A DNA stretch of 64,000 bases from positions 1-64,000 of the IMG/VR virus record IMGVR_UViG_3300040801_004314; one strand, given 5' to 3'. How positions within the stretch are numbered: the stretch's first letter is position 1; each line of letters begins with the position of its first letter. Below, in pieces: positions 1-64,000 of this stretch. The translations under genes were made by a program, and so were the position numbers. This stretch comes from a virus. The notes under the pieces are model-generated. The model did not search any database, had not been told where the DNA came from, and saw only the letters and a program-made list of their open reading frames with translations.

Positions 1-441
1 AGTTCTTTGTGATGATAGAAATTTAGAGTTCTCTCTAACTTGTCCAATTGTTTGGTTAACAACTTCATGCATTCTTGCAGAGTTGTCACCATTATCAACT
101 TGTTTTAATTGATTGAGAAAGTTTTTTCTTGTCATCTTAGCTAAGAATATTGCCTCAGAGTATACCATGGCATCTTCCTTCATTTTATTCTTTATATATG
201 GATGTTCTTTTAATTGTGGCACATCACTTAGATATAGGTCAATTAAAGAGCCTAGAACGTCTAAGGATTGCTCTTTTGATATGGTTAAGTCTGCATCATA
301 ATCATAAATACTGATTTCACCTAAATCTGGAAGATCCTCTGGATCAGCTAAGTGTTTAGATATATCAAAATCACTATTTTCAGATTGAATTTTATCAAAC
401 TCATCTTGTATTCTATTCTTTTCTTTATCTGTTTTTGACAT
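1..441 (-). CDS. Partial gene, candidate small terminase subunit
   Basis: An open frame starts at ATG 441-439 and runs off the left edge (147 codons visible). The protein begins MSKTDKEKNRIQDEFDKIQ, is acidic, and looks mostly alpha-helical. Around codons 115-147 a stretch (ARMHEVVNQTIGQVRENSKF) resembles the 'AYEV...IKTVADANKDLL' helix that I associate with gp16-like small terminases of T4-type phages. Its position beside the large terminase favours that reading, but it lies on the opposite strand and the C-terminus is missing. The resemblance is weak; it could be another helical virion protein. Confidence 0.45.
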   Translation of the reverse strand, partial: MSKTDKEKNRIQDEFDKIQSENSDFDISKHLADPEDLPDLGEISIYDYDADLTISKEQSLDVLGSLIDLYLSDVPQLKEHPYIKNKMKEDAMVYSEAIFLAKMTRKNFLNQLKQVDNGDNSARMHEVVNQTIGQVRENSKFLSSQRT

Positions 442-448
442 AATATTT

Positions 449-592
449 TTATTTTTTAGAACTATCCAAAAAGTCTTTTATTAACTTATTAACAAGCTTT
501 GACTTATTTATAGCTTTTATTTCACAATATTCGTAAAATTCTTTTCTTACTGGTGTGTCTATCGAAAATCCGACTTTTGATTTAGTTTTCAT
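449..592 (-). CDS. Small ribbon-helix-helix-like DNA-binding protein
   Basis: A 47-aa protein starting MKTKSKVGFSIDTPVRKEFY. A basic beta-strand (KSKVGFSID) is followed by two helices (TPVRKEFYEYCEIKA, KSKLVNKLIKDFLDSS), the layout of Arc/MetJ-type ribbon-helix-helix repressors. The ATG at 592-590 was chosen because a TTTATATATA box ends exactly four bases upstream, as at many other genes here; a longer upstream frame would put that box inside the coding region. It is probably a dimeric transcription regulator, target unknown. Confidence 0.6.
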   Translation of the reverse strand: MKTKSKVGFSIDTPVRKEFYEYCEIKAINKSKLVNKLIKDFLDSSKK

Positions 593-596
593 AATG

Positions 597-606
597 TATA
601 TATAAA
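597..606 (-). promoter_or_regulatory. Late-type TATATATA box, 4 bases before ATG
   Basis: On the minus strand the box reads TTTATATATA, followed by four bases and then the ATG of the ribbon-helix-helix gene. The same box and spacing recur at about a dozen genes in the window. Confidence 0.5.
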
Positions 607-654
607 TTAGAAAAATCAACTTTTTACTAATTGTTAAAAATAATATATAATAGT

Positions 655-1287
655 ATGGGAAGAAAAAGACATCAAGATGCTGAGTATGCATTTATTCATA
701 TACCTAAAACTGCTGGCACATCGTTCAAAGATGAAATTGAAAGCATAACAAAAATAGAGTTTCACGGACATGGGGTATTGTTCAGATATGTCAAAGGTTT
801 AAAGCAAATCATAGTATTGAGAGATCCCATAGACAGATTTACCTCAGCTTTCTTTTATATTAAGAAAAATACTAAATCAAAGTCTAGATTATACGAAACA
901 CCCGAGGAATTAATACAGGGCTTAATAAAATTCAGTCCTGATGGCTACAGGTTCATTAGAGATACCAGAGATGTGAATGGTGTTAAAATATTTACTAACT
1001 GGGTATTTCATCCGCAAATTGGATGGGTTGATGATCCTTATAGAGTATTATTGTTTGAAAACTTGAACCAAGAAGTTGATATGTTAAACAATGAGTTGGA
1101 TATTTCTATTGACTTACCTAAGAAAAATGTGTCAGAAAGAAATGAGTTCGAGTATTCTGATAAAAGTATAGAATACCTAAAAGTTATATATAAAGAAGAT
1201 TTTAAATTGTATGACGAAATAAGCAAATATGAGTACAATAAAAGAAACCACGAATTAAAACAGGGACTCATTAAAAAAATTATATAG
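655..1287 (+). CDS. Sulfotransferase-family protein
   Basis: A 210-aa protein. Residues about 12-24 (FIHIPKTAGTSF) form the 5'-phosphosulfate (PAPS) binding loop of the Sulfotransfer_2 family, and IIVLRDPIDRFTSAFFY about 45 residues later is the 3'-phosphate binding motif with the usual R-x-P-x-x-R layout. The enzyme should move sulfate from PAPS to a carbohydrate or other hydroxyl; the acceptor is unknown, perhaps host surface glycan or a phage component. The ATG at 655 is preferred over the upstream TTG at 631 because TAATATATA lies five bases before it. The stop is 3 bases before the terminase start, so the two are likely co-transcribed. A sulfotransferase is unusual in a packaging module. 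Confidence 0.8.
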   Translation: MGRKRHQDAEYAFIHIPKTAGTSFKDEIESITKIEFHGHGVLFRYVKGLKQIIVLRDPIDRFTSAFFYIKKNTKSKSRLYETPEELIQGLIKFSPDGYRFIRDTRDVNGVKIFTNWVFHPQIGWVDDPYRVLLFENLNQEVDMLNNELDISIDLPKKNVSERNEFEYSDKSIEYLKVIYKEDFKLYDEISKYEYNKRNHELKQGLIKKII

Positions 1288-1290
1288 ATT

Positions 1291-1800
1291 ATGGCTAAAG
1301 AAAAGAAAATGGTTTTTACCTCTAAGATTGTAGAGGAAATGACAAATAAGATAAATGATGGTATCTTGGTTAAGAGATTCGAAAACCCTTGGTTAAAAGG
1401 TGAAGTTGGTGTTAGAAGAAGTGGGGTGGCATTTAAAATGACCAATGATGAACAACAAGAATATGTAAAATGTGCTTTAGATATACATTATTTTATTGAG
1501 AAATATTGTAAAGTTAAAAGAGAAGATGGATCAACTGGACATATAAAACTAAGAGATTACCAATCAGATATATTAGATGATTTTGTAGAGAATAGATTCA
1601 ATATATTAATGGCTAGCCGTCAGGTTGGAAAATGTGTATCTTTTAACACCATTATATCGATTGAGAAAGATAATTATCAATATGATATTAGATTGGGTAA
1701 GCTATACTATAAAATGCTCTCTAAAGAAAGAAAATTGACCTTTTTAGAAAGGTTAAAGGTTAAATTATATGATTTCCTTTATTATCTTGAAGAGAATTAG
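1291..1800 (+). CDS. terL: Large terminase, N-terminal extein plus N-intein fragment
   Basis: Residues 1-114 are the N-terminal part of a T4 gp17-like terminase ATPase, ending at ILMASRQVGK, which is the Walker A motif lacking its last Thr. Cys115 then begins an intein N-fragment (CVSFNTIISIEKDNYQ, block A) of 55 residues ending in an amphipathic helix (LERLKVKLYDFLYYLEEN). The missing Thr is the first extein residue of the gene at 3580. Trans-splicing would rebuild RQVGK-TISSS. The split lies before intein block B, so this is an atypical split with a short N-half, like the AceL-TerL split intein. The stop codon overlaps the convergent endonuclease stop by 3 bases. Confidence 0.92.
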   Translation: MAKEKKMVFTSKIVEEMTNKINDGILVKRFENPWLKGEVGVRRSGVAFKMTNDEQQEYVKCALDIHYFIEKYCKVKREDGSTGHIKLRDYQSDILDDFVENRFNILMASRQVGKCVSFNTIISIEKDNYQYDIRLGKLYYKMLSKERKLTFLERLKVKLYDFLYYLEEN

Positions 1801-3527
1801 GTAATCTTTCTTTCAAATTTAATTTTCCCACAATCCCAGACTTTTAATAAATTTAATTCATTTTCTGAAATACCAGTTTTTGACTTTTTGAAATTAGATT
1901 TATGAATCCTTTTAGCATCTAGTATATACTTATAATCAGGTCTTGTATCATATAATTTATCAAATCCTAGCTTTGTGTATAACCTACCATTAGACCAATC
2001 TTTATCAGCATAACTTATAACCCTTTCCACGTTAACACTTTTGACAAAAAAAGATAGCATTTTAGAAGCACCACCAACAATATTAGTATTTGTTAAATTA
2101 CAAAATCTAGACAAGTTCCAATTACCATCGCTCATCCTTTTTCTACCCTCTAAGTTAGTGAATGTCATTACAGAAACAAGTAAGCCGTTGTAATATAGAC
2201 CAATTTTTTTACTAGAAGGTGATTTACCCTGTATATGATTTTCATCTAAAAATTTATTAACTATTTTAGAATTATTTATAAACTTAACTTCACATTTTCT
2301 AGCCCATATCTTATCGGATATACCTAACCAATTATTTATTTGTGACTTTATTATATTATTCCTATGAATCCAATCATCTTCCCAGATGTGTATTATTCTA
2401 ATTCCCTTGTCTTTAAAATAGTTAGTTTTGTTTATATGGTAATTTTTATCCTTGAATTTATCAGAGTGGAAATATAATCCATTGAATTCAAAGCCTATTT
2501 TCAATTCTGGTAGATAAACATCAATCTCTAAGTTATCTCTGTATGATTTTATTATTTTTCCTTTATAAACACTTTCTATATGCTCTAATAGTTCTTTTTC
2601 TTTTATAGAAACTAATTCACCTATTGGATTACATACGGTACATATTGGTATATTTGCATTTTTCCTCTTTAGATAGTTATCAGATTTTATTTTGAAAACA
2701 CAACCAGACTTACACTTGAACTTATGTGTCTTGTTTCCTTCATAAGAAATATGATTTATATCACTTCCTATTATAGTATCTACTAAGCTATTACTTGTTT
2801 TTTTATAATTATCAACACCCCATTTTTTGATATTATCTTCTTTTACTTTTTTCTTACATTCATCACTTTTTGAATAAGAAGATACACCCCATTTACTTAA
2901 GCTTGTTTTAGTTACCTTTTTTTTATAGTTATCTGTTTTTGAAAAATTATCAACACCGTATTTATTCAGAAGGGTTTCTTTAATTTTAATCTTAACATCA
3001 TCTAATTTGAATGGATTATCAACACCGTACTTGTGCATAACAGTTTCTTTGAATTTGGTTTTATATTCATCTGTTTTGGAATAGTGTTCAACACCCCATT
3101 TATCTATTGCTGTTTGTTTTATTTTTTCTTTATATTCATCTGTTTTAGAATAATGTTCAACACCCCATTTATCTTTTATAGATGATCTTAAGTTAGCTTT
3201 TATTTTATCACTTTTCATAGGATTATCAACGCCATAGTTACTTATATTTGTTTCTTTCCGTTTTTCTATGATACATCTTTTCTCAGAGCAACAGTCTTTA
3301 CTACCATCTTTTTTAATTTTTCTATACTTTCTCCACTCAGTAGAATATTCTTTATTGCAAAAATCACATTTAACATCAACTTTATATCCAGATCCATCAG
3401 GTAGTAACTCTATGGGCAAATGTAAAATTTCATCTAATTCTATGTCTATCTTATCACCATAAGACTTTAATAACTTTTTGTAGTTATAGGATGTGACTTT
3501 AATTTTAGAATAACTTGATAGTAACAT
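1797..3527 (-). CDS. Homing endonuclease A, within the split-intein terminase
   Basis: A 576-aa freestanding endonuclease on the strand opposite the terminase halves. The N-terminal ~80 residues carry a CxxC zinc-binding-like segment (CDFCNKEY). Residues ~90-250 hold seven ~23-aa repeats of the form KWGVDxxxKSDxxKxKxKET, probably DNA-binding. The C-terminal half has a Vsr/PD-(D/E)xK-like nuclease core (EIDVYLPELKIGFEFNGLYFH, then HIWEDDW), followed by a conserved module with WARKCEVK, NHIQG, GGASK and YADKDWS motifs. It matches the organisation described for fractured genes in phage metagenomes, where a Vsr-like endonuclease sits between split intein halves. It probably cleaves an intein-less terminase gene to spread the element. 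Four full-length relatives lie in this window. Confidence 0.85.
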   Translation of the reverse strand: MLLSSYSKIKVTSYNYKKLLKSYGDKIDIELDEILHLPIELLPDGSGYKVDVKCDFCNKEYSTEWRKYRKIKKDGSKDCCSEKRCIIEKRKETNISNYGVDNPMKSDKIKANLRSSIKDKWGVEHYSKTDEYKEKIKQTAIDKWGVEHYSKTDEYKTKFKETVMHKYGVDNPFKLDDVKIKIKETLLNKYGVDNFSKTDNYKKKVTKTSLSKWGVSSYSKSDECKKKVKEDNIKKWGVDNYKKTSNSLVDTIIGSDINHISYEGNKTHKFKCKSGCVFKIKSDNYLKRKNANIPICTVCNPIGELVSIKEKELLEHIESVYKGKIIKSYRDNLEIDVYLPELKIGFEFNGLYFHSDKFKDKNYHINKTNYFKDKGIRIIHIWEDDWIHRNNIIKSQINNWLGISDKIWARKCEVKFINNSKIVNKFLDENHIQGKSPSSKKIGLYYNGLLVSVMTFTNLEGRKRMSDGNWNLSRFCNLTNTNIVGGASKMLSFFVKSVNVERVISYADKDWSNGRLYTKLGFDKLYDTRPDYKYILDAKRIHKSNFKKSKTGISENELNLLKVWDCGKIKFERKIT

Positions 3528-3565
3528 ATTGTATATATAAATTCGAAAAATTATACTTATTATAT

Positions 3566-3575
3566 TTTATATATA
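3566..3575 (+). promoter_or_regulatory. Late-type TATATATA box for terminase C-half
   Basis: TTTATATATA is followed by CATT and then the ATG at 3580. The box and 4-base spacing match those before the other late genes, giving the C-terminal terminase gene its own promoter independent of the N-terminal one. Confidence 0.5.
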
Positions 3576-3579
3576 CATT

Positions 3580-5829
3580 ATGAATAAAGTTTTGATAAGT
3601 TTCTTAATAAGAGCAACACGTAAGTTAATAAGATTTTTAGAATGGATAGAGTATATAAATTTAAAATTAGATGAAAATGATGTATCTAAGAAAATAATTA
3701 ATAGTATAAAACTCTCAAATATAAAAGTAAAAACTGATACTGGCTTACAACCAATTTCCGATTTACATATAACACAGCCTTATAAACATTATATTTTAAA
3801 AACAAAGAGTTATGAATTAAAATGTGCAGACAACCATATTGTTTTTGATAAGGATTTAAATCAAGTTTTTGTTAGAGATATTAAGAACGGTGATTATATA
3901 CAAACAGATAATGGTTTAGAAATAGTAGAAAATATATCAAAAACAAGATTTAAAGCATCTATGTTTGATACTACAGTAGACCATCCAAATCACAGGTATT
4001 ACACTAATGGAATATTATCACATAATACTATTTCTTCGTCTATTTTTATACTGCACTTTTTATTATTTAATAATGATAAAAACGTTATGATTATTGCTAA
4101 TAAAGGCGATACTGTGGTCGAGATTGTTGACAAAATAAAATCTATTTATACATTACTGCCATTTTTCCTAAAGAACGGAGTTAAGGTTTGGAATCAAAAA
4201 TCTATAACATTTGAAAATGGATGTAGGATAAAAACATCTGCAAGAACAAAAACACCTGCGGTTGGTTTTACCATTGACCTTTTGTACCTTGATGAGTTTG
4301 CACACATACCATCGAATATTATAAATGCCTTTTATACAGCAGCCTATCCAACTGTATCAGCTATTCAAAACTCTAAAATAATAATAACCTCAACACCTAA
4401 TGGTATGAATTTATTTCATAAGCTTCTTACTGATGCTGAGAGACCTGATGGTGATCCACAGAAAAACAACTATAACCCAATAAGAGTATATTGGTATCAA
4501 GTTCCTGGTAGGTTTGTAACGTATGTAAGGTTAAATGATCATAAACTATACGAACAAAAGTTAGAAGCTGATTATGTTTATGATAAGGTATATGAAGAAT
4601 TCGGTGACAAGACAAAAGTGGAAATGTATTGGAATAATGACATGCAAAAAAATGTTATTGATGTTCATAATAACGAATCGTGTGAAGATTCTGATGTTAA
4701 GAGTTTCAATTTTACAAAGCCAGATGGTAAACAAGTTTCACTTATGGAAGTTGCAGAACTTACAACGTGGAAGGAAGAAGCTATAAAAGATATTGGTGGA
4801 GAAGATGCTTTTAACCAAGAGTATGGTCTTAGGTTTGTGAATGCTAGTAAATCGTTATTAAATGAGAATATAATTGATCATTTACTTAATAATAAAATAA
4901 ACTACGAATGGCAAGAAATATATGAATTTGAAGATAAGCTTCCATTTTCCTATGATGGGTTAACATGGGTTGATGATCATGATATATTTAATCCGATAAA
5001 AAGAAAGGAATATAAGATAATCATGTCCGTTGATTTAGCAGAGGGGTTAGGTCAGGATTATTCTGTTATAAATATATTTAGGATAAATAACAAAGATAAA
5101 GAGTTAATTGAATCTCAAAAGGAAAAATATGATTCCATTACTGACTTCTTTAAATTGCAACAAATTGGGATATATAGAAGTAATATAATTTCCTTAAAGC
5201 AATTAGCTGAGGTTCTTTATATTCTATGTTTTGATTACTTTAATCCCGACAATTTAAAAGTGGTTTTGGAGCTTAATAATTATGGAAATACTTTACTTGC
5301 GGAATTGCCACACGTATTTGATGGGATGAACGATTATGGTTCATTTATATTCACTAGGTATAAACATAGAGTGGATTCGGAAGAAAAGAAAGTGGGATTA
5401 AAAGTTGGATCTAATAAAAACTTAATCGTCAAAGATTATCAAGATTTGATGCTTAGTAAATCATTTGATATAACACATGAAGATACTATAAGAGAAATAA
5501 CAACTTTTGTGAAGCACACTACAAGCTCTGGTAACATAAGATATGCGGCAGATTCAGGTAATGACGATTGCGTTATGACAATTGTTAATGCTAGTTCAAT
5601 GTTTGATAAGGAGGAATTCTCAGAAATGGTAAACGAGTGGATGTCTAAATATATGGACAAAGAAATGTCTGAGTATATAAATAACTGTATGAAAAATTCG
5701 GAATACATAGAACCAGTAGATTACGGACATTTCCTTAGTGTTAAAAGAAATACATTAGGTAGTAAATCTACTGGTTATGGTACAAGTAGGGGTTATGGTA
5801 ATAAAGGTACTGATTGGTTCAAAAGATAA
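3580..5829 (+). CDS. terL: C-intein fragment plus large terminase C-terminal extein
   Basis: Residues 1-149 are an intein C-fragment: amphipathic N-terminal helix, block B-like TKSYELKCADNHIVF, block F region (DTTVDHPNHRYYTNGI) and the terminal LSHN, followed by Thr150 as the +1 nucleophile. Residues 150-749 continue the gp17 ATPase from the Walker A Thr: TISSSIFILHFLLFN, Walker B LLYLDEFAH (D238/E239), STPNG coupling motif, and then the RNase H-like packaging nuclease with MSVDLAEGLGQDY (D485) and DSGNDDC (D662/D663). The rebuilt protein would be about 714 residues, somewhat larger than T4 gp17. It pumps and cuts DNA at the portal. All catalytic residues are present. Confidence 0.95.
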   Translation: MNKVLISFLIRATRKLIRFLEWIEYINLKLDENDVSKKIINSIKLSNIKVKTDTGLQPISDLHITQPYKHYILKTKSYELKCADNHIVFDKDLNQVFVRDIKNGDYIQTDNGLEIVENISKTRFKASMFDTTVDHPNHRYYTNGILSHNTISSSIFILHFLLFNNDKNVMIIANKGDTVVEIVDKIKSIYTLLPFFLKNGVKVWNQKSITFENGCRIKTSARTKTPAVGFTIDLLYLDEFAHIPSNIINAFYTAAYPTVSAIQNSKIIITSTPNGMNLFHKLLTDAERPDGDPQKNNYNPIRVYWYQVPGRFVTYVRLNDHKLYEQKLEADYVYDKVYEEFGDKTKVEMYWNNDMQKNVIDVHNNESCEDSDVKSFNFTKPDGKQVSLMEVAELTTWKEEAIKDIGGEDAFNQEYGLRFVNASKSLLNENIIDHLLNNKINYEWQEIYEFEDKLPFSYDGLTWVDDHDIFNPIKRKEYKIIMSVDLAEGLGQDYSVINIFRINNKDKELIESQKEKYDSITDFFKLQQIGIYRSNIISLKQLAEVLYILCFDYFNPDNLKVVLELNNYGNTLLAELPHVFDGMNDYGSFIFTRYKHRVDSEEKKVGLKVGSNKNLIVKDYQDLMLSKSFDITHEDTIREITTFVKHTTSSGNIRYAADSGNDDCVMTIVNASSMFDKEEFSEMVNEWMSKYMDKEMSEYINNCMKNSEYIEPVDYGHFLSVKRNTLGSKSTGYGTSRGYGNKGTDWFKR

Positions 5830-6114
5830 TTAACCATTCTTTTCCATGGTCACGCTAAGTCCTTCATTAGAAAGCTTTTCTTTCATTTCTGAAATTGTTT
5901 CAAAATCTCCATACTTAACATCACACACACCTTTAAAGTGAACAATGTGCGCACATTGGTTTGCCTGTTCAGACTCATGACCACATATACTAATTAGACA
6001 TTTAATCACGTGATCAAAAGAATTATGGTCGTCATTGTGTAAGTCTAACCTATAAGGTTTTGATAGAATTTCTTCTACTTCTGTTTTTGTTTGTTCTTCT
6101 GTAATTGTTGACAT
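5830..6114 (-). CDS. clpS: ClpS-like adaptor of the Clp protease
   Basis: A 94-aa protein with an acidic, flexible N-terminus followed by the ClpS core: YRLDLHNDDHNSFDHVIKCL, then HESEQANQCAHIVHFKG, then a C-terminal strand. The D/H residues that line the N-degron pocket of ClpS are in the expected order. Host ClpS delivers proteins with destabilising N-termini to ClpAP; a phage copy could redirect host proteolysis or protect phage proteins. Its ATG lies 4 bases after the stop of the upstream HAD gene, so the two form one operon. The stop is directly adjacent to the convergent terminase stop. Confidence 0.85.
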   Translation of the reverse strand: MSTITEEQTKTEVEEILSKPYRLDLHNDDHNSFDHVIKCLISICGHESEQANQCAHIVHFKGVCDVKYGDFETISEMKEKLSNEGLSVTMEKNG

Positions 6115-6118
6115 AATT

Positions 6119-6640
6119 TTATTTATTAAATTGTTTTTCAGTTTTGTTTATAACATCTATTATTGTTATTGGTAAAGACTGTTGTTTAGCCCATTCTTCA
6201 AATTTAACTAAATGTTCATGTCTGTCATCGTACATAACAAATTCTTTACACTTAGTTTTATTTATTAAACTTTCAAATAGACTTATCTTAAACCTATATG
6301 TATCACCTTTGTTATTTAGATGTATTTCATCAAATTCCATATTATGCATTCTAAGGATGGACTCAACATTTCTTCTCATGTTTTTGACTTTATCAAGCCT
6401 ACCTGTTGCTAAAATAACATATGAATTAGAATCAGCCTGAGCATCTAAGTAGTGCTTATAAACCCATTCATTTTTAGGAACATAAAATATATCTGGATCT
6501 AGTGTTTCAGCTTTACCCCACCACCCATTGTACATCCAATCAGTGTTGGTTTTTTCTTTCCAAACTTTTTTCCCCTCAATTGGCTCTGGTGAAAAGCATA
6601 AAGTTTTATCGAAGTCAAAGCTGTATAATTTATCAATCAT
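6119..6640 (-). CDS. HAD-family phosphatase of the Swiss Army Knife RNA-repair type
   Basis: A 173-aa protein starting MIDKLYSFDFDKTLCFSPEP, where DFDKT is the HAD catalytic loop with both aspartates. ILATGR is motif II (Thr), and FVMYDDRHEHLVKFEEW is motif IV with adjacent aspartates followed by a helix. The arrangement matches the HAD domain of Swiss Army Knife RNA repair proteins, although the substrate cannot be told from sequence. It may remove terminal phosphates during RNA or DNA repair. First gene of a two-gene operon with clpS, and preceded by a host-type TATATTTG box. Confidence 0.75.
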   Translation of the reverse strand: MIDKLYSFDFDKTLCFSPEPIEGKKVWKEKTNTDWMYNGWWGKAETLDPDIFYVPKNEWVYKHYLDAQADSNSYVILATGRLDKVKNMRRNVESILRMHNMEFDEIHLNNKGDTYRFKISLFESLINKTKCKEFVMYDDRHEHLVKFEEWAKQQSLPITIIDVINKTEKQFNK

Positions 6641-6655
6641 AATTTAATATTTCTG

Positions 6656-6663
6656 CAAATATA
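6656..6663 (-). promoter_or_regulatory. Host-type -7 box TATATTTG
   Basis: Minus-strand TATATTTG sits 16 bases before the ATG of the HAD-clpS operon. It matches the Bacteroidota sigma -7 element TAnnTTTG. Confidence 0.5.
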
Positions 6664-6678
6664 CACTTTAAATGTAAA

Positions 6679-7065
6679 TTATGAAAACATTTCTATAAAA
6701 TCTTCTGAAAAGTTTCCCTTTTCATCAAAGACCTCTGCTTCGTTGTATTCATCATCCACTATATATAGGGGGAAATTAGACTTTGAATTATATTTGGAAT
6801 ATACTAAATATTCTTCACCATTTACTTCAACAGTATAGTTACTAACACATAAACCATCATGTTCTTCCTGTCTTTCTATTTCAAAAGGTTGACCTGTCTC
6901 TGGGATTTCTATCACTATACCTTCAGGTGTCAAATCATCTAAAATCTTTAAAGCTAATACACCCATACATTTAAGTAGTTTGGCTTCGTTAAAGAAATCC
7001 CTGGGTATTTCTCTTTGGTAAGAATTTGAGTATGATTCGAATAGCTTTATTCTTTTATTTTTCAT
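6679..7065 (-). CDS. Uncharacterised protein with capsid-targeting-like N-terminus
   Basis: A 128-aa acidic protein of no recognised family. It begins MKNKRIKLFESYSNSY; the 'IKxFExY' start recurs in many otherwise unrelated proteins of this window and resembles the N-terminal capsid-targeting sequence of T4 internal head proteins (MKTYQEF type). It includes LFE, which fits the (L/I)xE cleavage rule of T4-like prohead proteases. The rest alternates beta-strands and acidic loops. Packaging into the head is an inference. Confidence 0.7.
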   Translation of the reverse strand: MKNKRIKLFESYSNSYQREIPRDFFNEAKLLKCMGVLALKILDDLTPEGIVIEIPETGQPFEIERQEEHDGLCVSNYTVEVNGEEYLVYSKYNSKSNFPLYIVDDEYNEAEVFDEKGNFSEDFIEMFS

Positions 7066-7107
7066 GGACTGTGTTTTTTTATATATATTAAAAATAAAAT
7101 ATTAAGT

Positions 7108-7536
7108 ATGAATATAAATATGAGTATGAAAAATATAATAATATTAGTTTTGTTCGCCTTAGTTATCTTTTTTGGTTATAAGTCTTTTTTTGATATTGAT
7201 GATTCTTACAAAGACGAAATTGAACTTTTAAAAGAAGATAATAGAAAACTGATTAAAAAAAGAGATTCTTTAAATAAAAACATAAGAACACTTGAAGAAG
7301 ATTTGGTTGATATCAAATCAAGAGATAGTATACTTCTATTGGATATTGATAAAACCAGAGACTCTATTGATAATGCTAAAAATATTGCTGATAGAACTAA
7401 AAAAGAATTAGATTCTATTAGAACTAAAATAAGTAAAGGTAGAAATAAAATAGATAGCTTAATAGATAATCCACCAAATAAGTCGGATAGTCTATTATTA
7501 CAGTCTTTAAAAATAAAATTGAATGATGTTAAATAA
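7108..7536 (+). CDS. Membrane-anchored coiled-coil protein, possible inner-membrane spanin
   Basis: A 142-aa protein. Residues ~9-26 (IIILVLFALVIFFGYKSF) form a single N-terminal membrane helix; residues ~30-140 are a long, charged coiled coil (ELLKEDNRKLIKKRDSLNKN and onward) that should lie outside the inner membrane. The topology is that of Rz-type i-spanins, and the next gene overlaps it by 14 bases, as Rz1 genes do with Rz. No catalytic motif is present. An alternative is a superinfection-exclusion or membrane-scaffold protein. Confidence 0.65.
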   Translation: MNINMSMKNIIILVLFALVIFFGYKSFFDIDDSYKDEIELLKEDNRKLIKKRDSLNKNIRTLEEDLVDIKSRDSILLLDIDKTRDSIDNAKNIADRTKKELDSIRTKISKGRNKIDSLIDNPPNKSDSLLLQSLKIKLNDVK

Positions 7537-8026
7537 AATAATAATTACGGTACTTTTTGTCTTGTTTTCCACAGTAGCACATGGGCAAGAAAGTTTCCCA
7601 CGTTTTGAAAAAGATTCCTTAGGGAATAAGTATGTAGCTATTTCTATGGAACAAGCTAGGTATGTTGACAACAAACTAGATATATTAAAACTTATGCAGG
7701 AAAATGAAATGTTAGGGTTTGGTTTAGATTCACTTAATGTAAAAGTGGTTAATGATCTAGAAAATGTTATTGCCACTCAATCTATACAAATAGATAATCT
7801 TTCACAGTTAGTTGATAACAAAGATGAACAAATCTATAATTTACAAAGCCAAATAGCAAATTACATGTTAAGTGAGGTTACCTACGAGTCACAGATAACT
7901 AATTTAAATAAAAAGGTTGATATATATGATGAGCAAGTTAAAAGGTTAGAGAGAAAAGTATTTTGGGGTGGCGTTGGTGGAGTCATACTTATAATAGGTG
8001 CTGTATTGATTGGTGGGGCATTGTAA
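7523..8026 (+). CDS. Secreted coiled-coil protein with C-terminal membrane helix
   Basis: A 167-aa protein with a cleavable-looking signal peptide (IIITVLFVLFSTVAHGQ), a periplasmic coiled coil (~residues 50-140) and a C-terminal hydrophobic glycine-rich segment (GGVGGVILIIGAVLIGGAL). There is no lipobox cysteine, so it is not a standard Rz1 lipoprotein or unimolecular spanin. Overlap with the preceding membrane coiled-coil gene implies translational coupling and a joint envelope function, perhaps lysis. Function is unproven. Confidence 0.65.
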   Translation: MMLNKIIITVLFVLFSTVAHGQESFPRFEKDSLGNKYVAISMEQARYVDNKLDILKLMQENEMLGFGLDSLNVKVVNDLENVIATQSIQIDNLSQLVDNKDEQIYNLQSQIANYMLSEVTYESQITNLNKKVDIYDEQVKRLERKVFWGGVGGVILIIGAVLIGGAL

Positions 8027-8076
8027 AAAGAGACTTTTGACAATTAATATATAATGTATAAAAAATAATTAAAAAT

Positions 8077-8586
8077 ATGAAACGTATTCAAAATTTTGAA
8101 GCCCATAGAGGTAATAAAGTACAAGAAACTAAAGCACAAGAAACTAAAGTACAGGAAGCTGTAATTGAGGTTGAAGATACTTATAAAGTAAGAACAAGTA
8201 TTGATGTTCCTAAGAGCTTTGTAAATGCTTACATAAAAAAGGTTAAGGATGAGACTGGTGAAGATATCAGCCAATTGTTTGGTGATTTTGATATTGCAGA
8301 AGAACTAGTAAAACATGTAACTGATAAATATCTCGATAATGATATTATTTCTGCTAGAGCTTTAACTGGTGGTGAAGAAGAGGAAGAGGAAGAGGAAGAA
8401 GAAGTTCAACCTGAAATGAAAGAAGAAGAGGAAGCACAGGCACAAGAGGAAGAACAGGAAGAAGAACAGGAAGAAGAACAGGAAGAAAAAGCTGAAATGG
8501 AAGAAGAAGCACAAGAAGAAGGTGATGATGATTTCGAAGATGTTCAGGACTTAGACGAAGAAGAAGATGAAGATCTTCCTATCTAA
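8077..8586 (+). CDS. Protein with highly acidic tail, candidate prohead core component
   Basis: A 169-aa protein. Residues 1-30 are Gln/Lys-rich and start MKRIQNFEAHRG, close to the shared capsid-targeting-like N-terminus. Residues ~35-95 form a small folded region (YKVRTSIDVPKSFVNAYIKK). Residues ~97-169 are an almost pure Glu/Asp tail with repeated EEEQEEEQ. Very acidic small proteins occur in T4 prohead cores (gp67/gp68), and acidic tails also occur in single-strand binding proteins; no OB-fold is visible. TTAATATATA lies 23 bases upstream, which points to late expression. Confidence 0.7.
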   Translation: MKRIQNFEAHRGNKVQETKAQETKVQEAVIEVEDTYKVRTSIDVPKSFVNAYIKKVKDETGEDISQLFGDFDIAEELVKHVTDKYLDNDIISARALTGGEEEEEEEEEEVQPEMKEEEEAQAQEEEQEEEQEEEQEEKAEMEEEAQEEGDDDFEDVQDLDEEEDEDLPI

Positions 8587-8613
8587 AAATAAAAACAAAT
8601 AAACATATATAAT

Positions 8614-8647
8614 AAAAAAATCCAGATAATTTATCTGGATTTTTTTT
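8614..8647. terminator. Bidirectional terminator
   Basis: A perfect stem TCCAGATAA/TTATCTGGA is flanked by A7 and T8, so it works in both directions between the convergent genes ending at 8586 and 8682. Confidence 0.85.
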
Positions 8648-8681
8648 GTCTTTACTTTAAATATTATAATTAATTTAAAGG

Positions 8682-8984
8682 CTATTCCTTAAGCTTTTCT
8701 ATTTTTCTATCTATATCCTTTATAGAAAATTCTACCCATTCAGGTATATTAATCTCATCAAAAGATGGTAAGTCACTTGGATAATCTTTTGATAAGAATT
8801 CATTCAAGTCAACGTCATTCATGTAGTCTTCAGCCCACGTTGATTTTAGATTTCGATAAGCTACATCAAATTCAATAAGGTGTTTTTTTGTTTTCTGTAG
8901 AAAATTAATTTCATCTTGGTTAGTAGCTTCCCCACCTAAATCCTCGTTTACATTTGTGTATTCTTTAAATAGTTTAATTGCCAT
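8682..8984 (-). CDS. Uncharacterised small protein
   Basis: A 100-aa, mostly helical acidic protein with no recognised family. It begins MAIKLFKEYTNVNED, a variant of the IKxFExY N-terminus found on several proteins here. Its terminator is shared with the acidic-tail gene on the other strand. Confidence 0.65.
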   Translation of the reverse strand: MAIKLFKEYTNVNEDLGGEATNQDEINFLQKTKKHLIEFDVAYRNLKSTWAEDYMNDVDLNEFLSKDYPSDLPSFDEINIPEWVEFSIKDIDRKIEKLKE

Positions 8985-9032
8985 ATTATTATTTCTTTTT
9001 TATTATATATTAAATATTTTTCATAGAAAACC

Positions 9033-9063
9033 TTGTGAGAACTATTTATTTGTTTTATATTTG
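9033..9063 (+). promoter_or_regulatory. Host-type promoter of the tracrRNA/CRISPR transcript
   Basis: TTG at 9033-9035 and TATATTTG at 9056-9063 with 20 bases between them fit the Bacteroidota vegetative promoter. Transcription would begin near 9070, just before the anti-repeat of the first tracrRNA, and could read on into the array. Confidence 0.7.
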
Positions 9064-9077
9064 CAGTGTATTAATTG

Positions 9078-9200
9078 ATTACCTTAACACAACCAACGAT
9101 AGCTTAGGCTATCGGGAGTGAATTTCAGTAGATTAAGTAGAGCAAGACATACATTGGCTCGATATACAGTAACTCCACTAACCTACACTAGTAGGATTTA
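9078..9200 (+). ncRNA. tracrRNA copy 1
   Basis: Bases 9078-9093 (ATTACCTTAACACAAC) are an anti-repeat complementary to the first 15 bases of the CRISPR repeat (GTTGTGAAAGGTAAT) with one small internal loop. Downstream come a hairpin CGATAGC-TTAG-GCTATCG (9097-9114), a long-range pair GGAGT/ACTCC enclosing GAGC/GCTC (9140-9160), and a final hairpin CCTAC-ACTA-GTAGG (9182-9195) followed by an A/T-rich tail. Copy 2 at 9651-9766 keeps every stem, with a compensatory G-C to A-T change in the first hairpin and different loop bases in the last, which is direct evidence that the structure is selected. Confidence 0.85.
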
Positions 9201-9300
9201 AAAATTAAGGTAAAAGTTCTTTTTTTATTGATTAAAAAATGATTTCTAATAGTCATTAATGTGGTTAACTTACTAACAACCAATTATTTATAAGAGGTAG
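9201..9300 (+). promoter_or_regulatory. Leader-like AT-rich spacer before the array
   Basis: One hundred A/T-rich bases between tracrRNA copy 1 and the first intact repeat, with no ORF. The degenerate repeat is at the far end of the array, so the leader should be on this side. No clear promoter box is visible in it. Confidence 0.4.
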
Positions 9301-9666
9301 GTTGTGAAAGGTAATCATATTAGTACTATTCACAACGGTATTTAATAAACTAGCTATGGATGTTATGTTGTGAAAGGTAATCATATTAGTACTATTCACA
9401 ACTATGGAAATCCCGACCCGAACAAGCCAGAGGTTGTGAAAGGTAATCATATTAGTACTATTCACAACAAAATGCAAGATATACTAACTAGAGAGCTAGT
9501 TGTGAAAGGTAATCATATTAGTACTATTCACAACATAATAGAAATGTAAAGTCCACCTCATATAGTTGTGAAAGGTAATCATATTAGTACTATTCACAAC
9601 AAATTTAATAATTGATTGCAGTGATTGTCTGTTGTGAAAGGTAATATAATAATACCTTAACACAAC
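9301..9666 (+). CRISPR. Type II CRISPR array, 5 spacers
   Basis: Five identical 36-bp repeats start at 9301, 9367, 9433, 9499 and 9565, each beginning GTTGTGAAAGG and ending ATTCACAAC (self-complementary ends). A sixth, degenerate 36-bp unit lies at 9631-9666. The five spacers are all exactly 30 bp (9337, 9403, 9469, 9535, 9601). 36-bp repeats with 30-bp spacers are typical of type II systems. No spacer matched another part of this window by eye; spacer 2 is distinctly richer in GC than the phage, suggesting a foreign source. The repeat identity and uniform spacing suggest a maintained array, but no adaptation genes are nearby. Confidence 0.97.
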
Positions 9667-9775
9667 CAACGATAACTTATGTTATCGGGAGTGAATTTCA
9701 GTAGATTAAGTAGAGCAAGACATACATTAGCTCGATTTAGTAACTCCACTAACCTACTTTGGTAGGATCTAAAAA
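9601..9775 (+). ncRNA. Natural single-guide-like RNA (spacer 5 + half repeat + tracrRNA copy 2)
   Basis: After spacer 5 (9601-9630), the last repeat keeps only its first 15 bases (9631-9645, GTTGTGAAAGGTAAT). A few A/T loop bases follow, then the anti-repeat AATACCTTAACACAAC (9651-9666) and a full second tracrRNA body: hairpin CGATAAC-TTAT-GTTATCG (9670-9687), GAGC/GCTC (9713-9733), GGAGT/ACTCC and hairpin CCTAC-TTTG-GTAGG (9753-9766). Half repeat and anti-repeat would fold on each other (6 bp, 1x2 internal loop, 6 bp), giving the same layout as an engineered single-guide RNA: guide, repeat, loop, anti-repeat, scaffold. The fold is read directly from sequence; use by Cas9 is inferred. Confidence 0.75.
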
Positions 9776-9791
9776 TAAATACATATTATAC

Positions 9792-9821
9792 TTGTTATAT
9801 TAATAAATAGTGTTATATTTG
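9792..9821 (+). promoter_or_regulatory. Host-type promoter of cas9
   Basis: TTG at 9792-9794 and TATATTTG at 9814-9821, spaced by 19 bases, give a predicted start near 9828, just upstream of cas9 and separate from the RNA transcript. Confidence 0.7.
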
Positions 9822-9854
9822 TCAAAAATAAATAATAACTAAAAATAAAATATT

Positions 9855-12800
9855 TTGTCAAGTAACAACTCACTTCTGGATAATTTTTTAAAAAATAAAA
9901 ATATTGATAACATCATGGGCATTGATGTTAATAAAAATAACTACGTCTCTTATTTAGTTATTGATGGTGAGCATAATCAATACTTCAAAATATTTAATGA
10001 AAAGAAAAAAACTACTGTCAGTAACACACTGAAAAATAAAAAGAAAAGAAAAGAAAACTTTTTCGACACCTCTAGCAAAATATTAAAATCCAGTCACACA
10101 AAACTTCATAAACACCGAAAAGAATTAAAGGGAGATTATAAATTCAACCCAGTGTATTTAGCTCATTGCCTAGTTAATAAAAATGAGCTTCCTAAAATGA
10201 ACTTAACTGTTGATGGGGTCTCTTACTCAGATGAAGATGTTGCATTCTATATTATATCTTTGTGGATGTTGAACAGCAGGGGCGCACAATCTCAAAAGTC
10301 AAAAATAAAATTAAGTAAAGAAGATCAAAAAGTAACAAAGAAACTTTCTAAAAAGGGTGTAAAAGCAATAGGTAAAAGAAAGTTAGAAGATATTATAAAA
10401 TCAATACCAAATGATTTAGAAGATCACAAGGTTAGTTATTATCCTACTATCAGGTCTAATAAGATAAATATGATGTTTAGCCCTAATGATTTAAGTTTTT
10501 TTAATCAAAATGATAACAAAGAGTTTTATATTGATATCATAAGTAAATTAGGTGGTAAATATTCTAGGAATGCTAGAAAATTAGCTAACATTATATTTTA
10601 CAATAAAAACCAGAATGAGAGAAAAAATGAAAAGAGAGGTGACTGTTCTTTTTTGAATCATAAAAAAGAATCACATAAAAGGGGTGATAAAAATAATCCT
10701 TATCAAGAATTAAGAATTACTCACTTGAAATTAAACACCTCTAACGAAAAAGATATTAAAGAACTCAATGATGAGTATAAAGATAAGTTTATAAAAAAGC
10801 TTACAGATAAGTCAAATAATGGGTTTATCAATAGTGTTATCATAGATATCTTAAAGTATGATCCGTTTTTTGATAACGATGAGCTATTTTTTAAAAAGGG
10901 TAAAAATAGCATTTTGAACATAGATAATGTAGCAGATATATTTTCTTCAATTTACAATTCTTACGAGACAGGCAAGCCATTAAAGTCATTTAAAGAGTTT
11001 AATTTGACAGCATCCAAGAAAGATTCAATATTAGAATATTTTGAAGAAAGTGGTAGTGTGGTGAGTGATGTTTCTGATAAATTTGCCAAGATATACTCTA
11101 ACTTTTTATTTAAGGGCAGAATCAATAGAACAGGCAATATGCTTAACTTATTAGTCTTGAATAAGGTCTATTCTACTGATGAGGGATATGATAAAAATAG
11201 AGCATGTATATCTAATAAGAAAATCAATGATGTTAAATCTTTTATGGAGAAAGATCTAGGTCTTCTAAAGATTAGCGAAATAGATAATATAATAAATGAT
11301 AAGAGCATTAGGTTTAGGTCTAATGGTTTGGAAGCTAAATTAAAGTTCGAAATTCAGAATTATATAAACAGTGTTTTGAAAAAAAAATGGACTGATCCTA
11401 ACGTACAACAAAAAATGTTTTTAATGGTAGATAATATAATGAATGTTATATTTTCGGATAATCCAAAAAACAGAACTCAACTCATACAAGGAATTGAAAA
11501 AATAAGAAATATAGATTATGTTATAGAATCTACTAGAGCTAAGTCTAACAAGGAAGAGAATGCATTCGAACATATTTTCAATAGAGTGATTAAAAATGTG
11601 TCTCTAAATAAATATCCTTCTAATAATTATAGTAGGTCTAGAATCTTATATGAAAGTGGTGGCATTGATGTTTATGACGGTAACCCTTTATCACTTGAAG
11701 ATACTGATAAAGACCATGTTGTTCCACGCAGTTGGGTAACTTCATATGGTAATAATATATCCAATTTAGTTCCGTGTAAACATTCATTAAACAAGGAAAA
11801 GGATAATAACCTTCCTTTATCTAGTGACTTAAATTTGAACAAGTCTGGATTTAAAAAGCAATTGAATAATATCTATGGAACATCCAGAATTGATGATATT
11901 TGTGAGGATATTTCTATTTATATAGAAGAAGAACACGGAGGTAAACTTTATAATAATGACGTTTGTTATATTGATAGCCATTTGGACTTTTACCATAAAG
12001 AAACTGATAAAAAAGGCAATATAAAGACTAATGGCATATTTAAAAAAATAGACAAATATGACCTTAGAAGACATTTAGTATCATATTTTAATAAAAAAAT
12101 GAACATTTTGTTAATGGAATCGAGTAAAGATGAGTTAGAGATGGAGTTTGGATCTTCTCTACTGTCTAATATTTCTCACTCGGTCTCTGCACTAACTGAT
12201 ATCCTAACTGATGTTTTCGGTGTTGATAGAAGTAGAATAAGCTACACACCAAGACAATTTTCTTATATAGGGAAAATTAGAGGTAAGAGAATATTAGATT
12301 TACCAAAAGATAGAGATTGGAATCATCATCACATGGTAGACTGCTTTTTGTTATTATTGTTAAAACATAGAAAGAATGTATTCCACTCAAAGTCTACTAG
12401 GGAAACTAAATATAAACCTAACTTAAATGATGTTAGTGATATGTATAATTATTTTAAAGAGATGGATATTTATATAAATGACGATAAGGATATTGAGGAT
12501 ATAATAAATGTTCTTAAAATGGTCGAAAATAATACTAAGCCTACATTTAAAAAGGTTAGATCTTTTAAAAAGAGAGTTTCCGTAGATGATAATGGTAAAA
12601 AAACAACTACTATGTCACCACGTGGTAAAATGTTCGGGGATACAATATACGGTTCTTATAAAAAGGATGGCGTTGTGATGTCTAAAGGGTATGAGGTCAA
12701 GGGAATTGTTTTGGATAAGGATAAAGATGGGAAGGATATAAAACAGGACAATGTAATAGTTAAGAATCCAAACACTGGTGAAGACTTCATTTTAGATAAG

Positions 12801-13355
12801 AAGGATAAAAAAAATAGTAATTTACGTAAAATGCCTGAAGGTGCTTATATTGAAAACACTACTAATAAAGAGGAAAATTTATACTTGGGAAAGAAAGTCT
12901 CAAAAAATAAATATCATTCAAAAAAGAAGGGAAGTAATGCATCTCATTCAGTATATTTTCATTTAAATGATAAAGGGAAAGCTGTATCAAAAGTGGTAAA
13001 TAAGTTTAGTATGATAGCAAAAAAAGATGAGAATGGGAATGTTGGCGTTAAGTGCAGTGAAGAAATAAAACGTGAAAATAATATCCCAAGTGATGCTATT
13101 AGAATATCAAAAAAGGATGTATTTAATTTTAGTGGGTATATACATAATTTTAAGGGAGTTGATTATAAGATGAACTCTCTTTATAAAATAAATGCTATAA
13201 ACAAAAATATAATAGTAACTGAAATAAGTACTAATTTAAGCTATAAAACCAAAGAAGAGGAAGCTGAGTTTCTAGTTAGTAATAAAATTGCATTTAGTAT
13301 TTCTTATGAGAAATTCTATAAACATTTTGGTAAAACCATTCATTTAGTAAAATAA
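9855..13355 (+). CDS. cas9: Phage-encoded Cas9 endonuclease
   Basis: A 1166-aa RNA-guided nuclease of type II-C-like size. RuvC-I is IMGIDVNKNNYVSYLVI with Asp24. It is followed by a Lys/Arg-rich bridge-helix-like stretch (~50-95), a helical recognition lobe (~100-545), RuvC-II DYVIESTRAK (Glu558), an HNH domain with DHVVPRSW (His621), Asn637 and Asn646 in NLVPC...LNKEKDN, and RuvC-III NHHHMVDCFLLLL (His826, Asp829). A ~330-residue C-terminal PAM-interacting region follows. All catalytic residues are intact, so cleavage activity is expected. The frame opens with TTG at 9855; the first ATG (9915, Met21) would leave only three residues before the RuvC Asp, truncating the first strand, so TTG is preferred. 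No cas1, cas2 or csn2 adjoins it. Possible role: attack on competing phages or plasmids. Confidence 0.96.
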   Translation: MSSNNSLLDNFLKNKNIDNIMGIDVNKNNYVSYLVIDGEHNQYFKIFNEKKKTTVSNTLKNKKKRKENFFDTSSKILKSSHTKLHKHRKELKGDYKFNPVYLAHCLVNKNELPKMNLTVDGVSYSDEDVAFYIISLWMLNSRGAQSQKSKIKLSKEDQKVTKKLSKKGVKAIGKRKLEDIIKSIPNDLEDHKVSYYPTIRSNKINMMFSPNDLSFFNQNDNKEFYIDIISKLGGKYSRNARKLANIIFYNKNQNERKNEKRGDCSFLNHKKESHKRGDKNNPYQELRITHLKLNTSNEKDIKELNDEYKDKFIKKLTDKSNNGFINSVIIDILKYDPFFDNDELFFKKGKNSILNIDNVADIFSSIYNSYETGKPLKSFKEFNLTASKKDSILEYFEESGSVVSDVSDKFAKIYSNFLFKGRINRTGNMLNLLVLNKVYSTDEGYDKNRACISNKKINDVKSFMEKDLGLLKISEIDNIINDKSIRFRSNGLEAKLKFEIQNYINSVLKKKWTDPNVQQKMFLMVDNIMNVIFSDNPKNRTQLIQGIEKIRNIDYVIESTRAKSNKEENAFEHIFNRVIKNVSLNKYPSNNYSRSRILYESGGIDVYDGNPLSLEDTDKDHVVPRSWVTSYGNNISNLVPCKHSLNKEKDNNLPLSSDLNLNKSGFKKQLNNIYGTSRIDDICEDISIYIEEEHGGKLYNNDVCYIDSHLDFYHKETDKKGNIKTNGIFKKIDKYDLRRHLVSYFNKKMNILLMESSKDELEMEFGSSLLSNISHSVSALTDILTDVFGVDRSRISYTPRQFSYIGKIRGKRILDLPKDRDWNHHHMVDCFLLLLLKHRKNVFHSKSTRETKYKPNLNDVSDMYNYFKEMDIYINDDKDIEDIINVLKMVENNTKPTFKKVRSFKKRVSVDDNGKKTTTMSPRGKMFGDTIYGSYKKDGVVMSKGYEVKGIVLDKDKDGKDIKQDNVIVKNPNTGEDFILDKKDKKNSNLRKMPEGAYIENTTNKEENLYLGKKVSKNKYHSKKKGSNASHSVYFHLNDKGKAVSKVVNKFSMIAKKDENGNVGVKCSEEIKRENNIPSDAIRISKKDVFNFSGYIHNFKGVDYKMNSLYKINAINKNIIVTEISTNLSYKTKEEEAEFLVSNKIAFSISYEKFYKHFGKTIHLVK

Positions 13356-13361
13356 AAAAAT

Positions 13362-13559
13362 ATGATAAACTGGAAAAAAGATAATGTTCATAATACAGAA
13401 GAAGGTTGGGTTGGTGATACTATGTATTTCGATATCGAAAGACTAAATGGTACAGAAGAAGTAATAATATACCAAATGAAAAAACCATTGGGTAATCAAT
13501 TAAAAATAAAAAGCATGGAAGATGCTAAGAAGTATTGTGAGAAAATAATTAATTTTTAA
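13362..13559 (+). CDS. Small uncharacterised protein downstream of cas9
   Basis: A 65-aa protein (MINWKKDNVHNTEEGWVGDT) starting 6 bases after the cas9 stop and probably co-transcribed with it. It looks like a small beta-rich fold ending in one helix (MEDAKKYCEKIINF). No known family was recognised. The tight spacing makes it the best candidate for a Cas9-associated factor, but nothing in the sequence proves that. Confidence 0.65.
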   Translation: MINWKKDNVHNTEEGWVGDTMYFDIERLNGTEEVIIYQMKKPLGNQLKIKSMEDAKKYCEKIINF

Positions 13560-13569
13560 ATATAGATAA

Positions 13570-13827
13570 ATGAAAAGAAAAGAAGTTTACAAAGCAATTG
13601 ACACTGAACTAGATTATGTTCAAAAGCAAGAGAAAATCCAAAAATCACATGTGGTAGAAGATTTCCCTCTATCATCAGGATTGGAAGCAATTAGGTACAA
13701 CCTTGATAAAGCTAACAAGGAATGGTATACCGAACAAGATCCATATCCTAACACGATGGAATATATGAGAAAAATAGCTGGTATATGTGTTAAAATGGGT
13801 ATTAAATATGATATGCCTGATAGGTGA
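13570..13827 (+). CDS. Small helical protein, weakly MazG/phage-family-like
   Basis: An 85-aa helical protein. The pattern (GLEAIRYNLDKANKEWYT, then TMEYMRKIAGICVKMGIKY) resembles small phage proteins with a 'LL...A...W...IRKIAGIAVRCMEEHG' layout, sometimes annotated as nucleotide-pyrophosphohydrolase-like. Metal-binding Glu residues of MazG are not obvious, so activity is unsupported. It lies 10 bases after the preceding small gene, in the cas9 operon direction. Confidence 0.65.
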   Translation: MKRKEVYKAIDTELDYVQKQEKIQKSHVVEDFPLSSGLEAIRYNLDKANKEWYTEQDPYPNTMEYMRKIAGICVKMGIKYDMPDR

Positions 13828-13851
13828 TTAGGTAGATATAAATTTATTTTG

Positions 13852-13859
13852 TATATTTG
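13852..13859 (+). promoter_or_regulatory. Host-type -7 box TATATTTG
   Basis: TATATTTG sits 26 bases before the next start codon (13886). No good TTG is visible at -33. Confidence 0.45.
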
Positions 13860-13885
13860 CCTATAATAATTTTTAAACATACAAA

Positions 13886-14095
13886 ATGTACCACTCAGTA
13901 AAAGAAATAGGTAAAAGGTATTCTAAACTTTCTCAAAAAAGAAATGATCTTAAATTATTTAAGTCTGATGGCTTTTTCAATTTTGCCAAAAGCAATATTA
14001 AGAAATATTCACTTATAGAGGAAGGTGATGATATTTTAGTCAGCACATGGGATTGTAATGATCTCATTTCTGATTACAGGAAAACAATTATTTGA
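13886..14095 (+). CDS. Small uncharacterised protein
   Basis: A 69-aa Lys-rich protein (MYHSVKEIGKRYSKLSQKRN) with a helical first half and a beta-like C-terminus. No family recognised. It has its own TATATTTG box upstream. Confidence 0.6.
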   Translation: MYHSVKEIGKRYSKLSQKRNDLKLFKSDGFFNFAKSNIKKYSLIEEGDDILVSTWDCNDLISDYRKTII

Positions 14096-14101
14096 TTTTA
14101 C

Positions 14102-14132
14102 TTGTGTAATCTAATACATTATCTTATATTTG
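14102..14132 (+). promoter_or_regulatory. Host-type promoter, duplicated at 33873
   Basis: TTG at 14102-14104 and TATATTTG at 14125-14132 with 20 bases between. Bases 14118-14141 are repeated exactly at 33873-33896, before another small gene. Confidence 0.6.
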
Positions 14133-14148
14133 TATAAAACTAAACACT

Positions 14149-14376
14149 ATGGAAAATACATTGAAATCAGTAAAGAGAGAACTGTCAGGAAATCAATATG
14201 TTCAAAGCATTTTTGACCCTGTTCAAACACATGCCATTTATGGTATATCTTCTAGTCAAGAAGTATCTGAGTTGAAGATTAAGATTAAAAATAGTGGACT
14301 AGGGAATAGGTTTAGACAGATTAAGAACCGTTTTGGAAATTATATTCTTTGTTTCAAATTAATTAATAAAAAGTAA
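14149..14376 (+). CDS. Small uncharacterised protein
   Basis: A 75-aa basic protein (MENTLKSVKRELSGNQYVQS) ending in a beta-strand (GNYILCFKLINKK). No family recognised. It begins a run of closely spaced small genes to 16.2 kb, typical of host-takeover accessory regions. Confidence 0.6.
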   Translation: MENTLKSVKRELSGNQYVQSIFDPVQTHAIYGISSSQEVSELKIKIKNSGLGNRFRQIKNRFGNYILCFKLINKK

Positions 14377-14381
14377 AAGCT

Positions 14382-14555
14382 ATGGAATGGATTAAAATAG
14401 ATCCTAAGATAAAAGATTCGATACCAAACGAACCTGTGTGGGTTTACACAATTAAAACCAAAAAAGTTGTATTTGTTCCTAAGGATGAACACATCCCTTT
14501 TAACTTTTGTAGCCATTATAGATTATTGGATAAGCCAGAACCCCCTAAAGATTAA
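14382..14555 (+). CDS. Very small uncharacterised protein
   Basis: A 57-aa frame beginning MEWIKIDPKIKDSIPNEPVW, 5 bases after the previous stop. It reads WVYTIKTKKVVFVPKDEHI, a beta-hairpin-like core, and ends in a proline-rich tail (KPEPPKD). Codon use looks like that of its neighbours. No family recognised. Confidence 0.55.
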   Translation: MEWIKIDPKIKDSIPNEPVWVYTIKTKKVVFVPKDEHIPFNFCSHYRLLDKPEPPKD

Positions 14556-14556
14556 T

Positions 14557-14730
14557 ATGTTCAAAGAATCAAAAAATAGTACTAAAAACCTATTGAGGAA
14601 AAAAGGCATCTTAGTAGATAGTAAAAGAAAAAGAGGTATTAAAACAATGCTCACTAAAGATGGAGTTGATTTAGGTTACTACGATGCTGATGAAGCTCAT
14701 GATAAATTTTTGAAAAATAAATATGCATAA
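14557..14730 (+). CDS. Very small basic protein
   Basis: A 57-aa Lys-rich protein (MFKESKNSTKNLLRKKGILV). The ATG at 14557 follows the previous stop directly; the longer frame from 14467 would overlap that gene entirely. The C-terminus (DLGYYDADEAHDKFLKNKYA) suggests a short helix. It may bind nucleic acid. Confidence 0.5.
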   Translation: MFKESKNSTKNLLRKKGILVDSKRKRGIKTMLTKDGVDLGYYDADEAHDKFLKNKYA

Positions 14731-14848
14731 CACAGTTAATTTTACATTAGAAGATGCAAAGGAAATTATAAAATCTAAGGATATAGATTGGGATACTTTC
14801 TGTGGTTTTTCATTTAGTAAGCAAAGACACATTCTTAATAGTCATTAA
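14723..14848 (+). CDS. Very small uncharacterised protein
   Basis: A 41-aa frame (MHNTVNFTLEDAKEIIKSKD) that begins inside the previous gene's last codons, an 8-base overlap suggesting translational coupling. No family recognised; the shortness lowers confidence. Confidence 0.4.
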   Translation: MHNTVNFTLEDAKEIIKSKDIDWDTFCGFSFSKQRHILNSH

Positions 14849-14857
14849 TAATGATAT

Positions 14858-15070
14858 ATGAAGTTTAAAATACAGAAGATAGTAGATAAATACAATGAAG
14901 GTGAATTATCATCTTCTAAAATGCAAAATGAGATAATGAAATTATCTATTGTCAAAAAGAATGATATTAAAGTATGTAGGATATGCGAAAAACATATACT
15001 TATGCTTGATGGAACTTGTCCTAAATGCACTATTTCTTTATCTACCTCATTAGAAGCAAGTGATTTATAA
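14858..15070 (+). CDS. Small zinc-ribbon protein
   Basis: A 70-aa protein with a basic helical N-terminus followed by VCRICEKHILMLDGTCPKC, two CxxC knuckles 12 residues apart that should bind one zinc. It could bind nucleic acid or a host protein. It sits in the small-gene run. Confidence 0.65.
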   Translation: MKFKIQKIVDKYNEGELSSSKMQNEIMKLSIVKKNDIKVCRICEKHILMLDGTCPKCTISLSTSLEASDL

Positions 15071-15074
15071 TATT

Positions 15075-15413
15075 ATGATGGGTAATAGAATAGAGGATAC
15101 AGTTTGTTATAAAGGTTTTAGGTTTTGTAAACATAGCGTTGAAATAATAAAAACGCAATTATCTAATTTTGAATTTGCCTACATTGCAAAAGATGGTAGA
15201 CATAGCAGAATTCATATGGCTACAGGATATGACGATGAGAGACATGAAGGCATCATACTTGAAATAACTAACCGTGGTATAGATATAAATGCTGCATTTT
15301 CTACTAAGGCAGAACCTAGAATAGAAACAATGACTAAAGATTGGGAAAAACTCCTTAGTACACATATAAAAAAATCTAAAGAGGTCTGGATTTTTTGTGA
15401 TGAAAATATATAA
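15075..15413 (+). CDS. Uncharacterised protein
   Basis: A 112-aa protein (MMGNRIEDTVCYKGFRFCKH). ATG 15075 is chosen over the GTG at 15060 because it avoids most of the overlap with the preceding gene. It is an alpha/beta mix with no motif I can name. Confidence 0.6.
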   Translation: MMGNRIEDTVCYKGFRFCKHSVEIIKTQLSNFEFAYIAKDGRHSRIHMATGYDDERHEGIILEITNRGIDINAAFSTKAEPRIETMTKDWEKLLSTHIKKSKEVWIFCDENI

Positions 15414-15430
15414 CTTTAAAATAATATAAA

Positions 15431-15643
15431 ATGTGTGAAATTGAAATGGATAAGGAATTCTGGAAAATAGAGTATATATCCTGCGAGGGAAATTATAGAT
15501 GGGCTACTGCAAGAAGCCCAAAAGGCTGGGATGAGCAAGAAGTGAAAAGTGCCATACCAAAGGGATCTATGGGTGACGATGTAAGTTTTATTACCGAAGT
15601 CTCTCCATCACTTGATAACGATTTCTTTTGGGATTTAGAGTAA
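15431..15643 (+). CDS. Small uncharacterised protein
   Basis: A 70-aa acidic protein (MCEIEMDKEFWKIEYISCEG) with several aromatic residues (RWATARSPKGWDEQE). It looks beta-rich, ending FFWDLE. No family recognised. Confidence 0.6.
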   Translation: MCEIEMDKEFWKIEYISCEGNYRWATARSPKGWDEQEVKSAIPKGSMGDDVSFITEVSPSLDNDFFWDLE

Positions 15644-15660
15644 TATTTAATATTTACAAA

Positions 15661-15966
15661 ATGGAAGATGTAAACAAAAAGATAAAAGATTTAAAAAAGT
15701 TTATTAAAGATAAAACTGACCAAGGAACAGCAAATTATGTAGGTAAAGAAATTAGAGAAATTTGTGGGTTGGTGGAGTCTGAATCAAGAAAAGGCGGTGA
15801 TGTTATAGATGAGTGGATTCCTTTTAATCAAGAAAACTATAACCTATACGCTAAACTTGTTATGGAAAATAATTGCCTTATAAAATATGATAATGGTGAT
15901 ATACAGAAATATCAAGATAAAGAACAACCTTTTGCAACAATAACACATTTTAAAACGATAAAATAA
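15661..15966 (+). CDS. Uncharacterised helical protein
   Basis: A 101-aa protein (MEDVNKKIKDLKKFIKDKTD). The ATG at 15661 follows an A/T-rich gap after the previous stop; the upstream frame to 15628 overlaps that gene and is not needed. It ends 0 bases before the next ATG. Confidence 0.6.
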   Translation: MEDVNKKIKDLKKFIKDKTDQGTANYVGKEIREICGLVESESRKGGDVIDEWIPFNQENYNLYAKLVMENNCLIKYDNGDIQKYQDKEQPFATITHFKTIK

Positions 15967-16212
15967 ATGGTAGAAAGAAAAAAGTGGGAAGAATTTAGAA
16001 ATACTGGGCTAGTGGTTATCATTAATCAAATCCTCCATGCATTTGGATGGGCAATAGTTTTCGAAGTAGAAAATGACCAAATAAAAGATGTATACCCAGC
16101 CCGAGTTAAATTTAGAGGTTTCAGTAATGATAGAACTGATAAAGCATATAAAAAAATAGGTAAATACTTAAAAGACAATATTGAAGACCTTTATAATGAA
16201 AGTAATCAATAA
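15967..16212 (+). CDS. Conserved phage protein of unknown function
   Basis: An 81-aa protein. The pattern KWEEFRNTGLVVIINQILHAFGWAIVFE, then YPARVKFRGFS, is one I recognise from many phages as a conserved uncharacterised family (W-EEFR-x-GLLW-xNRILH-FGWAIV). No activity is established. It directly abuts the preceding gene. Confidence 0.7.
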   Translation: MVERKKWEEFRNTGLVVIINQILHAFGWAIVFEVENDQIKDVYPARVKFRGFSNDRTDKAYKKIGKYLKDNIEDLYNESNQ

Positions 16213-16256
16213 TGCGTAAAACCTTTACATATTAAAATATTTTAATATATAAAGGC

Positions 16257-16871
16257 ATGAATCATATCAAAACCTTTGAGAGCTATAAAGATTCGTCTAT
16301 ACTTATAATTGTAGATGTGCAAAAGAGTTTTAAAAAATATTTCACTGATAACTACCTAAATCAGTTAAAAGAGTATTGTAAAGAATTCGATGAAGTGTTC
16401 CAAATATGGGATAACCATATAAATGGTAGAGTAAGTTCCGAATATTTATTTGATGATGAGCCAGATATCTTATTAGAGGAAGATTTATACCACTTTCCGA
16501 ACCAAACAGAAATAATTGAAAAGAGATACAATTATGATGTTGATGTTGATTTTTATAAAAAAATACTTGATAAAACTGTTCATAAAGACATCAAAAGTAA
16601 ACAAGAAGATGGAACGTTAAAGAAAGGTGATGCCTTTGAAACTACGAATGGAACTGTTATAGTTTATATAGGAAATAAGCATAAATGGCATCATGTAAGT
16701 AAAAAACTATACAATAGAATAATAAAAAACAAGCATAGAAAATTTGTAATAGTAGGTGGATCAGATAAAGAGTGTTTAGAAGATGTTTATATTTCTTGTA
16801 AATCTTTAGGTGCTGATGTGTCAAAAGATAAAAGGTATATTTACTCTGGTAAAAACTGTCCTATTAAATAA
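16257..16871 (+). CDS. Isochorismatase-like protein with capsid-targeting-like start
   Basis: A 204-aa protein. After an N-terminus of the shared type (MNHIKTFESYKDSS) comes ILIIVDVQKSF, the first strand and catalytic Asp loop of the isochorismatase/nicotinamidase fold. Near the C-terminus FVIVGGSDKECLEDVYISC carries the candidate nucleophilic Cys, followed by a helix (SLGADV). The middle is longer and more divergent than in nicotinamidases and no clear catalytic Lys is assigned. It might hydrolyse an NAD-related or other small molecule, or be a degenerate fold used in the virion. TTTTAATATATAAA lies 7 bases upstream. Confidence 0.6.
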   Translation: MNHIKTFESYKDSSILIIVDVQKSFKKYFTDNYLNQLKEYCKEFDEVFQIWDNHINGRVSSEYLFDDEPDILLEEDLYHFPNQTEIIEKRYNYDVDVDFYKKILDKTVHKDIKSKQEDGTLKKGDAFETTNGTVIVYIGNKHKWHHVSKKLYNRIIKNKHRKFVIVGGSDKECLEDVYISCKSLGADVSKDKRYIYSGKNCPIK

Positions 16872-17249
16872 TTAAAATACCGAAGCAAAAACTTCTATAT
16901 CCCTTATTTTGAATCCTATAACCATATATTCTTGAAACCTTTCGGGATCATCAAAAAACTCAACTTTTAACTCATAGTCTATATTATCAACCTCTGGTAT
17001 ATAGTCAGCTATTTGTGCTTTTATATCACCTTCTATAAATTCAGCAGATAATTTTGTTTCATATAGTAAGTTGGGTAAATCAGCACCGAAATTGGGATCG
17101 CCTAATAACTCCCCTTTATTTGTGAATAGTACCATTTCGTATTTTTGAACAATTACACGTATTATATCATCCTCTATTAATTCAACCTTGTTGAAACTAG
17201 GGTGTCCAGGATATTTGATATACATATCTATAAAATTAGGTGTAGCCAT
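16872..17249 (-). CDS. gp25: Baseplate wedge protein, T4 gp25-like
   Basis: A 125-aa protein of the gp25/lysozyme-like family: LFTNKGELLGDPNFGADLPNLLYE is the core signature (G-E-x-x-x-x-P-x-F-G-x-x-L). It sits at the inner baseplate and starts sheath assembly. TTATATATA lies exactly four bases before its ATG, a late-type arrangement. It is convergent with the isochorismatase-like gene and directly abuts it. Confidence 0.9.
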   Translation of the reverse strand: MATPNFIDMYIKYPGHPSFNKVELIEDDIIRVIVQKYEMVLFTNKGELLGDPNFGADLPNLLYETKLSAEFIEGDIKAQIADYIPEVDNIDYELKVEFFDDPERFQEYMVIGFKIRDIEVFASVF

Positions 17250-17253
17250 AGAG

Positions 17254-17262
17254 TATATATAA
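17254..17262 (-). promoter_or_regulatory. Late-type box before gp25
   Basis: Minus-strand TTATATATA, four bases (CTCT) and then the ATG. Same spacing as at the other late genes. Confidence 0.5.
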
Positions 17263-17270
17263 TTTTTTTG

Positions 17271-17278
17271 TATCTTTG
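17271..17278 (+). promoter_or_regulatory. Host-type -7 box TATCTTTG
   Basis: TATCTTTG fits TAnnTTTG and lies 19 bases before the HNH gene start at 17298. Confidence 0.45.
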
Positions 17279-17297
17279 CTATTATAATATATAGAAC

Positions 17298-17900
17298 ATG
17301 AAAGTATTAGAAAGTTATAAAGAATTTACTTCTAAAATAAGGGCTAAGTATTTTGGTTATGAAATAGTGAAAACTGAACCTATTGAAAACTTATACAAAT
17401 ATAAAGATCACAGAAGGTTACAAACATTTTACCACAAAGGTTTAAAGTGTGTTGAATGTGGTAGAGAAGCTACACAGATAGGTCATGGTTTGGATAAAAT
17501 GGGGGATATACATATTGATGTTTATACAGATGACTTTTTTCCTTTAAATGTTGATCACATAATACCAAAGTCAAAAGGTGGATCTAATACACTTGAAAAT
17601 TATCAGCCTATGTGTGTTAAGTGTAACCAAGAAAAGGGAAATGGAGATGATAATACTGGTAGACCTAAAAAAACTAAGAGGCAAATAAGAAAAGAAATTA
17701 AAAAATGGATTGGTGAAAATCCTGAAAGTAGGGATATAGAAGTTGGTGATGTTGTTTACAAATCTACATATGGTGATAAACTTGGTGAGGTTGAGCATAT
17801 ATTAGAACACCCATTCCAAAAAGGTAGAATGGGCGTTAAAATAAAGGGAAATAAAACCTCAATATATTCTATGAATCAAGTATTTAAAAAGTTAGATTAA
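17298..17900 (+). CDS. HNH endonuclease
   Basis: A 200-aa protein. CVECG (~residue 53) and MCVKCNQEKGN (~residue 108) are paired CxxC zinc knuckles around the nuclease core PLNVDHIIPKSKGGSNTLEN, with the catalytic HH-like DH and the following Asn. A basic linker (RPKKTKRQIRKEIKKW) leads to a C-terminal beta domain (GDVVYKSTYGDKLGEVEHIL). The start MKVLESYKEF resembles the shared N-terminal motif. It is probably a freestanding homing or restriction-type nuclease. Its 3' end overlaps that of the clamp loader by 9 bases. Confidence 0.85.
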   Translation: MKVLESYKEFTSKIRAKYFGYEIVKTEPIENLYKYKDHRRLQTFYHKGLKCVECGREATQIGHGLDKMGDIHIDVYTDDFFPLNVDHIIPKSKGGSNTLENYQPMCVKCNQEKGNGDDNTGRPKKTKRQIRKEIKKWIGENPESRDIEVGDVVYKSTYGDKLGEVEHILEHPFQKGRMGVKIKGNKTSIYSMNQVFKKLD

Positions 17901-18857
17901 TATATTTCTTAACTTTCCAATGATTGTTAAGCCCAGTACAATTGGATCTGTTGAATTCTCTAATTTATCTGAGTAGTCTGATATGATAAAGTTGCACTCA
18001 AATAAATGATCAACGTTTTTATTATTCTTTATTGACCAATCTATGAATGGTTTACCTAAAAACTTTATCATTACATCTATTTGTTCAGCACCAAAGTTAT
18101 TCATTAAAAAATGATAAATATCTTCGTATGATAGTTCTTCATCGTACAACACATCATATAATTTAAGCTTTACTTGGTTAGATACATTAGATGATTCTGT
18201 TACACCACCATCAGTCCTTATATAGTTCTTAACTTCCTCTATAGTACTTCTAAAGTCTGGAAACTTCTTAGTAACTATTTTAATTAGGTTTTCTTTTTTT
18301 ATTGTATAGTTTTCGCTTGGAAGAATTTCATTTTGTATTTTCTTAAATATTTCCTTTTTAAGGTACTTTTCTTCCTCTATATTCTTACAATCAAAGTCTA
18401 TTTGGGGAATTCTTGACTTTATCCCATCTGATATTTTGCTAATATGGTTTGTAGTTATTATGAACCTTACACCATTTCTACTATACTTTTCTATAAATGC
18501 TTTGAATCCATCTTGGAATTCTGCTGATGTTCTTTCAAACTCATCTAAAAACACATACTTTATGCCATCATCAGCTTGGATCATGGGTGTGAATTTACAA
18601 AAGTCTTCTATTTCATTTCTTAGTACATCAATAGAGGTATATAGAGAACTGTTTATTTCTAAAAATGGTCTATCTTTAGTATACTTCCCTATGAGTATCC
18701 TAGCTAAAGAAGTCTTTCCTGTTCCATAGTGACCATAAAATATATAATTACCATCTAAGCCATTTTCGAAGTTCTCTCTGATTCTTGGTAAAAGTATCAT
18801 ATCTTCTAATGTTTTAGGTCTCCATTTTTCCCAAAGTAGTAATTTATTCACACTCAT
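17892..18857 (-). CDS. gp44: Sliding-clamp loader large subunit, T4 gp44-like
   Basis: A 321-aa AAA+ ATPase. It starts LLLWEKWRPKTLEDMILL, the typical opening of clamp loaders. Walker A is GHYGTGKTS (42-50), Walker B is KYVFLDEFER (~105-113), and ISDGIKSRIPQIDF carries the SRC-like arginine finger region. A C-terminal helical collar domain follows. It loads the sliding clamp on primed DNA for the phage polymerase. No small-subunit gp62 gene is in this window. Confidence 0.9.
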   Translation of the reverse strand: MSVNKLLLWEKWRPKTLEDMILLPRIRENFENGLDGNYIFYGHYGTGKTSLARILIGKYTKDRPFLEINSSLYTSIDVLRNEIEDFCKFTPMIQADDGIKYVFLDEFERTSAEFQDGFKAFIEKYSRNGVRFIITTNHISKISDGIKSRIPQIDFDCKNIEEEKYLKKEIFKKIQNEILPSENYTIKKENLIKIVTKKFPDFRSTIEEVKNYIRTDGGVTESSNVSNQVKLKLYDVLYDEELSYEDIYHFLMNNFGAEQIDVMIKFLGKPFIDWSIKNNKNVDHLFECNFIISDYSDKLENSTDPIVLGLTIIGKLRNILI

Positions 18858-18910
18858 AATATATCTTTTTTATTTATAGAGTCAAAGATAGTAAATGTTT
18901 AGAAGAAAGG

Positions 18911-18980
18911 TAAATTTTATATATACTTTATGAATAACAGAAAACTAAATTTTATATATACTTTATGAATAACAGGAAAC
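18911..18980 (+). repeat. 35-bp tandem duplication of promoter and start codon
   Basis: Bases 18911-18945 and 18946-18980 are direct tandem copies (34 of 35 identical), each with TTTATATATA, four bases and ATG AAT AAC AG. The first ATG (18930) opens a 12-codon frame (MNNRKLNFIYTL) whose TGA overlaps the real ATG at 18965 as ATGA. Confidence 0.9.
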
Positions 18981-19894
18981 TAAATTTTGACGATACCTTC
19001 TATAGAGATTTAACAGTATGTGTATTAGATACACTTGAGGGTAGTATAAGGTGGGTTAATAGATTCACATCTGGTGATTATGCAGTAGATGTTCCTTTTT
19101 TTTACTCTTTAACTGGTGATGAAAGATTCCTTTTGGATAGTTTTCAAGATGATATAGTCACTGGGGAAAGAAGCTCGGAATTAAACACTGATATAAAGCC
19201 AAGGGGTCACATAACACTTAGATCTTTTAATACGGTATCAGATGAGTTTGCAAACCCTAATGTGTGGCTTAAAACAGTCGTAGAGAACGAAGTAGAGGTT
19301 AGGAATATACTCTCAAAGGTTAGGGCTATCCCAATTGTAGCAAACTATGATTTAGAAATAACGCTAGAAAGTGAATTAGATACTTTTAAATGTAGTCAAG
19401 CACTTATGGACACTTTGTGGATGTATAGGTTTATGTACTTTGAATATAACTACATGAATATAGATGCGGTGATAATGATGCCTGATGATACATCTATTGA
19501 GATAAACAGAGAGAAAAAGATGGACTCTTCTAATGATATAAAAATGACAGTTTCATTCCAAGTTAAAACATATTACCCTGCGATAAGAAAGGATAAGATA
19601 AATACACCAGGATATACTAAGAAAGGTGAAGGTATGACAGATCAAAATGGATATCAGACTACTGGTGGTTTTTCCGATTACTTTTCACCCGAACAAGATT
19701 TTGTTGGTAACCCAGGTGGGGAAGGTAGCTTCACTGATAAGAGTAGTTATCCATACATATCTGATAATGGTGGATATAATGTTGCTCCTAAGAAAACCAA
19801 GTGGTATGGTAACATACTAAGAGCTAGGGAAAGAAATAGTATACCTGTTAATAATCCAAATGGTGATAAGCCGAATAAAGATAATAACAAATAA
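18965..19894 (+). CDS. gp15: Tail-sheath stabiliser and completion protein, T4 gp15-like
   Basis: A 309-aa protein. The N-terminus (FYRDLTVCVLDTLEGSIRW, then GDYAVDVPFFYSL) and the middle (KAIPIV-type strand, then ALMDTLWMYRFMYFEYNYMN) follow T4 gp15 in order: the 'YR...F..I...R' opening, 'VPITY' strand, 'Y.L.I' strand and 'Q.F.P..N' helix. The last ~90 residues are Gly/Asn/Pro-rich and disordered-looking, as in gp15. It would cap the tail tube and sheath before head joining. The start is the second of two duplicated promoter-ATG units. Similarity is moderate. Confidence 0.7.
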   Translation: MNNRKLNFDDTFYRDLTVCVLDTLEGSIRWVNRFTSGDYAVDVPFFYSLTGDERFLLDSFQDDIVTGERSSELNTDIKPRGHITLRSFNTVSDEFANPNVWLKTVVENEVEVRNILSKVRAIPIVANYDLEITLESELDTFKCSQALMDTLWMYRFMYFEYNYMNIDAVIMMPDDTSIEINREKKMDSSNDIKMTVSFQVKTYYPAIRKDKINTPGYTKKGEGMTDQNGYQTTGGFSDYFSPEQDFVGNPGGEGSFTDKSSYPYISDNGGYNVAPKKTKWYGNILRARERNSIPVNNPNGDKPNKDNNK

Positions 19895-19955
19895 TAGAAA
19901 AAAAGCACTTTTTAGTGTTAATATATAGTATATAGAAAAAAATAAAATTTAACAC

Positions 19956-21239
19956 ATGAAGAATCTTAAACTAGAACTGTTTAATTTCAAAAAAGACCTT
20001 TCGATGGATCAAGAAGAAATCTTTAATATTATTGAAGGACATATGAACGTATGTAATGAAGAATCCGAGAAAAACATAATTGTTTCTCTTAATGAAAGAT
20101 TGAAGCCTTATACTTATGATAAAGAAGTTAAAGGTTTGTTAGAGGGTTTGAATACAGACATGGAAGAATATAAATTGTTATATGAATTGAAAAACTTATA
20201 TAACGTATTGAATAAAAAGAATCAAGGCGAATTATATAGACAACCAATAAATGTATTGTTAGAAACTATAAATTTACAATCTGATCAAGACAGAATGTCT
20301 AAAGTTCTTAATGAGCTATCAGTTTATGATTGGGTCCCTGAAATAAAGCTATTTGTACATAACCTTACAACTTCACCAGAGAAGAAAGCTAACCTACTTA
20401 GCGGTGGTCAAGCTGAATCTGTTCACACTATCGTTGAACAAGTTGAAGAAGGTCATATTGCACTAGTTAAAGATTCTTGGTTTCTTTTAAAAGAAGATTC
20501 AGTCGATAAAGCACTTTTAGAAGAGCATATAACTGATGAGAACGAGCTAAGAAAATTAAGGCTTATCGAATCAGCAATGAAATATGCACAAGTTGAAGAT
20601 GATAGAGTTAACTTTAGAATTTCTGAAAACCTTACTATTGGATTAGGTGTTGATAACAAATCTTTATACATCAATGAAGATGAGCTAAATACAGAAACAA
20701 CTTTAGAATCTTTATTTAACTCACCAATAATTCCTATCGTTAATAAGAACTTTTACCCTGTGTTATTAGAAGTTTCTCAAAACATGGATAAATTCGTTGA
20801 ACTAGATGTAGTTAAAAAAGTAGAAAACATGGTAAATCCTTACTTAGAGTGCTATGCATTTAATTACAAAGATGCAACATTCTTATACAGGTGCGATGAG
20901 AGATATGGTAATAGCTTCTTTAAGTTTGAATCAGCTATCGAATTAGTAAATGAAGTTAGAAATGAGTTAAACTATGATTTAACATATTTTTACGAAAACA
21001 AGTTAGGGAAAGAGACAATGGTTAAGAGAAGACTAGAAGATAAAGAAAGAGAAATCACACTTAAATTAGAAAGTGTTTCCTTTAATATTGATAAAGTAAA
21101 AGGTTCTATCAAGATGTTAGGTGAATCAGAAGTATTATCAAAAGCATTGACTAACTTAGAGAAAAGACATAGCAACCTAAAAGCTGAATTAGATGGTGTT
21201 AAAGAAGTTCAATATAACGAGAAAATTAAATTGAAATAA
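19956..21239 (+). CDS. Uncharacterised protein with C-terminal coiled coil
   Basis: A 427-aa acidic helical protein (MKNLKLELFNFKKDLSMDQE). The last ~75 residues (KRRLEDKEREITLKLESVSF onward) form a coiled coil. No enzyme motif is visible. It is followed by a strong terminator and preceded by an A/T-rich promoter with TTAATATATAG, so it is probably a late virion or assembly protein. Confidence 0.7.
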   Translation: MKNLKLELFNFKKDLSMDQEEIFNIIEGHMNVCNEESEKNIIVSLNERLKPYTYDKEVKGLLEGLNTDMEEYKLLYELKNLYNVLNKKNQGELYRQPINVLLETINLQSDQDRMSKVLNELSVYDWVPEIKLFVHNLTTSPEKKANLLSGGQAESVHTIVEQVEEGHIALVKDSWFLLKEDSVDKALLEEHITDENELRKLRLIESAMKYAQVEDDRVNFRISENLTIGLGVDNKSLYINEDELNTETTLESLFNSPIIPIVNKNFYPVLLEVSQNMDKFVELDVVKKVENMVNPYLECYAFNYKDATFLYRCDERYGNSFFKFESAIELVNEVRNELNYDLTYFYENKLGKETMVKRRLEDKEREITLKLESVSFNIDKVKGSIKMLGESEVLSKALTNLEKRHSNLKAELDGVKEVQYNEKIKLK

Positions 21240-21263
21240 TTAAAATAATTAAAATAATAATTA

Positions 21264-21291
21264 AAAAAGTCCTTAATAGGGACTTTTTTTG
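21264..21291 (+). terminator. Rho-independent terminator
   Basis: AAAAGTCC/GGACTTTT stem with a six-base loop followed by T7, 25 bases after the stop of the coiled-coil gene. Confidence 0.85.
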
Positions 21292-21318
21292 TTTAAACTT
21301 AATCATTTAAATCATATA

Positions 21319-21327
21319 TAATATATA
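21319..21327 (+). promoter_or_regulatory. Late-type box before endonuclease B
   Basis: TAATATATA, then CTTT, then the ATG at 21332. Confidence 0.45.
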
Positions 21328-21331
21328 CTTT

Positions 21332-23083
21332 ATGATAAAATATAACTTAATACCAATAGAAACGAAGGGATGTAGAAAAATAAAACATTACGAATCCTTG
21401 GGTTATGACATTAATAAAGATGTCATGATGGTTAAAGTAGAACATGTAACAAAGGGTTCACGTAAAAAGGTTGCTGTTATATGTGATTACTGTAACAAGG
21501 AAAGTATTACAACATTAAAGCAATATTTTCTAAATATATCAAATGGTGATAAATATGCATGTTGCCAAAAGTGCGGATCTATGAAGTCAAAAGAAACTTT
21601 ATTGGAGAGGTATGGTGTAACACATCATATGAAATTAGATGAAGTTAAAGAAAATGTCAAAAATACAAATCTAAGAAAATACGGAGTTGAATATTTACAA
21701 CAATCTGATGAATTTAAAAATAAATCAAAAGAAACTCTTCTTAATAAATATGGTGTTGACCATATTTCAAAATCAGAAATATATAAAGATAAGTTTAAAA
21801 AGACTTGTCTTATAAATCATGGTGTTGAGTATCCTATGATGTCAGATAAAATAAGAAATAAATCTAAAACCACTTCACTTAAAAAATATAAAGTAGATAA
21901 TCCAGCAAAATCTAATATTGTTAAAGGAAAAGTAAAAGAAACGAATCTAAAAAAATATGGAAATGTTAATTATCTAAAAACAGAAGATTATAAACACAAG
22001 AATAAAATAACATTGAATAAAAAGTGGAATAGTGACAACATAATGAAATCTGATACTTTTAGATATGGTAAATTTAGCATATCTAAAGATAAAGGTTATA
22101 TAAAATATTTAGGTGATAGACACTCACTAATGGAATGTGATAATGGTCATCATTTTAAAATACACATAGACAACTTTATAAAAAGAAAGATTAGCGAAAT
22201 ACCTGTTTGTACTATCTGTAATCCAATAGGGGATACAAAGTCATTTAAAGAAATAGAAATCTTCGATTATATAAACTCCGTATATAGTGGTGAAATAATA
22301 CAATCATACAGAGATGGATATGAAATAGATATTTATTTACCAGAGTTAAATTTAGGTTTTGAATTTAATGGATTGTATTTTCACTCTGAGAAATTTAAAG
22401 ATAAAAATTATCATATAAATAAGACTGACTATTTTAAAGACAGGGGGGTTAGAATAATACATATATGGGAAGATGATTGGATTCATAGAAATAATATAAT
22501 AAAATCCCAGATAAATAATTGGTTAGGGATTTCTAATAAGTTATGGGCTAGAAAATGTGAAGTTAAAATTATTAAAAATAATAAACATGTGTCTAATTTT
22601 TTGAATAATAATCACATACAAGGAAATGGTAGATCCTCTGTTAAAATTGGATTGTTTTATAATAAAGAAATAGTAAGTATAATGACTTTTAATCACTTAG
22701 AGGGTAGAAATAAAATGTCTTCTAATCATTGGAACATAAATAGGTTCTGTAATAAAAAGGATGTATCTGTTATTGGTGGTGCAAGTAAAATATTAAAATA
22801 CTTTATAAAAGAATACTCACCAAATAGAATAATAAGTTATGCTGATAATGATTGGTCTAATGGTAATATGTACAATAAGTTAGGATTTAGTATATCTAAA
22901 ACACCAAAGCCAGACTATAAGTATATTGTAGGTGGTAAAAGAATACATAAATCAAATTTTAAAAAATCAAAATTAAAAACGAATTTAACTGAGAACAAAC
23001 ATATGAAAAATATGAATGTTCTCAGAATTTGGGACTGTGGTAAAATAAAATTTGAGCTTATACTAAATAAAATCATCAGTTAA
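21332..23083 (+). CDS. Homing endonuclease B (Vsr-like, repeat-bearing)
   Basis: A 583-aa protein, closely related to endonuclease A. The N-terminal ~80 residues carry CDYCNK and CQKCG knuckles. About seven 23-aa repeats (KYGVDxxxKSxxxKxKxKxT) follow at ~90-255, some degenerate (NHGVEYPMMSDK, KKYKVDNPAKSN). The nuclease core EIDIYLPELNLGFEFNGLYFH, HIWEDDW and the C-terminal WARKCEVK, NHIQG, GGASK, YADNDWSNG module are almost identical to A. It is intergenic here, between a virion gene and pnk, and its last 21 bases overlap the pnk 3' end. It probably spreads by cutting phages that lack it. Confidence 0.85.
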   Translation: MIKYNLIPIETKGCRKIKHYESLGYDINKDVMMVKVEHVTKGSRKKVAVICDYCNKESITTLKQYFLNISNGDKYACCQKCGSMKSKETLLERYGVTHHMKLDEVKENVKNTNLRKYGVEYLQQSDEFKNKSKETLLNKYGVDHISKSEIYKDKFKKTCLINHGVEYPMMSDKIRNKSKTTSLKKYKVDNPAKSNIVKGKVKETNLKKYGNVNYLKTEDYKHKNKITLNKKWNSDNIMKSDTFRYGKFSISKDKGYIKYLGDRHSLMECDNGHHFKIHIDNFIKRKISEIPVCTICNPIGDTKSFKEIEIFDYINSVYSGEIIQSYRDGYEIDIYLPELNLGFEFNGLYFHSEKFKDKNYHINKTDYFKDRGVRIIHIWEDDWIHRNNIIKSQINNWLGISNKLWARKCEVKIIKNNKHVSNFLNNNHIQGNGRSSVKIGLFYNKEIVSIMTFNHLEGRNKMSSNHWNINRFCNKKDVSVIGGASKILKYFIKEYSPNRIISYADNDWSNGNMYNKLGFSISKTPKPDYKYIVGGKRIHKSNFKKSKLKTNLTENKHMKNMNVLRIWDCGKIKFELILNKIIS

Positions 23084-23974
23084 AAACTCCGATACATGTA
23101 TGGGATTCATATCTAAATCTCTTACTTTTTCTAATGTAGAATGAGTATCTTCTATTAAACAAACGTCTTGCTTATCTAGTTTAAATTTAAGCCTAAGGTT
23201 TTCTAACATTTCTGCTTTATGTTTTCCAGAATTTACAAAAAACCTTTTACTCTTATCGATATTAAAATGCTCATCTAACCAAGTATTCTTATCAATGTAA
23301 GAAAATGAATTAGGTATGGCAGATAAGATATAAATGTTTCTACCATCTTTTTTAAGCTTATTTAGTTTATCAATAACTGGCTGAACTGGTTTTAGGATCT
23401 TATAAATTTCATTATTTACGAAATCAACTTTACCCTCATATGTTGGTAATAAAGATAACCCAGCAATCACCCCATCCATATCAACGAATATATGCTTGTT
23501 ACTAAAATGGTTAATGATGGTTATATCATCGCATAGCTTAGATACTCTCTCAAACTGTATTCTTTCTTTAGCAGCTTTTTGGATAATATCTATGTGGGGT
23601 ACTTTTCTTTCTCTTATCTCATTCCTTTTAAGACAGACCTGCAATGGTGTTCTAACGTGTATGAGTTCAACTTCATAACCTTTACCTTTTAGCATGTTGA
23701 TTATTCTAACTGTGTAGCTGTTATTTATACCACCACCATCCATAACTATTTTAGGTGTATTTTTATTTGCAAAATCAATCATCTTTTCTTCTGCTTTTCT
23801 AGTACTCCATAAATGAACGTGTTTAGGCACATTATGTTCATAATCTGGGTGTGTTAGCTTAATATCATCGGCTGATACAATTTTAGCATCTCTCCAATCT
23901 TTTGATAATCTATCGTTCATACATTTAGATTTACCAGAAAGTGGTAGACCCATAAAGATAAAAGCTTTTTTCAT
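23063..23974 (-). CDS. pnk: Polynucleotide kinase/phosphatase, T4 Pnk-like
   Basis: A 303-aa two-domain protein. The N-terminal P-loop kinase has Walker A MGLPLSGKS (residues 8-16), ADDIKL with a candidate catalytic Asp, and a lid with RxxR residues (KRNEIRERKVPH). The C-terminal HAD phosphatase has FVDMDGVIAGL (two catalytic Asp), ILSAIP and a LIEDTHSTL motif IV. This kinase-then-phosphatase order is that of T4 Pnk, which repairs cut tRNA by end healing. ATG 23974 is preferred over the upstream ATG at 23995 because a TATATTTG box overlaps the latter. Confidence 0.85.
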   Translation of the reverse strand: MKKAFIFMGLPLSGKSKCMNDRLSKDWRDAKIVSADDIKLTHPDYEHNVPKHVHLWSTRKAEEKMIDFANKNTPKIVMDGGGINNSYTVRIINMLKGKGYEVELIHVRTPLQVCLKRNEIRERKVPHIDIIQKAAKERIQFERVSKLCDDITIINHFSNKHIFVDMDGVIAGLSLLPTYEGKVDFVNNEIYKILKPVQPVIDKLNKLKKDGRNIYILSAIPNSFSYIDKNTWLDEHFNIDKSKRFFVNSGKHKAEMLENLRLKFKLDKQDVCLIEDTHSTLEKVRDLDMNPIHVSEFLTDDFI

Positions 23975-23992
23975 AATTGTTTTATTTTGATG

Positions 23993-24000
23993 CAAATATA
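23993..24000 (-). promoter_or_regulatory. Host-type -7 box before pnk
   Basis: Minus-strand TATATTTG, 18 bases before the chosen ATG of pnk. Confidence 0.5.
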
Positions 24001-24180
24001 AGCAATTATTTAATTACTTTTAAATAAATGTTGTTAATGTTAATTTTATTTTCCTATTTTATTCTTATTAATAATTGTTATAGTCGATGTTGTGTTTGAG
24101 CTTTGTGTTAATCTCTAATGTAACACTCTTCTTATTTTTTTTGACGATCCAATTTCTTTTTGACGATCATCAGTTCTTTG

Positions 24181-24531
24181 TTAATCTTCCATATACTCTA
24201 ATTCCTCAACAATCATTGCTTTCAAGTTTCTTAGTGTGTAAGCCTCAAATTCTTGTCCGTTGAAATTAATAACATATGCACCTTGATACACAGATGGTTT
24301 TTGTTCCTTGACTTCAATCATTTCGCCATTTACAATTAAATATCTAGTTAATTGCTTTTTAGTTGATTTGATTTTTGATACATCATAAGAAGAGTATTCT
24401 TCATTTTCTTCTTGTCTCTGTCTTGCGATTGATGTTGATTCGTGGTTTAGCATCTCATTTAATAAGTTTGGTGAAACTACTTTGTTTTCCTCATCATATT
24501 TAAAGTTCTCAAATTTTTTAATTCTGACCAT
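24181..24531 (-). CDS. Uncharacterised protein with capsid-targeting-like N-terminus
   Basis: A 116-aa protein starting MVRIKKFENFKYDEENK, the shared N-terminal pattern, then a Glu/Gln-rich helical part (ARQRQEENEEYSSYD) and a C-terminal beta region (RYLIVNGEMIEVKE). No family recognised. A minus-strand TATATATA-type box precedes it. Packaging into the capsid is inferred from the N-terminus only. The 180 bases between it and the pnk promoter hold no ORF, only a repeated TTTTTGACGATC (near 24138 and 24159). Confidence 0.65.
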   Translation of the reverse strand: MVRIKKFENFKYDEENKVVSPNLLNEMLNHESTSIARQRQEENEEYSSYDVSKIKSTKKQLTRYLIVNGEMIEVKEQKPSVYQGAYVINFNGQEFEAYTLRNLKAMIVEELEYMED

Positions 24532-24653
24532 TTAAAAATATTTTTAATATATATATTTATTTTTGATAATGGAAAACTATACATAGCAATTTTTATAAGT
24601 AATAGCCCTGTTAAGTGGTCTTATTATTGATTTTGGTCAATATTGTTAAAAAA

Positions 24654-24821
24654 TTATTCTGTTCTTTTAACTATCATTGATGACAAAACATTCATAATAT
24701 CATTTTTTGATAATATTATATGTGGTTCTTCCTTTGATTTATAATTATTAATAACATGTTAAAGTTTTGTCTTCAATTCCTCCTTTGATCTAAACCTTTG
24801 CAGTTCTTTAATGTCTTTCAT
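24654..24821 (-). pseudogene. Short gene remnant with in-frame stop
   Basis: On the minus strand an ATG at 24821 opens MKDIKELQRFRSKEELKTKL, then TAA, and the same frame continues for 34 codons (HVINNYKSKEEPHIILSKND and on) to a second TAA. A host-type TATATTTG box lies 20 bases upstream of the ATG. The arrangement looks like a small gene broken by one nonsense codon, or a very short real gene. This is the only recognisable content of the gap 24532-24888. Confidence 0.3.
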
Positions 24822-24840
24822 TTTTTTTTATTTAAGTACA

Positions 24841-24848
24841 CAAATATA
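24841..24848 (-). promoter_or_regulatory. Host-type -7 box before the remnant
   Basis: Minus-strand TATATTTG, 19 bases upstream of ATG 24821; it supports past expression of the short frame. Confidence 0.35.
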
Positions 24849-24888
24849 TGAAAAAAAAACAATATTAAGGATAATGATATATAAAATA

Positions 24889-25767
24889 ATGAAGAAAGTA
24901 GATTTCAATAGAGTAATAGAAAATTTAGTTAATTATGACTTCAGTGAATATGAATATAAAAATAATTATACCAAATCAACAATTCGTTGCAAAAAACATC
25001 AAAAAAATTTTAAAAAAACTTTAAAAGAAATAAGAAATGGGAATATATGTGACTTGTGCAGTAAAAAAGCATCTTCATTGGACTCATTTATAGTAAAGTC
25101 TAAGGAAATATGGGGAAGTGATAAGTGGGAATATGATAAAACTAAATACACAAATTCAAGATCAAAACTAATAGTAGGATGTAAAGTTCACAATTATTCT
25201 TTTAGTGTATATCCTACCCAACACTTAAAGGGACAAAAAGACTGTAAATATTGTGTGGAAGATGGTAAAACTGAAAAGTTCATTAATAATTCTAAAGAAA
25301 TATGGGGAAGTAATACTTTTGATTATTCAAGAGTTAAATATAAAAATAACAAAACAGAAGTAGAGCTAATATGCCTTAAGCATGGTAGTTTCTTCCAAAG
25401 ACCAGATAACCATTTGTATTTAAATAATGGATGTCCGATGTGTAGCCAGTCAAAAGGAGAAAATATGATAAGTGACATTTTGGATAAAAATGACATAATC
25501 TATGAAACACAAAAAAAGTTTGAAGGATGCAAATACAAATATTTACTTAGATTTGATTTCTATCTTCCTGATTATAACATATGTATTGAATATAATGGTG
25601 AGCAACATTATGAATCAGTTAAATACTTCGGTGGTGATGAAACATTAAAGTATAACCAAGTAAAAGATAAGATAAAAGTGGATTTCTGTGAAAAAAATAA
25701 AATAAATCTTATAACTATACGTTATGATGAAAATGTTAAAAATAAGTTAAACTTATTTTTAAAATAA
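24889..25767 (+). CDS. Endonuclease C with DUF723-like zinc repeats
   Basis: A 292-aa protein of a different class from endonucleases A and B. Three zinc-ribbon-like modules of ~60 residues each combine an 'F...S..IWG...YDY..VKY.N....V...C..H..F' stretch with a CxxC pair (CDLCSKK, CKYCVED, CPMCSQS), as in DUF723 repeats. The C-terminal ~100 residues form a PD-(D/E)xK-like core: FDFYLPDYNICIEYNGEQHYE (D, E and a Gln/His). ATG 24889 is used; earlier starts would extend into a poly-A stretch. It is probably a homing-type nuclease placed just before the late sigma factor gene. Confidence 0.75.
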   Translation: MKKVDFNRVIENLVNYDFSEYEYKNNYTKSTIRCKKHQKNFKKTLKEIRNGNICDLCSKKASSLDSFIVKSKEIWGSDKWEYDKTKYTNSRSKLIVGCKVHNYSFSVYPTQHLKGQKDCKYCVEDGKTEKFINNSKEIWGSNTFDYSRVKYKNNKTEVELICLKHGSFFQRPDNHLYLNNGCPMCSQSKGENMISDILDKNDIIYETQKKFEGCKYKYLLRFDFYLPDYNICIEYNGEQHYESVKYFGGDETLKYNQVKDKIKVDFCEKNKINLITIRYDENVKNKLNLFLK

Positions 25768-25775
25768 TATATAAT
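25765..25775 (+). promoter_or_regulatory. Late-type box before the gp55-like gene
   Basis: TAATATATAAT, 19 bases before ATG 25795. If it is a true late promoter, the late sigma factor would drive its own gene. Confidence 0.4.
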
Positions 25776-25794
25776 AATAAAGAAAAAATTATTA

Positions 25795-26160
25795 ATGTAT
25801 TTAAATAACAAAGAATTATATGTAGAGATAATAGTCTCGAAGGCACAGGGTAAACTTACTAGAAAAGCTGAGAAAATGTTAGAACTTCTTGGGAATAAAA
25901 CAATTAAGAAAATGAGATATTGGAGCAATGACGACAAACTTGATTGCTATCAATCGGGGCTTTTAGATATGTACCAAAATTGGTATAATTTTAACGAAGA
26001 AAAATCTGTGAATGCTTTTGCTTACTTCACCGAAATATTCAAGCGAGGCTTAGCCAAAGGATTTAATGAGCTATATAAGAAAAAAGGTGATAGTGATAAT
26101 CTCATAAAAGTACTGTCAATAGAGGGATCCAACGATGGTAATGGGCTTCATTCTCTATAA
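25795..26160 (+). CDS. gp55: Late-transcription sigma factor, T4 gp55-like
   Basis: A 121-aa protein. YLNNKELYVEIIVSKAQGK parallels the YVNNKELLQAII opening of T4 gp55, and DKLDCYQSGLLDMYQNWYNF with NAFAYFTEIFKRGLAKGFNE matches the sigma region-2-like core ([20 protein letters not shown], then NPHAYITQACFNAFVQRI). It is shorter than gp55 (185 aa) but keeps the core and a short C-terminal tail. It would direct host RNA polymerase to TATA-only late promoters, and TTTAATATATA boxes are indeed abundant here. No gp33 or gp45 gene is seen in this window. Confidence 0.8.
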   Translation: MYLNNKELYVEIIVSKAQGKLTRKAEKMLELLGNKTIKKMRYWSNDDKLDCYQSGLLDMYQNWYNFNEEKSVNAFAYFTEIFKRGLAKGFNELYKKKGDSDNLIKVLSIEGSNDGNGLHSL

Positions 26161-26207
26161 TATAAGCACTTTTGTTAAACTCTTCTAGTAAAAGTTATAT
26201 AACAAAT

Positions 26208-27767
26208 ATGATAAAAGAGAAAACATTAGAGGTAAAGGGACATTCAAGAAATATAAAATACTATTCTTCTAAAGGATATGATATAAAGGTAGGCAAAGTC
26301 ATTGAAGTTAAAATAGAAGATTTGTCTAAAGGGACTACTTTTAAAGTATCATGTCTATGTGATAAATGTGAAGCCGAAACAATAAAAGAATTCAGGGAAT
26401 ATTACAACTACACTAAGGGATTAACAGAAAGCTATTACTGTAAAAAATGCAAAAGTATAAAATCTGAGAAAACTAATCTAAGTAAATATGGTGTTAAGAA
26501 TCCAATGCAAAACCAAGAAATAAAGGACAAGCTCAAAAATTCATTGATGGATAAATACGGTGTTGATCACTATTCTAAAACAGAGGAATATAAAACAAAA
26601 TTTAAGCAAACATCTATTAAAAATTGGGGTGTTGATAACCCTTCTAAAAATGCAGATATAGTAAATAAGATAAGTAAGAAAAATACAAACAGGATCAAAT
26701 CTGAATCTTTCCGAAAAGAATCTAAAAATACAAAGCAAAGGAATACTTGGATGAGATATGCAGAAAAGTTACCAAGTGGATATAATGCTTTGGGCTACAG
26801 TGATAATGTCTTTAAAATAAAGCATGATAAATGTGGCAATGAATTTGACATAACTAAGTTTCTGTTATACAATAGGCAGAGAAGTGAGACTATTATATGC
26901 TTAAAGTGTAATCCAATAACAATATACAGATCATCTTTTGAGGTAGAAATAGGAGAATACTTAAACACACTAGGTGTTCAATATGAACAGAGAAATAGAT
27001 CTATCCTTAACGGACAAGAGTTAGACTATCTAATACCAGAACATAACATAGCTATTGAATGTAATGGATTATATTGGCATTCAGAAGCATTCAAAAGCAA
27101 AAGCTACCACAAAAACAAAACAATGATGTGTCAAGAGAAGGGAATCACTCTTCTACATATTTGGGAAGATGATTGGGCTAATAAAAGAGAAATTATAAAG
27201 TCGGTAATAAAGTATAAGCTTGGTATTATTGACAGTAAGATATGGGCAAGAAAGTGTGATATAAGGAATGTAGATACAAAAGAGTATAAAGATTTTTTAA
27301 ACAATAACCATATACAGGGATATGCACCATCTTCTATAAATATTGGATTGTATCACAATGAAGAATTAGTAAGCCTTATGACCTTTGGGTGGAGGCGAAC
27401 TAATAATAAAAGAGAATATGAACTTATAAGGTTTTGTAATAAAATAGGCACAACTGTAATTGGTGGTGCATCAAGGTTGTTTAAATATTTTATAAATAAT
27501 AATGAGGTAGAAGAAATTATTTCTTATGCAGATATATCATTATTCGAGGGTGGGCTTTATAAAAGTCTAGGTTTTGAAAAAGTAAATGTATCAGATCCCA
27601 ATTATTTCTGGGTAGTTGATGGTGTTAAAAGACATAGATACAACTACTCTAAGAGAAAATTAGTTAACCAAGGATATGACTCGAATAAAACAGAGGTAGA
27701 AATAATGAATGATAGAGGTTATTATAGAATTTTTTCAACTGGTCAAGAAAAATACTCATATAAGTAA
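26208..27767 (+). CDS. Homing endonuclease D (Vsr-like, repeat-bearing)
   Basis: A 519-aa relative of A and B. The N-terminal zinc module has CDKCEAE and CKKCKS. Only three 23-aa repeats remain (SKYGVKNPMQNQEIKDK, DKYGVDHYSKTEEYKTK, KNWGVDNPSKNADIVNK). The nuclease core is ELDYLIPEHNIAIECNGLYWH with HIWEDDW, then WARKCDIR, NHIQGYAPSS, RFCNK, GGASRLF and YADISLFEGG, ending GYYRIFSTGQEKYSYK. ATG 26208 is chosen over the TTG-like upstream start. It sits directly after the gp55-like gene. Confidence 0.85.
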   Translation: MIKEKTLEVKGHSRNIKYYSSKGYDIKVGKVIEVKIEDLSKGTTFKVSCLCDKCEAETIKEFREYYNYTKGLTESYYCKKCKSIKSEKTNLSKYGVKNPMQNQEIKDKLKNSLMDKYGVDHYSKTEEYKTKFKQTSIKNWGVDNPSKNADIVNKISKKNTNRIKSESFRKESKNTKQRNTWMRYAEKLPSGYNALGYSDNVFKIKHDKCGNEFDITKFLLYNRQRSETIICLKCNPITIYRSSFEVEIGEYLNTLGVQYEQRNRSILNGQELDYLIPEHNIAIECNGLYWHSEAFKSKSYHKNKTMMCQEKGITLLHIWEDDWANKREIIKSVIKYKLGIIDSKIWARKCDIRNVDTKEYKDFLNNNHIQGYAPSSINIGLYHNEELVSLMTFGWRRTNNKREYELIRFCNKIGTTVIGGASRLFKYFINNNEVEEIISYADISLFEGGLYKSLGFEKVNVSDPNYFWVVDGVKRHRYNYSKRKLVNQGYDSNKTEVEIMNDRGYYRIFSTGQEKYSYK

Positions 27768-27806
27768 ACTTTTGATACTCTTATAATATAATTAAAAACG
27801 AAAAAT

Positions 27807-28091
27807 ATGTTGACAAAAGCAGTCCTTCAATTATGGGAAGAAAGTGAAAGAGGTGTTGGAGCTAGACCTTCAGGTGCTACCCTACACATAGATGTTAATT
27901 CGAGAGAAAAGTACATTAAAAGAATATACAGTAATAGGGATAAAGTTCCTGAATATTACGAAAAGGCTATTGGTGAGCCAGTAGATGTTTTACTTAAAAA
28001 TAACTTATTAAAAAACTCTGATGTTACTAAGCTAATGAGGCATGAATTGAATAATTTACTGAATATGAATGAAATATATGTTATATCTTAA
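27807..28091 (+). CDS. Conserved small phage protein of unknown function
   Basis: A 94-aa protein. The pattern RPSGATLHIDVNSREKYIKR, then VPEYYEKAIGEPVDVLL, resembles a widespread small phage family (RPxGxxLHxxxxDRxxYIxxYW, then VPDEYSxPxG) without assigned function. Its 3' end overlaps the convergent gp4-like gene by 4 bases. Confidence 0.65.
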   Translation: MLTKAVLQLWEESERGVGARPSGATLHIDVNSREKYIKRIYSNRDKVPEYYEKAIGEPVDVLLKNNLLKNSDVTKLMRHELNNLLNMNEIYVIS

Positions 28092-28609
28092 ACATTAAAT
28101 TTTTTAAGGTGTTCCTCTGTTATTATGATAAACTTATAACCTTTTTTATTACACCATTTTATCATAGCATCCCATTTACATTTATTTTTGTAGGCTTCTT
28201 TTAGATCATATTCGAAGTTTTTTAGTTTTTTAAGACCTTTCTCTGGGACTTTTAATTTTTTCTCTCTTAACATTTGAACCATTTTGTAATCTTTCATAGG
28301 TTTAACTTCTACAACAACTTGTTTTAAAACCCCTTGGTCATCTCTCAATTCATAATAGAAGTCAGGATAATAAGTATGGTTTTTTATTCCATCACCATTA
28401 AGATTTTGTCTTTGGTAATTAACTTTCATACATTCTGCTCCCCATCTAGTTATTTTTTCATTATGATCAAGATAAAGCATTAGTCTTTTCTCTAACGAAC
28501 TTCTAAAATATACGCCCCCTTGTGAATTTAATTTTACTAATTTGTCTTTATATTTAGGTATGTAATTACCTTGGTTGTATTTGCTATTGTTTGGTGCTGA
28601 GTTTAACAT
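28088..28609 (-). CDS. gp4: Head completion protein, T4 gp4-like
   Basis: A 173-aa protein. NYIPKYKDKLVKLNSQGGVYFRSSLEKRLMLYLDHNEKITRWGAE matches the 'Y.PKNKDKYLG....I.YRS.WE.KFM.YLD.HP.V..WASE' opening of T4 gp4. YYPDFYYELRD and VVVEVKPMKD carry the D...E-x-K of a TnsA/PD-(D/E)xK fold. T4 gp4 completes filled heads before tail joining. TTTAATATATA ends four bases before the ATG. Confidence 0.85.
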   Translation of the reverse strand: MLNSAPNNSKYNQGNYIPKYKDKLVKLNSQGGVYFRSSLEKRLMLYLDHNEKITRWGAECMKVNYQRQNLNGDGIKNHTYYPDFYYELRDDQGVLKQVVVEVKPMKDYKMVQMLREKKLKVPEKGLKKLKNFEYDLKEAYKNKCKWDAMIKWCNKKGYKFIIITEEHLKKFNV

Positions 28610-28613
28610 ACCA

Positions 28614-28624
28614 TATATATTAAA
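28614..28624 (-). promoter_or_regulatory. Late-type box before gp4-like gene
   Basis: Minus-strand TTTAATATATA, four bases (TGGT), then ATG 28609. It is divergent from, and only 9 bases away from, the equivalent box on the plus strand at 28634. Confidence 0.5.
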
Positions 28625-28633
28625 TTATCATCT

Positions 28634-28644
28634 TTTAATATATA
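28634..28644 (+). promoter_or_regulatory. Late-type box
   Basis: TTTAATATATA, four bases (CACT), then ATG 28649. Confidence 0.5.
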
Positions 28645-28648
28645 CACT

Positions 28649-29338
28649 ATGGCAGAATTATATGAAAGGGTAAAACTTAATTTATTAGTACATGGTAATA
28701 GCATATCTGATAATTTCAAAAAAAATAGTTTATTTTTCTATGAAAATTATAGTAAATCTACTGATGAGTTTAAAAATGTACCAGTGTCTAAATTAGCAGT
28801 TGGTGGATTTTATTTTTTACACTATCAAGATGAATCTAACTGGTTAAAATATTCCCCTATATTTTTAGCAGAGTATAGAAAAATGGGAAATAAAATAATA
28901 GCTTTTGGTGTGAACATGAATATGATACCACTTGAGGTAAGAGTCCTTTTATTTGATAAGTTCATAAGTGAGAAAGACTTTGAAAATGATAACCTCTTGA
29001 AAGTTGATTTACAAGGTATATATGACGAGTTAAGAAAGCTAGGCTTTGAGTATGCTCTTATGGAATATGATGCTAATAGAATAAAATTAGTTCATAAAGT
29101 ATCTTTAAGCTTACTTCCTAGGTTTTTATACCACCAACATCCAATAAATAAATATGATCCCAATAAGCTTATGCAAATATGGGAAACCAAACTAGCAAAA
29201 CGTGAACAGAGACACAAAGAGATGACTTTATCTCTTTTAAGTGATTTCTATGATATAAATTCTGAAATATCAGAAAAGTATGATGTTTTAAAAGGACACA
29301 TAAAAAGGCTTCAGCGTAATGTTAGGAAATACGGATAG
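28649..29338 (+). CDS. Uncharacterised virion or packaging protein
   Basis: A 229-aa protein. The first half contains VSKLAVGGFYFLHYQDESNW, then KIIAFGVNMNMIPLEVRVLL, a pattern ('P.FL.lNLhYLP...R..LL') I associate with structural proteins of T4-like phages without being able to name the gene. The last ~50 residues are a charged coiled coil. It lies between head-completion and portal genes under a late-type promoter, so a head, neck or baseplate role is likely. Confidence 0.65.
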   Translation: MAELYERVKLNLLVHGNSISDNFKKNSLFFYENYSKSTDEFKNVPVSKLAVGGFYFLHYQDESNWLKYSPIFLAEYRKMGNKIIAFGVNMNMIPLEVRVLLFDKFISEKDFENDNLLKVDLQGIYDELRKLGFEYALMEYDANRIKLVHKVSLSLLPRFLYHQHPINKYDPNKLMQIWETKLAKREQRHKEMTLSLLSDFYDINSEISEKYDVLKGHIKRLQRNVRKYG

Positions 29339-29372
29339 CCTATATACAGTGTATTAAAGGGGGAGATGAAAG

Positions 29373-29383
29373 TTAATATATAA
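29373..29383 (+). promoter_or_regulatory. Late-type box before portal gene
   Basis: TTAATATATAA, 18 bases before ATG 29402; a longer leader than at most late genes. Confidence 0.45.
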
Positions 29384-29401
29384 TGTAAATACAAATTATA
29401 A

Positions 29402-31117
29402 ATGGCTACATATAATCAATTCAATGGATCAGGCTCTGGGTCTGATTTCGCAATAAATAATTCAGCAATTGAAAATAAAGGTATTTTCAGTAGAATACTT
29501 AGAAACCTATCTAACTATGGGATGAATTATAATGATATGATTATAAGAAACCAAGTTGGTATTGGTGTTAATGAAGATCCGTATTCATCTAAAGGTAATT
29601 CGATGTATGATTTCTTTAGCCAAAGGGCTGTCTCGTCTGTATTAAACAGAAAATCAATACCTTATTTAGATAAATCTTATGGTGATAAAAGAAGAATATT
29701 AAGAGAATATTCTATAAAAGATGAAATAAGGGATTTTGTTTCTTCTATCTGTGATGAGTGCATTGTTTATAACGATGAGAGTGATTTTTGCTCACCTAAG
29801 AAACTATCTAATGAATATTCACAAGAAATACAAGATAAATATCTTGAATACTTTAATAAAATATACTCCAAGTTTGGCTTTTCGGATAATATAACAGCTT
29901 GGAACATGATGAAAGATTTTTTAATTGATGGATATTTATCAGCCGAAATAATATATGATGATAAGAAAAAAAATATAATTGGATTTAATGCATTAAGACC
30001 CGATACTTTAGTACCTGCTTATGAACCAAATGTAGGACATTTGTGGATACAATATCCAGAAGATCCACAACTTAGAAGAATATTCTTAGACTCTCAGATA
30101 GTATATATTTCATATTCGTCACAAAATGATTACTCAGAGACTTCTTATGTAGAGGGTCTTATAAAACCATATAACCAATTAAAAATATTGGAACAAACCA
30201 GAATAATGTTTAATGTTCTTAATGCTCAGGTTTATCAAAAATTCACAGTTCCTATTAAAGGTATGTCAAGGCAGAGAGCTGAAGAGCAAATAGGTCAATT
30301 AATTCATGACTATTCGGAAGAAGTAGAATTTGACGAAGATTTGGGTACACTGTCTATGAACGGTTCTAAACATCTACATTATAATAAACAAATATGGTTT
30401 CCCGAAGGCGATGCTGGTACGCCAAATATGGAGCTTGTTAAACAAGAAGGACACGACCTTAATGATGAAACTATGCTTAACTACTTTTATAAGTCTCTTA
30501 AAAGAGCTTCTAAAATACCAATACAAAGGTTTGAAGCTGAGAATGGAGGTGGTAACTTATTCACTGATGCATCCGAAATGACCAGAGATGAAATAAAATT
30601 TCATAATTTTATAAGTAGACTTAGAGCAAATTTTAAGGAAATCATCGTTAAGCCACTTAGACTACAGATGCTTATAGAGTTCCCTGAGTTGAAAGATGAT
30701 GAGAGAATCATCAATCAGATGGATATTTATTTTTACTCTAATCAAATATTTGAAGATTGGAAAAAAATAAACAATATGTCTAAACGTGCAGAAGTAGTTA
30801 GTACGTTATTAGGTGTTATGAGAACAGATGAACAACCATACTTCCACATAGAATGGATAATGGATAATATATTCAAACTCACACCTGAGGAAAAGGCTGA
30901 AAATGAAAGATATTGGGCTAGGGATAAATCAGGCTCTATGGGTTCTGCTGATGATATTGAGGGTGATAGTGGGATGGATTCTGGTATGAGTGATAGTAGT
31001 GTTGACTTAGATACTAGTAGTGATCTAGATACTGGTGATGACACGGGTGGTCTAGATATGGGTGGTCCTGATGAAGCTGGTGGTGCAGATACTGGTGGTG
31101 ACGAATTTGAATTCTAA
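29402..31117 (+). CDS. gp20: Portal protein, T4 gp20-like
   Basis: A 571-aa protein with the order of a T4 portal: a clip/wing region (AWNMMKDFLIDGYLSAEIIY, LRPDTLVPAYEP), the SQIVYISYSSQND strand, a stem helix region (IKPYNQLKILEQTRIMFNVL), then the crown helices with FPELKDDERIINQMDIYFY and NNMSKRAEVVSTLLGVMRT. The last ~60 residues are a Gly/Asp/Ser-rich tail with repeated DTGG. It forms the dodecameric vertex through which terminase pumps DNA. Size is close to T4 gp20 (524 aa). Confidence 0.93.
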   Translation: MATYNQFNGSGSGSDFAINNSAIENKGIFSRILRNLSNYGMNYNDMIIRNQVGIGVNEDPYSSKGNSMYDFFSQRAVSSVLNRKSIPYLDKSYGDKRRILREYSIKDEIRDFVSSICDECIVYNDESDFCSPKKLSNEYSQEIQDKYLEYFNKIYSKFGFSDNITAWNMMKDFLIDGYLSAEIIYDDKKKNIIGFNALRPDTLVPAYEPNVGHLWIQYPEDPQLRRIFLDSQIVYISYSSQNDYSETSYVEGLIKPYNQLKILEQTRIMFNVLNAQVYQKFTVPIKGMSRQRAEEQIGQLIHDYSEEVEFDEDLGTLSMNGSKHLHYNKQIWFPEGDAGTPNMELVKQEGHDLNDETMLNYFYKSLKRASKIPIQRFEAENGGGNLFTDASEMTRDEIKFHNFISRLRANFKEIIVKPLRLQMLIEFPELKDDERIINQMDIYFYSNQIFEDWKKINNMSKRAEVVSTLLGVMRTDEQPYFHIEWIMDNIFKLTPEEKAENERYWARDKSGSMGSADDIEGDSGMDSGMSDSSVDLDTSSDLDTGDDTGGLDMGGPDEAGGADTGGDEFEF

Positions 31118-31548
31118 TAAATAGCTAAAGACAAATTGGTGATTTTCTCATCACCAATTGTCTTAATATGTAGATTATAACCATTTTTTACCATCTCATT
31201 CACTATTTTACCATAGTACGTAGCTATATTATTGAAAAAAACTTCTATTGTTTTAACAAAAACATTTCCATTATCCATTTCAAGACACAGGTTAATTTTA
31301 TTAATTACACCACATGATTTGTTACTACTTTCTGATAATATAATAATGTTTGGGGCATCTTCTAAAGACAATGTTGATGACTTACACATATCTACTGTTT
31401 CATAAGACAGCTTTATAGTATTATTATTTTCTAGTATGTTTTCTATTTTTAGCTTTCTTAAATTCTCTTTATAGTTATCATATCTGGATAATAACTTATC
31501 ATATTTAGTGAAATCTTTATTAAAATCATTTACAAATGCTCTTATCAA
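31114..31548 (-). CDS. Uncharacterised protein coupled to RNase R
   Basis: A 144-aa protein (MIRAFVNDFNKDFTKYDKLL) with an alpha-helical N-terminus and beta-rich remainder. The start is TTG, overlapping the rnr stop as TTGA, which implies translational coupling to rnr. No family recognised. Its 3' end overlaps the convergent portal stop by 4 bases. Confidence 0.6.
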   Translation of the reverse strand: MIRAFVNDFNKDFTKYDKLLSRYDNYKENLRKLKIENILENNNTIKLSYETVDMCKSSTLSLEDAPNIIILSESSNKSCGVINKINLCLEMDNGNVFVKTIEVFFNNIATYYGKIVNEMVKNGYNLHIKTIGDEKITNLSLAIY

Positions 31549-33407
31549 AATTTAGTGAAATTTATTTGCTTTTTATCAAGATCAACATTGTTAACAACTA
31601 TTTTTATGTCATCACCTAATGTTATCTTATCCCCTTGTTTATTATATGCGGTGTATTTAGAAGTGTCTATTTTCCATTTACCAGGTAAAGATTTTGGATT
31701 GATCATTCCCTCACATTTATTTTCAGAAATTTCAACATATATACCCCAATCAGTTATACCTGTCACAACACCATCATACACCTTACCTATTTTATCTAAT
31801 AAAAACTCAACTTGTTTATATTTAATAGAGTCCCTTTGTGCTTTAGAAGCTATTATCTCTCTCTGTGAACACCATTCACAATCTTCTTCAATTGATATTG
31901 GATTTCCTTTCGGTTTAGTTTCTAATAAATCAAACAATAATCTGTGTGTTATTAAATCGGGATATCTTCTTATTGGGCTTGTGAAATGGGAATAGTGAGT
32001 AAAGCCTAAACCATAGTGTCCTATGTTTTTAGTTGAATAATAAGCCTTTGACATTGATCTAACTACTAAAGCTTGTATCATGTTTTCCTCTGGTGTGTCT
32101 TTTATATCTAGTAGTAATTTATTTAGTTCTTTTTTTAAATTAGTGCCAGAATCTAAATTAAAGTCGTAGCCAAATGATTTACATATACCACTTAAAGATT
32201 CTAGTTTATCGTCACTGGGTGTATCATGGACTCTGTATACATTAGGTCTTTGTGCTTTAGATAGTTTTTTAGCAACAGCTTTATTTGCCAATAACATGAA
32301 TTCCTCTATTAATTTGTTAGCTTCCTTTTGGACTTTATAATATACCCCAATTGGCTTTTTGTTATCAGGAGCAAGTTTAAATTTTATTTCTACACCACCC
32401 ATTTCAATAGATCCATCACCAATTCTCTTTTTTCTTATGTCCTTAGCAATGTTATTTAGAAATAATACCTCTTTCATCAGTGCGTGGTCACTACCTTCTA
32501 TTATCTTCTGGGCATCATCATATGTGAAACGTGTATTCGAATTTATAATAGTTTTACCAAACCATTCATTTACAACTTTACCATTTTCATTAACAGTCAA
32601 GATGACTGAAAATGCTAGTCTATCAACATTTGGCTTTAGTGAGCATATCCCATTACTTAAAACTTCTGGTAACATAGGAACTACCCTATCGACTAAGTAC
32701 ACAGATGTAGCTCTTTTTATAGCCTCATCATCTAATAATGTTCCTTTCTTAACATAATGTCCTACATCAGCTATGTGTATTCCCACCTCAACATTCCCAC
32801 CATCTAGGAAATTAACAGATAATGCATCATCAAAATCTTTAGCAGTTTTTGGATCAATGGTAAATGTTGGTATGTCTCTTATATCTAATCTTTTATCTAT
32901 CTCATCATTACTTATTTCTTGGGATATTTTATTTGCTTCCCTTTCCACACTCTCTGGGAATTCATTAGGTAAGCCATATTCATACATTATTGAGTTTATT
33001 TCAGCATTATTATCCCCAGCCTCACCTAATATTTCAATTATCTTAGCTTGTGGTGATTTTGTAGAATCCCATTTAGTGAGTTCTACAAGAACTTTTTGAC
33101 CATTTTCACACTTTAAGCCACCTTTTATATAAAAATCTGATGGCATTTTATTGTCATCAGGTATAACAAAGGTACTTTTTTTACCAACTTGTGCTTTTCC
33201 CACAAATTGGATTCTGTGTCTTTTAATAACGTTTACTACCTCACCCTCTATTCTGGATTTTTTTCTATATGTAATTACCTCTACTTCGTCTTTGTCTAAA
33301 GCATTTAATGTTTTTGATTTATGGATAAATACTTTTTTATCATCAACCATAATAGATGCATTCCCATTTACTGAAAATGATATTTTAGATATTATTTTTT
33401 CTTTCAT
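31545..33407 (-). CDS. rnr: RNase R/VacB-type 3'-5' exoribonuclease
   Basis: A 620-aa protein of the RNB family. Two OB-type cold-shock-like domains (~residues 1-130) precede the catalytic RNB domain, where TIDPKTAKDFDDALSV (185-197) carries the four metal-binding aspartates, followed by GIHIADVGHYVKKGTLLDDE, YLVDRVVPMLPEVLSNGICS and YGLGFTHYSHFTSPIRRYPD. A C-terminal S1 domain (YDGVVTGITDWGIYVEISE) ends the protein. The enzyme degrades structured RNA processively. It is shorter than bacterial RNase R but complete in core. Such a gene is unusual for a phage and probably came from a host; it could recycle host mRNA nucleotides or process phage RNAs. Confidence 0.93.
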   Translation of the reverse strand: MKEKIISKISFSVNGNASIMVDDKKVFIHKSKTLNALDKDEVEVITYRKKSRIEGEVVNVIKRHRIQFVGKAQVGKKSTFVIPDDNKMPSDFYIKGGLKCENGQKVLVELTKWDSTKSPQAKIIEILGEAGDNNAEINSIMYEYGLPNEFPESVEREANKISQEISNDEIDKRLDIRDIPTFTIDPKTAKDFDDALSVNFLDGGNVEVGIHIADVGHYVKKGTLLDDEAIKRATSVYLVDRVVPMLPEVLSNGICSLKPNVDRLAFSVILTVNENGKVVNEWFGKTIINSNTRFTYDDAQKIIEGSDHALMKEVLFLNNIAKDIRKKRIGDGSIEMGGVEIKFKLAPDNKKPIGVYYKVQKEANKLIEEFMLLANKAVAKKLSKAQRPNVYRVHDTPSDDKLESLSGICKSFGYDFNLDSGTNLKKELNKLLLDIKDTPEENMIQALVVRSMSKAYYSTKNIGHYGLGFTHYSHFTSPIRRYPDLITHRLLFDLLETKPKGNPISIEEDCEWCSQREIIASKAQRDSIKYKQVEFLLDKIGKVYDGVVTGITDWGIYVEISENKCEGMINPKSLPGKWKIDTSKYTAYNKQGDKITLGDDIKIVVNNVDLDKKQINFTKF

Positions 33408-33408
33408 T

Positions 33409-33765
33409 TTACTTTTTCTGTTTGTTGTTAATTGTTTTAAGAATTTTCCCCTTTAGCATTTCGTTCTGCACGGGATAATCTACACCATAGTTTTTTCTAA
33501 GTGTTTTCTTTCTCTTAGATTCCGAGCATTTTCTACAATAGTATTCACCCCAAGGATTATCGTATTTTACATAGTTTTTATATAATACCTTTTTTTCTGT
33601 TCCACATTTGTCACACTTACACAGTATCTTAAAATGTGAACCTTTTGATAAGAGGTCAATTGGTATTGTTATTTTTTCACCTAAAGTTACTTCATATCCT
33701 AAATTATCAAAGTAGCTAAAATTAGCTTCTGAAATTTTTACTTCTGCAACTTTTGTCAATATCAT
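33409..33765 (-). pseudogene. Truncated homing endonuclease E (N-terminal module only)
   Basis: A 118-aa frame matching the first ~115 residues of endonuclease D: YFDNLGYEVTLGEKITIPID aligns with YYSSKGYDIKVGKVIEVKIE, the CDKCGTE and CRKCSES knuckles are kept, and a single repeat (KNYGVDYPVQNEMLKGK) precedes the stop. The nuclease half is absent and no continuation is seen downstream, where rnr starts 1 base after the stop. It is either a deletion remnant or a retained DNA-binding module that now serves as leader gene for rnr. Confidence 0.7.
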
Positions 33766-33872
33766 AAAAAACCATTAATTTTAAAGTATATATTAACATT
33801 GGGTAGCTTCTCAACATATATCATATAACTATTTTTTAAATAAAAATGTGATAGCATAGATATATTTTAAAA

Positions 33873-33896
33873 ATTATCTTATATTTGTATAAAACT
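33873..33896 (+). promoter_or_regulatory. Host-type promoter copy, identical to 14118-14141
   Basis: TATATTTG at 33880-33887 in a 24-base segment identical to that upstream of the gene at 14149. Suggests duplication of an early promoter. Confidence 0.5.
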
Positions 33897-33902
33897 TAAA
33901 TT

Positions 33903-34178
33903 ATGGAAACTAAGCAGAAATTTGTTAATGATATAAGAAATGAAATGAAAGATTTCTATGGTGTTGATTTAACAGAAGAACAGGTCAGAGAGCGAATAGA
34001 AGATAAAGACCTAGATGTATTTGACACACATGAAAGAAGTTGCTATATACAATATATTGCTAGAGAAATAACAGGAATGGATTATCCTTGTAATGGTGAT
34101 AGTCATGAATATTCTAGAATTTTTTGGGATAAGCTTAAAAATAATCATAAAGACAAAGGATACGAATGGGGACTCTAA
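33903..34178 (+). CDS. Small uncharacterised protein
   Basis: A 91-aa acidic protein (METKQKFVNDIRNEMKDFYG), mostly helical, with a Trp-containing C-terminus (GYEWGL). No family recognised. Host-type promoter 16 bases upstream. Confidence 0.6.
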   Translation: METKQKFVNDIRNEMKDFYGVDLTEEQVRERIEDKDLDVFDTHERSCYIQYIAREITGMDYPCNGDSHEYSRIFWDKLKNNHKDKGYEWGL

Positions 34179-34441
34179 ATGGATTTTCAAGTAGAAACAA
34201 ACCACAAAATAAGTGTGATGATATATCTAAGGAACATGACTCTATAAAAATCACTGATTATGAATGTCCAGAATGTGGAACAGAACCCTGTGATGAAAAC
34301 TACAAAGTTGGCGAAGACACTTATCCTAAAATATTTAATAATTATTTTTCTGCTAGTGATTTAGGACATTTTTATTATTGGGATGAATTGCACGTGTGTA
34401 AGGAATGTGGTACTAGATTTTGGTTTGAATCAGGTAATTAA
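34166..34441 (+). CDS. Small zinc-ribbon protein
   Basis: A 91-aa protein with YECPECGTEPCDEN and HVCKECGTRFWFESG, two CxxC knuckles ~45 residues apart that should form one zinc ribbon. It overlaps the preceding gene by 13 bases in another frame, implying coupling. Function unknown. Confidence 0.65.
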   Translation: MGTLNGFSSRNKPQNKCDDISKEHDSIKITDYECPECGTEPCDENYKVGEDTYPKIFNNYFSASDLGHFYYWDELHVCKECGTRFWFESGN

Positions 34442-34451
34442 TCTATAACAT

Positions 34452-36002
34452 TTACACTTTCATTTCGAACAGGAATGAACCAGTGTCATATACTCTATAG
34501 TAGCCACGACCATTCATTATTTGATGCTCGGACTTGCCTTTGTCATACCCCTCTTTAACCAGTACATCTTTCCTAAAGTTAAACCTGTTTATTCTTAACC
34601 CCTCGTCTTTGTGAAAATAGAAATAATTAGGAACTGTTTCTTTTATCTTATTAAATCCTATCTTTTCGTACAAATTACCTGTAGACCAATCTTTACTAGC
34701 ATATGATATTATTTTACTAGGCTGATATGTTCTTATAAAATATTTAAGTAGCTTTGAAGATCCCCCTACAACGTTTGTGTTTAATTTACTACAAAATCTA
34801 AGTAATTCGAAAACATCTTCATCGGTATTCTTATATCCTAAATTTCTTCTAGTTTTAGAAAAAGAAATAACAGAAACTAACTCATTATAAAAATACAAAC
34901 CTATCTTATGTTTACTAGGAGCATATCCCTGTAAATGGTTTTCATTAACAAATTTCTTATATGTAGGAGGTGTTAACTCTTTTATCTCACATTTTCTAGC
35001 CCATATTTTCCTAGTGTTATTCCCCAGTAAATTAGATATTCTACTTTTTATTATATCTCTTTTGAATTTCCAATCATCTTCCCATATATGAATTATTTGA
35101 ATTCCCTTGGATTCAAAAAACTTATTTTTTTCCTTATGGTAATTATTTTCTTTATACCTTTCACTGTCCCACCATAAGCCATTACATTCGAAGCCTATAT
35201 TTAATTCGGGTAGGTATATATCTATTTCATATTTTTTAAACTCTCTACACTTATCTTTTATAACACCATCATAGTTATTTTTCACAAAGTCCAGAACACT
35301 ACTTTCAAAAAAGGAATCATTGTTATTCGGGTTACATAATAAACAAGGATCTATATCAAATCTATTTCTCTGGTTAAATAAGGTGCTTGAAATATTAAAT
35401 TCCTTTTTACACTTAGGGCATATAAGCTTAAAATTGCTATCCTTTATCCCTATTACATCGTATCCTAAGTCAGTAATTCTTTTTTTAGTTTTCTCTAACC
35501 TAATATTTGGTAAGACTTCTTTTAATCTTTTACTTATTTTGTCTTTTGTTTCTTTAGCTTTAGAGATATTATCAACACCCCACGATTTTCTTACTGTGCT
35601 TTCCCTTTTAATGTTTATATTTTCTTTCTTCTTATCAGAGAACTTAGACTTAGTGAGGTTTGCTTTTCTAGTCATCTCACTTCTCATTTCTTTATCAGCA
35701 TTGCACTTTTTTATTTCTGCTAACCTACTTTTTTTAATGTTGATGTCTTTGTGTGTATGCTTTGCTGAGCATTTCTTACTACAGTACTTTCTATATCCTT
35801 TATAGAATTTTATAAATGACACTTTGTTATCACAGTTTAAACATTTAGGCTTTTCAGAGAAACCATTTTGATACAACCAAATTTTTTCAGATAGATTTAA
35901 TACATCATCTTCTTTGATAAAGTTGTTCATCTTCTCATAATATAAAGGATGCTCATTCTTCAATTTACTCTCTGTGAGTCCCCTAGTTGTCTTAAATACC
36001 AT
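34452..36002 (-). CDS. Homing endonuclease F (Vsr-like)
   Basis: A 516-aa relative with a different N-terminus: SEKIWLYQNGFSEKPKCLNC and YRKYCSKKCSAKH form a zinc module shared in type with endonuclease G. Only one recognisable 23-aa repeat remains (KSWGVDNISKAKETKDK). The core has EIDIYLPELNIGFECNGLWW, HIWEDDW, WARKCEIK, NHLQGYAPSKHK, LLRFCSK, GGSSKLL and YASKDWSTGN, ending GYYRVYDTG. It lies between the small zinc-ribbon gene and the protease-scaffold gene, on the opposite strand. Confidence 0.82.
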   Translation of the reverse strand: MVFKTTRGLTESKLKNEHPLYYEKMNNFIKEDDVLNLSEKIWLYQNGFSEKPKCLNCDNKVSFIKFYKGYRKYCSKKCSAKHTHKDINIKKSRLAEIKKCNADKEMRSEMTRKANLTKSKFSDKKKENINIKRESTVRKSWGVDNISKAKETKDKISKRLKEVLPNIRLEKTKKRITDLGYDVIGIKDSNFKLICPKCKKEFNISSTLFNQRNRFDIDPCLLCNPNNNDSFFESSVLDFVKNNYDGVIKDKCREFKKYEIDIYLPELNIGFECNGLWWDSERYKENNYHKEKNKFFESKGIQIIHIWEDDWKFKRDIIKSRISNLLGNNTRKIWARKCEIKELTPPTYKKFVNENHLQGYAPSKHKIGLYFYNELVSVISFSKTRRNLGYKNTDEDVFELLRFCSKLNTNVVGGSSKLLKYFIRTYQPSKIISYASKDWSTGNLYEKIGFNKIKETVPNYFYFHKDEGLRINRFNFRKDVLVKEGYDKGKSEHQIMNGRGYYRVYDTGSFLFEMKV

Positions 36003-36035
36003 TATTTATTATATATAATTTTTATATAAAGTTCC

Positions 36036-36043
36036 CAAATATA
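36036..36043 (-). promoter_or_regulatory. Host-type -7 box before endonuclease F
   Basis: Minus-strand TATATTTG 33 bases before the ATG at 36002; a TTATATATA box is also present at -7 to -15 of the ATG, so both classes may act. Confidence 0.35.
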
Positions 36044-36139
36044 ACTATTTAGTCTAACATAAGTATAAAAAATCCACCTTTTTTATTTGGGAAAAAATAT
36101 CCATTATATATATGATATAGGAAAAATAATATAAAATAA

Positions 36140-38251
36140 ATGAAACCAGTATTAATAGTAGAAAATTCGACTAACTCACTGATTAAAGAATCTGCGAATT
36201 CTAAGAAAGGTGATTATGTTATGAATGGTACTTTCACTGAATTCGGAGTTAAAAATCGAAATGATAGAGTTTATTCAGCAGATAAGTTTCTTCCTGCGCT
36301 TGGAGAACTTAACGAAAGAATGACAAATCTTGGAGTGGTCTACGGAGAATTTGACCATCCAGATGTATTTGATACGTCTCTATCAAGAGCTTCACACATA
36401 ATCACTAAAGCTGATTATGTGCAAGAAAAAAATTCTGTTGAAGGTGAAATTAAGCTTTTAAGTACCTATTGGGGTAAAGAAGCAAAATCTTTAGTAGATG
36501 ATGGTTGTCCTGTTTTTGTATCATCAAGAGCAGCAGGGATTACAGAATCAGATGGTTCAGTATCTCTTAAAAAACTATTTACCTACGACATTGTAGCCGA
36601 TCCTGGATTTGCATCAGCTAAAATGAATGTTAAAGTACTTAATGAATCATTAGGGTTTAACGACAGCAAATCTAACTTTAGGATATATGAAATGTCCGAT
36701 GAATCAAAAATAAATGAACTATTCAACATGAACAAAAATGAATTTGTAACAAAAAAACAATTGACTGATTACTCACAGTATTTAGTTAAAGAGCTTAACG
36801 AAACTAAGAAAGGCGTTAAGGAAGCAGTTTCAAAGGGACAAATGGACCCAGCGAAATTAGAGAAGTTATTAGAGTATTATGAAGAACTTAATGCTACTAA
36901 CGAAAAAGTTGTTGGTTACCTAGATTACTTAGCTGAAAAAGTACAAGTAGTAGTTAACGAAAACAAAACTTTAAAAGAGACAACAGGTAAGTTGACAAAA
37001 CACAATGATTATCTAGCTGAAAACCTAGAAAAAGCAATCAATTATTCTGAGTATGTTGCTGAGAACTTAGACAAGAATATTAATTATTCTGAATATTTAG
37101 CAGAGAACTTAGACAAAAACATTGCTTATTCTGAGTATGTTGCTGAGAACTTAGACAAGAACATTTCTTACTCTGAATATTTAGCTGAAAACCTAGATAA
37201 GAATATTGATTATTCTGAATATTTAGCAGAGAACTTAGACAAGAACATTGCTTATTCAGAATACATCGCAGAGAACTTAGATAAAAACATTGACTATTCA
37301 GAATACATTGCTGAAAACGTTGACAATTCTATTTCTTATGCTGAGTATTTAGCAGAACACGTTGAGGGTAATATTGCTTACTCTGAATATATCGCTGAAA
37401 ACTTAGATGATAACATTGCTTACTCTGAATATGTTGCAGAGAACTTAGATAAATCTATTGATTACCAAGCTATGATCGTTGAAAAATTAAACGGAACTAG
37501 TTTAAACGAATCAACTGAGGATAAATTACCAACACCTGAAATGGCAGGATTTGGAATTGAAGAATCTAAAGAGGAAAAAGAAGAAGTAAAAGAAGTAGAA
37601 GAATCTAAAGAAGATAAAGAAGAATGTGCAACTAACGAAGATGCACACCAAGAAGAGCATGAAGAAGAAGCTAAAGAAGTGGAAGCTCATGAAGAAGAGG
37701 AAGAGGAAGAAGTTCAACCATCAGGAGAATATGATGATGAATTATCTGAATCTATTGATAAATTAATCGAAGAAGCTAAAAAACGAAAAGTTTCTGAGAC
37801 AAGTGATTTGAATTTTTTAAAGTTCTTAAACAAATCACAAGTAGATAGCTATTATGCTTTAACAAATGAGGAACAAGAGGATATTAAACTACACATAAAC
37901 GAAAGTAGTTACTTCACACAAAAAGATGTTCTTAATTTAATAAGCGAAACTCTATCAAAAAAGAACGAGACTCTTGAACAAAGAGTTGTCAGATTGATGC
38001 CTGACTCTGTTAAGCCAATCTGGGAGCAGTTAAATGAATCTTCTAAAAAGTCTGTGCTTTCACAAGCTAGATTATATCCAGAAGATAATATGATGACTGA
38101 GAATCAAGTTGAACATTTCTGGGATACTAGAAATTTCAAAGTGAACGAATCTACTACTAAGAAATTAGTTTCAGAAGATAAGTTAATCCAAGAGGACAAT
38201 TTATCAGATGATGAAACTAACGCAATATTAGAAAGATTCAAAAATCTATAA
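36140..38251 (+). CDS. gp21: Prohead protease fused to scaffold, T4 gp21/gp22-like
   Basis: A 703-aa fusion. Residues ~25-175 are a T4 gp21-type serine protease: LGVVYGEFDHPD (His73), CPVFVSSRAAG (Ser128/Ser129) and YDIVADPGFASA (Asp). Residues ~205-290 are a helical linker, ~290-444 a run of eleven 14-residue repeats, ~465-540 a Glu-rich stretch, and ~545-703 a helical C-terminal domain (NFLKFLNKSQVDSYYALTNE). T4 encodes protease (gp21) and core scaffold (gp22) separately; here they are one chain, so the protease would be built into the core and probably released by self-cleavage. It directly precedes the major capsid gene. Confidence 0.88.
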   Translation: MKPVLIVENSTNSLIKESANSKKGDYVMNGTFTEFGVKNRNDRVYSADKFLPALGELNERMTNLGVVYGEFDHPDVFDTSLSRASHIITKADYVQEKNSVEGEIKLLSTYWGKEAKSLVDDGCPVFVSSRAAGITESDGSVSLKKLFTYDIVADPGFASAKMNVKVLNESLGFNDSKSNFRIYEMSDESKINELFNMNKNEFVTKKQLTDYSQYLVKELNETKKGVKEAVSKGQMDPAKLEKLLEYYEELNATNEKVVGYLDYLAEKVQVVVNENKTLKETTGKLTKHNDYLAENLEKAINYSEYVAENLDKNINYSEYLAENLDKNIAYSEYVAENLDKNISYSEYLAENLDKNIDYSEYLAENLDKNIAYSEYIAENLDKNIDYSEYIAENVDNSISYAEYLAEHVEGNIAYSEYIAENLDDNIAYSEYVAENLDKSIDYQAMIVEKLNGTSLNESTEDKLPTPEMAGFGIEESKEEKEEVKEVEESKEDKEECATNEDAHQEEHEEEAKEVEAHEEEEEEEVQPSGEYDDELSESIDKLIEEAKKRKVSETSDLNFLKFLNKSQVDSYYALTNEEQEDIKLHINESSYFTQKDVLNLISETLSKKNETLEQRVVRLMPDSVKPIWEQLNESSKKSVLSQARLYPEDNMMTENQVEHFWDTRNFKVNESTTKKLVSEDKLIQEDNLSDDETNAILERFKNL
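37009..37470 (+). repeat. Eleven 42-bp tandem repeats in the scaffold
   Basis: The protein unit is xYSEYxAENLDKNI (14 residues, two heptads), in eleven near-identical copies ending at DYQAMIVEKL. DNA copies vary in third positions (tattctgagtatgtt versus tactctgaatattta), so the peptide rather than the DNA is conserved. A continuous 22-nm-scale rod-like coiled coil is plausible. Confidence 0.92.
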
Positions 38252-38286
38252 AAAATCCACGTTTGAAAAAAGTAGTAAAATAAGGG

Positions 38287-38297
38287 TTTATATATAG
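38287..38297 (+). promoter_or_regulatory. Late-type box before major capsid gene
   Basis: TTTATATATAG, 33 bases before ATG 38331; an A-rich leader (eight A in a row and onward) separates them, longer than at most late genes and perhaps tuned for high translation. Confidence 0.45.
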
Positions 38298-38330
38298 ACT
38301 ATACAAAAATAAAAAAAAATAAATTAAATT

Positions 38331-40028
38331 ATGTCACACATTAGAATAGACAATCAAAAAGCCAAGAAGAAATGGTCACCAGTTCTTGAGAACATGGGGG
38401 TTACTGGCGAAAGAGTTGACTGGATGAGCGAATATGCAGAATTCCACTCAATCAACGAGAATGCTTACGCAAACGCATCTAACGTATCAGGTATGGGAGG
38501 TGTTGTTGCAGCACAACCATCAACATTATCAGGTTCAACAGTTGGTAATGCATTTACACAAGGTGGATCAGAAGGATCAGGTGATGTAGGTCAAAACCTA
38601 TTACCTGTTGCTATGAAAATTGCAGCACAAACAATCGGTTTAGACCTTGTTGCTGTTAAGCCATCTCCAGGTCCAAAAATCGATTTACTTTATGTAGATT
38701 TTCGTTATGACGATACTCATACAGGTGATGCTGATGAGAGACCACAAGTTTTCAAATTGAATGCTGATAACTTAACTGATATCAAAGATTCTATTAAAAG
38801 AGAATTAGCTTCAAGAGGTCTTACTGAATCACAAGGTGGATTACAAAATGGACAACTTTTCGTAAACATTGCTGATGGATCATTCCTAGCTGATGCGCCA
38901 AGTAACAAAGAAGGTATCGTAGAATTCTTAGGATTCTCTCGTATCGATGGTTTCCCAATGTTCAGAGCTTACAGACAAGCTAACACAGCACATGGTGTTG
39001 TAGGTGGAACTGCTGGAACTGCATTTGGTTTTGACCAAACAAGAAACACTTTTGATGCAACAACTGCAATGACAGATCAAATTGAGCAAATCGGTAACGA
39101 TGGTGCTGGAACTCCTGTCGCAATTGATGTAACTGCACCAAAAGTAGAGCTAGTTTCTGCACTTGAAGACCACATCCCAGGATTTTCTGCTAACTGGAAT
39201 TCAAGCGAAAACGGTTTCTCTGGAAACTATCCAATGGATAGAGAGCAAGACGATAAAAGATACTCTGGTATCATCGGACCAAAGATTTCTTCTAAAACAG
39301 TTGCAGTTGGTACTATCGAAGTATCTTCAGCTCTAAGAAGAACAGAAATTGAAGATATCAAAGCTAACACAGGTATGGATATCGTTCAAAAAATGGAAAG
39401 CATTCTTGTTAATGAACTTTCTCAAACAATCTCTAAGCAAATTGTTGCTAAGATTTTTGAAATGGGTGAACTTAACAGAGCATCTGCTCCAACAAGAACA
39501 GGTGGTGCTTCATTATTTGACCTTAACACAGACTACGTTACAAGTGGACCAGGTGGTGAGACAACTCACGCAGTGCAAAGAAAACTTATTACTAAGATTA
39601 TGCACGCATCTAACTTCATTGCAACAGAAGGACGTGTTGGACCAGCACAGTACTTAGTTACTAATGGTGGATTGGCAGCAGCTTTATCAGACGTTTCAGG
39701 TTATACTATTAACCCAGTAAAATCTAAACTAAATGGAGCAGGTCAACTTTATCCAGTAGGTTCTATCGGAGATATTTCAATATATGTTGATCCATATATG
39801 AAGTATGATGATAACAGAATTGTACTTGGTAGAAAGAACAACCCAGACCAACCAGGTGTTATCTTCGTGCCTTATTTAATGGCACAATCAATCAGCGTAA
39901 TATCTGAGGCTACATTCGCACCTAGAATGCTTCTAAGAAGCCGTTATGCTGTGGCAGAAGTAGGTTGGTATCCACAAAAGCAATTCATGACTCTTAGAGT
40001 TACTGATGAAGCTGGATTACTAAACTAG
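38331..40028 (+). CDS. gp23: Major capsid protein, T4 gp23-like
   Basis: A 565-aa protein with the gp23 order: an N-terminal ~43-residue propeptide, QNLLPVAMKIAAQTIGLDLV, PSPGPKIDLLYVDFRY, then late-strand elements (YSGIIGPKISSKTVAVGTIE, SRLLKAEY-type ALRRTEIEDIKANTGMD, the E-loop/A-domain and YLMAQSISVISEATFAPRML, KQFMTLRV). Ile41-Asn42-Glu43 fits the (I/L)xE rule of the T4 prohead protease, so the mature protein would start at Asn44. GC content and codon choice are slightly higher than neighbours, as usual for a highly expressed gene. Followed by a strong terminator. Confidence 0.95.
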   Translation: MSHIRIDNQKAKKKWSPVLENMGVTGERVDWMSEYAEFHSINENAYANASNVSGMGGVVAAQPSTLSGSTVGNAFTQGGSEGSGDVGQNLLPVAMKIAAQTIGLDLVAVKPSPGPKIDLLYVDFRYDDTHTGDADERPQVFKLNADNLTDIKDSIKRELASRGLTESQGGLQNGQLFVNIADGSFLADAPSNKEGIVEFLGFSRIDGFPMFRAYRQANTAHGVVGGTAGTAFGFDQTRNTFDATTAMTDQIEQIGNDGAGTPVAIDVTAPKVELVSALEDHIPGFSANWNSSENGFSGNYPMDREQDDKRYSGIIGPKISSKTVAVGTIEVSSALRRTEIEDIKANTGMDIVQKMESILVNELSQTISKQIVAKIFEMGELNRASAPTRTGGASLFDLNTDYVTSGPGGETTHAVQRKLITKIMHASNFIATEGRVGPAQYLVTNGGLAAALSDVSGYTINPVKSKLNGAGQLYPVGSIGDISIYVDPYMKYDDNRIVLGRKNNPDQPGVIFVPYLMAQSISVISEATFAPRMLLRSRYAVAEVGWYPQKQFMTLRVTDEAGLLN

Positions 40029-40047
40029 TAGTAACTAGACAATAATA

Positions 40048-40080
40048 AAAAAGAGGAGCATCTATGTTCCTCTTTTTTTA
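40048..40080 (+). terminator. Rho-independent terminator after gp23
   Basis: AAAGAGGA/TCCTCTTT stem with a ten-base loop and a T7 run. Confidence 0.88.
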
Positions 40081-40138
40081 TGTCAAAACTTTTGAGTATA
40101 TTTACATATAATTATAAGATAAAATACCTAATTATTAA

Positions 40139-41767
40139 ATGAATAAACAAAGATTTAAAATAATAAATGATATACTTCAAGAAAAGCCTACTAGATTAAG
40201 AGAGTCGTATTTTATTAAAAACTATAATGATGTCTATAATAAAATAGTAAAATATACTGAAGGCATAGATTTACCTTTTAAACAAAGAATGTGGCACTGG
40301 ATAAATGAACTACCGACTATTTATGTCTGTAAGTGTGGTAAACCTACTAGTTTCTATAAGAATTGGAAACATGGATATAGGAGTGCATGTTCACCAAAGT
40401 GCGCACAAACAAATGATAAAACCAAGGAAAAAAGAAGAAAAACTACATTAGAAAAATATGGCGTAGATAATATTGCTAAATTGGAAGAAATTAAAAAAAA
40501 GCAAGAGGAAACTAACATACAAAAGTATGGTCATAAATCTACATTTCAAAACGAAGAAGTTCAGAAAAAATGGAGAAAAACTATCGAAGATAGATATAGT
40601 GTAGATCATTATTTTAAAACTAATGAGTTTAAGAAAAAGGCTAAGAAAACATCTAAAAAAAAATACGGGAAAGAACATTACGTACAATCAAAATCATACA
40701 AAGAAAAACTTAAAGAAATTGGATTCAATGATATATTGAAACAAATAAATATCAATAAACATCTTAGGAAATATGATAATATAGGTTTAGAATTTATAGA
40801 TTTAAGCGATAGAATATTAACATTAAAAGGTGAATGCGGACATCAATTTGAAATACATTATGATTCTTTAAAACGAAGAATAGAGAATTCTTATGATTAT
40901 TGCACTATATGTAATCCAGTTAATTCAGTACAATCACAAGATGAGAAAGTACTAATAAAGTGGTTAATGGAAAAAAATATAGATCTCGTAGAGAAGGATC
41001 GAAGCTTAGGTATTGAGCTAGATATATTAATACCTTCCAAGAAAATAGCAATAGAGTTTAATGGATTATATTGGCATTCTGAATTATTTAAAAATAACAA
41101 TTACCATTTAGACAAAACTACAATATGTAGAAACAATGATATAAGATTAATACACATATGGGAAGATGATTGGAAATACAATAAAACAATTGTAAAATCT
41201 ATTATTTTGAATAGCCTTGGGCTGATTGAGAAAAAAGTATATTCTAGAAAATGTGAAATAACTACCTTAAGTAACAAAGAAAAAAACTTATTTTTAGAAA
41301 AAAATCACATACAAGGGAAGTGTGTATCAAGTGTTAATTTGGCACTTATGTATAATAATGAAGTAGTCTCTGTTATGACATTTGGGAAACGCAAAATGAG
41401 TAATAAAAACGAATTTGAGTTAATAAGGTTTTGTAATAAAGTAAACAATGTAGTAATCGGTGGGGCTTCAAGATTATTTAACTATTTCATTAACAATTAC
41501 CAAAGTGATCATATAATTTCTTTTGCTGATATATCTCATTTTGAAGGTGGTGTATATAAGAAATTGGGATTTAAATTTGTACACAGGACTATCCCAAATT
41601 ATTGGTGGGTAGTTAGTGGTATTAGGTTTCACCGCTTCACCTATAATAAAAAAAGGTTAGTGAAAGAAGGTGCTGATCCTAATAAAACCGAAGTTCAAAT
41701 AATGTATGATAAAGGATATTTTAGAATATTTGGTTGTGGTCAAGATAAGTACGTTTATCATAGGTAA
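40139..41767 (+). CDS. Homing endonuclease G (Vsr-like, repeat-bearing)
   Basis: A 542-aa relative. The N-terminal module (CKCGKPTSFYKNW, CSPKCAQ) matches that of endonuclease F. Four 23-aa repeats follow (EKYGVDNIAKLEEIKKK and three degenerate ones), then the core ELDILIPSKKIAIEFNGLYW, HIWEDDW, YSRKCEIT, NHIQGKCVSS, RFCNK, GGASRLF, FADISHFEGG, ending GYFRIFGCGQDKYVYH. It occupies the intergenic space just after the major capsid gene, a typical site for homing genes in T4-like phages. Confidence 0.85.
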   Translation: MNKQRFKIINDILQEKPTRLRESYFIKNYNDVYNKIVKYTEGIDLPFKQRMWHWINELPTIYVCKCGKPTSFYKNWKHGYRSACSPKCAQTNDKTKEKRRKTTLEKYGVDNIAKLEEIKKKQEETNIQKYGHKSTFQNEEVQKKWRKTIEDRYSVDHYFKTNEFKKKAKKTSKKKYGKEHYVQSKSYKEKLKEIGFNDILKQININKHLRKYDNIGLEFIDLSDRILTLKGECGHQFEIHYDSLKRRIENSYDYCTICNPVNSVQSQDEKVLIKWLMEKNIDLVEKDRSLGIELDILIPSKKIAIEFNGLYWHSELFKNNNYHLDKTTICRNNDIRLIHIWEDDWKYNKTIVKSIILNSLGLIEKKVYSRKCEITTLSNKEKNLFLEKNHIQGKCVSSVNLALMYNNEVVSVMTFGKRKMSNKNEFELIRFCNKVNNVVIGGASRLFNYFINNYQSDHIISFADISHFEGGVYKKLGFKFVHRTIPNYWWVVSGIRFHRFTYNKKRLVKEGADPNKTEVQIMYDKGYFRIFGCGQDKYVYHR

Positions 41768-41794
41768 TTAATATCTATATTTAATATATACCAC

Positions 41795-42583
41795 ATGAAC
41801 ATCAAAGATACTTTTCTTAAATTAGTTGATAAGACACATCCACATGGAACAGAACATCAATTATTAGAATCCTTACCAGAATTAAGCAAAGATAGTTTCG
41901 GGAATTACTATAGGATTATAGGCACTAATCCAACCATTATGTTTAATTCTCATTTAGACAATTATGCTAAAGAACAAACCTCAACTAATGTATACACTAA
42001 ATATATAGAAAATGAAGAATATGTATTCAGTGATAATGGAATATTAGGTGCTGATGATAAGGCAGGTGTGTCACTTATGCTTTATATGATTTCTAAAGAA
42101 ATAGATGGGTTGTATTACTTCTTTACTGGGGAAGAAGTAGGTACTATTGGATCTTCATCTTTAGCATCCAAATTTGAAGATATTCCTTATTTAAAAAACA
42201 TTACAAAATGTATATCTTTTGATAGAAGAGGTGAAAGTTCTATAGTAACTCATCAATCTGGTAAAAGGTGTTGCTCTGACGTATTTGCACACAGTCTAAT
42301 GGAAGAACTATCTGATAATGACATGGAATATCAACTAGATACAACAGGTGTTTATAGCGACTCTGCTAGCTTCATAGGCAATATTAGAGAAGTGACTAAC
42401 ATATCGGTTGGGTATTATGATGAGCATACATCAAAAGAATCACAGAATTTAACATTTTTAGAAAAGCTATCCAAGGCATTAGTTTCTATAGAATGGGATA
42501 ATTTAATTGTTCATAGAAAGGTTAAAACACCTAATGGACATTTATTAACTTTTGAGTCTTTTAGGTATAAATTAGTAAACTAA
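41795..42583 (+). CDS. M20/M28/M42-type zinc metallopeptidase
   Basis: A 262-aa protein. MFNSHLDNYAKE supplies the first His/Asp pair, GILGADDKAGVSLML the bridging Asp, YFFTGEEVGTIGS the catalytic Glu pair, FDRRGES a further ligand, and VGYYDEHTSKESQN the last His. This order is that of di-zinc aminopeptidases and deacylases of clan MH. It is short, with no lid domain evident. The substrate is unknown: a peptide, a modified amino acid or host cell-wall peptide. Late-type box four bases upstream. Its TAA is in frame with the next gene. Confidence 0.85.
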   Translation: MNIKDTFLKLVDKTHPHGTEHQLLESLPELSKDSFGNYYRIIGTNPTIMFNSHLDNYAKEQTSTNVYTKYIENEEYVFSDNGILGADDKAGVSLMLYMISKEIDGLYYFFTGEEVGTIGSSSLASKFEDIPYLKNITKCISFDRRGESSIVTHQSGKRCCSDVFAHSLMEELSDNDMEYQLDTTGVYSDSASFIGNIREVTNISVGYYDEHTSKESQNLTFLEKLSKALVSIEWDNLIVHRKVKTPNGHLLTFESFRYKLVN

Positions 42584-42655
42584 AATTATATTAGCTCTGA
42601 TATTAAGATAGGTGATATTTATGATGAAGCAGATATTTATTCTTATGTACAAAGA

Positions 42656-42940
42656 ATGCACCACACATACGATGATTTTATAGAAGGTGATTTAGGAGAT
42701 AGAATAGAGGAGTATAATAAATATAAAGTTTGGAAGGTTGATATAAAAGAAATAGATATAGATGAATTTACATTAGACTATGATCTCATAGAAGATTATA
42801 AAGAAACTTTATTAAGCAATGATAAATACCCACCAGTTGTTTTGAATAGCGATTATGATATAATAGATGGGAGTCACCGTTTGAATGCATTAGATGAGCT
42901 AGCTCATACGAAGGTTATAGCTTTTGTTGGGATAGAATAA
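42656..42940 (+). CDS. ParB/sulfiredoxin-like domain protein
   Basis: The first ATG (42656) gives 94 aa; the same frame is open back to 42584, directly after the peptidase TAA, and the extra 24 codons (YISSDIKIGDIYDEADIYSY) read like real protein. The C-terminal part (YPPVVLNSDYDIIDGSHRLN, then ALDELAHTKVIAFVG) is a ParB-like nucleotide-binding fold with the GxHR signature. It may be a DNA-binding or nuclease-like regulator. The true N-terminus is uncertain: internal ATG start, non-ATG start, or readthrough of the peptidase stop. Confidence 0.65.
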   Translation: MHHTYDDFIEGDLGDRIEEYNKYKVWKVDIKEIDIDEFTLDYDLIEDYKETLLSNDKYPPVVLNSDYDIIDGSHRLNALDELAHTKVIAFVGIE

Positions 42941-42979
42941 GAATATGTGGATTTAATATATAAAAGAAAATAAAAGAAT

Positions 42980-43357
42980 ATGAAACACTTAAAACTGTGG
43001 GAGAATTTAAACGAAAATGGCGACTTTTATAGCAAATTTTGGATAGAGGCACTATCGGAAAAGTACGGAACTTGTGAGATAGACGAATACAAACCAATTA
43101 AGCCATTATATGGTGGTGGTAAATTCTCACAAATAGGATATTTATGTAATGTAGAAGATAAAGATGTGTCGAAATTTATATTAGAGGGTATTACAAATAA
43201 TGGTAAATTTATACACTCAAGTATAATTACATTAGACCAAAATGGTGATGCACTATCACACGGCACTATTTATATAGATAATACTAAAGGAGATACATAT
43301 TCAGATAATATACTTAAAGTGGTTGATGAAATCGATAAATATATAGAAAATATGTAA
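42980..43357 (+). CDS. Uncharacterised protein with capsid-targeting-like N-terminus
   Basis: A 125-aa protein starting MKHLKLWENLNENGDF; LWE and LNE both fit an (L/I)xE protease site. The rest is an alpha/beta mix of no known family. TTTAATATATA lies 17 bases upstream, suggesting late expression and a virion role. Confidence 0.65.
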   Translation: MKHLKLWENLNENGDFYSKFWIEALSEKYGTCEIDEYKPIKPLYGGGKFSQIGYLCNVEDKDVSKFILEGITNNGKFIHSSIITLDQNGDALSHGTIYIDNTKGDTYSDNILKVVDEIDKYIENM

Positions 43358-43395
43358 AAATATATAAACATTTTTCATAATTCATATATAATATA

Positions 43396-43403
43396 TATAT
43401 TTG
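43396..43403 (+). promoter_or_regulatory. Host-type -7 box before putative RNA
   Basis: TATATTTG embedded in an A/T-rich run; it predicts a start near 43410 at the left end of a 400-base segment without a normal gene. Confidence 0.45.
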
Positions 43404-43817
43404 CAAGATAACCATGGGGAAGTTTAGAATAGATTTATGGTGAATTAGTAATTATGCAAGTATCGGATTGTTTTTTAACCGATTAATAAATTAAGTAACA
43501 ATTTTTTTAAGCGGAAACGTAACAGAAGTAGGAACTCGTGAAGATGTAGTAGCGACTCTACAAAACAACATGATCCAAGTAGAGGATCTAGCAACTGCCT
43601 AACAGTAGTTACTAAAAAATCTACAGTTGATCTACACAATTAAAAATGTAGGATGGTTTTTTATATTTTTAGAGTTTGTCAAAAAATTATATATTTTGTT
43701 TGTTTAGAAAAATAAACTAAACTTGTAAACGATTAGTTATTGATTACTGTTGAAGACAAGGTGGGCGGTACACCTTCTTCTCCACAAAACAAAAACCCAC
43801 CAAAAGGTGGGTTTTTT
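43404..43817 (+). ncRNA. Putative ~400-nt structured RNA of unknown type
   Basis: Between a host-type promoter and a strong terminator there is no ordinary ORF. It holds a hairpin (ATCGG...AACCGAT near 43466-43488), several short frames (MGKFRIDLW, MQVSDCFLTD), a 30-codon protein-like stretch without ATG (SGNVTEVGTREDVVATLQNN, ending EDLATA and TAA near 43602), a CTACA/TGTAG hairpin (near 43632-43651) and a GAAG-AAGGTG/CACCTT-CTTC hairpin (43752-43780). Size resembles tmRNA, but no tRNA-like ends were found. It could be a regulatory RNA or a decayed gene. Confidence 0.35.
43791..43817 (+). terminator. Rho-independent terminator
   Basis: AAAAACCCACC-AAAA-GGTGGGTTTTTT, a perfect stem-loop ending in a T-run; it closes the putative RNA before the small gene at 43839. 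Confidence 0.9.
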
Positions 43818-43838
43818 ATAAACTTCAAAAATTATAAA

Positions 43839-43955
43839 ATGAAAATATTAATATGTAAGCTATTTCATAAAAAATATCATAAAAGAGAATGGTATGGATG
43901 TGAGGGTGCAGAAGGAGCAAAAGATTATTATATAACATGCAGTAAATGCAATTAA
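43839..43955 (+). CDS. Very small uncharacterised protein
   Basis: A 38-aa basic protein (MKILICKLFHKKYHKREWYG) with a C-terminal YYITCSKCN. The upstream extension to 43740 would run through the terminator hairpin, so ATG 43839 is chosen. Two Cys and several His suggest possible metal binding. Confidence 0.5.
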   Translation: MKILICKLFHKKYHKREWYGCEGAEGAKDYYITCSKCN

Positions 43956-43958
43956 ACT

Positions 43959-44255
43959 ATGAATACAGAACAAAAGCAACCAAGATGGATCAGAAAGGCA
44001 TGGAGTATAGCCAATGTTATGCGATGGCTTTCTCGTAAAAGTGAACGAACCATTGAGGTTGAAATACCAAAAGGGTTTATGAATTGTGGAGTTTGCATTT
44101 GTAACCATTTTATAGCCGACACAAACAATAGTGCAAATTGGGATACGATTAAATTCCCATTACCCAAACCTAAATACAAGTGGAATATTAAATGCTACAC
44201 AGGTGATATTGATAAACCCGAAAAGCAAAGAGTAGTGCTGATTGATAAGTACTAG
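43959..44255 (+). CDS. Uncharacterised protein
   Basis: A 98-aa protein (MNTEQKQPRWIRKAWSIANV) with a basic N-terminal helix and MNCGVCICNHFIAD in the middle. No family recognised. Base composition is less A/T-rich than the structural genes, hinting at separate origin. Confidence 0.55.
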   Translation: MNTEQKQPRWIRKAWSIANVMRWLSRKSERTIEVEIPKGFMNCGVCICNHFIADTNNSANWDTIKFPLPKPKYKWNIKCYTGDIDKPEKQRVVLIDKY

Positions 44256-44298
44256 CTTGTGCATAACATATTGTGTATGAACCTGTAAATTATAAAAA

Positions 44299-44409
44299 AT
44301 GAATTGGATTAAACGATTATTTAGTAAAAAAGAAACTACTAAGCAATGTGATACACACGTTATTGTGAGTAGTGCTTGTGAATGTGGTAGACAAAAAAAT
44401 GCGGTGTAA
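44299..44409 (+). CDS. Very small Cys-containing protein
   Basis: A 36-aa frame (MNWIKRLFSKKETTKQCDTH) ending in CECGRQKNAV. The amphipathic start (NWIKRLFSKK) is typical of small phage peptides. Weak support because of its length. Confidence 0.35.
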   Translation: MNWIKRLFSKKETTKQCDTHVIVSSACECGRQKNAV

Positions 44410-44492
44410 GAAGTGGGTTGTGTTTAAAAACAGGTATATGGTACACTTAGCATTACTTACAACGGTTTGGATATGTACTGCATCCCGTAGGG

Positions 44493-44525
44493 TATAGCAT
44501 ATAGGTAATGTTATACCCTTTTTTT
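44493..44525 (+). terminator. Rho-independent terminator
   Basis: GGGTATA/TATACCC stem with an ~15-base loop and T8. Confidence 0.75.
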
Positions 44526-44588
44526 TGAGCGTTTGAAAAATAATTTACAGAAAATTGTATTTTATCTGGTAGTTAATACAGAAAGCTG

Positions 44589-44596
44589 TATATTTG
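44589..44596 (+). promoter_or_regulatory. Host-type -7 box TATATTTG
   Basis: TATATTTG 28 bases before ATG 44625. Confidence 0.45.
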
Positions 44597-44624
44597 AAGT
44601 ATAATAATTAAAACAAAAGAAATT

Positions 44625-44858
44625 ATGATAGTAATTTGCATACAAAATTTATATAAGTCAACATACGAATGTGATGTTTTTACAGAAGGCAACGAATATG
44701 AAATAATTGAAGAATATAAAAATAGAAGTAAAAATAAAATGTGTAGAGTGAAATCAGATATTATTTTAGGTGATGGTGGTTTAGACTTTTATTTTGATGA
44801 GGGTGATAGCTTTCCTTATTATAACTTCAAGGATTATTTTAAAATAATATCTGATTAA
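44625..44858 (+). CDS. Small uncharacterised protein
   Basis: A 77-aa acidic protein (MIVICIQNLYKSTYECDVFT), beta-rich with an aromatic C-terminus (FPYYNFKDYFKIISD), reminiscent of small SH3-like barrels. No family recognised. Confidence 0.55.
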   Translation: MIVICIQNLYKSTYECDVFTEGNEYEIIEEYKNRSKNKMCRVKSDIILGDGGLDFYFDEGDSFPYYNFKDYFKIISD

Positions 44859-44938
44859 CTGTTTATAGGGGTTGAGTGTATGATCAGTAGCCTACACGAA
44901 CATTTGATAAATGAACAAAACTTTAAATTAATAACCGA

Positions 44939-44986
44939 GCAATAGTAAAAACGCCTAACGGCTATTGCTTATGCACATTGTTAGGC
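44939..44986 (+). repeat. Cassette-boundary-like structured element 1
   Basis: GCAATAG (44939) pairs with CTATTGC (44962), and GCCTAAC (44953) pairs with GTTAGGC (44980), giving two interleaved 7-bp stems. GCCTAAC and GTTAGGC fit the RYYYAAC/GTTRRRY core sites of integron attC elements. The small gene at 44997 starts 10 bases later. Element 2 at 45301 has the same plan. Confidence 0.5.
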
Positions 44987-44996
44987 AACGTTTATT

Positions 44997-45209
44997 ATGA
45001 AATATAAAATAGGTGATAAAGTTTGGATAAAACCAATAGATGCTGGTGATTTAGAAGGTGTAGTAATAGGTTTTCAAAAGGTAGAACCTTATAATCCAAT
45101 TATTGAGTTTGAATATTGCGGTGAAAAGAAAAGCAATGCCTTTGATTTAAATAGAATTAATCCTTTTGGTGATGGTAAGGTTAAGCCTGTGTATGTTAGG
45201 GTTATTTAA
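44997..45209 (+). CDS. Small beta-barrel-like protein
   Basis: A 70-aa protein starting MKYKIGDKVWIKPIDAGDLE, then GVVIGFQKV; this G-D-K-V opening with a following G-V-V-x-G turn resembles KOW/SH3-like barrels. It lies between two cassette-boundary-like elements. Function unknown. Confidence 0.55.
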   Translation: MKYKIGDKVWIKPIDAGDLEGVVIGFQKVEPYNPIIEFEYCGEKKSNAFDLNRINPFGDGKVKPVYVRVI

Positions 45210-45300
45210 TGTTACCTAACGTTAAAATATAAGAACAGTAGCGTGTTCACAAAAACAGACTGTTCAGGTTACGTGAACATTAGTAAATAATGAACAAAGT

Positions 45301-45347
45301 AATAGTTAAACACTGCCTAGCTATTATTTTTATATAGTGTTGGCAGT
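45301..45347 (+). repeat. Cassette-boundary-like structured element 2
   Basis: AATAG (45301) pairs with CTATT (45321), and ACTGCC (45312) pairs with GGCAGT (45342), interleaved just as in element 1, and the next gene begins 16 bases later. The intervening text AATAGTTAAACACTGCCTAG is visibly related to AATAGTAAAAACGCCTAACG of element 1. ACTGCCAACA recurs right after the following gene (near 45586). Confidence 0.5.
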
Positions 45348-45362
45348 AGTTAATTTTTAATT

Positions 45363-45581
45363 ATGAAAAAATTTTTATTAGTAAAGCTGAAAGAAGAAAT
45401 ACGTGTTAGTGGTGGTTGTTCTCCAGATGACCCTGAATTTGCTTATGTAGTAGGCGATTGTTTTAAAAGCACAGGGAAGTATTTTGCAGATAAGAAAGAA
45501 GCTCTTAAAGAAGCAAAAGCAAAAACTTTAAAAAACCAAGAAACAGAAGTGTTTGGTGTAATTAAAATAGATATGCCTTAA
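45363..45581 (+). CDS. Small uncharacterised protein
   Basis: A 72-aa protein (MKKFLLVKLKEEIRVSGGCS) with a Lys/Ala helix (KKEALKEAKAKTLKN) and a final strand. It is flanked by ACTGCC/GGCAGT-type sequence on both sides, as a mobile cassette gene would be. No family recognised. Confidence 0.55.
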   Translation: MKKFLLVKLKEEIRVSGGCSPDDPEFAYVVGDCFKSTGKYFADKKEALKEAKAKTLKNQETEVFGVIKIDMP

Positions 45582-45788
45582 TTACTGCCAACAATATTAT
45601 ATACACACCTTTTATATAAATTATTCATAACCAGCTAATTAATATTATTAAAACAAAAGGGTTATAAATATTTGTGTTTAAAAGTTTATATTCTTAATTA
45701 TGATCCAAGTATAAATGTATCATATTTATACTACATCAATAAACTTCACAAAAAATACACCTATAAGACCAAAAGGCTTTTTATTCAT

Positions 45789-46118
45789 ATGAGTAAACAT
45801 AATAACATACATTGGATAAAACAAAGGGAATATTATAGATTAGAAAAATACTCTCAATATACTACTGATTTTGAATATTTAACTGGTAATTTTTTAATTA
45901 CCTCATCAGAATACGCAGAAGTATCGAAAAAATTAAATGTTCTGTTTTATGATAAAAAGTGTAGGTGTGAAAACTATTCAAAAGCACCTAAATATTTTAG
46001 AAAAAAATTAAATCGAACACAGAGATATAAATCAAAAAGAAATATTAGAAAAATATTAAATGGAGAAAATGATAAACTTACACCTAGGTATAAAGGCGCA
46101 GATTACGATTGGTGGTAA
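45789..46118 (+). CDS. Uncharacterised basic protein
   Basis: From ATG 45789 the protein has 109 aa (MSKHNNIHWIKQREYYRLEK); a TTG at 45672 in the same frame would add 39 residues of A/T-rich, Tyr/Lys-rich sequence. It is strongly basic near the C-terminus (RKKLNRTQRYKSKRNIRKIL) and could bind nucleic acid. No family recognised. Confidence 0.5.
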   Translation: MSKHNNIHWIKQREYYRLEKYSQYTTDFEYLTGNFLITSSEYAEVSKKLNVLFYDKKCRCENYSKAPKYFRKKLNRTQRYKSKRNIRKILNGENDKLTPRYKGADYDWW

Positions 46119-46133
46119 AAACATATACAAATT

Positions 46134-46640
46134 ATGATTGGTGTTTTTAGGGGCGAAAATCACTTCTTATCTAATTTCTACCCATGTGTTATAAACCATG
46201 ATGGGATTAGATATCCAAGTGTAGAACACTATTATATAGCATTAAAGGCAAATAGTAAATTGGTTAAGTTTAATGGCAAGGATTATAAATTAAGAGACTT
46301 TAGGTTAATGGTTTCTGGTTTAGATAATCCAGGACTTGCTAAAAAAGTTGGAAAAGAAATAATAGCTAGAAAAGATTGGGATGAGCATAGGATGATAGTG
46401 TTAAAGGATGGTATATACGAAAAGTTTAAAGATCCTGTTCTTAGAAAGAAACTCATAGATACTGGTAAACAAGAATTAGTTGAGGGTAACTGGTGGCATG
46501 ATAATAATTTTGGATCATGCTTTTGTGATAAATGTAAAGATAAGAAAGGAAAGAATAAATTAGGGAAGATAATAATGAAAGTGCGTGATGAGATAACAGG
46601 TAATGGTAAAAGAGGTTTAGAGCAAATATTTTTTAAATAA
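46134..46640 (+). CDS. NADAR/YbiA-like N-glycosidase
   Basis: A 168-aa protein of the NADAR (DUF1768) family. FLSNFYPCVINHDGIRYPSVEHYYIALKA is the characteristic N-terminal pattern; WDEHRMIVLKDGIYEKFKD, LIDTGKQELVEGNWWHDNNF and a C-terminal helix follow in the usual order. A CFCDKCKDK insert is unusual. NADAR proteins hydrolyse N-glycosidic bonds in ADP-ribose-like compounds, and some remove ADP-ribose from guanine in DNA, which would counter DarT-type defence. That role is inferred for this copy. Confidence 0.85.
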   Translation: MIGVFRGENHFLSNFYPCVINHDGIRYPSVEHYYIALKANSKLVKFNGKDYKLRDFRLMVSGLDNPGLAKKVGKEIIARKDWDEHRMIVLKDGIYEKFKDPVLRKKLIDTGKQELVEGNWWHDNNFGSCFCDKCKDKKGKNKLGKIIMKVRDEITGNGKRGLEQIFFK

Positions 46641-46677
46641 TTGTGTTAAATTTAACAACAAAACACATTTAAAGCTA

Positions 46678-46685
46678 TATAAATA
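46678..46685 (+). promoter_or_regulatory. TATAAATA box, exact T4 late consensus
   Basis: TATAAATA in CTATATAAATAAAA, 15 bases before ATG of uvsX (46701). Confidence 0.5.
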
Positions 46686-46700
46686 AAAAATAATTTTTAT

Positions 46701-47909
46701 ATGGCAAAGAAAAAAAGTAAAGAATTTGAATTTAGTAAAGTAGGTACTATATTAGATAATATATCCAAAAAAGTTCCAATTCGAATAGAAAAAGAAGTAA
46801 CCAAGAGAACGTTTATTTCAACTGGTGTTTACTTACTAGATGCAGCACTATCTGCACATATGTTAGAGGGTGGTATCCCAACTAATAGAATATCAGCTTT
46901 TGCTGGGGAATCAGGAAGTGGTAAATCATTTTTAGCATACTCAGTTGTTAAGAACGCACAGGCTAAGGGATATTCGTGTATTTATATTGATACAGAGCAA
47001 TCAATTGACTTAGAAGATCTACCAAACTATGGTATTGACACTGACTTGAACAAGTTTAGATTAATTCGCTCCAACAAAGTAGAGGATATAAACATTACCT
47101 TAACTCAGTTAGTTGATGATTTGAAAGAGCAAAAATTAGCAGGTGTTAAATTACCAAAAATATTACTTGTCTTAGACTCACTAGGTCAGATGGCATCTAA
47201 TAAAGAAAAAGAAGACTTGCTAAAAGGTGATATTAAGCAAGATATGACTAAAGCAAAAGCACTTAGCTCTATGTTTAGAAGTTTAAATATGGATTTAGGG
47301 TTATTGGATATTCCTTTCTTAGTGATAAACCAAACTTATAAAACTCTTGATATGTTTCCTAAGGAAATGCTAAGGGGTGGTAACGGTCTTTTATATTCTG
47401 CTTCTGTTATTGGGTTCTTATCAAAATCAAAACTTAAGACAGGCAATGAAGATGATATGGACTTAGGCTCATCGGGTATTAATGTTCTATTTAAAACTTC
47501 TAAAAACAGACTTGCTAAACCTAAAAAGATAAGATTCGATATATCATTTGTTGAAGGCATGAATCCTTACTCAGGTCTAGAAGGCTTCTGTAGACCTGAA
47601 TTCTTTGATCAGATTGGGATAGCAAAGGGTAAAATGGAAGTAGATAAAGAAACTGGTGAGATGAAATTTAAGCCAGGTGGTAATAAGTATTATGTTAGGC
47701 ATTTAGATAAGTCCTTTTTCTTAAAGAAGCTACACAAACCCGAAATTTTCACACAGGAAGTTTTAGAAAATATGTGTCCTATTGTTAATGATTACTTTAG
47801 GTTTAAATCAACTGATGAGTTAGAAGAACTTGATAAAGAGTTTGAAGAAAAGCTTGATGAGGTAGATAACTTCACAGACTCTACTGATGCAGAAGATTTA
47901 TTTGATTAA
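46701..47909 (+). CDS. uvsX: UvsX/RecA-like recombinase
   Basis: A 402-aa strand-exchange ATPase. Walker A is GESGSGKS (69-76), preceded by the GGIPTNRISAFAG strand; YIDTEQS is the catalytic Glu motif, ILLVLDSLGQM is Walker B (~155-163), and DIPFLVINQTYKT gives the sensor Gln/Asn. A DNA-binding L2-like stretch and an acidic C-terminal tail (EELDKEFEEKLDEVDNFTDS) follow, as in T4 UvsX. It pairs DNA for recombination-dependent replication and repair. Followed by a strong terminator. Confidence 0.93.
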   Translation: MAKKKSKEFEFSKVGTILDNISKKVPIRIEKEVTKRTFISTGVYLLDAALSAHMLEGGIPTNRISAFAGESGSGKSFLAYSVVKNAQAKGYSCIYIDTEQSIDLEDLPNYGIDTDLNKFRLIRSNKVEDINITLTQLVDDLKEQKLAGVKLPKILLVLDSLGQMASNKEKEDLLKGDIKQDMTKAKALSSMFRSLNMDLGLLDIPFLVINQTYKTLDMFPKEMLRGGNGLLYSASVIGFLSKSKLKTGNEDDMDLGSSGINVLFKTSKNRLAKPKKIRFDISFVEGMNPYSGLEGFCRPEFFDQIGIAKGKMEVDKETGEMKFKPGGNKYYVRHLDKSFFLKKLHKPEIFTQEVLENMCPIVNDYFRFKSTDELEELDKEFEEKLDEVDNFTDSTDAEDLFD

Positions 47910-47963
47910 TATAAAGTTTACTTAACTTAGTAAACTGGTGGATGTCGGACAAAAGTCAGACCC

Positions 47964-47997
47964 TAAAAAGGCTCTATTATTTAGAGCCTTTTTTTAT
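47964..47997. terminator. Bidirectional terminator after uvsX
   Basis: AAAAAGGCTCT-ATTATTT-AGAGCCTTTTTT, with A- and T-runs on both sides; it lies between convergent genes and overlaps the 3' end of the minus-strand gene. Confidence 0.85.
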
Positions 47998-48474
47998 GGA
48001 TATTAATTTCTTTTTATGATTTATGAGTGTAATGGATACAAAGTTGTAAAAGAAAAATGCTATTAATAATGTATTTTCAAACATTATAATTGTTGTTGTA
48101 ATGGAAATTATAAATGTACCGCTTAACAAATCTATCAGCTTATTAGTTATTTTAGGATCAGTGTTTAAGTCATTACATATATCATCTATTTTTTCTAATA
48201 AACTTCTATTTTTTCCTGCATCTATCTTGTTTAATTTGTCCAATCTTCTACATTTATTACACATAGTTAGTCCATATCCTTCTATATTAGATAAATATTT
48301 CTCAAAAGACTCATATATATAACTATCACATTTAAAGCATATCTGACCCATAATTTTTTTAGAACTGGTGATCCTATTTTTCTTAAACCAGTGTTTAAAT
48401 ATTGATATACCAATTATAAGAAAAACATATAGTATAAAAGGTATTATTACAAATGTTATAAATGAGTAGTCCAT
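47977..48474 (-). CDS. Membrane protein with cytoplasmic zinc knuckles
   Basis: A 165-aa protein. Residues 5-25 (FITFVIIPFILYVFLIIGIS) are one membrane helix, and ~118-150 (FIISITTTIIMFENTLLIAF, then FFYNFVSITL) one or two more. Between them CFKCDSY and MCNKCRRLDK form a CxxC...CxxC zinc site. Membrane-anchored phage proteins of this kind sometimes act in superinfection exclusion; no specific family is recognised. Confidence 0.65.
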   Translation of the reverse strand: MDYSFITFVIIPFILYVFLIIGISIFKHWFKKNRITSSKKIMGQICFKCDSYIYESFEKYLSNIEGYGLTMCNKCRRLDKLNKIDAGKNRSLLEKIDDICNDLNTDPKITNKLIDLLSGTFIISITTTIIMFENTLLIAFFFYNFVSITLINHKKKLISIKKGSK

Positions 48475-48516
48475 TTTTTAGCCAAATATACTATTATATA
48501 CACAGGGAATGTTATT

Positions 48517-48527
48517 TTTAATATATA
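48517..48527 (+). promoter_or_regulatory. Late-type box before RuvC-like gene
   Basis: TTTAATATATA, four bases (TTTA), then ATG 48532. Confidence 0.5.
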
Positions 48528-48531
48528 TTTA

Positions 48532-49254
48532 ATGAATTATGTAGGAATAGACCCCAGTTTAATATCAACTGCATTAGTTGTATCAAATGAAGATAGCTTT
48601 AAAATATACAATTATGCTAGAGAAAAAGATATATATGGAAAGAAAAGTATGAAGAAGTGGTTTAAAATGGCTGAAGAACACGTTGTGTATAGATATATTT
48701 CTTATAGAGATTTTAAAGATTATTCAGAAGGTGAGCTAACTAAGCTAAAAGATTATGATGCTATAACAGATATGATAATTTCAGATATATTAGAAAACAT
48801 AGATATCAACGAACCTACAAAAGTGGGAATCGAAGGGTATAACTTTGGATCACAAGTTGGTGATCTGGTAGATTTGGTAGCATTTTCTACTCTACTTCGA
48901 AAAAAATTATATGACGAAGTAACAACCAATATAGAAGTTATGTCACCAAGCACATTAAAGCTTGAATCTTGTAAGCTAACATATGTTCCCGAAGTAAAAG
49001 AAATAGGTGGTAAGAACCCAAGGAAAGAATATAAATGGAGAAATAACATAGGTATTTCAGGTGGTAAATTTATGAAACCAGATATGTTACTAGCAATTGT
49101 AGAGAATGATAATTTTGATGACTACTGGTTTAATCATTGTATTTCAGTTAAAAGTGATTTATTGTCTGTAAAAACAGTTAATAAACCATATGAAGATTGC
49201 AATGATGCTTATTTAATATACCAAGTACTAAAAAAACAAAAAGCCCACAATTAA
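48532..49254 (+). CDS. RuvC-like Holliday-junction resolvase-type nuclease
   Basis: A 240-aa protein of the RNase H-like fold. NYVGIDPSLISTALVVSN carries the first catalytic Asp in the GIDPS motif typical of RuvC. PTKVGIEGYNFGSQVGDL gives the Glu, and PYEDCNDAYLIYQVLKKQ the final Asp-containing helix. KFMKPDMLLAIVEN matches the segment before it. It would resolve branched DNA before packaging, complementing UvsX. T4 uses an unrelated enzyme (gp49) for this step. A terminator follows directly. Confidence 0.82.
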   Translation: MNYVGIDPSLISTALVVSNEDSFKIYNYAREKDIYGKKSMKKWFKMAEEHVVYRYISYRDFKDYSEGELTKLKDYDAITDMIISDILENIDINEPTKVGIEGYNFGSQVGDLVDLVAFSTLLRKKLYDEVTTNIEVMSPSTLKLESCKLTYVPEVKEIGGKNPRKEYKWRNNIGISGGKFMKPDMLLAIVENDNFDDYWFNHCISVKSDLLSVKTVNKPYEDCNDAYLIYQVLKKQKAHN

Positions 49255-49271
49255 TGTGAGCTTTTTTTTAT
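49237..49271. terminator. Terminator
   Basis: AAAAAGCCCACA/TGTGAGCTTTTTTT stem (one mismatch), overlapping the stop of the RuvC-like gene and facing the convergent gene at 49286. Confidence 0.75.
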
Positions 49272-49285
49272 TTATACAATTTTAC

Positions 49286-50707
49286 TTACCTATTTATATT
49301 TAGTTCCTTTAAGTAAATTCTAGCTGTTAAGCTCTCATTATGGAATTCACTTAAAGCATTGCCTATCTCTTGCATCCTTTTCCTGTCCCCAGAATCTAAA
49401 GCATCATCCATAAGTATTCTTAACTCTCTTTCAGACATTTTGGAAAGGTCTTCCTCGTCCACAACATCATCCACGGTTGATACACCTAGGCTATCATCAT
49501 CGTGACCAATCACTTCACCTAATTCATATGATTTAATTTCATCTACTATTTCATCTACTATACTATCAACCTTAGTCCTAGCTTCATCAGTTTTGTTAAG
49601 AATGCCTCTGAATAAAGCAAGAAACTCTTTTTCTGACATATATTCTGGATCTAATATCTTACCATAAACATATAATCTCATAATACTACTGTAATTAGCA
49701 TTAGGGCTATCATTTATAAAATCTCTTAAATCTGATGCGATTTGAGGTCCTGTTCTAAAATCTTCGGCTTCATCTTCCATTGAAGAAACATTTATTTTAA
49801 CAGTTTTAGCATCTTCTATTTCTTTGGGACTAGATCCTTCCTTTGGCTGATAAACAGAAGCAACTAGTTCCATTATACCTTTTACCGCTTCGTGTAAAAG
49901 CATAGGGAAGTCAATACCCCTTGCTTTTATTACTGGTGTGTAGGAAACTTCCTGTTCAGTCTCATCACCTTGGGAATCTGTTTCTACTTCGTATTCTTTT
50001 TCATCTTCTACTTTATACTCTTTCCAGTCTATTTTGACAGCACCTGCTAAACCATCTGGTTTTTTTCTAATCATATCAGCTTTCACATTTATTGGGATAA
50101 CCCAATCAGCTTGATTTGCTATTTCAGTTATTTTATTCCACGTCTCAATGGAATCTTCGAAATCATCCCTCATAACTCCCTTAAGCAAATCTATTGAAAA
50201 AGTTGAATTTAGTATTAACTTTGTGTTTTTGGCTTCACCTTGTATTAGATTATTAGCTAATTTAGCTTTGTGTATTTTGTTCTTAAGAACTTCATCTTTT
50301 ATATTTTCATATTCTATACTTTCATCTTCACCATCTTCATCATCTTCGTTAAGCATTTTAGAAATCTTAGTTCCATCTTTTTCAAACTTGATGTCTAATT
50401 CAACACCATCCAATATTTCACCAAACTCATTGAGTATTATTTCTTCTGCTATTTTTTCTAATTCTTCTTCTCTTCCACTTATATATGATTCAGATTTTTT
50501 GATCAAGTTCATGAAATTTCTACCAATGTGATTAGTTGGAATAAAATTACCATCTGGCATTTTTCTAACACTGTAGTCTCTTTGGGCTTTATTTTCTAAG
50601 TCATTTAGATAGTCTCTATCATTGGAATTTCTCTCACCCTCATTTGGTATTCCAGGGTTGCCCTTAATAGTTACTTCTTCTAGGAATTTATTAAATTTTT
50701 TTATCAT
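49286..50707 (-). CDS. Large uncharacterised virion-type protein
   Basis: A 473-aa acidic protein. It starts MIKKFNKFLEEVTIKGNPG, where FLEE fits both the shared N-terminus and an LxE protease site. Segments DFPMLLHEAVKGIMELVASV and PNANYSSIMRLYVYGKILDP are well ordered, with acidic linkers (NEDDEDGEDESIEYE). I cannot name a family. The N-terminus and position near tail genes suggest a head-internal or virion protein. Confidence 0.7.
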   Translation of the reverse strand: MIKKFNKFLEEVTIKGNPGIPNEGERNSNDRDYLNDLENKAQRDYSVRKMPDGNFIPTNHIGRNFMNLIKKSESYISGREEELEKIAEEIILNEFGEILDGVELDIKFEKDGTKISKMLNEDDEDGEDESIEYENIKDEVLKNKIHKAKLANNLIQGEAKNTKLILNSTFSIDLLKGVMRDDFEDSIETWNKITEIANQADWVIPINVKADMIRKKPDGLAGAVKIDWKEYKVEDEKEYEVETDSQGDETEQEVSYTPVIKARGIDFPMLLHEAVKGIMELVASVYQPKEGSSPKEIEDAKTVKINVSSMEDEAEDFRTGPQIASDLRDFINDSPNANYSSIMRLYVYGKILDPEYMSEKEFLALFRGILNKTDEARTKVDSIVDEIVDEIKSYELGEVIGHDDDSLGVSTVDDVVDEEDLSKMSERELRILMDDALDSGDRKRMQEIGNALSEFHNESLTARIYLKELNINR

Positions 50708-50714
50708 TTTATAA

Positions 50715-50939
50715 TTATTTTTGTTTAGTTATAGCTTTAAACTTGTTTATAACATCTTCGACAGATGCTTTCTTAGGCTCTTTTTCAGCCTTTGGAGCAG
50801 GTTTTACTGCTGGTTTATCCCTTCTTATAGGTGAGGGTCTATTAGGTTTTCTAGTAGGCTTTGTACCAGGATGCACTAAAGGCTCTCTTTGTGGGGAATT
50901 TTCTTCTAAGAATAACTTAAAATCTTTTACTTTTTTCAT
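50715..50939 (-). CDS. Small Pro/Lys-rich protein, possible internal head protein
   Basis: A 74-aa basic protein: MKKVKDFKLFLEENSPQREP is the targeting-like start with LEE cleavage site, followed by a disordered Pro/Lys/Arg region (KPTRKPNRPSPIRRDKPAVK) and a short helix. After cleavage the product would be strongly basic, like T4 internal proteins that are packed with DNA. It ends 7 bases before the next minus-strand gene, an apparent operon. Confidence 0.65.
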   Translation of the reverse strand: MKKVKDFKLFLEENSPQREPLVHPGTKPTRKPNRPSPIRRDKPAVKPAPKAEKEPKKASVEDVINKFKAITKQK

Positions 50940-51020
50940 ATTTTTATTTAATTTAAGATATATAATATATATTAAAATAAAACTTTACATTTGTGGGTAT
51001 GTGAAAATAATATATAACAT

Positions 51021-51656
51021 ATGAGAAAATTTAGTAAAATACAAGAATCAAATAAAGAAAATGAGTATGTAGTAAAGGCTACTATAGAATTGGTTGTGAA
51101 AGCTGAAAACGAGGGTGAGGCTGGATATATTGCTGATGATACATTAGGTGGTTTAGAAAATGTTGACACATACGACATAATAAACATTGACAAGAAAACA
51201 ATAGGATTAAAAGAGAGTAGAAAAGCTGACTTGACACCTAGACAATGGAGAATAAAATATGATAACAAACCAATATATTCTTATATTTTTATAATTGAAG
51301 ATCCAATGGGTAACCAACAAAGGTATATAGTTCATTTGAAATACCAACATACACTAAAAGGTGATGAGATATATTTTAAAGAATCTTTAGTAAACGGAGC
51401 AGAGGGTAATGGTGCTAGGCTTAGTATGTCAAACCTACAAAATACACCTACAAATCTATTTAATCCACAAGAAAGAGACATTTATAAAAATCCTGTAGAT
51501 TTTGATGAAGAAATCATAAATAATGATAATTTAAAAGAAAGCCTAGATAATATGATTACTGAACACAGAGGTCAGTCTATTCCTACACTTGTTACAAAGT
51601 GGATGGAAAAGGGTGTTTATAAGTTAATAAACTATACTGAAAAAAAACAATTTTAA
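51021..51656 (+). CDS. Uncharacterised protein with capsid-targeting-like N-terminus
   Basis: A 211-aa protein (MRKFSKIQESNKENEYVVKA); IQE fits an (I/L)xE site. A beta-alpha region (VVKATIELVVKAENEGEAGY) is followed by PRQWRIKYDNKPIYSYIFII and a helical C-terminus. No family recognised. TAATATATA ends four bases before the ATG, and the next gene starts 2 bases after the stop. Confidence 0.65.
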   Translation: MRKFSKIQESNKENEYVVKATIELVVKAENEGEAGYIADDTLGGLENVDTYDIINIDKKTIGLKESRKADLTPRQWRIKYDNKPIYSYIFIIEDPMGNQQRYIVHLKYQHTLKGDEIYFKESLVNGAEGNGARLSMSNLQNTPTNLFNPQERDIYKNPVDFDEEIINNDNLKESLDNMITEHRGQSIPTLVTKWMEKGVYKLINYTEKKQF

Positions 51657-51658
51657 TA

Positions 51659-52165
51659 ATGAAAAAATTCACACAAATTAAAAAAACAGCTAAAACAGCT
51701 AGAATAGATAGAATAGTAGAAGATACAACCAATGAGTTGAGACCAGAACAAAAAACAGATGAATTAGTAGAAGTTGGTCAAAAAGATAGTAATGTTGTAA
51801 AGTTCTTCTCTAAGCTTTTTGAGTCTAAAGAAATGGCTCATGTTTATCATTTACAAGTAAAAGGCGAAGAAGGATCATATGCAGCACATAAAGCACTAGA
51901 AGATTATTATGAAGATATGCTAGAGCTATTAGATGATACCATTGAGGTTTACCAAGGACAATATGGCGTGATAGAAGGATATGATATAATAGATACTGAT
52001 GATACCAAAGATAAAGACTTCGTATCTTATTTTGAAGAAATAGCAGAATTTGTTAAAGTCTCAAAGAAATGTATACCAGAGGAAGATACACATACACATA
52101 GTCTTATAGATGATATAGTATGCCTAATTTACAAAACACTATATAAGCTTAAGTTTCTTAAGTAA
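51659..52165 (+). CDS. DUF5856-like helical protein, ferritin/Dps-like pattern
   Basis: A 168-aa protein. After a basic ~50-residue N-terminus, KFFSKLFESKEMAHVYHLQV, then GSYAAHKALEDYYEDMLELL and DDTIEVYQGQYGVI, follow a conserved phage family (DUF5856 as I recall it). The H-x-x-H...AxHxxLxxYYxxxxELxDxxxE spacing resembles the helices of Dps/ferritin proteins. It could be a DNA-protecting virion or cytoplasmic protein; metal binding is unproven. Confidence 0.7.
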   Translation: MKKFTQIKKTAKTARIDRIVEDTTNELRPEQKTDELVEVGQKDSNVVKFFSKLFESKEMAHVYHLQVKGEEGSYAAHKALEDYYEDMLELLDDTIEVYQGQYGVIEGYDIIDTDDTKDKDFVSYFEEIAEFVKVSKKCIPEEDTHTHSLIDDIVCLIYKTLYKLKFLK

Positions 52166-52483
52166 TTAGTCAGAAGTATATAAAAAATCTCTACCATTTT
52201 CATTATAATTTAATAAGTTATTAATTATAGTATCTATTTTATCAATAGATTCATTATTATTTTTAACAACAATTTCTAATGCAGATATTGAATCGTCAAT
52301 TTGATCATTGCCTTTCTTAGACGAACTTTTGTAGTTAGATAACTCATTTGTGTATGATTTTACCTTTTTATTTTTGTCCTCTAAATTAGCAACTATTTCT
52401 CTTAAATCTTCTATTATTTCATTCACTCTATCACCTGATATATCTATTGAATCAAAGCTTTCATTAAATTTTTTTATTTTCAT
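52166..52483 (-). CDS. Small coiled-coil protein with targeting-like N-terminus
   Basis: A 105-aa protein (MKIKKFNESFDSIDISGDRV). Residues 17-95 form a long coiled coil with Asn/Ser-rich turns. No catalytic motif. It abuts the preceding gene 3' to 3'. The N-terminus places it among the candidate head-internal proteins. Confidence 0.65.
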   Translation of the reverse strand: MKIKKFNESFDSIDISGDRVNEIIEDLREIVANLEDKNKKVKSYTNELSNYKSSSKKGNDQIDDSISALEIVVKNNNESIDKIDTIINNLLNYNENGRDFLYTSD

Positions 52484-52516
52484 AATTGACGTTTCTATTT
52501 TTAATATATATTAAAT

Positions 52517-53197
52517 ATGGGAAGACGTAATAAATTAATATTAGAATTCACAGAGTTTAACGTACAACGTTTCAATTCTGACTCGGTTAGACCTGCTATG
52601 CATGTAGATAACCCACAATTGTCAACAAATGCATTTGATAAGCACCAAGATGGTTTAAGACAGGCAATGGCTAGAATAGATAGTATACTATTTAAATTAA
52701 AAGGAACATCTGCGTATTCATCTTTAAGGAGCAAATTAGCTATTGAAGACCAAGATATCCAGAGTATGAAAGTACTTAGAATAGTGAGAAGTAATAGTGT
52801 TCATTATGATGTTTTCATAACCTTTGTAATAGGTGAAGAAGAGTATTGGGGTAAGGTAGAAGATATTTTAGGTGTAAACCCTACGCTATCATCCGAAGTT
52901 TTTAAAGACTATGACCTTTATCAACCTAAAGAATGGGTTATAAAAATAAAAGGTTTAGTCATAAAAACTATCAAAGAGTGGCTTAAGCCACAGCCTGGTG
53001 AATACAAACTCTTAAAAGATGAAATAATATGCTACTCTAGTGAAAGCGGTAAACAAATTAGAATAAAAGAGGGAACTGAGATAACGTTAGTTAGATCTCA
53101 TGATGATAAGATAATAATAAAATACCAAAGTGATTATTTCAACCTAGTAGATGATAATTATATTTATTTCAACTGGTGGTTTGAAAGGGTAAACTAG
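52517..53197 (+). CDS. Uncharacterised protein, likely virion
   Basis: A 226-aa protein (MGRRNKLILEFTEFNVQRFN) with an N-terminal strand, a helical middle and a beta-rich C-terminus (IRIKEGTEITLVRSHDDKII). A late-type TTTAATATATA box lies 6 bases upstream. No family recognised; position next to the tail fibres suggests a baseplate or fibre attachment role. Confidence 0.65.
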   Translation: MGRRNKLILEFTEFNVQRFNSDSVRPAMHVDNPQLSTNAFDKHQDGLRQAMARIDSILFKLKGTSAYSSLRSKLAIEDQDIQSMKVLRIVRSNSVHYDVFITFVIGEEEYWGKVEDILGVNPTLSSEVFKDYDLYQPKEWVIKIKGLVIKTIKEWLKPQPGEYKLLKDEIICYSSESGKQIRIKEGTEITLVRSHDDKIIIKYQSDYFNLVDDNYIYFNWWFERVN

Positions 53198-55722
53198 ATA
53201 AGGTCAAATGAACCACCGCCGTCAACAGGATTTATTACAGGGGGCAATTCTTCTGGATCACCCGAACCTGGATTTGGTGTAAGACCACCACCGTTGTCAA
53301 ACCCACCAGTATCTCTACCTAATTGTGTGAATGATCTTATTTCTACTTCACCATTTGGTATATCTTGAACAAACCTTAGAGTCACAAATCTTGATGCAGT
53401 GCTAGGATTGCTACTTATTGAAAATATAAGATTTACACCTCCTGTATCACCAATTTCATCGGAATTTTGTATATTTACATATGTACTATAATTTCCTAAG
53501 TTTGATATTGTCCAAGGCGCAGTAGAATCAACGAATAGTGTAAATGCCCCTCCTCTACTCAAAATATCATTTGGTGGTATTTCAGCAACAGTAAACACAT
53601 TATTAGGTGCTGCTGCCTGTGTTATTCTAACTGAGTCAGTATCATTATCAACGTTTGTAAAGCCTATTCTCGCAGCTCTTAGTGTTGTTAGTGGGTTCTG
53701 TGTAAATGTAATAGTAACTTGTGTAGCCCCACTACCAGATGATGCTGGCGATACACTAGTTACGTATGTGGAGTCTATATCACCTGAGTCAACTATCCAA
53801 CTAGAAGTACTATTCACAGTTACTGTGGTGCTAGTAGCAGTGTTTGTTACGTTAGAATTTTCAGGTGTTACTGTGATGTTAGATGGATCTGGTTCTGGTT
53901 CTGGCACAGTGATAGGGTTATCGTCTCGCCCCCCACCGCTAGGTGGGGGGGTACTAAAATCCCCGACACCAACATATATTATGTAAGCTAATGCATAATA
54001 GGGTGGTAGGTTTCTATTTGTACCTGAAACACCAGTAGTGTTCACATTATGTGAGTGTGAACCCCCAAATACATTTTTATTCCAAGTTCTATTAACTGGG
54101 TTATTATCAGATGCTGATGGTATACTTTTAGTTTCTGATTCACCATTACCACCTAATTCTTGAGATATTGAGTGAGAGTGTGATCCACTATTAGAAATAG
54201 TATGACTGTGAGATACTACAACAGAATCGGTATATCCACCAGTTTGGTTAGCATTATATTTATCACCTCTACCAACTATAAATCTATTTACAAGGTTAGG
54301 TATTTCGATCCCATTAACTGTTCCACCTTGGCACAGCCTCCACCCCTCAGGAATTTGTGAATTACTACCAGAAAACATAACAATAGTCCTTAACGGTACA
54401 GAGCTTCCTACTTCTTCCTCTTCTTCATTTCTAGGATTAGAGTTAAAACCAACTTTTATTACTTTTTCTGTCCAAGGTTGATCTGTAACATCTACATCAT
54501 TCACATAACTCATGTATATTTCTGGCTCAGATGTTAAATTACCTATTAGTGAGTAAACTGCTGTTGTGTAGTTAGTTTTTACTTTCTGGTAAAAATATAT
54601 TCTTCCTTGTGAGTCACTACCCTCTCTTACTATCCTAAAGTCGTCTTCAACAAAATGAGAAGTTCCGTAATTACAAATATTTGCATATATTCTATTGGCT
54701 TCTGTTTGGGATTTAAAAGCAATATGTAGATCAGTGTTATGTGCATCATTTTCTATACTACCACTGCTGTTAATAGATAACTTAAATCCAAAAAAACTAA
54801 AAGTACTAAATGGTAAGCTAAATAATTTAATCCATTGCCCCACTCTGTTATTTGAAGAACTAGGTGATTTGAAATTATAATACCCTCTAGTTGCTCTTAT
54901 ATTACCAACTACATCTAACCTTTCTGTGGATGATGATTTACCTAATGATAAATTCCCATCAACAAAAGCAGAGCTACCAACTCTGAATAAGCCATCACCT
55001 CTCAATTGTATAAACCTATCACTTACTTCGTTTTTTATAGTAAAATCACTATTAGCAGAAGTACCAAATCCTATGTATGCTTGTCTAGTCGAGCCATTAT
55101 TTTCATAGAAAGGGATAAATAAAACATTAGAATTACCACTTGAGCTACCATAAAGTCTTAAAGGAACAGAACCTCTAAATATACCGCTACCATTTACATC
55201 TAATCTCTGTGAAGGTGATGTTACCCCTATACCAACATTACCATTAGGATTAACCCTAAATCTTATAGCATTATTAGTAACCATCTCAATGGTATCATTT
55301 GCTGGGAATCTAATTATTGTATCACCATCGCCTATATGTCTTATTTCAGAATCTATGTATAATCTTTGTCTAACATTAACTTCGCCATTCACATCTAGTG
55401 TTCTAGATGGGTTAGGGATATTAATACCTATATTTCCATTATTTTGATAAACCACAGAATTAGATACTGTATTTGCGCTTGAAAATAAAGCTAATCTGTT
55501 TGGTGTACCATTAACAAAACCAGTTGATTGGTTTTCCTCCACCCATTCATCACCATCCCAATAAAAAGAATTTGATGCATCTTTATCCCACACTCTTAAT
55601 CCTTCGTACTTATGTGTTATGCTATTTTTTGTCTCATAAAACTCACCAGCACCAACAACAAACCTATTATCTATTGGTTTTGCTGTATTTACTTCAAAGT
55701 TATCTATTAATGGTGTTGACAT
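53194..55722 (-). CDS. Tail fibre with collar-like and BACON-like domains
   Basis: An 842-aa fibre. Residues ~1-70 form an attachment region (RFVVGAGEFYETKNSITHKY). Residues ~90-260 carry repeated beta units of the type NIGINIPNPSRTLDVNGEV, common in fibre shafts. A phage tail-collar domain (IPEGWRLCQGGTVNGIEIPN, RFIVGRGDKYNANQTGGYTD, then His-rich SHSHTISNSGSHSH) spans ~450-585. Two BACON-like immunoglobulin repeats follow (~605-800), then a Gly/Asp/Pro tail. BACON repeats are typical of Bacteroidota phages and bind host glycan or mucin. Probable host-recognition protein. Confidence 0.88.
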   Translation of the reverse strand: MSTPLIDNFEVNTAKPIDNRFVVGAGEFYETKNSITHKYEGLRVWDKDASNSFYWDGDEWVEENQSTGFVNGTPNRLALFSSANTVSNSVVYQNNGNIGINIPNPSRTLDVNGEVNVRQRLYIDSEIRHIGDGDTIIRFPANDTIEMVTNNAIRFRVNPNGNVGIGVTSPSQRLDVNGSGIFRGSVPLRLYGSSSGNSNVLFIPFYENNGSTRQAYIGFGTSANSDFTIKNEVSDRFIQLRGDGLFRVGSSAFVDGNLSLGKSSSTERLDVVGNIRATRGYYNFKSPSSSNNRVGQWIKLFSLPFSTFSFFGFKLSINSSGSIENDAHNTDLHIAFKSQTEANRIYANICNYGTSHFVEDDFRIVREGSDSQGRIYFYQKVKTNYTTAVYSLIGNLTSEPEIYMSYVNDVDVTDQPWTEKVIKVGFNSNPRNEEEEEVGSSVPLRTIVMFSGSNSQIPEGWRLCQGGTVNGIEIPNLVNRFIVGRGDKYNANQTGGYTDSVVVSHSHTISNSGSHSHSISQELGGNGESETKSIPSASDNNPVNRTWNKNVFGGSHSHNVNTTGVSGTNRNLPPYYALAYIIYVGVGDFSTPPPSGGGRDDNPITVPEPEPDPSNITVTPENSNVTNTATSTTVTVNSTSSWIVDSGDIDSTYVTSVSPASSGSGATQVTITFTQNPLTTLRAARIGFTNVDNDTDSVRITQAAAPNNVFTVAEIPPNDILSRGGAFTLFVDSTAPWTISNLGNYSTYVNIQNSDEIGDTGGVNLIFSISSNPSTASRFVTLRFVQDIPNGEVEIRSFTQLGRDTGGFDNGGGLTPNPGSGDPEELPPVINPVDGGGSFDLI

Positions 55723-55726
55723 GTAT

Positions 55727-55735
55727 TATATATTA
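55727..55735 (-). promoter_or_regulatory. Late-type box before tail fibre
   Basis: Minus-strand TAATATATA, four bases (ATAC), then the ATG at 55722. Confidence 0.5.
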
Positions 55736-55748
55736 TTTTTTTGCTCTC

Positions 55749-57206
55749 CTATGTTATATTAAAAGTAAATTTTGTAGGTATTTCTAGGTTAAATGAATTT
55801 ACCGAAGAATATAAATAATATTCCTTGGATGCCCAATATCCTTCTGGTGAGGAATAGCTTATTGTTTGCATATCTGTATTGATTACATTACCATCCTTAT
55901 CCTCAACATTATCCAACTCCCCATATTCTATTGGGTATAGTAAAAATATCTTACCTTCACCAATGAATTCAATAGTTTTGCTACCTTTATCTTCTACAAT
56001 TTTAGATAAGAATGATAAGTTAGAGTTGCTTATATTAGGTGGATTACCCACACCAAAAAAGTAAGGATATACACCTTTTATACTAACGCTATCAGTTGAT
56101 GTAGAAGTCCCATCGCTAACCTCTATTGTATAGGTTTGTGTAGTTGTAGTTATAGGGGATATAACAATCGCATCTGCTATATCTACTATTGTTTTATAAG
56201 GTATACCACCTATAGGCTCGTAAAAGCTAGGATTCATATTTCTAAGTATTGTACCAACAGTTGGGTTAGTTTTTTTAACTATTGTATATTGTATTTTTGG
56301 ATTAGGAAATGTACCCACCTCAGCAAAGCCTTTATCAAATGGTGGTAACATTTCTAATGATCCATCAGGTGCTTGATTAGGATACACTATTCTTTTAAGT
56401 AGTTCCGATATACTATTTGCACCAAAAGTCTCACCTTGTATAAGCCCACCAATATTTACTGGGAGTTTTCTGTCATCAGTGAAATCCAATGGGAATCCGT
56501 TTACATTTACTCTACCTAACATGTTAAGCTCTTCATCTTCATCTCCTATATTATCTAAGGTAACAACAAAGTTGCCCCAATCTAATTCATTTGATGAATT
56601 GTTGTATATCAAAATTTTATTGTTTATGTCCTCACTTTCGCTATCCTCGGTATTTGGGAACTTTATATTATTGACAGTGGTGTTACTATCAGATTTAAAT
56701 GAAATCGAATCATTAGCCACTATACTCATTGATAATGCTTCTACATCACTTATAAACTGTGACGATATATAAGGTGCATCAGCATATAGATCACTATCTG
56801 TTCCAGCTAAGAAAGATAACTTTGTTGTGTTCTGATCTTCAAGATCTTCTTTAGTATTAAAAAAGTATATATCTGTATCATTTGATATGAGTGTTTCGTC
56901 TAAAATATCTACATTATCAAAGCTTCTTTTACCAAATAACATTTTGAGCTTTAAATCTTTATTGGGTTTTGAAGGATTTAAAGTATCTATACCAATATAT
57001 CTTTTGCTCCCTACATAAGTCTCTTTAAATGCATTATTAGCCCATGCAGTTATCATTGCATCTCTTATTGGCTTAGGCTCTATAAATCCATCAGTGTTAT
57101 CTTTTAAACGTTGTAGGAAAGAGTTTAGTGCTGTATTATTGGCAATTTCAAAACTATCGCCCTCTTGTACTGTATTAGGATTTAATTTAAATTCTAAATT
57201 GCTCAT
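55749..57206 (-). CDS. Tail fibre/adhesin paralogue 1
   Basis: A 485-aa beta-rich protein. Its N-terminal ~170 residues are homologous to the next protein: FLQRLKDNTDGFIEPKPIRD aligns with FGLLEFLPDNTQKLIRPRDV, and YIGIDTLNPSKPNKDLKLKM with YIGIDTGNPNDKDVKAKMLL. A second shared block (VNVNGFPLDFTDD, then GGLIQGETFG) follows, and the C-terminal ~150 residues diverge (IEVSDGTSTSTDSVSIKGVY). The conserved base with a variable tip fits a receptor-binding protein. It starts 1 base after the stop of its paralogue. Confidence 0.75.
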   Translation of the reverse strand: MSNLEFKLNPNTVQEGDSFEIANNTALNSFLQRLKDNTDGFIEPKPIRDAMITAWANNAFKETYVGSKRYIGIDTLNPSKPNKDLKLKMLFGKRSFDNVDILDETLISNDTDIYFFNTKEDLEDQNTTKLSFLAGTDSDLYADAPYISSQFISDVEALSMSIVANDSISFKSDSNTTVNNIKFPNTEDSESEDINNKILIYNNSSNELDWGNFVVTLDNIGDEDEELNMLGRVNVNGFPLDFTDDRKLPVNIGGLIQGETFGANSISELLKRIVYPNQAPDGSLEMLPPFDKGFAEVGTFPNPKIQYTIVKKTNPTVGTILRNMNPSFYEPIGGIPYKTIVDIADAIVISPITTTTQTYTIEVSDGTSTSTDSVSIKGVYPYFFGVGNPPNISNSNLSFLSKIVEDKGSKTIEFIGEGKIFLLYPIEYGELDNVEDKDGNVINTDMQTISYSSPEGYWASKEYYLYSSVNSFNLEIPTKFTFNIT

Positions 57207-57207
57207 A

Positions 57208-58851
57208 CTAATAAATTATTTCTATTTTAAAATTACCATCTACGGTAACCCTTAATTTACTTTTATATAATCTATAACCTCCTAAAAAGTTATTTGGGGA
57301 ACTAGGTGTTATACTATTAGACACCTCGAAAGAGCTTAATCCTGATTCATTTTTGTCATATATAACAAAGCCATTTGTGTCTTTTATTCTTGATACTTCT
57401 GGATAATTGACTGGTTGAGCAAAATATATATAACCACCACCACTACTAATAGTAAATTCTAAAGATTCGCCAACATTTGGCATAGCCTTTATTATCTTAC
57501 CAGTATTAGGTGAGGTTATTATACTATTCAAACCGCCACCAGTAAGTGTGTGATTTATATCAATAAAAGAATGTATAATAGGTCTAACATATTCTATACT
57601 GTCTTTAATCCTAAAATCAAAGCCAAATAAACTGCTACTAGGCACTAATGTTATATCGTTGTTGTTAGATGCTAACAACTCAAATTCTAATGTTCTAGGG
57701 GTAGTTATGTTACCTGGTATATTATAATTGACACTTCCATTAAACACGTCACCAGGATTATTAGACAGTGGTCCACCCTCTGCTATTATGTTCCAAGTTG
57801 TTTCAGTATCAGCATTATTTCTCAAAAACCATTTAGCAACAACCTCATCATCTTTTCTAGGGAAACTTTTTATAGAATATGAAAAGGATAAAGTTGTAGG
57901 TTTACCTACCTCAGCATACTTTATGTTTCCTGGTGCTGCAACACTTAATGTTAATTCGGGTGCTACTTCTGGATATATAACTTTTCTTAATACCTCACCT
58001 AATGCCCAATCTTGACCATCATTAGCACTCGTATAATTACCATTTTGATCCATACTATTGGATTCAAATGTATCTCCTTGTTTTACACCACCTATATCCA
58101 CAGGCACTACATCATCTTCTACAAATTCAAGGGGGAATCCATTTAAATTAACTGGATCACCGTATATATTAGTTTCAGAGCCAGTTGATCCAATATTAAA
58201 ATCACTAGTATCTAACTCAGACCATTCTAAACCACCAAAAGGAAATGTTCCTACATATTTTAATATCTTATCTTCTCCTACATTATCTAATGTTTCTTGT
58301 ATCGTAGGAAAGGATATACCATTTATATTGACTACATCATCATTTGATGATATATTAAGACTACCACCAGGACTTGGATTTATTATGTTAAAGTCTATAA
58401 TAGATTCACCATCTACTTTTTCACTTTCTAAATATGGTGAGTTTATATACAAATTTCGACTTGTCCCTGCTAATAAAGATACTTTTGTTTTATTTTGGTC
58501 AGCATCATCGGGTTTGGTATTATAAAAGAATACATCGGTATCACTAGTATTTAAAAGGGATTCGCTCATTATATCAAAAGATCCTACACTTCTTTTACCA
58601 AGTAGCATTTTAGCTTTAACATCTTTGTCATTAGGATTACCAGTGTCTATGCCTATGTATTGTGTATCACCACTAGTTGATGTTAGCTTAAAAGTTGAAT
58701 TTGCCCATGTTGTTAAGAAAGCATCCCTTACGTCTCTTGGTCTTATTAACTTTTGTGTGTTGTCAGGTAAAAATTCCAGTAGACCAAACAAATCTGCCTT
58801 ACTACTACTTTCTACAACTTGACCTGTGAATATGCTATAACTATTTGGCAT
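57208..58851 (-). CDS. Tail fibre/adhesin paralogue 2
   Basis: A 547-aa paralogue of the protein encoded at 55749. Shared segments include DAFLTTWANSTFKLTS, DIMSESLLNTSDTDVFFYNT and LAGTSRNLYINSPYLE. Its C-terminal tip (SIEYVRPIIHSFIDINHTLT, then YKSKLRVTVDGNFKIEIIY) differs. It is first in a minus-strand tail operon with paralogue 1 and the BACON fibre downstream. Tandem duplication with tip divergence suggests an expanded host range. Confidence 0.75.
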   Translation of the reverse strand: MPNSYSIFTGQVVESSSKADLFGLLEFLPDNTQKLIRPRDVRDAFLTTWANSTFKLTSTSGDTQYIGIDTGNPNDKDVKAKMLLGKRSVGSFDIMSESLLNTSDTDVFFYNTKPDDADQNKTKVSLLAGTSRNLYINSPYLESEKVDGESIIDFNIINPSPGGSLNISSNDDVVNINGISFPTIQETLDNVGEDKILKYVGTFPFGGLEWSELDTSDFNIGSTGSETNIYGDPVNLNGFPLEFVEDDVVPVDIGGVKQGDTFESNSMDQNGNYTSANDGQDWALGEVLRKVIYPEVAPELTLSVAAPGNIKYAEVGKPTTLSFSYSIKSFPRKDDEVVAKWFLRNNADTETTWNIIAEGGPLSNNPGDVFNGSVNYNIPGNITTPRTLEFELLASNNNDITLVPSSSLFGFDFRIKDSIEYVRPIIHSFIDINHTLTGGGLNSIITSPNTGKIIKAMPNVGESLEFTISSGGGYIYFAQPVNYPEVSRIKDTNGFVIYDKNESGLSSFEVSNSITPSSPNNFLGGYRLYKSKLRVTVDGNFKIEIIY

Positions 58852-58907
58852 TTATGAACTATTTTTTATTATATATTAAAATATTTATGCCATATATTAA
58901 AAAACAT

Positions 58908-58933
58908 TGAAAGCCCCCTATGGGGCTTTCAAT
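58908..58933 (-). terminator. Rho-independent terminator
   Basis: TTGAAAGCCCC-CTAT-GGGGCTTTCAA, a perfect 11-bp stem followed on the minus strand by TGTTTTTT; it ends the minus-strand gene at 58953. Confidence 0.85.
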
Positions 58934-58952
58934 TAAAAAAAAAGATACTCAT

Positions 58953-59354
58953 TTACTCAAACAAGAATTCAAGTTTCATAAGGTTTTTAACTTTAGCAGT
59001 TTTCAAACCTAAATCATCGAATTTGAGTTTATCAAATTCTAATTTATTTTCTAATTCTGATAATTCTTTCATTTCCTTAGTGAACTCTTTGGGATCTTTA
59101 AGTTCTACTGATCCTTCTATAACCTCACCCTTTTCGTTTTTTCCTGAAATAGGCTCGCCATCTTTATCACGATTTACCCATTTTTCTAAGATTTTCTTTT
59201 CTAATTTAGTCTTATCATCAACTATAGATGATAAGTCTTTTACTATTCGCATAAGTTTAAATGCAGTGGATGCATTTATATCTTCCTCAATTAGAGTATT
59301 TAAAGCTTCAATTGTTTCTGCGTTTAGCTCTTTATTTTTAACTATTATTGCCAT
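58953..59354 (-). CDS. DUF1617-like protein
   Basis: A 133-aa helical acidic protein (MAIIVKNKELNAETIEALNT). The order IKN...L...AFKLMRI, KLEKKILEKWVNRDKDGEPI, then KEFTKEMKELSELENKLE and DDLGLKTAKVKNL follows the DUF1617 phage family (a small protein often encoded near tail genes). No function is known; a chaperone-like tail assembly role is possible. Confidence 0.65.
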   Translation of the reverse strand: MAIIVKNKELNAETIEALNTLIEEDINASTAFKLMRIVKDLSSIVDDKTKLEKKILEKWVNRDKDGEPISGKNEKGEVIEGSVELKDPKEFTKEMKELSELENKLEFDKLKFDDLGLKTAKVKNLMKLEFLFE

Positions 59355-59435
59355 AAGTATTTTTATTTTAATATTATATACATATTATTCTTTTTGTTTA
59401 ATTAAAAAGTCGTATTTTTGAAAAAAAAAATATAC

Positions 59436-60206
59436 ATGAGTTTAATAGATTTCACTAAAAATATGTTTAGTAAAGAAAAAGTGCTAGATTTAGAAAAATT
59501 ACCCTCGATGGGTTTGTTTTATCCAGATGATTTTCACGTAAAAATTAAGAAGGCTAGAAAAGAGGATATAATATTCTATGAGCATGGATTCAATAAAGAT
59601 GATATATCACTTACTATATCAAAACTTAAAGAGGTAGTTAGTAATAATATCACCTTTTCAAAAGGTTACGACTTTGATGATCTAGTTAGTGTAGATATAG
59701 TTTATATTTTTATAGAAATAGTAAAGTTAACCACTAATAAAAAGATAGGCTTCGAGTACTTTGATAAAGAAAAAATTAAGACCAAATTCATAGAGTTTGC
59801 TCCTGAAAATTTTAATTATTTAGAAATAGATAGTAAGCTAAAAAAAGCTTACGATGATAAACAAAAAGTATTTATTATAGACAATTATAAATATTCACTT
59901 CCTAAGATAGGTGTTGAGAATTCTTTAAGTGATTTTTTAGTAACTAAAACATTAGAGGGTGTTGGAAATGAATATGCGGATAAGTTTATGGGATTTACAT
60001 ATTTTGTTTCACATAAAAAGCATTTAACTACTAGTGAAATAGAAAATTTAATTAAAATATTCAATGAAGATATCGAAGAAAGTGAGATTGAGAAAGTCAA
60101 AGCAATACTTGATAAGTTTTCAAAATTCCAGTCTTATTCTTTATTAAGAAATGGTGAAAAAATAGAACTAAAGGGTAGAATAGATCTTGAAAATATTTGG
60201 AGATAA
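59436..60206 (+). CDS. gp26: Baseplate hub protein, T4 gp26-like
   Basis: A 256-aa protein. LEKLPSMGLFYPDDFHVKIK is the 'LPSKGLFYP' signature of T4 gp26-type baseplate hub proteins, followed by the charged helix KARKEDIIFYEHGFNKDDIS and a helical C-terminus. ATG 59436 is used rather than the upstream TTG at 59418 because the extra codons are a poly-A stretch. It would help assemble the central hub. Closed by a strong terminator. Confidence 0.82.
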   Translation: MSLIDFTKNMFSKEKVLDLEKLPSMGLFYPDDFHVKIKKARKEDIIFYEHGFNKDDISLTISKLKEVVSNNITFSKGYDFDDLVSVDIVYIFIEIVKLTTNKKIGFEYFDKEKIKTKFIEFAPENFNYLEIDSKLKKAYDDKQKVFIIDNYKYSLPKIGVENSLSDFLVTKTLEGVGNEYADKFMGFTYFVSHKKHLTTSEIENLIKIFNEDIEESEIEKVKAILDKFSKFQSYSLLRNGEKIELKGRIDLENIWR

Positions 60207-60207
60207 T

Positions 60208-60246
60208 AAAAAAGGGGGATAATTTAATTATCCCCCCTTTTTTTAT
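60208..60246. terminator. Bidirectional terminator
   Basis: AAAAAAGGGGGATAA/TTATCCCCCCTTTTTTT stem between the convergent gp26-like gene and nrdA. Confidence 0.9.
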
Positions 60247-60260
60247 TTACTAAAATAGTA

Positions 60261-62837
60261 TTAAGAACCACACATTAGGCAATCATCATCATCTTGTGCA
60301 TTTCTAGAAGATTCCACCATTTTTCTAAAATCTTCTGGTGACATTTCTTCGTCTTTAGACTCTTCTTTTTCTTTCTCTTGCTGTACTGTAAACTTAACAG
60401 CATCAGAAGCTCCTTTATTTCTTAAATAGTAAATACCTGTCTTTAAGCTATTTCTTTTATCTCTATAAAATTTAGGATTTCCTTCCTCGTCATAAACAAC
60501 TTCTACATTCTCACCTGTTGGGATAACGTTTTCACCATTTTCATCTTTGATAAACTTTCTCTTACCCCATCCATAGAAATGCATTGCTGTTAATTTACCA
60601 AAATTAGGCGAGTCCATAAATATATTCATTGACTGTGTTTGGTCAACAAAAGCACCCCTTTCAGCACACATGTCAATAACATCTTTTTGCTTAATCTCAT
60701 AAACTGTTTTAAATATTTCTTTTAAATCGGTTGGTATTTCTGGAACATTTTGAACAGAACCATTTTCAGAAATTATTTTCTTTCTAACAGTATCATCCCA
60801 AATTCCTCTTTTAACAAGCTCTTTTACTAGATACTTATTAACCATTATAAAAGAACCAGATAGTGTTCCACGAGAATACATATTTGATGTTTGTGCTTCA
60901 TAAGAAGCTTCATTACCAAGTATATTAGCAGTAGATGCTGTAGGCATAACACAAGTGGTTAGTGAGTTTCTAACACCATGCTCCATAACTTTTTCTCTAA
61001 GCTTTTCCCAATCCCATCTATCAGTTGGTTTAGCACCCCATAAATCATATTGAAATTTACCTTCTGATAAAGGAGAACCTTTAAAGGTTGTATAAGCACC
61101 TTCTTCTTTTGCTAAGTCACAAGATGCAGAAATAGATGCATAGTATATAGTTTCAAATATTTCTTTATTCAATTCTTTAGCTTGGTCAGAATCATAAGGA
61201 ATCCCAACTAGAAAGAAAACATCAGCAAGTCCTTGAACACCTAACCCAATTGGTCTATGTAAAATGTTAGAAAATTTAGCTGACTCTGATGGATAATAAT
61301 TATTATCAATAACTTTATTTAGATTAACAGTAGCTTGATAGGCTGTTTTATATAACTTTTTATGGTTATAAGTCTTATTTTTATTTACAAACTTAGATAA
61401 CGCAATAGAAGCTAGGTTACAAACTGCTGTTTCATTTACACTATCCCTACCATAAAATTCGCCTAAGTCTAAACTTTCTAATAATTCTTTATCTTTCAAG
61501 ATTTCTTTTTGGACTTTAGTGACACCTGTTGCTTCTACAATTTCAGCACAAAGGTTAGAACTTTTTACCACACCAATATTTTTTTGGTTTGATCTTTCAT
61601 TAATAGTATCTTTATATAAAATATAAGGTGTGCCAGTTTCTATTTGTGATTCTAATATTTTATTCCAAACCTCTCTAGCTTTTACTACTTTTTTATACTT
61701 TCCTTCTTTTTCATATCTAGTATAAATTTCTCTAAACTCATCTCCATATGTACCTTCCAGATCTTTACACTCATTAGGACACATTAAAGCCCAATCTTGA
61801 TTAAGGTCTACACGTTCCATGAATAAATCGTTCATCCACATAGCTAAAAATAAATCCCTTGCTCTCATTTCTTCTTTTCCTTGGTTTTTCCTTAGGTCTA
61901 AGAATGCCATAATATCAGCATGCCATGGTTCAATATACATAGCAATAGATCCTTTTCTTTTACCACCACCTTGGTCAACTGCCCTTGCTGTTTCATTGTA
62001 AATTTTAAGGAATGGGATAATACCATTAGAAGTTCCATTAGTACCTGCAATGTAGCTTCCTGTTGCTCTAACTTTATTGAAGTTTATACCTATTCCACCT
62101 GCATTTTTAGATATTTGAGCAGATTCTTTAAGTGTATTGAATATTCCCTCGATAGAATCACTTTCAGTATCTAAAAGGAAGCAAGAACTTAACTGTGGTC
62201 TTCTTGTTCCTGAATTAAATAAAGTTGGTGTTGCGTGTGTGTAATATCCCTCTGATAAAGTGTTGTATGTATCAATTACTTTTTCTATATCATTTCCATG
62301 TATTTGAATAGCTGTTCTCATGTACATGTATTGAGGTCTTTCTGCAACCACACCATCTATCTTAAGAAGATATGATTTTTCTAAAGTTTTAAAACCAAAG
62401 TAGTCAAAGTTATGGTCTCTGGAATGTATAATAGCGGAGTCTAATTCATCAGCATTTTCTTTTACGATGTTATAAAAATCTTTTGAAACTATAGGTGCTT
62501 TTTTACCAGTTTTTGGGTTTACGTACTTATATAATTTCTTAGCAGTTTCTGAAAAAGACTTATTGGTGTCTTTATGTAAGGCTGTAATAGCCAATCTAGC
62601 TGCTAAGATAGAATAGTCTGGATGTTTTGTTGTTAAAGAGGCTGCTGTTTCCACTGCTAACTGATCCAGTGTTGAGGTTTTTATATCAGGTGCTAATCCT
62701 GCAATTACCTTTTGAGCAACATCTATTGGCTCAACCCATTTTCTATCTAGTCCATAAGTTTGTTGTTTTACTCTATCTAGAATTTTGTCTAAGATAGCTG
62801 GTTCTTTTTTACCATTTCTTTTTACTACTTTAATCAT
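60261..62837 (-). CDS. nrdA: Ribonucleoside-diphosphate reductase large subunit (class I)
   Basis: An 858-aa NrdA. An ATP-cone regulatory domain spans residues ~1-95 (MIKVVKRNGKKEPAILDKIL). The catalytic barrel has PQLSSCFLLD and ETAVCNLASI (the redox cysteine pair), SSNLCAEI (thiyl-radical Cys with its Asn and Glu neighbours) and MPTASTANILGNEASYEAQT. The C-terminal tail ends CLMCGS, the swinging CxxC pair. It makes dNDPs for phage DNA synthesis together with a small subunit (NrdB) that is not in this window. Length is larger than E. coli NrdA (761) because of linkers near the C-terminus. Confidence 0.95.
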   Translation of the reverse strand: MIKVVKRNGKKEPAILDKILDRVKQQTYGLDRKWVEPIDVAQKVIAGLAPDIKTSTLDQLAVETAASLTTKHPDYSILAARLAITALHKDTNKSFSETAKKLYKYVNPKTGKKAPIVSKDFYNIVKENADELDSAIIHSRDHNFDYFGFKTLEKSYLLKIDGVVAERPQYMYMRTAIQIHGNDIEKVIDTYNTLSEGYYTHATPTLFNSGTRRPQLSSCFLLDTESDSIEGIFNTLKESAQISKNAGGIGINFNKVRATGSYIAGTNGTSNGIIPFLKIYNETARAVDQGGGKRKGSIAMYIEPWHADIMAFLDLRKNQGKEEMRARDLFLAMWMNDLFMERVDLNQDWALMCPNECKDLEGTYGDEFREIYTRYEKEGKYKKVVKAREVWNKILESQIETGTPYILYKDTINERSNQKNIGVVKSSNLCAEIVEATGVTKVQKEILKDKELLESLDLGEFYGRDSVNETAVCNLASIALSKFVNKNKTYNHKKLYKTAYQATVNLNKVIDNNYYPSESAKFSNILHRPIGLGVQGLADVFFLVGIPYDSDQAKELNKEIFETIYYASISASCDLAKEEGAYTTFKGSPLSEGKFQYDLWGAKPTDRWDWEKLREKVMEHGVRNSLTTCVMPTASTANILGNEASYEAQTSNMYSRGTLSGSFIMVNKYLVKELVKRGIWDDTVRKKIISENGSVQNVPEIPTDLKEIFKTVYEIKQKDVIDMCAERGAFVDQTQSMNIFMDSPNFGKLTAMHFYGWGKRKFIKDENGENVIPTGENVEVVYDEEGNPKFYRDKRNSLKTGIYYLRNKGASDAVKFTVQQEKEKEESKDEEMSPEDFRKMVESSRNAQDDDDCLMCGS

Positions 62838-62897
62838 ATTTTTCTTATTTTTTTTTATTTATTCGTTTTTTATATATCTAATAATTTTAATTCCATA

Positions 62898-62931
62898 AAT
62901 CGCCAAATGACTTTTTTTGGCGGTTTTTTAC
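62898..62931. other. Stem-loop, possible terminator
   Basis: AATCGCCAAA/TTTGGCGGTT stem followed by a T-run on the plus strand. No plus-strand gene ends here, so it might terminate antisense transcription or stabilise the minus-strand message between 62951 and nrdA. Confidence 0.4.
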
Positions 62932-62950
62932 ACACGCTTTGGTAAACCAA

Positions 62951-63832
62951 TTATAGAAAATCTATATGGTCTAATTTGTTTAAGTTATACTTAAACTTAG
63001 TGTTATTGAGTATTTTTGTAACATCCTCTAATTTAACCATATACTCGTTTTCATAGGAGTTAACTTTAAATATCGAGTCGTCATAATCTACTTCTAAAAC
63101 TACACCTGTATAAAGTTTCAGTTCATTATTATTGGTTACTTTAAATTCAATTTCAGTACCCTCATATATGTTTCTATTACTAACTTCTTTTGAGTTACCA
63201 CCTTTACCAATATGCTCCTGTAGTTCTTCAATTATATAATTTCTCCACTTATTATCTAATAATTTAAACATATTGAATAGATTGTCTGAAAAATAAACAG
63301 AAAGCTCGTTAAATAATTCTACATTGGTAAAATTCTCATCTTTCAATTCTTTTTTAAGAAGTCTATAATATTTGTTAAAATCAACTTTAGATGGTTTTCT
63401 TCTATTCGCAGTAAAGCTTAGGGTAGTTTTATTTTTTAAAATATCATAAACTTTCTCTTTAACTTTCTTTTCCCTTACATAGGCTTCGTGATCCCTTGAT
63501 TGTTTATAATATGAAGAAGTCTTATCTACTTCTATAGTATCTTTAAAGAGTTCTGATATATTACCTGGTTCTTCTTCTGTTACAGGATCTTCTTTCTTGC
63601 CTTTAAATATAGAATCATATTTTAGAGAGTGTTTACCCTCGCTTTTATGCTTAGATAGTGTGACTTTATCATCTTCATTTGAATCATCTTCATCATCTTC
63701 ATCATCATTGGAAATAATATAATCATCTTCTTCTATCTCGATTGATATATCTAAATTATCATCATCCTCTTCACTTAAAAAATCAAATTTCTTATTTTCT
63801 AAGTTTTCCTCTTTTATTTTTTTATCACTCAT
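62951..63832 (-). CDS. Uncharacterised protein with acidic N-terminus
   Basis: A 293-aa protein. Residues ~15-60 are nearly all Asp/Glu/Ser (FLSEEDDDNLDISIEIEEDD). Residues ~105-215 are helical (YVREKKVKEKVYDILKNKTT, then FNKYYRLLKKELKDENFTNV), and the last ~70 form a beta-barrel-like region (YTGVVLEVDYDDSIFKVNSY). No family recognised. It lies upstream of nrdA on the same strand and may share its transcript. Confidence 0.65.
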   Translation of the reverse strand: MSDKKIKEENLENKKFDFLSEEDDDNLDISIEIEEDDYIISNDDEDDEDDSNEDDKVTLSKHKSEGKHSLKYDSIFKGKKEDPVTEEEPGNISELFKDTIEVDKTSSYYKQSRDHEAYVREKKVKEKVYDILKNKTTLSFTANRRKPSKVDFNKYYRLLKKELKDENFTNVELFNELSVYFSDNLFNMFKLLDNKWRNYIIEELQEHIGKGGNSKEVSNRNIYEGTEIEFKVTNNNELKLYTGVVLEVDYDDSIFKVNSYENEYMVKLEDVTKILNNTKFKYNLNKLDHIDFL

Positions 63833-63849
63833 GTCTTTTATTTTTATTT

Positions 63850-64000
63850 TTATTGTTCTACAAACATATCATCTTCTAATGTAAGATAAGTTGTATTTAA
63901 ATTTAATCTAACTTGTGATTTTAAGAAATCACCATCTCTTTGTTTTAATAATTTAAATCTAAATAAGTTTTGCCTTTTCATTTCCTCGGTTCTTATAATA
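63850..64000 (-). CDS. Partial gene at right edge
   Basis: An open minus-strand frame enters from the right edge and ends at TAA 63852-63850 (49 codons visible). The visible C-terminus contains RFKLLKQRDGDFLKSQVRLN and ends EDDMFVEQ. The 'LKNRDG...VRLN' pattern with a final acidic tail resembles C-termini of replicative DnaB/gp41-type helicases, but too little is present to be sure. It ends 18 bases before the next gene. Confidence 0.5.
   Translation of the reverse strand, partial: IIRTEEMKRQNLFRFKLLKQRDGDFLKSQVRLNLNTTYLTLEDDMFVEQ

What the first reader, a model, noticed from the sequence alone, without database searches (positions are those of the whole stretch)
9601..9775. A natural single-guide RNA encoded at the end of the phage CRISPR array
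The last repeat keeps only its crRNA half and runs through a short A/T loop into an anti-repeat and a complete second tracrRNA. Spacer 5, half repeat, loop, anti-repeat and scaffold are therefore on one continuous transcript, the layout of an engineered single-guide RNA. The pairing (6 bp, 1x2 internal loop, 6 bp) is read directly from the sequence. The long-form tracrRNA of Streptococcus pyogenes is the nearest known precedent, but there the guide comes from an anti-repeat extension, not a CRISPR spacer. Spacer 5 shares short words (TAATTGATT, TTGCAGTG) with the promoter region upstream of tracrRNA copy 1, so self-regulation is possible but unproven.
Basis: partly seen in the sequence, partly recalled or inferred. 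Interest (0 to 1): 0.92.

Follow-up and report, generated by a model that had tools for sequence, protein, structure and literature searches.

The report
Natural single-guide RNA ending phage array
A very large bacterial virus carries its own distant Cas9 and a short CRISPR array whose last spacer runs, on one continuous stretch of DNA, into a complete Cas9 scaffold RNA, so nature appears to have built the 'single-guide RNA' that laboratories engineer, although no RNA or cutting activity has yet been measured.

Summary
The array (five identical 36-nt repeats, 66-nt period, 30-nt spacers) ends at 9631 in a sixth, in-register 36-nt unit. Its first 15 nt equal the repeat and its last 14 nt are an anti-repeat, and it continues without a break into a second tracrRNA body: spacer 5, repeat half, 9-nt loop, anti-repeat and scaffold on one strand. 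The hairpin is exactly 6 bp, 1x2 internal loop, 6 bp. The scaffold differs from tracrRNA copy 1 by 10 substitutions and one 2-nt gap, yet all 21 core pairs and the 12 paired anti-repeat bases are kept, one pair by compensatory change (random chance about 0.01). Copy 1 pairs with normal repeats over 16 bp, copy 2 over only 12, suggesting copy 1 acts in trans and copy 2 in cis. The host is a Mahaphage relative; the Cas9 is an orphan, divergent and II-C-like; no Cas1 or Cas2 was found. The locus is an insertion absent from related phages, so conservation could not be tested. At equilibrium, repeat 5 competes with the sgRNA hairpin unless folding is local, repeat 5 is occupied, or the RNA starts at spacer 5. 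Self-targeting by spacer 5 is not supported. Function is inferred. Nearest precedent: tracr-L of S. pyogenes.

The parts
9056..9063 (+). Exact Bacteroidetes-type -7 box TATATTTG just upstream of tracrRNA copy 1 (predicted start of transcription near 9070)
   Evidence: Consensus scan; about 0.7 exact boxes expected per strand by chance, so suggestive only
9077..9205 (+). tracrRNA copy 1: anti-repeat GATTACCTTAACACAAC (9077-9093) plus body; can pair 6 + 10 bp with the canonical repeat; suited to act in trans
   Evidence: (duplex -19.8 kcal/mol)
9301..9600 (+). CRISPR array: five identical 36-nt repeats (9301, 9367, 9433, 9499, 9565) and spacers 1-4 of 30 nt
9601..9630 (+). Spacer 5, the guide of the fused unit: AAATTTAATAATTGATTGCAGTGATTGTCT
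   Evidence: no convincing target found
9631..9645 (+). crRNA half of the terminal repeat, 15 nt identical to the canonical repeat
9644..9652 (+). 9-nt A/T loop joining repeat half and anti-repeat (the place of the engineered tetraloop)
   Evidence: RNAfold
9653..9666 (+). Anti-repeat of copy 2 (TACCTTAACACAAC), pairing in cis with 9631-9643
9667..9770 (+). tracrRNA body of copy 2: stem 9670-9687 (one compensatory pair against copy 1), stem 9688-9692/9743-9747, inner hairpin, terminal hairpin 9753-9766
9814..9821 (+). Exact Bacteroidetes-type -7 box TATATTTG upstream of cas9
9855..13355 (+). Divergent, II-C-like Cas9 (1166 aa from TTG 9855; in-frame ATG at 9915 directly before the RuvC-I motif GIDVN)
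   Evidence: Pfam HNH_4 E 2.2e-6; profile comparison with Cas9 HNH E 6.9e-6; colinear weak matches in REC, HNH and C-terminal motifs; RuvC-I D24, HNH H621 and RuvC-III H825/H826/D829 in columns invariant across nine proteins
8587..16256 (.). Inserted stretch holding the whole CRISPR-Cas9 locus and about nine small genes; the flanking genes are near neighbours in related phages

Best explanation
The locus encodes a naturally fused guide RNA. Transcription of the + strand through the end of the array yields one RNA in which spacer 5 is the guide, the terminal repeat half and the anti-repeat form a short stem closed by a 9-nt loop, and the tracrRNA body that follows binds the phage Cas9. This unit can load Cas9 without a trans tracrRNA and without cutting of a repeat:anti-repeat duplex, while spacers 1-4 are served in trans by tracrRNA copy 1. 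Shown: the contiguous order, the pairing, the predicted fold, and retention of all core helices between copies. Inferred: transcription, 5' trimming at spacer 5, Cas9 loading, and target cutting or binding. The most likely use is a ready-made fixed guide against a competing element or the host, in a system that can no longer acquire spacers.
For: Contiguity and register. Hairpin probability about 0.96 when the RNA starts at spacer 5, z = -3.77. Copies differ by 10 substitutions and one 2-nt gap, yet 21 of 21 core pairs and 12 of 12 paired anti-repeat bases are kept, with one G-C to A-T compensatory change; random placement does this in 0.9% of trials. Copy 1 has a 16-bp fit to canonical repeats and copy 2 only 12 bp, matching a trans/cis division. 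Homology between the copies begins at the anti-repeat. Exact -7 boxes lie before copy 1 and before cas9, with none found between them on the + strand. A Cas9-like gene with conserved motif residues starts 85 bp downstream.
Against: No RNA data. No relative carries the locus, so there is no evolutionary evidence beyond the two copies. In a transcript that keeps repeat 5, the equilibrium fold pairs repeat 5 with the terminal unit and the sgRNA hairpin falls to about 0.5%; it returns to about 0.9 under local folding and about 0.5 if repeat 5's 5' half is occupied. No target for spacer 5 is known. The Cas9 is so divergent that only its HNH domain scores clearly, and a structure prediction failed.
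Confidence: 0.6

Rival explanations
1. Copy 2 is an ordinary second tracrRNA gene parked at the array end. The fused transcript is always cut in the hairpin (by RNase III or another nuclease), so the final guide is a normal dual RNA; the fusion is only a precursor.
For: Type II systems generally mature by RNase III cutting of the repeat:anti-repeat duplex (PMC8730458); copy 2 can also pair with canonical repeats over 6 + 6 bp (-13.3 kcal/mol).
Against: The stem is only 12 bp broken by a 1x2 loop, short for RNase III (general knowledge); no promoter of its own was found for copy 2; its fit to other repeats is weaker than that of copy 1.
Confidence: 0.2
2. The long-transcript fold is the real one: repeat 5's 5' half pairs with anti-repeat 2 and its 3' half with the terminal repeat half, so the scaffold of copy 2 serves spacer 4 in cis with a long looped hairpin, and spacer 5 is not a guide.
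For: This fold is the minimum free energy for 9565-9770 (-54.1 against -49.8 kcal/mol for local hairpins) and has the same repeat:anti-repeat geometry.
Against: Each local hairpin (about -10 kcal/mol) should form first during transcription; canonical repeats 4 and 5 also pair with each other in the fold, so such pairing is a general property of this palindromic repeat.
Confidence: 0.08
3. A decaying by-product: a tracrRNA duplicate recombined into the last repeat and has no function.
For: One genome only; no clear terminator after copy 2; phage arrays are often small and lack acquisition genes (PMC7162821).
Against: Substitutions avoid or compensate in the core stems and spare the anti-repeat (P about 0.009); the fused hairpin is precise and in register.
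Confidence: 0.08
4. A regulatory single guide like tracr-L of S. pyogenes, directing Cas9 to repress its own or a host promoter by partial match.
For: tracr-L is the known natural single guide (PMC11417352); two short words are shared with the copy 1 promoter.
Against: No seed match of 10 nt or more in the 100 kb record; the two words are out of order. Host targets could not be searched.
Confidence: 0.04

Closest known systems
tracr-L of Streptococcus pyogenes II-A (Workman et al. 2021, described in PMC11417352 and PMC8730458)
   Same: A natural single RNA carrying both guide and tracrRNA scaffold for Cas9.
   Different: There the guide is a short 5' extension of the tracrRNA that matches the cas promoter and represses it; here the guide is a full 30-nt array spacer, the crRNA half of a real repeat is present, and no self-target was found.
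Ordinary type II-C CRISPR-Cas9 dual guide (crRNA plus tracrRNA)
   Same: 36-nt repeats, 30-nt spacers, tracrRNA copy 1 with anti-repeat, Cas9 with colinear II-C-like motifs.
   Different: Reviewed tracrRNAs are encoded 'not contiguously with the array' (PMC8730458); here the second one is contiguous with the last spacer.
Omega-RNA of IscB/IsrB (OMEGA systems)
   Same: One continuous guide-plus-scaffold RNA with a 5' stem and nexus (PMC9581776).
   Different: The protein here is Cas9-sized and served by an array and a separate trans tracrRNA, and Rfam finds no omega-RNA-like family in the window, so this looks like a secondary re-fusion rather than an ancestral omega-RNA.
CRISPR-Cas systems of huge phages (PMC7162821)
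   Same: Mahaphage relative, small array, no Cas1 or Cas2 found; Cas9 loci in huge phages already reported.
   Different: That paper's text does not mention tracrRNA; the four largest genomes of that study lack a detectable relative of this Cas9.
Phage-encoded Cas9 with inactivated RuvC plus phage tracrRNA (described in PMC11656645)
   Same: Cas9 and tracrRNA on a phage.
   Different: There RuvC is dead and the proposed role is sequestering host crRNAs; here the RuvC-I and RuvC-III residues are kept.

Membership tests
Cas9 (type II effector) | HNH nuclease domain | tested here: met
   Pfam HNH_4 28.0 bits over cut-off 22; hhalign to a Cas9 profile, E 6.9e-6, probability 84.5%
Cas9 (type II effector) | Split RuvC motifs I, II, III with catalytic residues around the HNH | tested here: inconclusive
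   D24, H825, H826 and D829 fall in columns invariant across nine proteins; RuvC-II (DYVIES) only by eye; no Pfam RuvC hit and the AF2 model failed
Cas9 (type II effector) | Significant whole-protein match to curated Cas9 models | tested here: not met
   No hit in NCBIfam, PADLOC, TIGR01865 or PDB sequences; local profile gives only weak colinear domains
Type II-C CRISPR-Cas | Array plus tracrRNA with matching anti-repeat next to cas9 | tested here: met
Type II-C CRISPR-Cas | cas1 and cas2 present | tested here: not met
   No Cas1 or Cas2 in the 100,664-bp record; the record is probably a fragment of a larger genome
Natural single-guide RNA for Cas9 | Guide, repeat-like stem, anti-repeat and tracrRNA body on one strand without interruption | tested here: met
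Natural single-guide RNA for Cas9 | Transcribed and used by Cas9 as one molecule | not testable with these tools
   Needs RNA sequencing or a cleavage assay
tracr-L autoregulatory guide | Guide matches a cas or tracr promoter | tested here: not met
   No seed match of 10 nt or more in the record

The most novel reading that the evidence does not exclude
A virus has evolved a true cis-encoded single-guide RNA from the end of its own CRISPR array, so that one spacer is expressed as a tracrRNA- and processing-independent guide while the others use a trans tracrRNA: a two-tier guide system and a natural reversal of the omega-RNA to crRNA/tracrRNA split.
Probability: 0.5. Interest if true: 0.88.

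Novelty: new variant of a known kind. Interest (0 to 1): 0.76.

Why it matters
The engineered single-guide RNA is usually presented as a human invention; the known natural case, tracr-L, is a regulator whose guide is not a spacer. An array spacer fused in cis to a full scaffold would show that evolution reached the same design, would say something about how arrays and tracrRNAs join and split, and would offer a guide that needs neither trans tracrRNA nor RNase III, which could suit a phage that cannot count on host factors. The Cas9 itself is an orphan far from all models searched. The claim is directly testable with one purified protein and one 170-nt RNA.

Tried and rejected
Cas9 relatives: full protein and motif fragments against viral contigs and motif fragments against genome contigs, tblastn against phages and plasmids, PDB sequences, NCBIfam, PADLOC, PHROGs: nothing. 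These scans need short exact peptides, so distant relatives may have been missed. Structure prediction from the single sequence: pLDDT 31, useless. Exact repeat, a tracrRNA 18-mer and the hairpin pattern in viral contigs, and the hairpin pattern in genome contigs: none. Spacer targets: blastn of the array against phages and plasmids gave only weak, chance-level pieces; an 18-nt exact match to spacer 5 in one viral contig is 23/30 overall and about the number expected by chance. Self-targeting rejected. Array on the opposite strand rejected: the anti-repeats pair far worse with that repeat half (-7.5 against -19.8 kcal/mol). A separate promoter for copy 2 in the loop (TATAAT) rejected by inference: its start would fall inside the anti-repeat. 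Assembly artefact thought unlikely, because copy 2 has its own scattered differences and the shared half-repeat is only 15 nt, but reads were not available. Persicobacter plasmid array (similar repeat): its best anti-repeat pairs with the other repeat half, so it is not a direct model.

Full report
What is in the sequence. Five identical 36-nt repeats start at 9301, 9367, 9433, 9499 and 9565 with 30-nt spacers. At 9631, exactly one period later, comes GTTGTGAAAGGTAATATAATAATACCTTAACACAAC, also 36 nt. Its first 15 nt equal the repeat. Its last 14 nt are the anti-repeat TACCTTAACACAAC, which occurs only here and at 9080 in the whole window. The sequence then runs on, without a gap, into a tracrRNA body that matches the one at 9080-9205.

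Fold. RNAfold gives repeat half and anti-repeat as 6 bp, a 1x2 internal loop, 6 bp and a 9-nt loop, followed by a 7-bp stem, a 5-bp stem with an inner hairpin, and a terminal hairpin. The energy of 9631-9765 is 3.8 standard deviations below dinucleotide shuffles.

Two copies, two jobs. Copy 1's anti-repeat can pair with the canonical repeat over 6 + 10 bp (-19.8 kcal/mol); copy 2 manages 6 + 6 (-13.3). Copy 1 has an exact Bacteroidetes -7 box TATATTTG a few bases upstream, cas9 has another, and none was found between them on the + strand. The pattern scan saw no intrinsic terminator on the + strand between 8647 and 9900, so a single transcript from the copy 1 promoter through array and copy 2 is possible; that is inference. 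The copies differ by 10 substitutions and one 2-nt gap, but all 21 core base pairs and all 12 paired anti-repeat bases are kept, one pair by a G-C to A-T double change. Ten random substitutions do as well in 0.9% of trials. This argues that both scaffolds are under selection, with the caution that it rests on one pair of sequences and takes copy 1 as the starting point.

A caution from the fold. When repeat 5 is left on the RNA, the equilibrium ensemble pairs repeat 5 with the terminal unit and the sgRNA hairpin drops to about 0.5%. It is 96% if the RNA starts at spacer 5, 88-90% in the array transcript if pairing is kept local (span of 60 nt or less), and 51-55% if the 5' half of repeat 5 is occupied, as copy 1 would do. 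Canonical repeats 4 and 5 pair with each other in the same way, so this is a general property of a palindromic repeat, but it means that trimming, local folding or copy 1 probably matters. The competing fold would put spacer 4, rather than spacer 5, in cis with scaffold 2.

The protein. The 1166-aa product is a divergent Cas9-like protein. Pfam finds only HNH_4, and NCBIfam, PADLOC, TIGR01865 and PDB sequences find nothing. Against a profile of eight Cas9s, hhalign matches the HNH domain at E 6.9e-6, and hmmsearch shows weak but colinear segments in the REC motif, HNH and the C-terminal G-x-x-x-x-x-T-x-Y-G motif. The shuffled controls in that call reached whole-sequence scores above the real one, so only the HNH match and the order of motifs carry weight. 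RuvC-I D24, HNH H621 and RuvC-III H825/H826/D829 are invariant in the nine-protein alignment. Calling it a catalytically intact Cas9 is likely but not proven.

The phage. The terminase is 70% and 65% identical to the 634- and 642-kb genomes LR745206 and LR756502, the Mahaphage clade predicted to infect Bacteroidetes (PMC7162821). In six related records compared (some nearly identical to each other), the genes flanking the locus are near neighbours and the stretch 8587-16256 is missing. No relative of this Cas9 was found in 28 related records, four of them the 634-735 kb genomes. The record lacks Cas1 and Cas2. The junction therefore cannot be tested by conservation.

Targets. No convincing protospacer was found for any spacer in phages or plasmids. 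One viral contig has 18 nt of spacer 5 but 23/30 overall, about as many hits as chance predicts. There is no self-target with a seed of 10 nt or more in the record. The words shared with the copy 1 promoter are out of order, and similar pairs of words occur elsewhere, so self-regulation is not supported.

Known relatives of the idea. The natural single guide tracr-L of S. pyogenes uses a tracrRNA extension to repress the cas promoter (PMC11417352). [quoted passage not shown] The omega-RNA of IsrB/IscB is an ancestral one-piece guide that split into crRNA and tracrRNA (PMC9581776). From memory, not checked here, CRISPR-associated IscB loci are reported with an array leading into an omega-RNA. 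In the held open-access literature I found no Cas9 case with an array spacer fused to a full scaffold; many papers are not held, including the primary tracr-L and IscB papers.

Verdict. The architecture is confirmed and unusual. Function as a single guide is the best explanation (0.6) but needs one biochemical test. I file it as a new variant of a known kind: Cas9 guide RNA with a natural cis fusion.

Noticed in passing
window 1291-1800 (+), 1797-3527 (-), 3580-5829 (+): The large terminase looks split by intein halves: one ORF ends in an intein-like N part (from ...GKC/VSFNTI), the next carries a C part ending ...GILSHN/T, with a DUF7487 gene on the opposite strand between them; relatives have the matching terminase pieces close together.
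   Followed up: partly
window 9205-9213 and 9079-9087: The 3' tail of tracrRNA copy 1 (TTAAGGTAA) is exactly complementary to its own anti-repeat (TTACCTTAA) and mimics the repeat; a longer copy 1 transcript folds shut over the anti-repeat. Copy 2 lacks this tail.
   Followed up: partly
window 8587-16256: Beyond Cas9 the inserted stretch holds about nine small ORFs, nearly all without a Pfam match and with no counterpart in the related phages; 15967-16212 matches phrog_16397 (unknown function).
   Followed up: partly
window 17298-17900: A free-standing HNH endonuclease gene with no match in the related phages, another probable mobile insertion.
   Followed up: no
window 631-1287: An ORF reading FIHIPKTAGTSF..., resembling a sulfotransferase-type motif, with no match in the related phages.
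   Followed up: no
L042 6570-7850 and 1416-1443: A Persicobacter plasmid carries a type II Cas9-Cas1-Cas2 locus whose repeat shares TGTGAAAGGTAAT with the phage repeat, but its best anti-repeat pairs with the other repeat half.
   Followed up: partly
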